From: Bacteroidales bacterium
GTDB taxonomy: Bacteria > Bacteroidota > Bacteroidia > Bacteroidales > Marinilabiliaceae
Length of the DNA: 43,115 bases
NCBI GenBank assembly: GCA_003251015.1
Contig: QKIO01000086.1
Location: 1 to 43,115, forward strand
Direction of reading: 5' to 3'
Below are positions 1-43,115 of the stretch, one piece after another. The notes under the pieces are model-generated. The model was not told the origin of the DNA and searched no databases. It saw nothing but the letters and a program-made list of their open reading frames with translations. The number at the start of each line of letters is the position of its first letter. Positions within the stretch are counted from its first letter, which is position 1. Position numbers and translations under genes: made by a program.

Positions 1-1002
1 ATAGCCCACATAGAGATAATCACCTGCCAACGAGCTCCAATTTATTTGATTATTCACAAAACTAGACTGGTAATAATACGTCAATGCACGATTATTGGAT
101 AAGGTTTTATTTCCATACAAACCCAAAGAACCATAAGTACTTTCGCTTAGTATATTGTAACTATTCCACTGCACGGTTAGTGGAAAAGATGGAAGAATAG
201 ACTCTTCTAATTTTCGGGAATGTGGCAGTTTCACAAAATCAGCACTCCCACTCCAAGCGCCCTTCGCGGCTACATTGGGATTTTGATTGATGACCTTCAC
301 TCGCATTCTGTATTTCAACTCATCAGCTTGCGCCTCGTATGGCAAGGGTTTATCAGTATCTCGCTCAATGGGGAAAACCAAAACCGTATCTGCATTTTGC
401 TTCAATCGTATGGTTTGACTTAACACACGAACGCGTTCTTTTTTAGCATTCATCAAATAGATACCCTGCTCCGTATTCGTAAGTACCACCAGTTCTTCGG
501 GTGAATTTCCATTGTTTTGAATGTGTAATGAGATGGATGATGAATCAGCATCATCTATAAAATAAACTTTATTGGATGAGATAGATGCGCTCCAATTCGA
601 CTGTTGCTCAGTACTTATATTCCAAACCGCATTGGCCACCGTGAAATTATTGTACGACACATAGGCATTGGTCACATACGTCATATTGCCCTGAAGCGCT
701 CCATTAGGCTTTAATCGAACGGGCACAAAAACAGAATCGTTAGCAGCTAAAACAATTTCATCTTTTACATTACCTACCAACTGCCAACCAGCAGGAGGAT
801 TAACCAATAAACGCACTTTCTTGTTTTCTTTACTGGCATTGACAAGACGTAACACATTCACCGCAATATCAATTTGTTTTATCTCCGAATCATTATTAAC
901 AAACCCCATTCTAATACCTGCATTCTGTCCATATACATTTTGTATTTGACTACAAAGAGTCAAACATAAAAGACAGATGATATATGAAATTGGGTTTCTC
1001 AA
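1..1002 (-). CDS. Secreted protein with signal peptide, two probable Ig-like domains and the start of beta-barrel-like sequence (3' end beyond the window edge)
   Basis: Manual reverse-strand translation is open for 334 codons from TTG at 1002-1000 to base 1: LRNPISYIICLLCLTLCSQIQNVYGQNAGIRMGFVNNDSEIKQIDIAVNVLRLVNASKENKKVRLLVNPPAGWQLVG...SFPLTVQWNSYNILSESTYGSLGLYGNKTLSNNRALTYYYQSSFVNNQINWSSLAGDYLYVGY. Missing from the ORF track because it has no ATG start and no stop in the window. Start codon uncertain. Confidence 0.75.
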   Translation of the reverse strand, partial: MRNPISYIICLLCLTLCSQIQNVYGQNAGIRMGFVNNDSEIKQIDIAVNVLRLVNASKENKKVRLLVNPPAGWQLVGNVKDEIVLAANDSVFVPVRLKPNGALQGNMTYVTNAYVSYNNFTVANAVWNISTEQQSNWSASISSNKVYFIDDADSSSISLHIQNNGNSPEELVVLTNTEQGIYLMNAKKERVRVLSQTIRLKQNADTVLVFPIERDTDKPLPYEAQADELKYRMRVKVINQNPNVAAKGAWSGSADFVKLPHSRKLEESILPSFPLTVQWNSYNILSESTYGSLGLYGNKTLSNNRALTYYYQSSFVNNQINWSSLAGDYLYVGY

Positions 1003-1021
1003 TGAGTTAGCAGTTATCGGT

Positions 1022-1600
1022 TTATAAATCTTGTACTATAATGTAATCTACCCTAAGCGAATACAAACCAGACTGATAACTTAAGCCAGGTGTGATTTTC
1101 ATATCTACGTTAAACTTATAACATCCTGGCGACACTAAATAACTGCCACTTTGGTTAGTCCCATTAGCAGGACAAGCCAAAGCCACATCAGGACTAATGG
1201 CTGAGCCAATAATGTACGTGGGAGTTAGAATGTCTTGTATGGGGAAAAACCCAGCGACCAAGGCTGTTCCTGATGCGTTACGAAATTTTAATTGCAAAAT
1301 ATCTATGGGAGGTGTTAATCCGCTTGTCGAATAGACTGATGATACATCCCACACACCAGCTACTGTAGTTGTAGCTCCTACATATAAATCCCACTGAGTG
1401 CCCACAGCTACCACATTTAACTCGCAAGCATTCATAAAGGTGAGGCCTGAGATATACTTATCCACTGTATTAAAATCAAAATGGAGGGATGGAGATGTTT
1501 TTAACGAAAAACTAACTGCTTGAGCGTAAGCCACCGTTGAAATAGCTAAAAACATCATTACGACAGCACTTATTCTTAAAACTCTTAGGACTTTCATCAC
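1022..1600 (-). CDS. Small secreted protein, paralog of 1687..2370
   Basis: 192 aa ORF with signal peptide (MMKVLRVLRISAVVMMFLAISTVAYAQA). Shares FDFNTVDKYISGL..WDLYV, KFNVDMKITPG and C-terminal YSLRVDYIIVQDL patterns with the next gene. Confidence 0.8.
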   Translation of the reverse strand: MMKVLRVLRISAVVMMFLAISTVAYAQAVSFSLKTSPSLHFDFNTVDKYISGLTFMNACELNVVAVGTQWDLYVGATTTVAGVWDVSSVYSTSGLTPPIDILQLKFRNASGTALVAGFFPIQDILTPTYIIGSAISPDVALACPANGTNQSGSYLVSPGCYKFNVDMKITPGLSYQSGLYSLRVDYIIVQDL

Positions 1601-1634
1601 AACTCAGGATTAGATAACAAAACGTTAAAATAGC

Positions 1635-1659
1635 AAAAGAAGGCTATTAACCTTCTTTT
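1635..1659 (-). terminator. Intercistronic hairpin (attenuator or mRNA-stabilising element) between the two secreted paralogs
   Basis: AAAAGAAGG-ctattaa-CCTTCTTTT, perfect 9-bp stem; on the minus strand followed by GCTATTTT. Confidence 0.55.
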
Positions 1660-1686
1660 CACAATTAAATAATACGTTTCGGCTTT

Positions 1687-2370
1687 TTACAAGTCTTCTA
1701 CCAAAGAGTAAACTATCTCCATGTAGTAATATCCTGCCATTGCAAAAGGCTCATTATTACCTGTTGTGGTAAGTAACACACTTGAACTTGGGAAAGTAGC
1801 GGGGATACCTGGCTTCAACCTCATATCAATTCTAAACTTATGCGTGGTTGGATTGGAGTTCGCAGTACCTGGAAGAAATGACTCTCCAACACCTGTGCCA
1901 ACCATACCAGCCAAAAATTGCGTTGCTGCAGCAGGGGCTCCACCTACAACACCTGAATTAGTTAATCCTTTTAACGACACAAACGCATCAAAATTCTCTG
2001 TAGTTGTGGCTGTGTTTACAACTGATGATTTCATGTGCAAGATCTCAGCTGGCAAACCATTATTACCATTGGTAGAATAAGCCTCAACTTGAGTCCACTC
2101 ATCGGTGTTGCAATAAGCAAACAAATCCCACGCTAGCGTAGCATCCACTTCTAATTGAGTGGCATTAAAACGTGTGATACCTTGTTGATACTCTTGAATG
2201 GTTTTAAACGTAAAGTCAACCTGAGGATTAGTAGTCATCGTTAAATTAAGAATACCTCGTAAATCCATGGTTACGTAGTTGTATTCTTCATCAGAAAGCT
2301 GAGCGTTCACACTTTGGGTAGACCCCAAAAGCAAAACGGCCGCAAAGGCAAGTAAAAATATCTTTTTCAT
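1687..2370 (-). CDS. Small secreted protein, paralog of 1022..1600
   Basis: ORF 1687..2427; the likely start is the internal MKKIFLLAFAAVLLLGSTQSVNAQ signal peptide with ATG at 2370. Shared motifs FTFKTIQEYQQGI..WDLFAY, KFRIDMRLKPG, YYYMEIVYSLVEDL. Confidence 0.8.
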   Translation of the reverse strand: MKKIFLLAFAAVLLLGSTQSVNAQLSDEEYNYVTMDLRGILNLTMTTNPQVDFTFKTIQEYQQGITRFNATQLEVDATLAWDLFAYCNTDEWTQVEAYSTNGNNGLPAEILHMKSSVVNTATTTENFDAFVSLKGLTNSGVVGGAPAAATQFLAGMVGTGVGESFLPGTANSNPTTHKFRIDMRLKPGIPATFPSSSVLLTTTGNNEPFAMAGYYYMEIVYSLVEDL

Positions 2371-2518
2371 AATCGTGTAGTTAAAATGTTTGTTAGTAAT
2401 ACGCCCTTTTTTAAGGTAAGGTTGCATTTAAGCATCTAAAATACCTTTTAAGACATATATCTAAGATAACTAAATAAAACATCAAAACACTAACTCACGT
2501 AAACATTCTTACATGCCT

Positions 2519-2556
2519 TAACACACATCAATGTCCAAGATATAACACACATCAAT
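2519..2556. repeat. 14-bp perfect direct repeat TAACACACATCAAT, two copies 24 bp apart
   Basis: Copies at 2519-2532 and 2543-2556 in the divergent intergenic region between the secreted-paralog operon and the response regulator. Confidence 0.75.
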
Positions 2557-2654
2557 TAATAAAGAACACTCACCACGATAACTGAGGCGTTCATCAATAA
2601 TCACCACCTGTCATCTTTTTTCTCTTTAACTTTATTCAAATTAAACCAACTACC

Positions 2655-3026
2655 ATGAAAAAAATACTAATTATAGATGATGCAAAAGATACAAGGGCAC
2701 AAGTAAAAGTCTTATTAAAAGACTACAACGTGGAAATATTAGAGGCTCCTGATGGAAACGATGGGTGGATGAAGATTATTAAAAACCGTCCAGACCTACT
2801 AATCTTAGACCTAATCATGCCAGAGAAAGATGGGATGGAAGTGCTAAAAGAAGTGGAAGAAGAATGGCTTGGCATACCAATTATCATTATTTCTAACGAC
2901 GACAACCCCAATACCATTAAAGCCTGTTTTCGGCACGGCGCTAAAGCGGTATTAAAAAAACCGGTTATACTTAGTGAATTCAAAAAAGCAATGGAAGAGC
3001 TAAACTTTAAGCCTTCTGTAGTCTAA
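2655..3026 (+). CDS. Standalone receiver-domain response regulator
   Basis: 123 aa, CheY-like: KKILIIDDAKDTR, LLILDLIMPEKDG, IIIISNDD, LKKPV. No output domain. Confidence 0.9.
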   Translation: MKKILIIDDAKDTRAQVKVLLKDYNVEILEAPDGNDGWMKIIKNRPDLLILDLIMPEKDGMEVLKEVEEEWLGIPIIIISNDDNPNTIKACFRHGAKAVLKKPVILSEFKKAMEELNFKPSVV

Positions 3027-3216
3027 TTAAATGTGTTTTCTACCCCCCCTCAATTCAACAGCTCACTTTAACCATATTAGAAAATGGGTGTTGCAAAAAA
3101 AAATCATTGCACTAAGAAGAAAAAAAAACAAACCATTAAAAGCACTATTTACTAAACACTTATACCCATACAACCCACAGCCCACAAGAAAAAAATCATT
3201 TTTTTTACCCCTAGGA

Positions 3217-3247
3217 TTTGTTTTACTAATAAAAGCACCTATCTTTG
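3217..3247 (+). promoter_or_regulatory. Bacteroidota-type promoter for tRNA-Lys
   Basis: TTTG (3217-3220), 19 nt, TATCTTTG (3240-3247); matches the TTTG-N19-TAnnTTTG housekeeping consensus. Confidence 0.75.
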
Positions 3248-3293
3248 CATCGCAATTGGGAAAAACATCAGCCCATTTGGCACTAAAAATGTT

Positions 3294-3366
3294 GATTCAG
3301 TAGCTCAGCTGGTAGAGCACATCCCTTTTAAGGATGGGGTCCTGGGTTCGAACCCCAGCTGAATCA
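3294..3366 (+). tRNA. tRNA-Lys (anticodon TTT)
   Basis: Acceptor GATTCAG/CTGAATC, D-arm TAGCTCAGCTGGTAGAGCA, anticodon arm CATCC-CTTTTAA-GGATG, T-arm CTGGGTTCGAACCCCAG; CCA not encoded. Confidence 0.95.
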
Positions 3367-3370
3367 CACA

Positions 3371-3406
3371 AAAAAAAAGAGACCTTCAAGAAGGTCTCTT
3401 TTTTTG
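3371..3406 (+). terminator. Rho-independent terminator after tRNA-Lys
   Basis: AGAGACCTT-caag-AAGGTCTCT followed by a T run. Confidence 0.9.
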
Positions 3407-3550
3407 TTTTATCTCACTCACAAAACTCAAATGCTCTCAAAGAAATTTTTGGTAATTTCGATTCGTATAAATCCAAAACATCAACAAAAGCAGTTGACAT
3501 ATAACCAGACTGTAGGCGCGCAATTTAACCGACCTAAAATCTAAAGACAC

Positions 3551-3584
3551 AACAAAAAAAGGAACTTTCGTTCCTTTTTTTGTT
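3551..3584 (-). terminator. Terminator of the ECF sigma/anti-sigma/Spy-like operon
   Basis: AACAAAAAAAGGAAC-tttc-GTTCCTTTTTTTGTT, perfect inverted repeat with A/T tracts on both sides. Confidence 0.8.
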
Positions 3585-3601
3585 AACTCTCAACAATCTA
3601 T

Positions 3602-4084
3602 CTATTCATTATCCGCGGCATCACCATCACCGCAATGCGCCCCTTTTTTATGACCACCGATACCATCTAACAGGTGACGTCTAAACTTCATCTCTGACTG
3701 ATAAAGCGTTAATAACTTATCTGCACTTAACACAGCTTTAAACTTCTTATGGTATTCCAAATCTAACTTGGCAAAATCCATCTTCATGTTTACAATCCCG
3801 TCAGCTGCTGCTTCCTTTTGGGCTGTAGTTGCTGTACTCTCAATCTTCTTAAACTCCATCATCTTAGTCTTCGACTGCTTATGAAGAACCTCTCTCTTAC
3901 CTTCATATTCATTATACACAGGCCAAAACGCTTGTGCCTCTGCCGTTGTCAAACTTAATTGCTGAGTAATAAAGGATATTTTTTCGGCCTTCATCTGTTC
4001 CATCTTAGCCTCGCGATTAGGCTTTTGAGCACTTACACTCAACACCACAAGACTCATCATCCATAAAATCATTACTTTTTTCAT
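3602..4084 (-). CDS. Spy/CpxP-like periplasmic protein with His/Cys C-terminal tail
   Basis: 160 aa, signal peptide, Lys/Gln/Met-rich helices, LTTAEAQAFWPVYNEYEGKR, tail GGHKKGAHCGDGDAADNE. Confidence 0.7.
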   Translation of the reverse strand: MKKVMILWMMSLVVLSVSAQKPNREAKMEQMKAEKISFITQQLSLTTAEAQAFWPVYNEYEGKREVLHKQSKTKMMEFKKIESTATTAQKEAAADGIVNMKMDFAKLDLEYHKKFKAVLSADKLLTLYQSEMKFRRHLLDGIGGHKKGAHCGDGDAADNE

Positions 4085-4095
4085 ACTCTTACGAT

Positions 4096-4500
4096 TTAAA
4101 AATTTGTTAATTCATCAATTTCATCTATTGTTAAATCCTCATAATTATTAGTAGTAAGTGAAGACTCCAATTCAATCCCCTCTTCGGCAACATAATTCAT
4201 AAGCTCCTCATCTGACTGATTAATATAAAACTCGCTATAATAAACCTCAAAAGATGATTCTGAAGCTCCTAAAAGCACAACCTCTTGAGGTCTTAAAAAC
4301 TGATACAATAGCCCCACAAAAACAAACATCCCTGCTAAGGCCAACCAAGGCTTTAAATACACGAGCAGTCGTTGAGACTTATTTTTACTCGAAAATTCAA
4401 TCTGACTCTGCACTCGCCCTTCAAAAGATTCAAAATAATTTGCGGGCGTACTAAATCCAGCTTGTTGATTAGTCAAATTTTCTTTATTTAGTGCTTTCAT
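4096..4500 (-). CDS. Putative single-pass anti-sigma factor
   Basis: 134 aa immediately downstream of an ECF sigma gene; one TM segment (KPWLALAGMFVFVGLLYQFL), acidic C-terminus. Confidence 0.65.
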   Translation of the reverse strand: MKALNKENLTNQQAGFSTPANYFESFEGRVQSQIEFSSKNKSQRLLVYLKPWLALAGMFVFVGLLYQFLRPQEVVLLGASESSFEVYYSEFYINQSDEELMNYVAEEGIELESSLTTNNYEDLTIDEIDELTNF

Positions 4501-4520
4501 GACAAGTGTGTTTATATTTG

Positions 4521-4551
4521 TTAGATGCTTAATAATGAGAAAGGTTTAATC
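4521..4551 (-). promoter_or_regulatory. Candidate ECF-sigma promoter upstream of the anti-sigma gene
   Basis: Minus strand GATTAAACC-N16-ATCTAA, ending 20 nt before ATG at 4500; shares the 12-mer GATTAAACCTTT with 5161-5172. Confidence 0.55.
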
Positions 4552-4568
4552 GAATACTAAATATTTTT

Positions 4569-5120
4569 TCAATCACTAGCTTTCATTTCGTCCTTAATCT
4601 TTTTAGAAGCCAGATGATATGAGGCTTTAAGTGCACCAACACTGGTATCAAGTATTTCGGACATTTGCTTAAACTTCATTTCTTCAAAATACCTCATATT
4701 AAAAACCAAACGCTGCTTCTCTGGCAATTTCATAATGCTTTTATGCAGCTTTATTTCTAAATCAGAGCCTTCAAAATAAGGATCGGCCTTCAACACATCC
4801 TCAAAAGGATAAGATAAATCATTTAAAGCAAAGGCATATTTACGCTGGCGACTGGCAATAAACGTAAGTGTTTCGTTACTGGCTATTCGATATATCCACG
4901 TAAAAAGTGAAGAATCGCCTCTAAAATCATCCAAGTATCGCCAAACTTTAACAAATGTGTTTTGCGCCACATCATCAGCATCTTCGTGAGACACCACCAT
5001 CTTTCTAGCATGCCAATAAACCCGCTCTTTATACCTGAGCATAAGCATGTTAAAACACCTCTCCTTAGACTCTGGCTGTTTAAGTAAATCAAGAATATCT
5101 TGGTCGGTAGACATATTCAT
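4569..5120 (-). CDS. ECF-family RNA polymerase sigma factor
   Basis: 183 aa with sigma-70 regions 2 and 4: DADDVAQNTFVKVWRYLDDFRGDSSLFTWIYRIASNETL, KLPEKQRLVFNMRYFEEMKFKQMSEILDTSVGALKASYHLASKKIK. Confidence 0.95.
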   Translation of the reverse strand: MNMSTDQDILDLLKQPESKERCFNMLMLRYKERVYWHARKMVVSHEDADDVAQNTFVKVWRYLDDFRGDSSLFTWIYRIASNETLTFIASRQRKYAFALNDLSYPFEDVLKADPYFEGSDLEIKLHKSIMKLPEKQRLVFNMRYFEEMKFKQMSEILDTSVGALKASYHLASKKIKDEMKASD

Positions 5121-5141
5121 TTGTTTATTACAGGTTGTTGC

Positions 5142-5172
5142 TTTGACAAGTTAAAACTAAAAAGGTTTAATC
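5142..5172 (-). promoter_or_regulatory. Candidate ECF-sigma promoter upstream of the sigma gene
   Basis: Minus strand GATTAAACC-N16-GTCAAA, ending 21 nt before ATG at 5120; same layout as the 4521-4551 copy. Confidence 0.55.
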
Positions 5173-5241
5173 ACACAGAAGCACAAGCTTGCTTTTTTAT
5201 ATTTTTTGCAAATGAGGGTTTTAGGCTGATGAAAAATGATG

Positions 5242-5249
5242 TACTTTTG
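5242..5249 (+). promoter_or_regulatory. Bacteroidota -7 box for ychF
   Basis: TACTTTTG matches TAnnTTTG; no clean -33 TTG found. Confidence 0.5.
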
Positions 5250-5285
5250 CACCGTAAAATTTAGAAAGTTAAAAACAAAATAGTT

Positions 5286-6386
5286 ATGGGATTACAATGT
5301 GGAATTGTTGGACTGCCGAATGTGGGAAAATCAACACTGTTCAATTGCTTATCAAATGCAAAGGCACAATCAGCCAATTTTCCTTTTTGCACCATTGAGC
5401 CTAACGTAGGTGTTATTACTGTGCCCGATGAACGCTTAGTGAAATTAGAAGAGTTGGTAAAACCTCAACGCGTATTACCAACAACCGTTGAAATAGTAGA
5501 TATAGCTGGATTAGTAAAAGGCGCAAGCAAAGGCGAAGGGTTAGGAAATAAGTTTTTGGCTAACATTCGTGAGACGGATGCTATCATACACGTGCTTCGT
5601 TGCTTCGACGATGACAATGTAACCCATGTTGATGGCAGTGTGAATCCTGTTAGAGACAAGGAAATCATTGATCTTGAATTGCAATTTAAAGATCTTGAAA
5701 CGGTAGATGCTCGTCTACAAAAAAATGAGAAAGCAGCAAAAAACTCAAAAGACCCAGAAGCAAAACGTCAAATTGAGGTGTTGTACAAATTCAAAGAAGC
5801 TCTTGAAAACGGAAGATCAGCCAGAACCGTTGAATTAAGTGATGTTGAAACTAAAACAGCTAACGACCTATATCTCCTAACCAACAAACCGGTGATGTAT
5901 GTTTGTAATGTAGATGAAAACTCGGTTGTTTCGGGAAACAAACACGTGGATGCGGTTAAAGAAGCCGTTAAAGACGAAAATGCCCAAGTTTTAATTATTG
6001 CCGCAAAAACAGAATCTGAGATCGCTGAATTAGAGACTTTTGAAGAACGCAAAGAGTTTTTAGAAGACATGGGTTTGGCAGAATCTGGCGTAGTGAAATT
6101 GATTCGTTCGGCTTATCAATTACTTCAGTTACAAACGTACTTTACTGCAGGCGTAAAGGAAGTACGCGCTTGGACATTCCACAAAGGAAACTTAGCTCCA
6201 CAAGCAGCTGGCGTTATTCACTCAGACTTTGAAAAAGGCTTTATTCGTGCCGAAGTTATAAATTACGATGACTTTGTAAAATACGGTTCTGAATTAGCTT
6301 GTAAAGAAGCTGGTAAAATGAACGTAGAAGGTAAAGAATATGTGGTAAAAGACGGTGACATTATGCACTTTAGATTTAACGTATAA
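5286..6386 (+). CDS. ychF: Redox-regulated GTPase/ATPase YchF (OLA1 family)
   Basis: 366 aa; [41 protein letters not shown]-terminal TGS-like domain. Confidence 0.97.
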
Positions 6387-6407
6387 TCAAACTCATTACT
6401 TTAAAAC

Positions 6408-6439
6408 ACAATGCCCTTCCGCAACAGAAGGGCATTGTT
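6408..6439 (+). terminator. Terminator after ychF
   Basis: CAATGCCCTTC-cgcaaca-GAAGGGCATTG then TTTGTTTTGT. Confidence 0.85.
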
Positions 6440-6575
6440 TGTTTTGTCAAATGAGTTAAGCGATTGCATTTAACCCAGTCAAAATGAGCCACACATCACC
6501 AACCCCTTGGAGTTAAAAAGTGTAAAGCGTCAGTTAATTACTGTTAATCAAGCAAATTATTAACTATTATCACCT

Positions 6576-6583
6576 TAAATTTG
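6576..6583 (+). promoter_or_regulatory. -7 box upstream of membrane micro-ORF
   Basis: TAAATTTG matches TAnnTTTG, 27 nt before ATG at 6611. Confidence 0.45.
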
Positions 6584-6610
6584 TATCTTCATAAAAGAAA
6601 ATAAATTACG

Positions 6611-6742
6611 ATGCATAAGGACGAACACGAAATAACCCTAAAGCTAAAGAGAAAGATCCTTATCTACTCTATTGTGGAGGTCTTGCTTATTATTGCGCTG
6701 CTAGGGTTTATCATGTTCCTTATTATGGTTATGATGAACTAA
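6611..6742 (+). CDS. 43-aa single-pass membrane microprotein
   Basis: MHKDEHEITLKLKRKILIYSIVEVLLIIALLGFIMFLIMVMMN*; charged N-terminus then a TM helix; below the ORF-track cutoff; own -7 box upstream. Confidence 0.6.
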   Translation: MHKDEHEITLKLKRKILIYSIVEVLLIIALLGFIMFLIMVMMN

Positions 6743-6798
6743 GACGTTAATACCCGCACAAAACACCTGTTACACAAAAGGCGAAACAAAGCATTATC

Positions 6799-9000
6799 CT
6801 ATTCTCCTAACGAATATCTGATGTGATCTAACAGCAGAGGCACATCTGCAGTGTCAACGCCATGACCCTTTAAGTACTTTAAATCTTCATCAAAAACGGC
6901 TAAGAATTCCGCCATGGTATAGTGGCGAGATGAAATACTCTTCTGATAATAAGACAAGGCCTCTTTGCGTTGTTTTTTGCACCACATTACATGCCCTAAA
7001 TTCACTAAGTCCACCTTTGACTCGCCTTGCACTAACAACTTAAGATAATACTTCTCGGCTTGATCAAACTTACCCAATACAAAAGAACACCAAGCAATGG
7101 GGCGATTGCATTTGGGATTGTTCGGATCGAGGTATTCAACCTTAAAATAACACTTTAAAGCCTCCTCAAAATCACCCATCTCAACCAAACAATTACCAAT
7201 GCTCATTTGAGTGTGTAGGTTGTCAGGTGCTAATCGCTCAGCTGTTTTGTAATAAGCCAAAGCTTGAGGAATATCTTTTAACACCAAATAACAGTATGCA
7301 ATTTTTTTCTTCAGCCAATTACCACTGGCATCTATCAGCTCTGCTTTCAAATAATAAGAAAGGGCTTGTTCAAAATCGCCTTGCTTTTGATAACTATAAG
7401 CTACTTTTTGAATGACATCAATGGCATTGGGTTCGTTTTTGAGGATAAGGAAAAAAATCTCTAACGCATCTTCAAAATAATCTTTCTTGAAATAGAATTC
7501 GGCCAACTCTCTAAGCGTGGTTTGATCCACTAAACTCTGACGATAAAACCACTTATTATAAAAATCCATCCGATTATTAAATACATCCGCAAACTGACTT
7601 TTTTGAGGATGAAGCTTTAACAAACGATACAAATCTTGTATAAACTGATTAGAAATAACCAACTTACTCCGATGAGCTTGAAGATTCATTTCATCTTTTT
7701 GAAGTTCAGACATCTGCGCTAACTCTTCGGAAAACATCTTTCCCATTAATTCTTTTTGCATCGATGGCATGTGGGGAATGCTTAGGATGAGTGAATATTT
7801 ATCTGAGTTACATAAAAATCGAGAATCACTTAATCCGCTAACAAACTCTTTATTTTTAAATACATCATTTTCATCAACCAAAGCTTTTTTAACTTCGGGA
7901 TGGTCACTAACAAAAGGTAGTAACCAGTTACCTACCTCGTTAAAAAACGAAAAATGCTTTAACATTTTAAAGGTTGCTAAAAAAACATCTGAGCCTTCTA
8001 ATTGCCATTGCGTTAACTCCTCAAGTTTATTTATAAGACTTGGAGAATCTTTAAATATATCTTTCCATTCGGGGTTTTTATCTTCCAACATATTGTCTTT
8101 AAGGATATTTCCCAAATCCAACTTATCATTCATAGCTGAATGCATTTTACTCACTTCCGGAATGATCTCATCAAATAATTTTTTAGATATCTTCTCTGTC
8201 TCGCGAGTGCGCATAAGCTGTATAGCTATGGATTGAACTAAAACAGCCATTCCCGTCTCCTCTACAAATAAAAATAAACGCGTGTATAATTCAGGATATA
8301 AATACAAACGAGCATCATATTTATAAAGAGCTAACAACAACCCAGTTAATGCGCGCGCACTAACCTGATCGTCGGAATGATTGGTCAAATCGATTAACAG
8401 GGATAGATAATCAGATGAAAAAGCATGACTCAATGACAAGGTAATGCCCGAAACAAAAAGTGCCTTATGATGCCAATATACTTGCCGATTTGAAAAAAGA
8501 GACTGCAACAACGAAAAATCGGATCGTGTAACGCCTGTATTAACCCACAAATAATTAAACATTAACTGTGTGTGATGCTGCAACTCTCCATCTGAACCCC
8601 CAGATATTTCTTGCTGCAACTCATCTTTTACTAATGTGTCCAAATAATTATCAATCGTCGTTTGTAGGGTATTGCGTTTTAATTCACGCCACAGATCAGA
8701 CCTTACACCTACCGAGATTTGGCTCAACAAATGTTGATACATCTTATCTGCAAGAGTATATACATCACGTATCAAATGGTTGTAAATTTTCTGGCGCTCA
8801 GGATCAGAAATACCTTCAACAGTATATTTGAGTATGTTTTTATAGGTAAATTCCAGCGTAGAATGAGCATCAATAAAATCACCATTTTGGCAATCTATAG
8901 CCCATTTATGAAGGAGCATCAAAGCATCTTTTACATTTTTATCTTCAAGAGCTTTGCATAATACTTGATACTGAGAACTGATAAGCGAGGTGTTATGCAT
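6799..9000 (-). CDS. Large tetratricopeptide-repeat protein, no evident signal peptide
   Basis: 733 aa; C-terminal TPR units (FEQALSYYLKAELIDASGNWLKKKIAYCYLVLKDIPQALAYYKTAERLAPDN..). Start is 21 nt after the upstream tamB-like stop. Confidence 0.85.
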   Translation of the reverse strand: MHNTSLISSQYQVLCKALEDKNVKDALMLLHKWAIDCQNGDFIDAHSTLEFTYKNILKYTVEGISDPERQKIYNHLIRDVYTLADKMYQHLLSQISVGVRSDLWRELKRNTLQTTIDNYLDTLVKDELQQEISGGSDGELQHHTQLMFNYLWVNTGVTRSDFSLLQSLFSNRQVYWHHKALFVSGITLSLSHAFSSDYLSLLIDLTNHSDDQVSARALTGLLLALYKYDARLYLYPELYTRLFLFVEETGMAVLVQSIAIQLMRTRETEKISKKLFDEIIPEVSKMHSAMNDKLDLGNILKDNMLEDKNPEWKDIFKDSPSLINKLEELTQWQLEGSDVFLATFKMLKHFSFFNEVGNWLLPFVSDHPEVKKALVDENDVFKNKEFVSGLSDSRFLCNSDKYSLILSIPHMPSMQKELMGKMFSEELAQMSELQKDEMNLQAHRSKLVISNQFIQDLYRLLKLHPQKSQFADVFNNRMDFYNKWFYRQSLVDQTTLRELAEFYFKKDYFEDALEIFFLILKNEPNAIDVIQKVAYSYQKQGDFEQALSYYLKAELIDASGNWLKKKIAYCYLVLKDIPQALAYYKTAERLAPDNLHTQMSIGNCLVEMGDFEEALKCYFKVEYLDPNNPKCNRPIAWCSFVLGKFDQAEKYYLKLLVQGESKVDLVNLGHVMWCKKQRKEALSYYQKSISSRHYTMAEFLAVFDEDLKYLKGHGVDTADVPLLLDHIRYSLGE

Positions 9001-9021
9001 ACTTCAAATGGTATTTAAAAC

Positions 9022-12000
9022 TTAATCATTCTTTTTAGGTTCAAACCTTAAAACTACATCAAATCCCGAAGACTTTGCACTTCCACTTTGAATACGAAGC
9101 GAAAAAATACGGTTTAATTCGTATTCTAAGGTAATGGTTTCTGGCGTAATTTCATCATCTTCGGTTTCGCCAATACCACGCTGATAGGTAACTAATAAAT
9201 CATTAGTGATATATTTGCCAACCACAAAAGCGGCACTTTGCCAGTTTTCGGTTGAATTGATCTCTATCATATCAAGATCTAAACGATTCCCTAATGTTTT
9301 TGTCAATTGTGAACTAACCATCTTAGCTAACATATTAGAACTTACAGACCCCACAATTCCATTTTGGTTATCCGAACTTGTTTCGTCAGGTGTTTTACCC
9401 GTCAGCAAAATAGAAATACCATCCGACTGAGATATTTGTTGATTATTAAGCGCAAAATTAATGGTCGGTTCTGATAAAAGCCCTGTCACAAAAACGTTTA
9501 AATCCTTCTTTTGCTTATCACTACCTCTATAAGTGTAGGTAGCATTAAAATGAAGTGACGGATCAAACGTTTCACCTCCCTGAAAAACAACTTCACCTTC
9601 CTTAATCGTAAACTTCTTTCCATAGAGAATATAGTGCCCTCGATTAATGCTAATATTTCCAAATAACTCAAACAGATCGCCAGTTTTAACCACATCAAGA
9701 TCCCCCATTAATTCTATTTTAGACTCTTCACTCTGAATCCATGTATTACGAGGTATTTCAATACGTAAACGCCCCGTCAGATTTTTCAATGCATTAGATT
9801 GTGTACGTTTCACTTTTAACTCATCCACTACTTTATCAGCTAATGTGATGACACTATCTTTCTGCTGATTTGCTTTATTCATGGCCTCAATGAGCATGGG
9901 AGTCTCGATATCATCAGAGACAGCACTATATTCATCTAAGGCTTCTAGATTTATAAACGACCTAAGAATACGCACCTTACCGCCAAACTCTGGTTTATTT
10001 TGTGTTGATTTCACAAAGGCATCGCCATCTATCTGAAGCACATACATATCGTTATCAACTACACTAAAATTAGTTGCCTTGGCATTAATCGTTGATTTAA
10101 CAATCCGATTTTTAATAATGGTTGAGTCAAACTCAACCATTCCAGATGCAAATAAACTCCCATTTTTTTGTTTGATTTGTAACGAGTCTACAAATAATTT
10201 AGCGCCATCAAAACGAAACAGAGCATTGATATCATTGTATTCTACACCTACAGTTGGATCTACAAAAACACCATTCTTAAGACTTACATTTCCAAAAAAC
10301 TGAGGACTTAATAATTCGCCTGATGATTTCACATCCACACTAAGCAAGCCTTGCGCATTGATTTTTGATCGCTTCAGAAAAACAGAATTAGCAATACTAA
10401 ATGAATCCATTTTCAGCTCAGCTTCAAACATTTTGGGATTTTGATATACAAAACCAGTAGAATCAACATACATCTGCATGGGTAAACGCAAATGCCCCTT
10501 TGCACTTTTACCTAAATTTGGAATACTTACTATTAATTCGGCCAAAGAATTAGCATACATTACCTGCCCTGAAATACCTGTCAGACTATAACCGCCATAG
10601 GTTGGTTTATCAATAGTAACCTCTCCTTTAATAACTGGCGCAGTGGCATTACCTTCTATCACCATCGATGCCGACAATAGACCACTAACAGAGTCCTCCA
10701 TCGCCAAATAGGGATTTAGCCTATTTAGATTCAACTCCCTTACTGCAAATTTAAAATTATCAGCCTGTTGAAAAGTAAAGTCACCTTGAGCATCTAAACT
10801 AAAATTAGGTGCTAAATAATCTTTTAGCTGTAATTTATTAAGTTGTATTGAATTGTTCACCAACTGCACAGACTGCGTGGTATCTGGCAGATAATAATGT
10901 CCTTGCTTAGTTCGGACTTCTAAACGTGGCAACGCAATAATTAAAGTATCACCTATATCAATACGCGACTCCACAATAGCATCTAACAATTGATTATTAA
11001 CCAGATGTGCATTAAGCTGAAGCTGGTCATTATTATACCTAGAAGTCACAGAAACAGCATCCAAGACAAAACCACCAGAAGCAAATCCATCCATCACCGC
11101 ATCAGCTTTAAGATCTAACAATCCATCTTGCATCACTCCAGACACATGAGCTCTTAATTCGTTAGCTTGTGAATTATAGGCCTTTATATTTGTACTTTTT
11201 AACTCAGCAGAAATCTGCAAACTAGACAAAACGCCATTTACAGTTCCTGATAAATCACAACGCTCAAAACCAATTGGCAATTCAATATAGTGATGCAAAA
11301 ACGAAAGTGAATCCATACTAATTTGCGAAACAGCCTGCAACTCGCTTGATTTCAAACTATACTGACCTCTCATAAAACCGTTGGCATTTGGCATCTGCAG
11401 TGCTAAGGAATCAATATACAACCTATCATTCTTTAATCGAATGGTTGATAAAAGTTTATCAACAGGAATATGGTAAACTGTAGAATTCTGTAATTCAACA
11501 ACAGCATCAATTTCTCTATTGGTTGCATCAAAGCCATATCCTTTGCCCTTTATTAAGCCATTAATAATAGTTCCATCCAACGATGGCATCAAGACTCCCA
11601 AATCAAACCTTTCTGTTTCTAGACTTACTGTGTAATTTGGATCTTGGCTTAAACTAGTAAGCATTCCACTTACTTTAACCTGACCTTCGCGCGTTTGAAT
11701 ATCTAAATCAGCACTTACTACATCATTCTGGTAATTTCCTTTTACTACAAAACGAGTAAACGAATGCCCATTATACGTCGAATTGGCCAAATTAGCCACC
11801 ACATTAACACGACTTTTAAGATCTAACAAATCGTCACCATTTAGTTGCAAACTACCATTCAAGATCGCTTGTGAAGACGGCATATCATACCAATGCTCTG
11901 GCCGTACACCGACTAAATTAATTGACAAATCGTACGGAGACTTTACAAACTCATCGTCTATAGCAGCAATCAGAGAGGTGCATCTCAATTGCAAAGCTAT

Positions 12001-12888
12001 TTGTTGACCCTCGTGCACTAAATCTAAGCTTAACAAGCTAACCTTTTCTTTGGTTGAAAAGCTAAACTTCACTCTTGGCGAACATTTGAGTGCAATAGAT
12101 GGTATGAAAACAGCTAACTCATCACGATCTAAAACCGTCATATATGCATTCCCGCTTAATGAATCCAGTGATTTATACTGCAAATCTGCCAACAAATCGG
12201 TTTTAGAAGTTTTTAGCTCCAAACTATCTACACCCATACCGTAGGCATTCATCTTAAACAAAAAACGAAATTGATTAATAGCTATAGTCGGCTGTTGCGT
12301 AGTCACCGAAAACGATCTCAAATTAAGCTCTAAGCCTGATGCATTATAATTACCATCCAACCATAAATTTAAACCCTTTACTTTTCTAGGTAATAACGAA
12401 TTAAACGACACGGTTTGGCACGAACCATCATTAACGCGAACAAAATTAGCTTTTATAGTATATGGAAATGGACTTGAATCACTTATTGTATCTTTAGGAG
12501 ACGGGCTCAGAAGATGAGTTATATTCCAGGTACTGTCGGGCCGCTGCCATATATTAAACACTGGATTATCAAGAATAAGAGAATCTAGGACTAAAACTTT
12601 GGAACGAAGCATTAACAAACTATAACTCAACCGAAGGGACGAAAATGACACAACGCACGAATCGTGGCTTGTCAACGAAACATCCTTTAACTCTAGATTC
12701 GTAAAAAAATTTCCTTTGAGCTCCCCCACTTCAATGTGCCCATCAATATACAATTCACCAGCAGCAATCAGCTTACTTTTCACAAAGAGCCTAAACGAAT
12801 CTGTTTGTGTTAAAAACAAAGCGGTCACCAATAACACCAACAGGGTTAGTATTAAATAAAACAGATATCTGATAGCCTTCCCAACCAT
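9022..12888 (-). CDS. tamB: TamB-family translocation/assembly module (DUF490 / AsmA-like)
   Basis: 1288 aa; N-terminal TM, long beta-repeat body, C-terminal YELNRIFSLRIQSGSAKSSGFDVVLRF typical of the TamB C-terminal domain. Confidence 0.9.
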   Translation of the reverse strand: MVGKAIRYLFYLILTLLVLLVTALFLTQTDSFRLFVKSKLIAAGELYIDGHIEVGELKGNFFTNLELKDVSLTSHDSCVVSFSSLRLSYSLLMLRSKVLVLDSLILDNPVFNIWQRPDSTWNITHLLSPSPKDTISDSSPFPYTIKANFVRVNDGSCQTVSFNSLLPRKVKGLNLWLDGNYNASGLELNLRSFSVTTQQPTIAINQFRFLFKMNAYGMGVDSLELKTSKTDLLADLQYKSLDSLSGNAYMTVLDRDELAVFIPSIALKCSPRVKFSFSTKEKVSLLSLDLVHEGQQIALQLRCTSLIAAIDDEFVKSPYDLSINLVGVRPEHWYDMPSSQAILNGSLQLNGDDLLDLKSRVNVVANLANSTYNGHSFTRFVVKGNYQNDVVSADLDIQTREGQVKVSGMLTSLSQDPNYTVSLETERFDLGVLMPSLDGTIINGLIKGKGYGFDATNREIDAVVELQNSTVYHIPVDKLLSTIRLKNDRLYIDSLALQMPNANGFMRGQYSLKSSELQAVSQISMDSLSFLHHYIELPIGFERCDLSGTVNGVLSSLQISAELKSTNIKAYNSQANELRAHVSGVMQDGLLDLKADAVMDGFASGGFVLDAVSVTSRYNNDQLQLNAHLVNNQLLDAIVESRIDIGDTLIIALPRLEVRTKQGHYYLPDTTQSVQLVNNSIQLNKLQLKDYLAPNFSLDAQGDFTFQQADNFKFAVRELNLNRLNPYLAMEDSVSGLLSASMVIEGNATAPVIKGEVTIDKPTYGGYSLTGISGQVMYANSLAELIVSIPNLGKSAKGHLRLPMQMYVDSTGFVYQNPKMFEAELKMDSFSIANSVFLKRSKINAQGLLSVDVKSSGELLSPQFFGNVSLKNGVFVDPTVGVEYNDINALFRFDGAKLFVDSLQIKQKNGSLFASGMVEFDSTIIKNRIVKSTINAKATNFSVVDNDMYVLQIDGDAFVKSTQNKPEFGGKVRILRSFINLEALDEYSAVSDDIETPMLIEAMNKANQQKDSVITLADKVVDELKVKRTQSNALKNLTGRLRIEIPRNTWIQSEESKIELMGDLDVVKTGDLFELFGNISINRGHYILYGKKFTIKEGEVVFQGGETFDPSLHFNATYTYRGSDKQKKDLNVFVTGLLSEPTINFALNNQQISQSDGISILLTGKTPDETSSDNQNGIVGSVSSNMLAKMVSSQLTKTLGNRLDLDMIEINSTENWQSAAFVVGKYITNDLLVTYQRGIGETEDDEITPETITLEYELNRIFSLRIQSGSAKSSGFDVVLRFEPKKND

Positions 12889-12892
12889 ACAA

Positions 12893-14713
12893 TTAGAACG
12901 GATTACCTATATTAACACTTATTTGCCAAGTCTTAAACTCCTCAAATACAGGCCTTGCAAAATCAATTCCTGCAGGACCAATGGGTGTTTTAATACGTAC
13001 CCCTACGCCTACAGAATAATGCAAATCGTTTAATTGATAATAAAACGATTGCTGCCAAACATTCCCACCATCACCAAACAAGGCAAAAGTGATCAATTTC
13101 TTAACGGTTAATCGAAACTCGGCACTTCCTTCCAACAGACTATTACCTCCTGATGGTTTGCCATATTCATCATGTGGACCTAACTCGCTTCTTGACCATC
13201 CTCGAACAGACTGTGATCCCCCAGCATAGAAACGTTCTTCCGAAGGGATGTAAGGATTATCATCGGTTCTATTAATGCCACCTCCTTTGGCCTTTAAAGC
13301 TAGAATCAATCCATTTCTAATGCCATAATACTTTTTATACTCTGCCAAAATACGATAGAAAGGCATATCTGTAGCACCATAAAGACCATTTGTCTTAAGA
13401 TTTATAGAAGCTACATATCCTTGAACGGGATCTAATATTGGATTCGAATTATTAAATGAACCACTTAACAACAAGCCTGACTTAGAATACAAACCCTGAT
13501 CATATTCTGTAATATCTATCTGACTCAAATTAGTAGTATCTTGCTTTACATCTTCATACACGTAAGACAAAGAAGTGTTTAGTTGCTTCGAAAAGTTCTG
13601 TTGCATGGACAGATTGACACCTGTGTTGGTTATCGAATATCCCGGTTCGTTTTGATTTTGCAAATAAGGATAAATGCTAAACGTGTTTATTGGAAAAAAT
13701 ACCGAAGGCTGAGAAAATTTCAAATACACATTATAAGGTTCTAGATAAGAATGCTTGGCATAAAAATTTAATCGACCGGTATGGGTGATAACACCCAGTA
13801 ATTGCAGCTCAGAAAAAACCCTAAACCGATCTTCCTTCCCGTAGCCCACACCAAAACGAGTAGTCCACCTAGGCGCTTCCTTAATTTGTATCTTAACTAA
13901 AACTGTATCTAAAGAAGTATTACTCATCACCGACTTTAGTGATGCTACTCGATACATGCCTTGGTTGTATATCTGCTTTTGCGTTTGATCAATTTTCTTC
14001 TTCGACCACACATCTCCAGGTTTGTAGGCCAACTGGCGATATATAGACTTGTCAGGTACTTTATCATTTCCTTCAATAATAGTAGAACCAAAATGAGCTA
14101 ATGGACCTTTAGTAATAGTCCAATCTAAGGTTGTGGTATTGGTTAATGTATCAACAAGTAAATTATAATCAACCTTGGCATAAGGGTAACCTATATTACC
14201 AAATTGTTCTACCAGCAACACCTGATCATTTATAAGAGACTGGTCTCTAAAGGTTTTGGAGGCTAACAACTGAGACTGCAGTGCAATATTCTGATGCCCT
14301 CGACGAGATAAAGATTCATTCAAAGTATATAAAGAGTCTACCGTAAAACTAACTTGTGAGACTTTAATAGGACTGCCCTCCTCCACAAAAATAGTTACAT
14401 AAACCCGTTGCTTTTTAGTCACCTTCACATCAGGCTCTAAAAACTTGAAATTGAGATAACCCTCTTTTTGATAAAGACTTGTAATACGCTCCACATCTTC
14501 CTTGTAAAGCTTCTTGGAATACAGAATTGGTTTTTTCTTGAGGATTTTTCTTTTAAACCATGAAGTTGATTCAAGTGTCAGATTATCTCTAATCATAGAC
14601 TTTTCAAACACTTTTTGCCCTTTTATCTTAACCTTGGCTATGGGCAAATTATCTTGAGACCGCGCTACGCTAACTAAAACAAATAAAAGAATATGTACAA
14701 ATAGTGATTTCAA
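12893..14713 (-). CDS. tamA: TamA/BamA-family (Omp85) outer-membrane protein
   Basis: 606 aa; signal peptide, POTRA-like segments, C-terminal barrel with RFYAGGSQSVRGWSRSELGP and VGVGVRIKTPIGPAGIDFA. Stop is 4 nt before the tamB start. Confidence 0.88.
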   Translation of the reverse strand: MKSLFVHILLFVLVSVARSQDNLPIAKVKIKGQKVFEKSMIRDNLTLESTSWFKRKILKKKPILYSKKLYKEDVERITSLYQKEGYLNFKFLEPDVKVTKKQRVYVTIFVEEGSPIKVSQVSFTVDSLYTLNESLSRRGHQNIALQSQLLASKTFRDQSLINDQVLLVEQFGNIGYPYAKVDYNLLVDTLTNTTTLDWTITKGPLAHFGSTIIEGNDKVPDKSIYRQLAYKPGDVWSKKKIDQTQKQIYNQGMYRVASLKSVMSNTSLDTVLVKIQIKEAPRWTTRFGVGYGKEDRFRVFSELQLLGVITHTGRLNFYAKHSYLEPYNVYLKFSQPSVFFPINTFSIYPYLQNQNEPGYSITNTGVNLSMQQNFSKQLNTSLSYVYEDVKQDTTNLSQIDITEYDQGLYSKSGLLLSGSFNNSNPILDPVQGYVASINLKTNGLYGATDMPFYRILAEYKKYYGIRNGLILALKAKGGGINRTDDNPYIPSEERFYAGGSQSVRGWSRSELGPHDEYGKPSGGNSLLEGSAEFRLTVKKLITFALFGDGGNVWQQSFYYQLNDLHYSVGVGVRIKTPIGPAGIDFARPVFEEFKTWQISVNIGNPF

Positions 14714-14816
14714 CTAATCGAGGTGTTTATTTTCAAAAGATAGAAGAAGATATGATTAGAACTGACTATCCTAAGTGTTTTATAATGTGCAATCACAACT
14801 AGACTGTGTATAACAA

Positions 14817-17800
14817 CTATAACTTCACCCCAATTAATAGTATATCATCCACTTGAGGGTAATCTTTACCCATCCAATCTTCCATTTTTTGATGCAAAAT
14901 AGACTTTTGCTCATCAACAGGAAGCTTATGAATATTTAGCAACAAGTGCCTAAATCTACGATATTTAAATTTCTTTCCTTCGGGACCACCAAATTGATCG
15001 GCATAACCATCTGAAAAAAGATAAAGAATATCATTCTTAAAATAAGGAATTTGCTGTTTTTTAAATATGGAACTATTATATCGCTCTCCAATGTAACCAA
15101 TAGGATGGCGACTACCTTTAAAGGTTATTATTTCATTATCACGCATTAAATACAGAGGATTGAAAGCCCCAGCAAACTCAATTAGCTTTTTATCTTTATG
15201 AATAACAATCAATGCCATATCCATACCATCTCTAACCGAATCTTCTTGACTACTCGTGTTATTGCGGTTAAAGGTATCGACCACTTCTTGATTCAACCTA
15301 TTCAATATTAACTCAGGACATTCCTCGCCTTGTATCTCAACAATATTTTTAATCAAATCGTAACCTATGATAGACATAAAAGCACCTGGAACACCATGGC
15401 CCGTACAATCCACCGCAGCCAAAAACACCTTATCTCCCTTTTCAAAAATCCAATAGAAATCACCACTTACAATATCCTTCGGTCTAAAATACACAAATGA
15501 GTCTGAACAAATTTGTTTGACCATTGATTCAGAGGGGATCATAGCCTCCTGAATACGTTTAGCGTAACTAATGCTATCTGTTAAACTTTTGTTTATTTTT
15601 GACAACGTTTCTTTTTGAGCCTCTATTTTCTTCTTATCCAAACTCTTTTCACTCAACGCCTTATAAGCCCTTCTGTAATTTCCAATACGATAGTTTATCA
15701 ACATTTGTATTAGAAAAAACCCAAATATTACATAAAAAACGTAAGCATAAGAAGTCATCCATAAGGGAGGTACAATGCTTATTTTCAATTCGACAGGTTC
15801 ATCACCCCAAACTAAATCACTATTTGAACCATATACCTTAAGCGTATAGTCTCCAGGAGGTAGGTTTGAAAAAGTAACATAATTATCGGTTGTTACTGGT
15901 CTTACTTCGTCATCATACCCTTCTAAAAAGACTTTAAACGCGTTTTGCTTTGGCTGTGTAAATTCCATGGCTGCAAATGCAACTCTAATAATAGAATTTG
16001 ACCTGTATCGCAAGACTACAGATGGTATTATTTTTTCATAATGCTCAACTTCTAAACCTTTGACTAGCACTTGCAAGTCTGTAATTAAGACACTAGGCTT
16101 AAATTGATTGGTTTTAATCGAATCGGTATTTATAATAGTCAATCCTTTATCACCTCCAAAAAACAGTTCCTTTTTTAAATAATTGTAGGATGAACCAATG
16201 TTAAAATTATAATCTGGCAATCCGTCCTTGCGATTGTAATGCAAAATGGACAAATCATCTCGTAAAGAGGAAATGCCTGTGCCTGTACTTATCCATATCT
16301 TATTTGAAAAATCTACTTCTACTGAGTAGATTTTGCTATTCATTAAAAAGTCATCATTCCTCCAAAACCCAGGCATGCCAGTTTTCTTATCATAAAAAGA
16401 CAAACCAGATTGAGTCCCTATAACAATACGTTTATTACGATCTTCTGCCAAAGACAATATAATATTATGACTAATCTTCAATTCTTGACCCATTTCATTC
16501 TTCACACGCATAAAAAAGCCATCAATAGGTCGATAAACACTTAATCCGCTATTCGTACCCACCCATATCCATCCTTCAGAATCCTCATAAATCACATTTA
16601 CTTCATCATCACATAAGCCATAGTCACTTTCCGAATCATAGAAAAAGCTAACTATTCCAGACCCATTATATCGGTACAAACCAAATTGAGTGGCAAACCA
16701 AATATTATCATACTTATCCTGCAGAATGTCATTAATTTCATTGGACTTTAACAACGTTTTAAACTCATCATTATTGGCATAATCAAACTCCTTTAAGACG
16801 CCTTGTGTTGGATCTAATAAATAGACTCCATCAGTAGTTCCAAACCACATTTTTCCTTTCACATCCTTTAAAATAGCTGTAACTGACGGCGTTTTAAATT
16901 GAAATCCTACATTTTCAATAAGATAATTCCGAAATGCACCTGTAGAACGATTTATGCTGTAGACCCCATCATTAAAAGTACCTAACCACAATTGATTATT
17001 CTCATCTACATATACAGATTCAAAATCATAAGACTTAATCGGATATCGCAACTTATTTTCTTTTGTAATACTCCTAAATTTCACTTGCTTTTGATCTCGC
17101 TTAATAATCCCATCTTGCCTTGTCCCTATCCACAAAATCCCACTATTATCAACCATGATAGATGTCACATCATATAAGTCAGATAGGTCTCCCAAATTGA
17201 ATCTTTCATAGTTTACAAACGGATATTCACTCACATACAACCCCTTACTTGTACCTACCCATACCTTCTTAGAATCCTGAGCATATAAACAATTTACATC
17301 GAGAGGCATTAACTCTTTTTCTTTACATAACACAGGAGTAGTCTTAAGTGTCTTCTCATTAAGAATTAACAAACCACTCGCAGTTCCCACTAAAAACTCA
17401 GCCTTGCTAATACGAACGAATCCTGATATATCCCTATTAGTAAAATCTGTACCTGTTACAACTCTCATAACAGCCTTCGATTTTAAATCCATTCTATGAA
17501 TTCCTTCCTTGGATCCAAACCATAATTCATTATCTGATATAACTATTGGGTAGTTATTAAACTTTTCTGAATTAAAGACACTTGAGTAGTGATTATGCAA
17601 CTCAACCATATTTGTATTTATGTTAACACCTACGACATAATGTCGAGTTTTAACCCAAGCATACTTATCCTGGCATAATATACCATAAACGCCATTTTCT
17701 GGCAAAGCTAGTTTCCCTGTTGATGATTTAGATATATTACGAAAGATCCCTGTGTGTTGATTCCATATAGACAAGCCGCTATTTCGTGTGCCAATCCAAA

Positions 17801-18134
17801 CATTCCCGTCTGAAGTTTCTGAAATAGTCTGAATAAAATTACCAACAATTGAAGTTGAATCTATTGGGTTATGACGATAGACTTTAAACTCGTACCCATC
17901 GTATCTATTTAACCCATCAGTGGTGCCTATCCAAATAAAACCGCGACTATCTTGATATATAGCTGTCACATGGCTATTAGAAAGCCCATCTTCAATGGAG
18001 AATCGCTCCGCAGTATTGTATAAATTTTGAGAGAAAGTAGGGGAGTTAAATAAACACAACAGATGGCACATAAAAAAACAGAGTTCCTTATGCCTTACTA
18101 AAATGTTAATTCTATCCATTAATGTTTTATTCAT
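14817..18134 (-). CDS. Reg_prop beta-propeller / Y_Y_Y sensor fused to SpoIIE-type PP2C phosphatase
   Basis: 1105 aa; repeated DSRGFIWIGTTDGLNRYDG-type repeats, Y_Y_Y domain (PPGDYTLKVYGSN), TM helix, coiled coil, then FRPKDIVSGDFYWI..DCTGHGVPGAFMSIIG..YLFSDGYADQFGG. Confidence 0.93.
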   Translation of the reverse strand: MNKTLMDRINILVRHKELCFFMCHLLCLFNSPTFSQNLYNTAERFSIEDGLSNSHVTAIYQDSRGFIWIGTTDGLNRYDGYEFKVYRHNPIDSTSIVGNFIQTISETSDGNVWIGTRNSGLSIWNQHTGIFRNISKSSTGKLALPENGVYGILCQDKYAWVKTRHYVVGVNINTNMVELHNHYSSVFNSEKFNNYPIVISDNELWFGSKEGIHRMDLKSKAVMRVVTGTDFTNRDISGFVRISKAEFLVGTASGLLILNEKTLKTTPVLCKEKELMPLDVNCLYAQDSKKVWVGTSKGLYVSEYPFVNYERFNLGDLSDLYDVTSIMVDNSGILWIGTRQDGIIKRDQKQVKFRSITKENKLRYPIKSYDFESVYVDENNQLWLGTFNDGVYSINRSTGAFRNYLIENVGFQFKTPSVTAILKDVKGKMWFGTTDGVYLLDPTQGVLKEFDYANNDEFKTLLKSNEINDILQDKYDNIWFATQFGLYRYNGSGIVSFFYDSESDYGLCDDEVNVIYEDSEGWIWVGTNSGLSVYRPIDGFFMRVKNEMGQELKISHNIILSLAEDRNKRIVIGTQSGLSFYDKKTGMPGFWRNDDFLMNSKIYSVEVDFSNKIWISTGTGISSLRDDLSILHYNRKDGLPDYNFNIGSSYNYLKKELFFGGDKGLTIINTDSIKTNQFKPSVLITDLQVLVKGLEVEHYEKIIPSVVLRYRSNSIIRVAFAAMEFTQPKQNAFKVFLEGYDDEVRPVTTDNYVTFSNLPPGDYTLKVYGSNSDLVWGDEPVELKISIVPPLWMTSYAYVFYVIFGFFLIQMLINYRIGNYRRAYKALSEKSLDKKKIEAQKETLSKINKSLTDSISYAKRIQEAMIPSESMVKQICSDSFVYFRPKDIVSGDFYWIFEKGDKVFLAAVDCTGHGVPGAFMSIIGYDLIKNIVEIQGEECPELILNRLNQEVVDTFNRNNTSSQEDSVRDGMDMALIVIHKDKKLIEFAGAFNPLYLMRDNEIITFKGSRHPIGYIGERYNSSIFKKQQIPYFKNDILYLFSDGYADQFGGPEGKKFKYRRFRHLLLNIHKLPVDEQKSILHQKMEDWMGKDYPQVDDILLIGVKL

Positions 18135-18223
18135 AGGGCTAAAATAGCAAAAAAAGGCTGAATACTTGAATTAGACTAAAAAAAACATTCGACAATAAAA
18201 TATTTAATTCCCAACTAATTACA

Positions 18224-18249
18224 AGTAAAAAAAGTGGCTGTGCCACTTC
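18224..18249 (-). terminator. Terminator after citrate synthase
   Basis: AAGTGGC-tgt-GCCACTT flanked by A run (T run on the minus strand). Confidence 0.8.
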
Positions 18250-18261
18250 GTTTTATCTAAA

Positions 18262-19575
18262 CTATTTATTTTTCCCTACTTGCTCAATAAACCAATCCAG
18301 ATTCTGAGATTTTGGGCGTTCAATAGAGAAGCCATATAACCGATCCCATATCAATTGAGTTAACACGCCCAACGACCTAGAAACACCAAATAAAACAGTA
18401 TAAATAGGATATTCATTAATACCATAACTAGAGAGTAATGAACCACTAATAGCATCTACATTAGGCCACGGGTTCTTTACCTTTCCACCAGCACTAAGCA
18501 CATCAGGCACTACTTCATAAACCCTCTCTACTATTTGAATGAGTGGAGCATTGGGAATATATTTTTTAGCAAACTCTAATTGAACCGTAAAACGAGGATC
18601 TGTTTTACGCAAAACGGCATGACCATAACCAGGGATAACCTGTCCCTTTGCAAGAGTTTCTTGAGAATAACGTTTAATTTGTTCAGCACTTGGATTCTCG
18701 ACACCAATTTCACGCTTCATTTTATTTAACCAGTGCATTACATCCTGATTAGCCATACCATGCAATGGCCCAGCCAACCCGTTCATCCCTGCCGAGAAAC
18801 TATAATATGGATTAGATAAGGCTGACCCAACCAAATGAGTTGCATGCGCAGACACATTCCCGCCTTCATGATCTGCATGAATAACCATATATAAACGCAT
18901 CAAACGCCGCACCTCTTCTGAATCATAACCCATCATATGCGCCAAATTACCTGCCCAATCTAATGAGGGATCCATATCAATATGCTTTTCATTATGAAAC
19001 ACTCTACGATAAATGTAAGCAGCGATAATTGGCAAACGCGATACCAAATCCATGACACCTTCGTACATAGGATCCCAATATTTATCTTTGCCCATCCCTA
19101 TTAAATGAGCTTTGCGAAACTGCGACTCCGTAGACATAGCTAATATAGCAGAATTAAACTGAATCATCGGATGCGCATTTTTAGGCAAAGCATTAATCAC
19201 ATCAAATACATGAGAAGGAATTCCTTGAGCTCTTACGGACCATTGCTGACTAATGAAATTAACATCCTCCTTAGTTGGCACTTCGCCCATTAACATAAGA
19301 TAAAACAGTCCCTCTGGCAAAGGCTCACCATCCGTCGTGTTTTTTGGCAATAAATCACGCAATTGAGGAATAGAATAGCCCCTAAAGCGAATACCTTCCT
19401 CTGGATCTAACTTAGAAGTATCGGTCATCAAAGACACAACCCCCTTCATTCCAGACAACACCTGCCCCAAGGTTACTTCCTGAATGACATGATTTGCATG
19501 CGTACTATTTAATGCGTGTAAGGCTTCAATTTTTGGTTTAGCAACTTCTATTAATCGCTGTTTAATATGATCCAT
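18262..19575 (-). CDS. gltA: Citrate synthase, mitochondrial/eukaryote-like type
   Basis: 437 aa; GYGHAVLRKTDPRFTVQLEFAKKYIPN, KNPWPNVDAISGSLLSSYGINEYPIYTVLFGVSRSLGVLTQLIWDRLYGFSIERPKS. Confidence 0.93.
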   Translation of the reverse strand: MDHIKQRLIEVAKPKIEALHALNSTHANHVIQEVTLGQVLSGMKGVVSLMTDTSKLDPEEGIRFRGYSIPQLRDLLPKNTTDGEPLPEGLFYLMLMGEVPTKEDVNFISQQWSVRAQGIPSHVFDVINALPKNAHPMIQFNSAILAMSTESQFRKAHLIGMGKDKYWDPMYEGVMDLVSRLPIIAAYIYRRVFHNEKHIDMDPSLDWAGNLAHMMGYDSEEVRRLMRLYMVIHADHEGGNVSAHATHLVGSALSNPYYSFSAGMNGLAGPLHGMANQDVMHWLNKMKREIGVENPSAEQIKRYSQETLAKGQVIPGYGHAVLRKTDPRFTVQLEFAKKYIPNAPLIQIVERVYEVVPDVLSAGGKVKNPWPNVDAISGSLLSSYGINEYPIYTVLFGVSRSLGVLTQLIWDRLYGFSIERPKSQNLDWFIEQVGKNK

Positions 19576-19636
19576 ATCTAAATATTTTTTAGTAAAAATA
19601 ACTCTAAACTATACTAAATCAAAAAACAGTTAAAAC

Positions 19637-19648
19637 AAACAATTGTTT
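19637..19648. promoter_or_regulatory. Perfect 12-bp palindrome AAACAATTGTTT upstream of citrate synthase
   Basis: AAACAATTGTTT in the eno-gltA intergenic region; function unproven. Confidence 0.25.
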
Positions 19649-19666
19649 TGAAAACACCATGCTCAG

Positions 19667-19699
19667 AAAAACAAAAAAGGCTGTCTTTTCAGACAGCCT
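19667..19699 (-). terminator. Terminator after eno
   Basis: AGGCTGTCT-ttt(c)-AGACAGCCT with A run on the + strand left side (T run in transcript). Confidence 0.85.
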
Positions 19700-19723
19700 A
19701 ATTTAGCATTATAAAGTTGTAAA

Positions 19724-21651
<1,928 letters not shown>

Positions 21652-21656
21652 CGTTA

Positions 21657-22649
21657 TTATTCCTTGTCTAATTTATACTTTTGTGTATCCATACCAAAGG
21701 TAAGATTCAAATTAACCAGAAGATCATCTAACTCAGTCAATGATTTTTTACCAAAATTACGGAATTTCAATAGATCGTTACGGTGGAATGTTACTAATTC
21801 ACCTAATGTTTCAACATCAGCTGCTTTTAAACAATTCAACGCACGAACAGATAGATCCATATCCACCAATTTGGTTTTCAACAATTGACGCATATGTAAT
21901 ACCTCTTCATCAAATTCTTCATTACCGAATTTCTCATCAGAATCAAGTGTTATCTTCTCATCTGAAAATAACATAAAGTGATAAATAAGTATTTTAGCTG
22001 CTTCTTTTAAAGCGTCTTTAGGAAAAATTGACCCATCAGTCTCAATTTCTAACACTAATTTCTCGTAATCTGTCTTCTGCTCTACCCTAAAGTTTTCTAC
22101 TGCAAATTTAACATTACGAATTGGTGTAAAAATTGAATCGATAGCTATTGTTCCAAATTCTGCTTCATCAGATCTATTCTCTTCTGAAGGTACATAACCT
22201 CTTCCTTTGTTGATGGTTAAAACCATCTGCAAATTCACTTCAGGATTCATTTTAGCAATAACCAATTCAGGATTTAAAACACTAAACCCAGTCATGAATT
22301 GATTTAAATCTTTTGCTGTAAACTCATCCTTTCCAGTAAGGTTAATAGTAACTTTCTCTTGCTCAGCATCTTCAACGATTTGCTTGAAACGCACTTGCTT
22401 TAGGCTAAGTACAATTTCAGTTACATCATTAATTACACCAGGGATACTCGTAAACTCATGATCAACACCTTCTATCTTTACAGTAGTAATTGCATAACCC
22501 TCTAAAGAGGATAACAAAATTCTTCTTAAGGCATTTCCAACGGTAATACCGTAACCTGGTTCTAGAGGACGAAACTCGAATTTGCCGAATTTATCGTCGG
22601 CTTCCAGCATGATTACTTTGTCTGGTTTTTGGAAAGCTAATATTGCCAT
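21657..22649 (-). CDS. rpoA: RNA polymerase alpha subunit
   Basis: 330 aa; [14 protein letters not shown], alpha-[18 protein letters not shown]. Confidence 0.98.
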
Positions 22650-22658
22650 AAGAATTAA

Positions 22659-23264
22659 TTATTTAGAATACAATTCAACGATCAACTGTTCTTTGATATT
22701 TTCAGGAATTTCACTTCTTTCAGGTATAGTTAAAAACTTACCAGCAAGAGAGCTTTGATCCCATGCCAACCAAGAATACTTGTGTACACTAGAATTAGAC
22801 AACGAACCAGCAATTACTTCCAACGATTTAGATTTCTCACGAACACCAACTACCATATCAGCTTTAACCTGAAAAGAAGCGATATTCACTACAGATCCAT
22901 CCACAACGATGTGACGGTGAGAAACCAATTGACGTGCAGCAGCACGCGTTGGAGCCAATCCTAAACGAAACACTACATTGTCTAAACGAGACTCTAAGTA
23001 ACCTAATAATACCTCACCGGTAATACCTTTACTACGAGAAGCGCGTTTAAACATGTTACGGAATTGTTTTTCTAAAACACCGTAAGTATATTTAGCTTTT
23101 TGCTTCTCTTTTAATTGCAAACCATATTCGCTTGTTTTCTTGCGACGGTTAGCACCATGTTGCCCAGGAGGAAAATTTCTTCTTTCGAAATTTTTATCTG
23201 GACCATAAATTGCCTCACCAAATTTACGGGCAATTTTAGTTTTTGGACCAATATATCTAGCCAT
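22659..23264 (-). CDS. rpsD: 30S ribosomal protein S4
   Basis: [18 protein letters not shown]4 domain [28 protein letters not shown]. Confidence 0.98.
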
Positions 23265-23408
23265 TCTTCTAAATTTTTGATGTTAAATTTTTGATTTTAA
23301 ATGATGAATATGGCAGCCGAGATTATAGAGAGGAGTGATATGTTCATATAATCAAATCATTATTCAAAATTAGTAATCAAAAAAATATGGTTAATAACTA
23401 GTGAGTAA

Positions 23409-23798
23409 TTAAACTCTTCTTCTTTTTGGAGGACGACAACCATTGTGAGGCATTGGTGTAACATCAACAATTTCTGTTACTTCGATACCTGTCGAATGAA
23501 TTGAACGCATTGCAGATTCACGACCATTACCCGGCCCCTTAACATACACTTTTACTTTTCTTAGGCCTAGATCATATGCCACTTTGGCACAATCACTAGC
23601 TGCAGTTTGAGCTGCATATGGAGTGTTCTTTTTAGAACCTCTAAAACCCATCTTACCAGCACTTGACCAAGAAATAACTTGACCATTAAGGTTAGTAAGT
23701 GAAATAATAATGTTATTAAACGAGGAATGGATATGAGCATGTCCTTGTGCCTCAACTTTAACGATTCTCTTCTTTTGAGATCCTGACTTTTTTGCCAT
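23409..23798 (-). CDS. rpsK: 30S ribosomal protein S11
   Basis: [58 protein letters not shown]. Confidence 0.98.
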
Positions 23799-23808
23799 AT
23801 CTTACTTA

Positions 23809-24186
23809 TTATTTAGTTGCTTTTTTCTTGTTCGCAACAGTTTTCTTCTTACCTTTTCTGGTTCTTGAGTTGTTTTTTGTGTGTTGTCCTCGTAAAGGTA
23901 AACCTGAACGGTGACGAATTCCACGATAACAACCAATGTCCATTAAACGCTTGATATTCAATTGTACTTCTGAACGTAATTCACCCTCCACTTTAAAAGA
24001 TGCACCAATCATCTCACGAACACTCGTAATTTGATCATCGGTCCAATCTTTCACTTGGATATCACCACTAATTGTAGCGTTTTTAAGGATTTCTTTTGCT
24101 CTGTTTCTGCCAATACCGTAAATGTATGTCAAAGCAATTTCACCACGTTTATTCGAAGGTATATCAACTCCAGCAATTCTAGCCAT
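23809..24186 (-). CDS. rpsM: 30S ribosomal protein S13
   Basis: [26 protein letters not shown]. Confidence 0.98.
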
Positions 24187-24197
24187 AATTTTTTATT

Positions 24198-24314
24198 TTA
24201 GCCTTGACGTTGTTTAAACTTTGGATTCTTTTTATTAATCACGTATAAGCGCCCTTTCCGCTTCACAATTTTGCAGTCGGCACTTCTCTTTTTTATAGAT
24301 GCTCTAACCTTCAT
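24198..24314 (-). CDS. rpmJ: 50S ribosomal protein L36 (few-cysteine form)
   Basis: Manual translation [38 protein letters not shown] (38 aa), absent from the ORF track. Confidence 0.97.
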
Positions 24315-24327
24315 GATCAGTTTGTTA

Positions 24328-24546
24328 TTATTTGTATCTGTATGATATTCTTCCCTTAGTCAAATCATATGGAGACATTTCCACTTTTACTTTATCACCA
24401 GGTAGAATTTTTATGTAATGCATACGCATTTTACCCGATATATGTGCAGTGATAATATGTCCATTTTCTAATTCCAGTCTAAACATGGCATTAGATAAGG
24501 CTTCAATTATTGTACCGTCTTGTTCTATAGAAGGCTGTTTGGCCAT
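24328..24546 (-). CDS. infA: Translation initiation factor IF-1
   Basis: 72 aa; [72 protein letters not shown]. Confidence 0.98.
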
Positions 24547-24560
24547 AATGGTATAACTTT

Positions 24561-25346
24561 TTATTTTTCAGACTGCAAATGTAATACTTCTTCGACAAAT
24601 TCAAAACTAGATAACACATCTGCTTTACCTTTTCTTATAGCCACTGTATGCTCAAAGTGGGCAGACATCTGATTATCAACGGTTCTGATCGTCCAACCGT
24701 CTTTTTCTTGAACAATCTGACGTTTACCCATATTAATCATTGGCTCAATGGCGATAACCATTCCACTTTGCAACTTAATTCCGTTCCCTCTTTTGCCATA
24801 ATTAGGCACTTCAGGAGCCTCATGTAAGTTTTTACCTATACCGTGTCCAACCATCTCTCGAACTACAGAATAACCAAGTTTTTCTGTGTATTCTTGAACA
24901 GCAAAACCAATATCTCCTAACCTATTACCATCAATTGCTTGTTCAATCCCTAATAAAAGAGATTGTTTTGTTGCAGCTAAAAGTTTTTTAATTTCTGGTT
25001 TAACCTCACCTATTTCAAATGTGTAGGCAGAGTCTCCAAAAAAACCATTTAACAAAGCACCGCAATCAACCGAAACAATATCTCCATTTTTAAGTGGAGT
25101 TTTGTTAGGAATACCATGTACCACATGTTGATTAACAGAAGTACATAAAGTATTAGGGAAACCATGGTAATTTAAAAAGCCTGGAACGCCTCCATTATCT
25201 CTAATGAAGGTTTCCGCAATTTTATCTAGCTCTAACGTAGAAACGCCTGGTTTGATAGCTTTTGCCACCTCTCCGAGGGTACGAGCAACCAAAAGGTTAC
25301 TCGCTCTCATCAACTCAATTTCTTCGTCAGTCTTAAAAAATATCAT
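24561..25346 (-). CDS. map: Type I methionine aminopeptidase
   Basis: 261 aa; [40 protein letters not shown]. Confidence 0.97.
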
Positions 25347-25367
25347 GTAATCTTTTTACTCTATTCA

Positions 25368-26711
25368 TTAAATAGCAGAAGCACTTACTCCAGCACGTCC
25401 AGTAATTCTACCAGATTTTAACAAGCCATCATAATGCCTCATTAATAAATGACTTTCTATTTGTTGTAAAGTATCTAAAACTACCCCAACAAGGATCAAC
25501 AAAGAAGTACCTCCAAAAAAGTGAGCAAATCCTTGATCAACACCAGCAATCATAGCAAAAGCAGGCATAATAGCCACCAATGCAAGAAAAACCGAACCAG
25601 GTAACGTAATTTTTGACATAATAGAATCTAGATATTCAACTGTTTTTTTACCTGGTTTAATACCTGGGATAAATCCACCATTTCGTTTCATATCTTCTGC
25701 CATCTGAGTAGGATTAATGGTAATAGCTGTATAAAAATAAGTAAACGCTATAATCATTAATGCAAAGATAAAGTTATACCAAAACCCAGTAAAATTAGCA
25801 AATATAGACGCAAATCCAGTAGCTGTTTCGCTATCAACAAAACCAGCAAATGTTACAGGAATAAACATAATTGCTTGTGCAAATATAATTGGCATTACAC
25901 CAGCTGCATTTACTTTTAATGGGATATATTGGCGTACGCCTCCATATTGTTTGTTACCTACAATTCTCTTAGCATATTGCACAGGAATACGTCTCGTGCC
26001 TTGTACCAAAAGAATTGAACCAACAAAAATAAAGAACAATACAACAATCTCAATTAGTAACATAACCAAACCACCGCTTCCGCTAGCCGCTTCCATTCTT
26101 GACACAAATTCAGCAAACAAACTCTGAGGCAAGCGAGCAATAATACCTATCATAATTAATAATGAGATACCATTACCTAACCCCTTATCAGTTATACGCT
26201 CTCCTAACCACATTACGAACATAGTACCTGCAGTTAGGATTATAACACTACTAATGTTAAAGAACCAACCAGCCTGCACAATAGCAGCACTAGATTGACT
26301 CGCAAGATTTGCTAAATAACCGGGTGCCTGAACAACCAAAATTAACACCGTCAAATACCGTGTAATTTGATTAATCTTACGACGCCCACTTTCCCCTTCT
26401 CTCTGAAGCTTTTGGAAATAAGGTACTGCAATCCCCATTAATTGAATAACGATAGACGCAGAGATGTAAGGCATAATACCTAATGCAAAAATAGAAGCAT
26501 TAGAAAAAGCACCTCCAGAAAACATATCTAGAAGGCCTAATACACCGTCCCTTGTTTGCGATTTTAAGGCACTTAGTTGTGTTGGATCAATACCTGGCAA
26601 AACAATAAAAGAACCTAAACGATAAATCAATAGAAATCCTAATGTTGTTACGATGCGAGATTTTAAATCCTCAATTTTCCAGATGTTGCGGATGGTTTCG
26701 AATAGTTTCAT
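25368..26711 (-). CDS. secY: Preprotein translocase subunit SecY
   Basis: 447 aa polytopic protein; FSGGAFSNASIFALGIMPYISASIV. Confidence 0.98.
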   Translation of the reverse strand: MKLFETIRNIWKIEDLKSRIVTTLGFLLIYRLGSFIVLPGIDPTQLSALKSQTRDGVLGLLDMFSGGAFSNASIFALGIMPYISASIVIQLMGIAVPYFQKLQREGESGRRKINQITRYLTVLILVVQAPGYLANLASQSSAAIVQAGWFFNISSVIILTAGTMFVMWLGERITDKGLGNGISLLIMIGIIARLPQSLFAEFVSRMEAASGSGGLVMLLIEIVVLFFIFVGSILLVQGTRRIPVQYAKRIVGNKQYGGVRQYIPLKVNAAGVMPIIFAQAIMFIPVTFAGFVDSETATGFASIFANFTGFWYNFIFALMIIAFTYFYTAITINPTQMAEDMKRNGGFIPGIKPGKKTVEYLDSIMSKITLPGSVFLALVAIMPAFAMIAGVDQGFAHFFGGTSLLILVGVVLDTLQQIESHLLMRHYDGLLKSGRITGRAGVSASAI

Positions 26712-26715
26712 TCAA

Positions 26716-27162
26716 TTACAATTTTACAACGGTTCCTTGAGCAGATTCGATAGCCTGAATAGCTGTCTCAGAAAATGCATGAGCTTTAACTTCAAGTTTT
26801 GCAGATAAAGTTCCACCACCCAAAATCTTAACTTTTACATTATTTCCGATCAAACCAGCTTCTTTCAAAGTTACGAGATCAATTACAACTAAATTTCTCT
26901 TTTCAGAAATTGCTTGAAGCATTTCCACGTTAATCGCTGTATATTCAACACGATTTACGTTTTTAAATCCAAATTTAGGAACACGTCTCTGCAAAGGCAT
27001 CTGACCGCCTTCAAAGCCAAATTTTCTAGAATAACCAGAACGAGACTTAGCTCCCTTATGACCACGAGTAGCAGTGCCACCATGACCAGAACCTTGTCCA
27101 CGTGCAATACGCTTCTGAGATTTGGTTGCGCCTTTTGCAGGTTTTAAATTATTTAAGTTCAT
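26716..27162 (-). CDS. rplO: 50S ribosomal protein L15
   Basis: MNLNNLKPAKGATKSQKRIARGQGSGHGGTATRGHKGAKSRSG. Confidence 0.98.
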   Translation of the reverse strand: MNLNNLKPAKGATKSQKRIARGQGSGHGGTATRGHKGAKSRSGYSRKFGFEGGQMPLQRRVPKFGFKNVNRVEYTAINVEMLQAISEKRNLVVIDLVTLKEAGLIGNNVKVKILGGGTLSAKLEVKAHAFSETAIQAIESAQGTVVKL

Positions 27163-27189
27163 AATAATATCTTAATTCTTTTGAACAAA

Positions 27190-27366
27190 TTATCTTACTA
27201 CTGAAACAAGATGTGCAACCTTGGTTACCATACCCTCAATTACAGGGTTTGACTCATGTTCAACGGTAGCTTGCATTTTCCTTAAACCTAATGATTCAAG
27301 TACTCTTTTTTGTCTAGTAGTAGACCCAATCTTACTCTTAATCTGAGTGATTTTAATTTTAGCCAT
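27190..27366 (-). CDS. rpmD: 50S ribosomal protein L30
   Basis: Manual translation MAKIKITQIKSKIGSTTRQKRVLESLGLRKMQATVEHESNPVIEGMVTKVAHLVSVVR* (58 aa), absent from the ORF track. Confidence 0.97.
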   Translation of the reverse strand: MAKIKITQIKSKIGSTTRQKRVLESLGLRKMQATVEHESNPVIEGMVTKVAHLVSVVR

Positions 27367-27378
27367 AACTATCTATAT

Positions 27379-27897
27379 TTATCCGTTAAACACTTTTTCA
27401 AGACTAACACCTCTGTGTTTAGCAACTTCGTTAGCATCACGCAACTCTATTAAGGCTTCAATAGAAGCTTTTACTAAGTTGTGAGGATTCGAAGATCCTT
27501 TAGACTTTGCTAACACATCGGTTACACCAACACTTTCCAAAACAGCACGCATCGCACCACCAGCTTTAACACCAGTACCATGAGAAGCAGGTTTAATAAA
27601 AACACTTGCTCCACCAAAACGCGCATATTGTTCGTGAGGAATAGTTCCATTCAAAACTGGTACTTTTACCAAGTTCTTTTTAGCAGCTTCAACACCTTTC
27701 GCAATAGCACTTGTTACTTCGCCAGCTTTTCCAAGCCCCCAACCAACAACGCCATTTTCATTTCCAACCACCACGATGGCAGAAAAACTAAAGGTTCTAC
27801 CACCTTTGGTCACTTTAGTTACTCTATTGATAGCAACCAATCGATCTTTTAAATCAAGATCGTTATTGTTTCTGATTCTCTTATTACTTCCAGCCAT
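27379..27897 (-). CDS. rpsE: 30S ribosomal protein S5
   Basis: 172 aa; [29 protein letters not shown]. Confidence 0.98.
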
Positions 27898-27902
27898 CGT
27901 TG

Positions 27903-28259
27903 TTAGAATTTAAGCCCAGCTTCACGAGCTGCTTCTGCTAATTGTTTAACTCTACCATGATACAGGTATCCATTTCTATCAAAAACTACGCTTGAAATGC
28001 CAGCTTTTACTGCGCTTTCTGCCACTAGTTTCCCAACTAATGCAGCTTGCTCAGACTTATTTCCTTTATTTTCAGCGATGCTTTTTTCCAGTGAAGAAGC
28101 AGCAATAATAGTTTTGCCATTTAAATCATCGATCAATTGAACGCTAATTTGCTTATTGCTTCTGTAAACTGACATTCTAGGACGCTCTGCAGTTCCGCTA
28201 ATTGTGCGACGGACACGCATTTTTATTTTTAGTCTTCTCTCTACTTTTGAAAAAGCCAT
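27903..28259 (-). CDS. rplR: 50S ribosomal protein L18
   Basis: [46 protein letters not shown]. Confidence 0.98.
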
Positions 28260-28279
28260 AACTCCTAATTTAATTTACG

Positions 28280-28834
28280 TTAAACTTTTGCAGATTTACC
28301 AGCCTTACGACGGACAACCTCTCCAACAAAACGAACACCTTTACCTTTGTAAGGCTCTGGAGTTCTAAATGAGCGAATTTTCGCACAAACTTGTCCAAGC
28401 AATTGCTTATCTGCAGTTTCAAGCGTAATGATAGGATTACTTTTTCTATCAGTAACAGCTTCAACTTTTATTTCAGAAGGCAACATTAATTGAATAACGT
28501 GAGAATAACCCAAAGACAATTCTAATAATTGACCTGTGTTTGTAGCTCTATATCCAACACCAACTAATTCTAGTTGTTTTTTAAATCCCTGTGAAACGCC
28601 TTCCACCATGTTAGCAACTAACGAACGATATAAACCGTGTAAGGAACTCATTTCTTTACTATCGTTAGGACGAACCACTGTGATTACGTTATCCTCGATA
28701 TTTATTTTTATTTCAGGGTGAATTACTTGTTGTAATTGACCTAGAGGTCCTTTTACGGAAACCACATTGTCATTTGCAACGGTTACATTCACTCCTGAAG
28801 GTATGCTGATGGGTGCTTTTCCTATCCTAGACAT
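28280..28834 (-). CDS. rplF: 50S ribosomal protein L6
   Basis: MSRIGKAPISIPSGV; PEPYKGKGVRFVGEVVRRKAGKSAK. Confidence 0.98.
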   Translation of the reverse strand: MSRIGKAPISIPSGVNVTVANDNVVSVKGPLGQLQQVIHPEIKINIEDNVITVVRPNDSKEMSSLHGLYRSLVANMVEGVSQGFKKQLELVGVGYRATNTGQLLELSLGYSHVIQLMLPSEIKVEAVTDRKSNPIITLETADKQLLGQVCAKIRSFRTPEPYKGKGVRFVGEVVRRKAGKSAKV

Positions 28835-28849
28835 AATTATTCCTCCTTA

Positions 28850-29245
28850 TTAATAAATGTAACATAATACTTCACCGCCAATTTTTTGAACGCGAGCTTC
28901 TTTATCTGTCATTACACCGTGACTGGTAGACATAATTGCAATACCAAGTCCGTTTAGTACACGTGGGATGCTACGGTATCCAGCATACGAACGTAAACCT
29001 GGCGTACTTACTCTTTTAAGAGCTTTGATAGCTGGTGTTTTCGTTTGCGGATCGTACTTCAAGGCGATTTTAATCATTCCTTGTTTGTCATCTTCCGTAA
29101 ATTTGTAATTCAAGATATAACCCTTCTCAAAAAGAATTTTGGTCATTTCTCTTTTCAGGTTGGAGGATGGAACCTCAACAACTCTGTGACCCGCCTGAAT
29201 GGCGTTTCTAACTCGCGTTAGAAAATCTGCTATTGGATCTGTCAT
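28850..29245 (-). CDS. rpsH: 30S ribosomal protein S8
   Basis: MTDPIADFLTRVRNAIQAGH; GIAIMSTSHGVMTDKEAR. Confidence 0.98.
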   Translation of the reverse strand: MTDPIADFLTRVRNAIQAGHRVVEVPSSNLKREMTKILFEKGYILNYKFTEDDKQGMIKIALKYDPQTKTPAIKALKRVSTPGLRSYAGYRSIPRVLNGLGIAIMSTSHGVMTDKEARVQKIGGEVLCYIY

Positions 29246-29297
29246 TTGTTTTTTTGATTAAATTGATCCCGACTACGGGACAATATTTAACACTCTC

Positions 29298-29567
29298 TTA
29301 CCAACTTGCTTTTCTTATACCTGGTATCAAACCAGCTGAAGCCATTTCGCGGAACTGAATCCTTGAAAGACCAAATTGACGCATATATCCTTTTGGACGA
29401 CCCGTCAAACTACAGCGGTTGTGCATACGCACTGGAGAAGCATTACGTGGAAGCTTCTGCAAGCCCACGTAATCGCATTCTGCCAATAACCTGGCACGCT
29501 TTTCAGCATATTTGGCAACCATTTTAGCTCTTTTAACTTCACGAGCTTTCATTGATTCCTTAGCCAT
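29298..29567 (-). CDS. rpsN: 30S ribosomal protein S14 (long, non-zinc-ribbon type)
   Basis: 89 aa; [50 protein letters not shown]. Confidence 0.98.
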
Positions 29568-29571
29568 GTAA

Positions 29572-30129
29572 CTAGTTCTTTTTTATGTTTTTAAATGGTA
29601 AGCCAAACTCTTTTAAAAGAGCATAAGCCTCCTCATCTGTTTTTCCTGAGGTCACAAAGGTAATATTCATACCCATTATTTTAGGTACATTATCAATATT
29701 TATTTCAGGAAAAATAATTTGTTCCTCAATACCCAAGGTATAATTGCCTCTTCCATCAAGCTTACTGCTAATTCCTTTGAAGTCGCGAATACGTGGTAAA
29801 GCCACGCGAATCAAGCGCTCTAGGAATTCATACATGTTTTCTCGACGTAAAGTAACACGAACACCAATAGGCATTTTCTTACGCAATTTGAAATTGGAAA
29901 CATCTTTCTTAGAAAGTGTAGCAACCGCCTTTTGACCTGTAATAGTAGTCATTTCGTTAATTGCAATCTCAATCATCTTCTTATCAGCTGCCGCAGCACC
30001 AATACCTTGATTGATTACGATTTTCTCCAATTTAGGAACTTGCATAATTGACTTATACCCAAACTCTTTCATTAAGTTAGGAGCAATTTGTTCCTGATAG
30101 TCCTTTTTTAAAGATGGTTTATAGCTCAT
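29572..30129 (-). CDS. rplE: 50S ribosomal protein L5
   Basis: 185 aa; [51 protein letters not shown]. Confidence 0.98.
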
Positions 30130-30449
30130 TACTTTATTTCCTCCCCTGATTTTTTAGAATAACGAACTAATTTACCGCTCTCATTCAACCTACGTCCAAT
30201 ACGAGTGGCAACACCAGTTGAAGGGTCTTTCAAATTTAAATTTGAAAGGTGTATGGGAGCTTCTTTTTTGATAATGCCTCCTTGCGGACTTGCGGCATTA
30301 GGCTTAGTGTGTTTGCTCACCATGTTAACACCCTCTACAATGGCGCGTTGCTTAGCTGGAATCACTTCCAAAACTTTGCCTTCTTCACCTTTGCTTACAC
30401 CAGCGTTAACAATTACTATGTCGCCCTTTTTAATATGCAATTTACCCAT
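30129..30449 (-). CDS. rplX: 50S ribosomal protein L24
   Basis: [25 protein letters not shown]. Confidence 0.97.
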
Positions 30450-30468
30450 TGTCTAATCTCTTTGATGA

Positions 30469-30834
30469 TTAAAGTACCTCAGGTGCTAAAGAAACGATTT
30501 TCATGAAACCGTCACGCAATTCGCGCGCTACGGGTCCAAAAATACGTGTTCCTCTCATTTCTCCGTTTGTGTTCAACAAAACGCAAGCGTTTTGATCAAA
30601 ACGGATGTATGAACCATCCTGACGTCTAACTTCTTTTTTTGTGCGTACAATCACAGCTTTGCTAACAGTACCTTTCTTCATATCGCTAGAAGATACCGCG
30701 CTCTTTACTGTTACCACAATGCGGTCACCAACACCAGCATAACGTCTTCCTGTTCCACCTAGAACACGAATACATAATACTTCTTTGGCTCCACTATTGT
30801 CTGCAACTAAGAGTCTCGATTCTTGTTGTATCAT
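30469..30834 (-). CDS. rplN: 50S ribosomal protein L14
   Basis: [27 protein letters not shown]. Confidence 0.98.
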
Positions 30835-30836
30835 AA

Positions 30837-31094
30837 TTACTTAGCTCTTTCAAGTATTTCAACTAATCTCCAACGTTTCGTCTTGCTCAAAGGACGCGTT
30901 TCCATTATACGAACGGTATCCCCCTCATTGCAGGCGTTGTCTTCATCGTGTGCATGAAAAGTTTTAGTTCTTTTCACGAACTTTCCGTAAATGGGGTGTT
31001 TCTCGCGAAATACAACGGATACCACTAATGATTTATCCATTTTATTGCTTACTACAACACCAGTACGTTCTTTTCTCAGATTTCTCGTCTCCAT
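30837..31094 (-). CDS. rpsQ: 30S ribosomal protein S17
   Basis: [25 protein letters not shown]; start trimmed from 31112 to ATG at 31094. Confidence 0.97.
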
Positions 31095-31101
31095 CTGCTT
31101 A

Positions 31102-31299
31102 TTATTTTTCAATTTGTTGCTTTTGACTTAAAATAGTCTTCAAGCGCGCAATAGTTCTGCGGGTTTGTCTAATCTTCATAGGGTTCTCAAGAGGAGAAGT
31201 CGTATGAGTCAATTCCATTTGAATTAAACTGGTTGATTCCAAACCAATTTTTTCTTGGATGTCAGCAATGCTTAGTTCTTTGATTTCTGTAAGTTTCAT
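31102..31299 (-). CDS. rpmC: 50S ribosomal protein L29
   Basis: [19 protein letters not shown]; start trimmed from 31326 to avoid overlap with rplP. Confidence 0.95.
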
Positions 31300-31303
31300 T
31301 TTC

Positions 31304-31735
31304 TTAAGCATTAGTAGATTCAACATAATCCCTTCTCACAACAAATTTAGTAGTAATAGGCAATTTCTGGGCGGCTAAGCGCAATGCCTCTTTAGCTACT
31401 TCAAAGGATACACCTTCGCACTCAATAATCATGCGACCAGGCGTAACAGGAGCCACAAATCCCTCTGGACTACCTTTACCTTTACCCATCCTTACTTCGG
31501 CAGGTTTTTTAGTAATTGGTTTGTCTGGGAATATTCTGATCCAAATCTGTCCTTGACGCTGCATATAACGGGTTACTGCAACCCTTGCTGCTTCAATCTG
31601 ACGACCTGTAATCCACTTCGTTTCTAAGGCTTTAATACCAAAGCTTCCGAATGCAAGCTCATGTCCTCTATGAGCATCGCCTTTCATCTTGCCTTTTTGC
31701 CTTCTTCTGTATTTAACTTTCTTCGGTTGTAACAT
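31304..31735 (-). CDS. rplP: 50S ribosomal protein L16
   Basis: [36 protein letters not shown]. Confidence 0.98.
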
Positions 31736-31765
31736 CGTTCCTAGTTCAATTAATGTAAAAGGAGA

Positions 31766-32491
31766 TTACTTTTTATTACTTCTTCGTCTTGGTCCTTTAG
31801 CGTTACCGCCTCCACGGTTGCTAGGAGCTTTTTCCTTAGTATTAAAGGCTGGTGACAAATCTGGTTTTCCATAGATTTCACCTTTACAAATCCAAATTTT
31901 AAGGCCAATAAGACCCATTTTGGTTAGCGCTTCAACTTGTGCATAGTCGATGTCTGCACGTAATGTATGCAAAGGAGTACGTCCTTCTTTATACATTTCG
32001 CTACGAGCCATCTCAGCACCGTTTAAGCGACCAGAGATTTGCACTTTAATACCTTCTGCACCCATACGCATAGTAGAAGCAATTGCCATTTTAATGGCAC
32101 GACGATAAGCAACACGTCCTTCTACCTGACGAGCGATGTTGTTACCAACAATCACTGCATCTAACTCGGGTCTTTTTACTTCGAAGATGTTAATTTGTAC
32201 CTCTTTATCGGTTATTTTCTTCAATTCCTCTTTAAGTTTGTCTACTTCTTGACCTCCCTTACCGATGATAATACCAGGACGAGCTGTAAAAACAGTGATA
32301 GTCACTAATTTTAACGTCCTTTCGATTATAATACGAGAGATACTAGCTTTCGCCAAACGAGCATTGAGATATTTACGTATTTTAGAATCTTCTAATAGCT
32401 TATCGCCATAGTTGTTTCCGCCATACCAGTTGGAATCCCATCCTTTGATGATTCCTAATCTGTTACTAATTGGATTAACTTTTTGTCCCAT
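31766..32491 (-). CDS. rpsC: 30S ribosomal protein S3
   Basis: [25 protein letters not shown] motif [17 protein letters not shown]. Confidence 0.98.
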
Positions 32492-32496
32492 CGAGC

Positions 32497-32919
32497 TTAG
32501 CTTTTTGTTTCCTGATTATCATTAGACACTCTACTATCTACGTGTAGAGTTACGTGATTGGATCTTTTTCTGATACGGTGAGCACGACCCTGAGGAGCCG
32601 GACGCAAACGTTTCAACATACGACCACTATCAACAGCAATCTCTTTTACGTAAAGATTTGCATCTTCGATACGAACGTTTTCGTTCTTATCTTTCCAATT
32701 AGCTATAGCTGAAAGTAAAAGTTTCTCTAATCTTCTTGAAGCTTCTTTTGAAGAAAACTTCAACATATCAAGAGCTAAATTCACCTCTTTACCACGAATC
32801 ATGTCGGTTACTAGACGCATTTTTCGAGGTGAAGTAGGCACATTGCGAAGAGCGGCAACATACTCCGTCTTCTTAGCTTCCTTTATTTTTTCAGCTCTTA
32901 TTCTTTTTCTTGCACCCAT
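32497..32919 (-). CDS. rplV: 50S ribosomal protein L22
   Basis: [42 protein letters not shown]. Confidence 0.98.
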
Positions 32920-32954
32920 TTTTTACTGTTTAAAGAATTAAATAATGACGGTAA

Positions 32955-33224
32955 TTAACGTTTTTTATTACCACCATGACCACGGAATGTACGAGTTGGA
33001 GCAAATTCTCCTAACTTATGACCCACCATGTTCTCGGTAACGTAAACCGGGATAAATTTATTGCCGTTATGTACTGCAATAGTGTGACCTACAAAATCCG
33101 GAGAAATCATAGAAGCACGTGCCCACGTTTTGATTACCGTTTTCTTACCTGACTCATTCATAGTCAAGACCTTCTTTTCCAGCTTATATGCAATATATGG
33201 GCCTTTTTTTAATGATCTGCTCAT
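32955..33224 (-). CDS. rpsS: 30S ribosomal protein S19
   Basis: [32 protein letters not shown]. Confidence 0.98.
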
Positions 33225-33244
33225 AATGTTTTCAAATTAACCGG

Positions 33245-34069
33245 TTACTTTTTCCTTCTTTCTAGAATGTACTGAGATGATGCTTTTTTCTTGTCGCGAG
33301 TTTTGAAACCCTTAGCCAATACGCCATTACGTGATCTTGGATGACCACCAGACGAACGACCTTCACCACCACCCATAGGGTGATCGACAGGGTTCATAGC
33401 CACACCACGAACGCGAGGACGACGTCCTAACCAACGAGTACGACCAGCTTTACCCGAACGTTCCAAAGCATGATCTGAATTACCTACGGCACCTAATGTT
33501 GCACGACAGGTAACTAATACCATTCTTGTTTCACCAGAAGGTAATTTAACTACGGCAAATTTTCCATCACGAGCAGCTAATTGAGCGAAAGTACCAGCAC
33601 TTCTTGCCATGATACCACCTTGGTTAGGATGCAATTCAATGTTATGAATGATCGAACCCAAAGGGATTTCACTTAATGGTAAGCTATTGCCAATTTCAGG
33701 AGCAATACCTGAACCAGAAGCAACCTCTTGACCAACTTGCAACCCATTAGGAGCAAGGATGTACCTTTTTTCACCATCAGCATACTGAAGTAATGCAATA
33801 CGCGAAGTTCTATTCGGATCGTATTGTATAGAATCAACTGTAGCTACTACACCGTCTTTATTACGTTTAAAATCGATTACTCTATATTTTCTCTTGTGTC
33901 CGCCACCAATGTAGCGCATGGTCATTTTTCCGGTGTTATTACGACCTCCGGATTTTTTTAACGGCCTCAACAAGGACTTCTCTGGTGTGCTTGATGTAAT
34001 CGAATCAAACGCGCCAATAATCTTGTGTCTCTGCCCCGGTGTTGTGGGCTTTAGTTTTCTTACTGCCAT
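33245..34069 (-). CDS. rplB: 50S ribosomal protein L2
   Basis: 274 aa; [25 protein letters not shown]. Confidence 0.98.
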
Positions 34070-34074
34070 TTCTA

Positions 34075-34365
34075 TTAGATATTGCTATAAAAATCAATCT
34101 TATCTCCGTCTACCAAAGTAATCATGGCCTTTTTAAATGAGTTGGTACGACCAACAATCACGCCACTTTTAGTATAACGAGACTTTCCTTTTCCGCTATA
34201 AACCATAGTATTAACAGTTTCTACTGAAACGTTGTACATCGCTTCTACAGCGTCTTTGATTTGAAGTTTATTCACTTTTTTATCAACGACAAAACCGTAA
34301 CGATTCAACTTTTCAGTCTGAACTGTCATTTTTTCGGTCACAATCGGTTTAATTATAACTTTCAT
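34075..34365 (-). CDS. rplW: 50S ribosomal protein L23
   Basis: [38 protein letters not shown]. Confidence 0.97.
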
Positions 34366-34376
34366 GATGCCTCTCC

Positions 34377-35006
34377 TTATGCGTTAAACAGTTTACCGAA
34401 TTCTTCAACTGAACTTTCTACTAACACTAATGATTTTGCTTTCATGATGTTATAAGTATTAAGATCGGCCAAAGTTACCACTTCTGCACGCTCGATATTA
34501 CGCGATGAACGATAAATATTATCGTTAGCTTCTTTAAGCACCACTAAAGAACGTTGTCCAGTCAAGTTCAAGCTACTTACGATAGACGCAAATTGCTTGG
34601 TTTTAGGAGCCTCAAAAGAGAAGTCTTCCATAACGATAATTGATTGGTTCAATGCTTTATAGGCCAATGCAGATTTACGAGCTAAATGCTTAAGCTTTTT
34701 ATTTAGCTTGAAGCTATAGTTACGTGGACGAGGACCAAAAACACGACCTCCACCTCTAAAAACTGGAGATTTTAAACTTCCTGCGCGAGCGCCACCTGTT
34801 CCTTTTTGTTTTTTGATTTTTCTCGTACTTGCAGCAATTTCAGCTTTCTCTTTTGACTTGTGAGTTCCTTGACGATTATTTGCCAAGAATTGTTTTACAT
34901 CAAGATAGATAGCATGATCGCTGGGCTCAATTCCAAAAACCGACTCTGGTAAAGTTACCTTGCGTCCTGTTTCTTTTCCTTCTATTGTTAATACGTTCAG
35001 TTCCAT
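34377..35006 (-). CDS. rplD: 50S ribosomal protein L4
   Basis: 209 aa; [31 protein letters not shown]. Confidence 0.98.
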
Positions 35007-35623
35007 TACTTTTCAATAATTAGATATGAGCCTTTAGCTCCTGGTACAGATCCCTTAACAAGAATCAAATTGCTCTCAGGAATAATTTTAATCACTTTAA
35101 GGCTTTCCACCTTAACTCTATCTCCGCCTGTACGGCCAGCCATTCTCATACCCTTAAATACGCGAGAGGGGTAAGATGATGCACCAACAGATCCAGGAGC
35201 CCTTAAACGGTTATGTTGACCATGGGTAGCATCCCCCACGCCGGCAAAACCATGACGCTTAACAACACCTTGAAAACCTTTACCTTTAGAGATGCCAACC
35301 ACATCTACAAAAGAGTTTTCCTCAAAAAGATCAACGCCTATTACTTCTCCTAATTTGTATTCTTGCTCAAATTCTTTGAATTCAACCAATTTACGTTTTG
35401 GAGTAGTTCCAGCCTTTTTAAAATGGCCAGACATAGGTTTTGTTGTGCTTTTTTCTTTTTTGTCGTCAAACGCCAGCTGTACAGCTTCATACCCATCAAC
35501 GTCAGCAGATTTAACCTGCGTAACGATACATGGACCAGCTTCAATAACGGTGCATGGGATGTTTTTCCCATCGGCACCGAAAACGGAAGTCATTCCGATT
35601 TTTTTTCCAATTAATCCTGGCAT
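35006..35623 (-). CDS. rplC: 50S ribosomal protein L3
   Basis: [68 protein letters not shown]. Confidence 0.98.
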
Positions 35624-35643
35624 TGTTTAAACTTTAAAAATAA

Positions 35644-35949
35644 TTACACTTTAATTTCAACTTCTACACCGCTAGGCAATTCTAATTTCATCAAGGCATC
35701 GATGGTTTTAGCTGTTGAGCTATAGATATCGATTAATCTTTTGTAAGATGAAAGTTGAAATTGCTCACGTGATTTCTTATTCACGAAGGTAGCACGTAAC
35801 ACAGTAAAGATACGTTTGTGAGTTGGTAACGGAATAGGACCGCTCACTACTGCTCCTGTGCTCTTCACAGTTTTTACAATCTTCTCAGCTGACTTGTCAA
35901 CTAAATTATGATCGTAAGACTTTAATTTTATTCTAATTTTCTGACTCAT
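35644..35949 (-). CDS. rpsJ: 30S ribosomal protein S10
   Basis: [46 protein letters not shown]. Confidence 0.98.
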
Positions 35950-35965
35950 AGCGAAAACACTAACT

Positions 35966-38077
35966 CTATAAATATTCTACTTTTCCTTTTGCCTCTTTCA
36001 CTACTTCAATGGCGATAGCACGTGGTACTTCGGCATATTCGAAGAACTCCATAGATGAAGTTGCACGACCTGATGAAATAGTACGTAACACGGTAACATA
36101 TCCGAACATTTCAGCCAAAGGTACTTTTGCTTTTACAACACGAGCACCATTTTTCTCTTCCATGCCTTCAATTTGACCACGACGTTTGTTGAAGTCACCA
36201 ATAATATCTCCCATGTATTCTTCAGGAGTTAAAACTTCTACGCGCATGATAGGCTCCAATAAAACTGGTTTAGCCATTGCACAAGCAGCTTTAAATGCCT
36301 GACGTCCACAAATCTCAAAAGATAAAGAATCTGAATCGACTGCGTGGAATGAACCATCAAAAAGCTCAACTTTAAGGTTTTCAACCTCGAAACCAGCAAG
36401 AACACCATTATTCATAGCTTCTTTAAAACCTTTTTCTACCGACGGGATATATTCTTTAGGAATGTTACCACCTTTGATTTGGTTTTCGAATTGAAGACCT
36501 ACTTTACCTTCGTCTACTGGACCTAATTTGAACTGAATATCAGCAAATTTACCACGTCCACCAGATTGCTTTTTGAATACTTCACGGTGAGTTACATTAC
36601 CTTTGATGGCCTCTTTGTAGTTAACTTGAGGACGCCCTTGGTTACACTCAACTTTGAATTCACGCTTCAAACGGTCTACTAGTACTTCAAGGTGTAATTC
36701 ACCCATACCACTAATGATAGTTTGACCTGATTCCTCGTCGGTTTGAACGCGGAAAGTAGGATCCTCTTCTGCTAGTTTAGCAAGAGACAAACTCAACTTA
36801 TCCATATCTTTTTGACTGATAGGCTCAATTGAAATACCGATTACTGGTTCTGGGAAAGACATAGACTCTAGGATAATTGGGTTCTTTTCATCACACAATG
36901 TATCACCAGTACGAATTTCTTTAAAACCTACAGCAGCACCGATATCACCAGCAGAAATAATATCGCGAGGTAATTGTTTATTCGATTTCATTTGATACAA
37001 ACGAGCAATACGTTCTTTTTTATTAGTACGAGTATTTAACACGTAAGAACCTGCATCAATTTTACCAGAATAAACACGGATAAAGGCTAAACGACCAACA
37101 AATGGGTCAGTAGCAATTTTAAAAGCCAGAGCAGCCAAAGGCTCAGCTTCATCCATTTCATAACTTACTTCTTCATCTGTTCTTGGGTTAATACCATTAA
37201 TGGTACCAATGTCAGAAGGACTAGGAAGAAATTGAACAACACCATCTAATAAACGTTGAACACCTTTATTTTTAAAAGATGAACCACATAACATAGGGGT
37301 AATCGTTTGTGCGATAGTTGCAGTACGAATAACGGCTAACAGCTCATCTTCAGTGATTGATTCTGGATCATCAAAGAAACGTTCCATTAAAGCATCGTCA
37401 TGTTCAGCAACTGCTTCAACCAATTTAGCTCTCCATTCGGCAGCTTCTTCTACCATATCCGCAGGAATTTCTACTGTTTCAAAAGTAGACCCTAATAATG
37501 CGTCATCATGCCAGATAATAGCTTTATTCGATATTAAATCGATTACGCCTTTGAAAGTTTCTTCAGCGCCGATAGGTATTTGCAATGGAATTGCATTAGC
37601 ACCTAACATTTCGCGTACTTGACGAACTACTTCGTAAAAATTGGCACCAGAACGGTCCATTTTATTTACAAAACCAATTCGAGGTACATTGTATTTATTG
37701 GCTTGACGCCATACTGTTTCTGATTGAGGCTCAACACCACCAACAGCACAGAACAAGGCAACAGCACCATCTAACACACGTAACGAACGCTCTACTTCAA
37801 CAGTAAAGTCAACGTGACCTGGAGTGTCAATGATGTTAATTTTGTGTTCTACACCACGATATACCCAGCTAGTAGTAACAGCAGCTGATGTAATGGTAAT
37901 ACCACGTTCTTGTTCTTGCTCCATCCAGTCCATGGTAGCAGCTCCATCGTGTACCTCACCAATTTTGTGAGTGATACCTGTATAAAACAAGATACGTTCT
38001 GTAGTCGTTGTTTTACCAGCATCGATGTGAGCCATGATACCAATATTTCTGGTTTTAAATAAATCTCCTTTTGCCAT
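35966..38077 (-). CDS. fusA: Elongation factor G
   Basis: 703 aa; [36 protein letters not shown]. Confidence 0.98.
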
Positions 38078-38101
38078 AACAATTAAATCCTTTTATAATG
38101 A

Positions 38102-38578
38102 TTAAAATCTGAAATGAGCAAAAGCACGGTTAGCCTCCGCCATTTTGTGCATGTCTTCTTTCTTCTTGTAAGCAGCACCTTCTAAATTATATGCAGCAAC
38201 GATTTCAGCAGATAGTTTTTCTGCCATTGATTTTCCACTTCTCTTACGAGCGTAAAGAATCAAGTTTTTCATGCCGATGGACATTTTACGACTTGGACGA
38301 ATTTCAGTCGGAACTTGAAATGTAGCTCCACCAACACGACGACTTTTCACCTCAACAGCAGGTGTAATGTTTTCGATTGCTTTTTTGAAAACTTCTACAA
38401 CAGTCTTAGATTCTTTTTCCGCTTTATCAGCTACGCGATCCATTGCTTCGTAGAAAATTTTAAACGCAACAGACTTCTTACCGTCGAACATTAAGTTATT
38501 CACAAACTGAGTAACGGTAGTGTCATTAAATTTTGGATCCGGTAAAAGGATCCTTTTCTTTGGTTTACTCTTTCTCAT
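38102..38578 (-). CDS. rpsG: 30S ribosomal protein S7
   Basis: 158 aa; [19 protein letters not shown]. Confidence 0.98.
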
Positions 38579-38687
38579 TTTTCTTTTTGTTTACTTCGTC
38601 ATTCATGGCTGTCAGTTCCTAGTCTTCAACAACATACGTTATTTACTCATCCTGTTAACTAACCAAATAAACAACACCTAAATCAAA

Positions 38688-39110
38688 TTACTTCTTCTTT
38701 TTAGCACCACCTTTTGCAGGAGCTACAGGAGCTTTTCCAGCTTTTGGTCTTTTGGTACCATACTTCGAACGACGTTGCGAACGTCCATCTACTCCAGAAG
38801 CATCTAATGCTCCGCGTACTAAGTGATAACGTACCCCTGGTAAGTCTTTCACTCTACCTCCGCGAACCAGTACAATACTGTGTTCCTGTAGGTTGTGACC
38901 TTCTCCCGGAATGTAAGCGTTAACTTCTTTTCCATTTGTTAAACGAACCCTTGCAACCTTTCTCATTGCTGAGTTTGGTTTTTTAGGTGTAGTTGTATAC
39001 ACCCTCACGCAAACGCCACGTCTCTGAGGACAGGAGTTTAATGCTGGTGATTTACTCTTATCAACCTGCTTGTTTCGTCCTTTTCTAACTAACTGTTGAA
39101 TTGTTGGCAT
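38688..39110 (-). CDS. rpsL: 30S ribosomal protein S12
   Basis: [82 protein letters not shown]. Confidence 0.98.
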
Positions 39111-39157
39111 AATAAAATCTAACTATATAAATCAAATAATCTCTATTTATCGGGCTG

Positions 39158-39165
39158 CAAAGATA
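39158..39165 (-). promoter_or_regulatory. -7 box for the str-S10-spc-alpha array
   Basis: Minus strand TATCTTTG (TAnnTTTG) 47 nt upstream of the rpsL ATG; no clear -33. Confidence 0.6.
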
Positions 39166-39522
39166 CACTAATTGCATTAAAAACCCTACTGATATTCAAC
39201 TCTTTTGACCACTACAGACAAAAAAGCGCTGCAAAATTAGTGATTTACATTTAAATTCAATGCATTAAGCACTACTTTTTTTCATCTTTTTATTTTTTTT
39301 CTTCCTAGCTATTAAATTGTTAGTCATTTTACATAGTGCATAAACAAACAAAAACGAAACATGCTAACCGTTCTTTTTTAAGGGGGACACGAACCATTTT
39401 CCCTCTATTTAAAACAGAATTAAATGACAGAACTAAACCAAAAAACAAAAACCATTATACCTCAAAAAACACAAAAAAGATTGTTAAAGAATAAATAGAT
39501 TTCATAAACATAAAATGATATC

Positions 39523-39530
39523 TATATTTG
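39523..39530 (+). promoter_or_regulatory. -7 box for fabD
   Basis: TATATTTG matches TAnnTTTG; TTTC 19 nt upstream as a weak -33; about 94 nt before the fabD ATG. Confidence 0.5.
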
Positions 39531-39624
39531 CGTTTGAAAAAAATGGGTTGAATAGTTATGTGTACCCAATAGAAAAAACGTACCATACACACCCAAAACA
39601 CACATTAAACTTAAATTTATTTAA

Positions 39625-40515
39625 ATGAAAGCATACGTATTTCCTGGTCAAGGAGCCCAATATGTTGGTATGGGAAAAGACCTATATGAGAATTCAGCCC
39701 TTGCTAAAGACATGTTTGAAAAAGCCAATGAGATTCTTGGTTTTCGCATTACCGACTTAATGTTTTCAGGAACTGATGAAGACCTAAAACAAACAAAAGT
39801 AACACAGCCTGCAATTTTTCTTCACTCGGTAATTTTAGCTAAAACCTTAGGTGATAGTTTTAAGCCAGAGATGACGGCTGGTCACTCATTGGGCGAATTC
39901 TCTGCACTTGTAGCAGCTGGCGCCATGAACTTTGAGGATGGACTAAAACTAGTTTCTCAACGTGCGTTAGCGATGCAAAAAGCATGTGAAGTAGAGCCAT
40001 CAACCATGGCCGCAATTGTAGGATTGGAAGACAATATTGTAGAAGAGGTTTGCGCTAGCATTAGTGAAGTTGTGGTAGCTGCAAATTACAACTGTCCAGG
40101 ACAGCTTGTTATATCTGGCTCAATAGCTGGAGTTGATAAAGCATGTGAGTTACTAACTGAAAAAGGTGCTAAAAGAGCACTTAAGCTACCTGTTGGTGGT
40201 GCTTTTCACTCACCATTGATGGAGCCTGCCAGAACAGAATTAGCTGCAGCTATAAAAAACACCACTTTTAATGCACCTATCTGTCCTATCTACCAAAATG
40301 TAAATGCCAAAGCAGTAACAAATCCAGAAGAAATCAAAGAAAACTTGGTAGCCCAATTGACAGCGCCAGTACGTTGGACACAAACAGCCATTAACATGAT
40401 TGCTGACGGTGCCACTTCATTTACAGAAATTGGACCAGGTAAAGTATTGCAAGGTTTGGTTAAGAAAGTTGACCGTAATATTGAAACTGATGGTTATAGC
40501 ACTTTTCAAGCGTAA
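39625..40515 (+). CDS. fabD: Malonyl-CoA:ACP transacylase
   Basis: 296 aa; FPGQGAQYVGMGKDLY, GHSLGEFSAL, GAFHSPLM. Confidence 0.97.
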   Translation: MKAYVFPGQGAQYVGMGKDLYENSALAKDMFEKANEILGFRITDLMFSGTDEDLKQTKVTQPAIFLHSVILAKTLGDSFKPEMTAGHSLGEFSALVAAGAMNFEDGLKLVSQRALAMQKACEVEPSTMAAIVGLEDNIVEEVCASISEVVVAANYNCPGQLVISGSIAGVDKACELLTEKGAKRALKLPVGGAFHSPLMEPARTELAAAIKNTTFNAPICPIYQNVNAKAVTNPEEIKENLVAQLTAPVRWTQTAINMIADGATSFTEIGPGKVLQGLVKKVDRNIETDGYSTFQA

Positions 40516-40535
40516 TTAAAAGCTGAACTTTAATA

Positions 40536-40576
40536 CAAAAGGCGGAAAGAATTAAATCTTTTCCGCCTTTTTTGTC
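40536..40576. terminator. Bidirectional terminator between convergent fabD and hisB
   Basis: ACAAAAGGCGGAAAGA-attaaa-TCTTTTCCGCCTTTTTTGT; T tract on both strands. Confidence 0.9.
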
Positions 40577-40593
40577 TTTCATTATTCATCAGT

Positions 40594-41730
40594 CTACAGT
40601 ACCCCTTTAGTACTTGGCAGTTGATTGCTGTAAGGATCTTTACGTATGGCAGCACGAATAGCGCGTGCCAAGGCTTTAAATATCCCTTCTATTTTATGAT
40701 GTTCATTTGCTCCTTCAGCTTTAATATTTAGATTACTTGCCGATGCATCAGAAAAGCTTTTAAAGAAATGATGAAACATCTCAGTAGGTGTATCTCCAAT
40801 TAACTCACGTTTAAAATCTGCATCCCAAACCAACCAAGGACGACCTCCAAAATCAATAGCCACCTGCACCAAACAATCATCCATAGGTAGGCAAAAGCCA
40901 TAACGTTCGATACCACGTTTATCGCCTAAAGCCTTTTTAAAAGCCTCACCCAAAACAATGGCCGTATCTTCCATAGTGTGGTGTTCATCAACATGAAGAT
41001 CTCCAGCTACCTTAATGGTTAAGTCGGCCCCAGAATGCTTCCCAATTTGCTCCAACATATGATCAAAGAAGTGCAAACCTGTAGAAATATCACACTTACC
41101 TGTGCCATCTAAATTAAGTGAAACTAAAATTGAAGTCTCTGCTGTTTTACGTTCAACCACAGCAGTACGCTCGGTTTTAAAAAGGAAAGCTGCAATAACA
41201 GACCAGTCGAGCGTGGTTAACACACAAGAAGGTGCTAAACCTGTTTGATTTAATAATTGCTCCGCCTCAACTGCGTCTTTAATAAAAATAGCCTTACAAC
41301 CTAAGTTATTAGCCAACTCCACATCGGTTATTCGGTCTCCTATTACAAAAGAATTAGACATATCGTATCCATCGCCCAAATATTTGCCCAACAAGCCAGT
41401 ACGAGGTTTTCGTGTAGGGGCGTTATCTTCTGGGAACGATTTATCAATAAGGACTTCATCAAAATGAATACCTTCACCTTCTAGTGCTTGCATCATCGCA
41501 TTTTGAGCAGGCCAAAACGTATCTTCAGGAAACGAGGCTGTACCTAAACCATCTTGATTAGTAACCATCACCAACTCAAAATCGAGTAAATTGGCTATCT
41601 TAGATAGATTCTGAAAAACCCCTGGATAATACCTCAACTTATCAAGACTATCGACTTGATAATCGACAGGTGGTTCAAGTATTAATGTGCCATCTCTATC
41701 GATAAAAAGCACTCTTTTTTGAGTATTCAT
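40594..41730 (-). CDS. hisB: Bifunctional histidinol-phosphatase / imidazoleglycerol-phosphate dehydratase
   Basis: 378 aa; HAD domain [13 protein letters not shown] motifs [46 protein letters not shown]. Confidence 0.97.
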
Positions 41731-41746
41731 AGTTCTAATTTATAGG

Positions 41747-42781
41747 TTACACAAAAGCTTTTAAGGCTTTGATAAGTTCTTCATTTTCAGCAGCAGTACC
41801 TACTGTAATGCGCAAACAACCGGCACACAGAGAAACCGATGAGCGATCGCGAATTATAATTTTAAGCCCTACTAAATAGTTATAAATACCCTTTGGGTTT
41901 GGAGTTTTGATAAGCAGATAGTTTGCATCGGAAGGAAAAACCTTTTCTACAAACGGTAAGGACTCTAATAACGACCTCAACACAGTGCGTTGGGCTAGGA
42001 TTTCAAGGACCCACTTGTTTTTATCATCCACCTGCTGCAACAACTCTAAAGCTGTTTGTTGAGAGAGTATGTTTATATTGTATGGGTACTTTATTTTACT
42101 TAACACCTTAATAATAGCCTCTGATGCGAAAGCCATACCCAAACGAATACCAGCCATGCCCCAAGCCTTAGAGAAAGTCTGCAGAATCACAAGATTGGGA
42201 TAATTGCTTAAACGAGGTAAAAAGCTTTTTTCGGGCACAAAATCGATATATGCCTCATCCAACACGACCACACCATCAAAACCAGTTAAAACAGCTTCGA
42301 TATCAGCTATAGCAAAACAATTAGATGTTGGATTATTGGGCGAGCACAGAAATAACAATTTAGTATTGGAATCGCAGGCTGCTAATAAACTAGGCACATC
42401 CAATTCAAAATCATCCTTTAACAATACCTTTTTGATTTTAATATTATTGATATCTGCAGCCACCTGATACATGCCGTAGGTAGGGTCAATCGACACCACA
42501 TTATCAACACCCGGCTCACAAAAGACACGATATAACAAATCGATAGGCTCATCAGAACCATTACCCAAAAATATATTAGGTACAGGCACTTGTTTAATCT
42601 CTGCAATACGTTCTTTCACCTTACGTTGATAAGGGTCTGGATATCTATTGTAAGGATTGTTATACGGATTTTCATTTGCATCCAAAAAAACACCTTCAGC
42701 ACCAGTATATTCATCACGAGCTGATGAGTATGGCTTTAAGGCTCGTATATTTTCTCTCAAAAGAAGGCTTATATCTTTCAT
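41747..42781 (-). CDS. hisC: Histidinol-phosphate aminotransferase
   Basis: 344 aa; NENPYNNPYNRYPDP, PLP-Lys motif TFSKAWGMAGIRLGMAF. Confidence 0.96.
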   Translation of the reverse strand: MKDISLLLRENIRALKPYSSARDEYTGAEGVFLDANENPYNNPYNRYPDPYQRKVKERIAEIKQVPVPNIFLGNGSDEPIDLLYRVFCEPGVDNVVSIDPTYGMYQVAADINNIKIKKVLLKDDFELDVPSLLAACDSNTKLLFLCSPNNPTSNCFAIADIEAVLTGFDGVVVLDEAYIDFVPEKSFLPRLSNYPNLVILQTFSKAWGMAGIRLGMAFASEAIIKVLSKIKYPYNINILSQQTALELLQQVDDKNKWVLEILAQRTVLRSLLESLPFVEKVFPSDANYLLIKTPNPKGIYNYLVGLKIIIRDRSSVSLCAGCLRITVGTAAENEELIKALKAFV

Positions 42782-43115
42782 AACGTAGATTTAATCTTAT
42801 TTAACCTTACTGTAACTGCATTTTTATGAGCTATAAGCTCTTCATTTTCAGCCATCAATTCAATAGAAGGCCCTAATTTCAACAAGCCTTTAGCCGAGAT
42901 TTTCTGATAGGTAATTTTTTTGGTATAACTATCCATATTAACTCCACTATAAGCCGTTGCATAGCCATGAGTTGGTAAGGTATGATTGGTACCAGAGGCA
43001 TAATCTCCTGCGCTCTCTGGTGAATAATTACCCAAGAACACCGAGCCCGCATTAGTTATACGTTTGGCTAATTCTTCATCATCTCTCATCGAAACAATAA
43101 GATGCTCAGGTGCAT
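42778..43115 (-). CDS. hisD: Histidinol dehydrogenase (C-terminal part; 5' end beyond the window)
   Basis: Reading frame continues to the window edge: APEHLIVSMRDDEELAKRITNAGSVFLGNYSPESAGDYASGTNHTLPT; ATGA overlap with hisC. Confidence 0.95.
   Translation of the reverse strand, partial: APEHLIVSMRDDEELAKRITNAGSVFLGNYSPESAGDYASGTNHTLPTHGYATAYSGVNMDSYTKKITYQKISAKGLLKLGPSIELMAENEELIAHKNAVTVRLNKIKSTL

Follow-up and report, generated by a model that had tools for sequence, protein, structure and literature searches.

Chaperone–usher pili, certain chaperone–usher operons of another Bacteroidota family (f49), the type V pili of Porphyromonas, and the TLP-1 fibrils are the systems closest to the locus described here. 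Like the classical chaperone–usher systems, the locus carries a gene for a PapD-like chaperone of two Ig domains, encodes secreted subunits with and without an N-terminal extension, and includes a large predicted barrel that is followed by two C-terminal beta domains. Compared to the classical systems, it also exhibits several differences. The barrel protein shows no PF00577 similarity, possesses neither the usher N-terminal domain nor the plug, and carries two Ig domains in front of the barrel and a SPOR or OmpA domain behind it, while the subunits are not recognizably FimA-like.

The type V pili of Porphyromonas (FimA, Mfa1) are likewise filaments of Bacteroidota, and strand donation is thought to be used in their assembly. 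They are built from lipoprotein subunits that are activated by proteolysis, and neither a chaperone nor an usher has been described for those of P. gingivalis (PMC5789003). In the literature searched, chaperones or ushers for Bacteroidota pili were not described.

The TLP-1 fibrils are represented by the cryo-EM structures 9ikj (TLP-1a) and 9ikk (TLP-1b), which are assemblies of 16 chains. They share with A, the first subunit of the locus, the protomer fold (by Foldseek) and an N-terminal extension; they differ from A in sequence (about 33% identity), and no genes came with them. We take these structures to be the pond-water fibrils of CryoSeek, the work of Wang et al. in PNAS 2024. TLP fibrils from pond water have been described as unidentified. 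The comparisons below make it probable that the operon encodes a chaperone–usher-type pilus with a divergent, non-canonical usher.

Organization of the locus

The window (the whole stretch of DNA analyzed, 43,115 nucleotides) comprises all of contig C90; the assembly has a size of 3.1 Mb and consists of 389 contigs. An ORF check recovered the three open reading frames of A, B, and the third gene at the coordinates given by an earlier, sequence-only reading of the window. The features are as follows.

1687 to 2370, minus strand: gene A, secreted candidate rod subunit (major pilin candidate), 227 aa; ORF with ATG at 2370 and stop at 1687
2248 to 2301, minus strand: N-terminal extension of A, candidate donor strand, QLSDEEYNYVTMDLRGIL; follows the signal peptide and is lacking in B
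1633 to 1662, minus strand: hairpin between A and B with a T-rich 3′ side, candidate attenuator; conserved, with covariation
1022 to 1600, minus strand: gene B, secreted paralog of A, candidate tip or initiator, 192 aa; ORF with GTG start at 1600
1 to 1002, minus strand: usher-like gene, 5′ third, 334 aa, with signal peptide, two Ig domains, and barrel start; TTG at 1002, open at base 1
283 to 921, minus strand: two Ig-like domains ahead of the barrel; from the AlphaFold2 model of the relative L029 (residues 30–240), mapped via alignment A3
1 to 183, minus strand: first strands of the predicted outer-membrane barrel; barrel start in the model at about residue 274, mapped via alignment A3

As the window is a complete contig, the third gene is truncated by the assembly. 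A check for the adjacent contig pointed to C154, which belongs to this assembly as well and carries the 3′ end of the barrel gene (211 aa, including a SPOR domain) and, after it, a fourth gene, which encodes a chaperone of 277 aa. The middle of the barrel gene is missing from the assembly, between C90 and C154. The operon order is A, B, barrel (usher-like) gene, and chaperone gene, the last on C154. After the chaperone gene, C154 also encodes a large secreted protein (L038, 3-1307), which has weak DUF5649 repeats and is cut at the contig end. Near the upstream side of the operon, a tRNA gene lies at 3294-3366 of the window (Rfam match); an Rfam scan near the operon yielded this type of element only, and no TAnnTTTG promoter elements were found upstream of A. 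Farther away, at 9022-14713, a TamB-like protein is encoded beside an Omp85/POTRA protein, likely a translocation and assembly module pair.

The hairpin between A and B was present in 12 of 12 loci. It comprises 13 pairs, with 95.5% of cells paired and seven pairs in which both partners have changed together, and its covariation was 0.451 compared to 0.206 in shuffles. A terminator-like scan match at 1659–1635 falls within it. These features fit an attenuator that would raise A over the downstream genes; a hairpin after the major subunit gene is also found in the fimA and papA operons.

Conservation of the operon

Surveying the co-occurrence of A, B, and the Ig-barrel gene, which the sequence-only reading had proposed to belong together, found all three in the same genomes: the barrel gene occurs in 14 of the 71 genomes of the family, and A and B both occur in exactly those 14. 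The chance of such a coincidence between the usher-like gene and A plus B would be 4e-15 if the genomes were independent; they are not, and this value overstates the significance. A full-length chaperone was found in 13 of the 14 genomes with the operon and nowhere else among the 71; in the fourteenth (G034), the contig breaks off within the barrel gene. The order and content of the operon are conserved where it occurs in the family, and the named relatives that carry it are the cultured environmental Carboxylicivirga sp. A043, Alkalitalea saponilacus, Natronoflexus pectinivorans, and Geofilum. Chaperone remnants were seen in two genomes of the family that are without the operon, one interrupted by stops (G079:C351:64683-64997) and one of 47 aa (G012:C186:16951-17091); being degraded, they suggest past loss.

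In other families, the chaperone was present in 12 of the 13 genomes with the barrel gene, the exception being G053, which is 70% complete. The loci of these families have small pilin-like genes in tandem, one to five per locus. Seven of these loci also encode a protein of 340–480 aa with a C-terminal pilin domain (E 6.6e-20), which is laid out like a two-domain tip adhesin. Three to five similar pilin-like genes stand in tandem at L072, L075, and L076, which suggests that the rod subunit varies in copy number or antigenically. At four of the loci in other families (L023-L026), the chaperone gene is not beside the barrel gene, though three of the four genomes encode a chaperone elsewhere, and the barrel protein has an OmpA-like domain at its C-terminus in place of SPOR.

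The chaperone

Using hhalign, 16 Bacteroidota chaperone sequences were compared with ten chaperones of E. coli K-12. The match to the PapD family extended over 209 columns and both Ig domains, with a probability of 95.9 and an E of 5.5e-9, and the best score in 100 column shuffles was 25 compared to 66 for the real alignment. Single-sequence Pfam matches to PapD_N were below the curated cut-off. Aligned with FimC, 14 of the 16 chaperones have Arg where FimC has its anchor Arg, and 14 of the 16 have Lys or His in place of its anchor Lys; in PapD and FimC, these two residues anchor the pilin. The chaperone profile also matched the WxL-interacting protein 9i25 (E 1.7e-5), which indicates that related two-Ig proteins exist outside chaperone–usher systems. 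Judged from these alignments, the product of the fourth gene is a PapD-like chaperone.

Subunits A and B and their relation to TLP-1 fibrils

The profiles of A and B matched each other with a probability of 99.8 and an E of 1.4e-27, which identifies the two proteins as true paralogs, as had been supposed. Both group with the tandem pilins of the other families (profile–profile E 1e-13). Searches of A, B, and the barrel fragment against Pfam, NCBIfam, and PHROGs gave no confident match. In agreement with the sequence-only reading, neither Pfam nor NCBIfam matched a T9SS sorting domain on A or B; a lipobox was likewise absent from both, FimA and Mfa domains did not match, and similarity of the two to FimA-type pilins was not significant. 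A plasmid search with A gave no matches.

A and B differ at the N-terminus. The distance from the predicted cleavage (AQ) site to the first conserved Phe is 28–30 residues in A and 13–16 residues in B, ranges that are disjoint (11 loci each). The extension of A amounts to about 14 residues, and B lacks it in 11 of the 11 loci compared. The alternating pattern of this extension, V-x-M-x-L-x-G-x-L, resembles V-T-I-T-V-N-G-K-V, the donor strand of E. coli FimG. By this analogy, the extension is a candidate donor strand. The presence of the extension in A and its absence in B are as expected of a rod subunit and a tip initiator, respectively, and the best reading is that A forms the rod and that B would take the tip.

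Homology of A to the TLP-1 fibrils was found by several comparisons. Searches of A with phmmer matched 9ikk (E 2.6e-10) and 9ikj (E 4.4e-10), and the A family profile matched TLP-1 with an E of 1.1e-14. The predicted structure of A, a weak model with a pLDDT of 64, matched 9ikj in Foldseek (E 2.5e-9). The homology of the TLP-1 protomer to A extends along 170 residues at about 33% identity, and the N-terminal extension of A is also present in TLP-1. In a search of 398 Bacteroidota genomes, the TLP-1b sequence gave two matches, namely A of the window and A of the operon in G417. By sequence and by fold, A is homologous to the protomers of the TLP-1a and TLP-1b fibrils.

The usher-like barrel protein

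In full-length relatives of the barrel protein (978–1206 aa), a signal peptide and two Ig domains precede the predicted barrel, which has about 24–26 strands, and two C-terminal beta domains follow it, often together with SPOR or OmpA. An AlphaFold2 model of the Carboxylicivirga relative L029 (pLDDT 70.9, pTM 0.46) contains a signal helix, two Ig-like beta domains at residues 30–240, 26 strands of at least seven residues between residues 274 and 753, and beta domains C-terminal of the barrel. The model bears out the description of the third protein as a signal peptide, two Ig domains, and the onset of a barrel, whose first strands had been seen in the fragment. There is no plug domain in the L029 model, in which the longest gap between strands is 24 residues, and the usher N-terminal domain is absent from the barrel protein, with the two Ig domains at that position. 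In Foldseek, the barrel model matched the ushers FimD and PapC about as well as it matched the TonB receptor BtuB (E 2.5e-7 to 5e-7, TM about 0.3–0.4) and so did not tell the two kinds of barrel apart.

PF00577 did not match in 21 relatives or in the 71 family genomes. Profile–profile comparison of the barrel protein with K-12 ushers detected no sequence relation (E 0.057), and comparison with EcpC likewise gave nothing; in a control, however, the K-12 ushers also failed to match EcpC, a member of another usher clade (E 0.0096), so that the negative result for the barrel protein is not strong. SdrD_B/SpaA and CarboxypepD_reg domains follow the barrel in 17–19 of the 21 relatives; because the SdrD_B and CarboxypepD_reg families are widespread, C-terminal beta domains are a weak criterion on their own. 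With no PF00577 match and no plug, the barrel protein is a variant outside the classical usher class and not a member of it. The best reading is that it functions like an usher, and it would then provide the pore and transport the subunits.

Operons of family f49 form a bridge to the classical systems. Matches to PF00577 were found in 5 of the 398 Bacteroidota genomes, all of this family, one of them over the curated cut-off. The chaperones of the f49 operons (L102-L106) are homologous to that of the window system over both domains (E 5.6e-16), the C-terminal domains of their ushers match those of the window-type barrel protein (E 8.3e-9), and their pilins, one of which is a DUF4402 protein, match the window-type pilins (E 2.5e-6); shuffles reached at best an E of 0.04 to 0.1. 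Some f49 ushers also have SPOR tails, as in the window system. Unlike the window system, however, the f49 usher retains a recognizable PF00577 barrel (E 2.1e-14 in L102). These homologies link the window system to true chaperone–usher systems via all components except the barrel and the N-terminal part, and the f49 systems are possibly intermediate between the classical and the window type.

Alternative explanations

One alternative concerns the origin of the usher alone. Instead of being a diverged PF00577 usher, the barrel protein could descend from a plug-less barrel of separate origin, equipped with Ig modules at the N-terminus and a tail that binds peptidoglycan, which took over a chaperone–usher pilus and makes TLP-1-type environmental fibrils. 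We regard this as possible but rather unlikely; if true, the recruited barrel would be a new usher class in which gating and recruiting are carried out by Ig domains. The sequence-only reading had proposed chaperone and pore as one polypeptide, in which the Ig pair of the barrel protein would itself chaperone A and B. The first Ig domain is indeed similar to the first domain of the separate chaperone (E 6.6e-7), although the Ig pair matches the chaperone over this one domain only and does not match PapD-family chaperones (E 0.002). The four loci of other families without a chaperone gene beside the barrel gene would also agree with a fusion, but in three of these genomes the chaperone is encoded elsewhere and the fourth is 70% complete. 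In the family itself, a separate PapD-like chaperone gene of two Ig domains adjoins the barrel gene, following it in the relatives and on C154, so that a fused chaperone and pore is not needed. The one-polypeptide proposal was rejected on account of this gene, and we consider it very improbable. Of the chaperone–usher-like assembly proposed from the sequence, the operon, the two subunit paralogs, the predicted barrel, and the strict co-occurrence have stood, while the fusion has not; the chaperone gene on C154 makes the parallel to chaperone–usher systems stronger.

Somewhat less improbable, though still improbable, is that the locus makes no pilus and that A and B form a surface coat or matrix lattice, with the barrel as an anchor or as another export pore. 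An anchor is suggested by the SPOR and OmpA domains, and the WxL-interacting protein matched by the chaperone profile is a Gram-positive surface protein. The PapD match of the chaperone is stronger than this match, though obtained by a different method, and in the TLP-1 structures, the homologs of A form assemblies of 16 chains; the difference between A and B in the N-terminal extension, together with the tandem pilins and two-domain tip proteins of other loci, also speaks against a coat. Least probable of all is a type V (FimA/Mfa1-like) pilus or a surface system exported by the T9SS. For filaments and surface export, these are the systems known in the phylum, and the protein with weak DUF5649 repeats after the chaperone gene would be in keeping with them, but A and B have neither a lipobox nor FimA, Mfa, or T9SS domain matches, and the window system has genes of both the chaperone and the usher kind, which are not described for the type V pili of P. 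gingivalis (PMC5789003).

Proposed assembly pathway and implications

For a chaperone–usher-type pilus, the following pathway is proposed. A, B, the PapD-like chaperone, and the barrel protein would reach the periplasm via Sec signal peptides. The chaperone would cap each unfinished subunit and pass it to the barrel protein. B, which has no N-terminal extension, would go first and become the tip; A would follow in large number, each copy contributing its N-terminal strand to its predecessor, and the barrel would serve as the exit for the rod. The C-terminal SPOR or OmpA domain of the barrel protein may tie this platform to peptidoglycan, and the hairpin 3′ of gene A would maintain the excess of A. 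Once assembled, the rod is expected to look like the TLP-1 fibrils.

With this operon, the Bacteroidota gain a complete candidate chaperone–usher pathway with a new kind of usher. The operon also provides a candidate genetic home for the TLP-1 fibrils, whose structures were obtained from pond water with no source identified, and it opens to test which organism makes these fibrils, by what route they exit the cell, and what cargo is carried at the tip.
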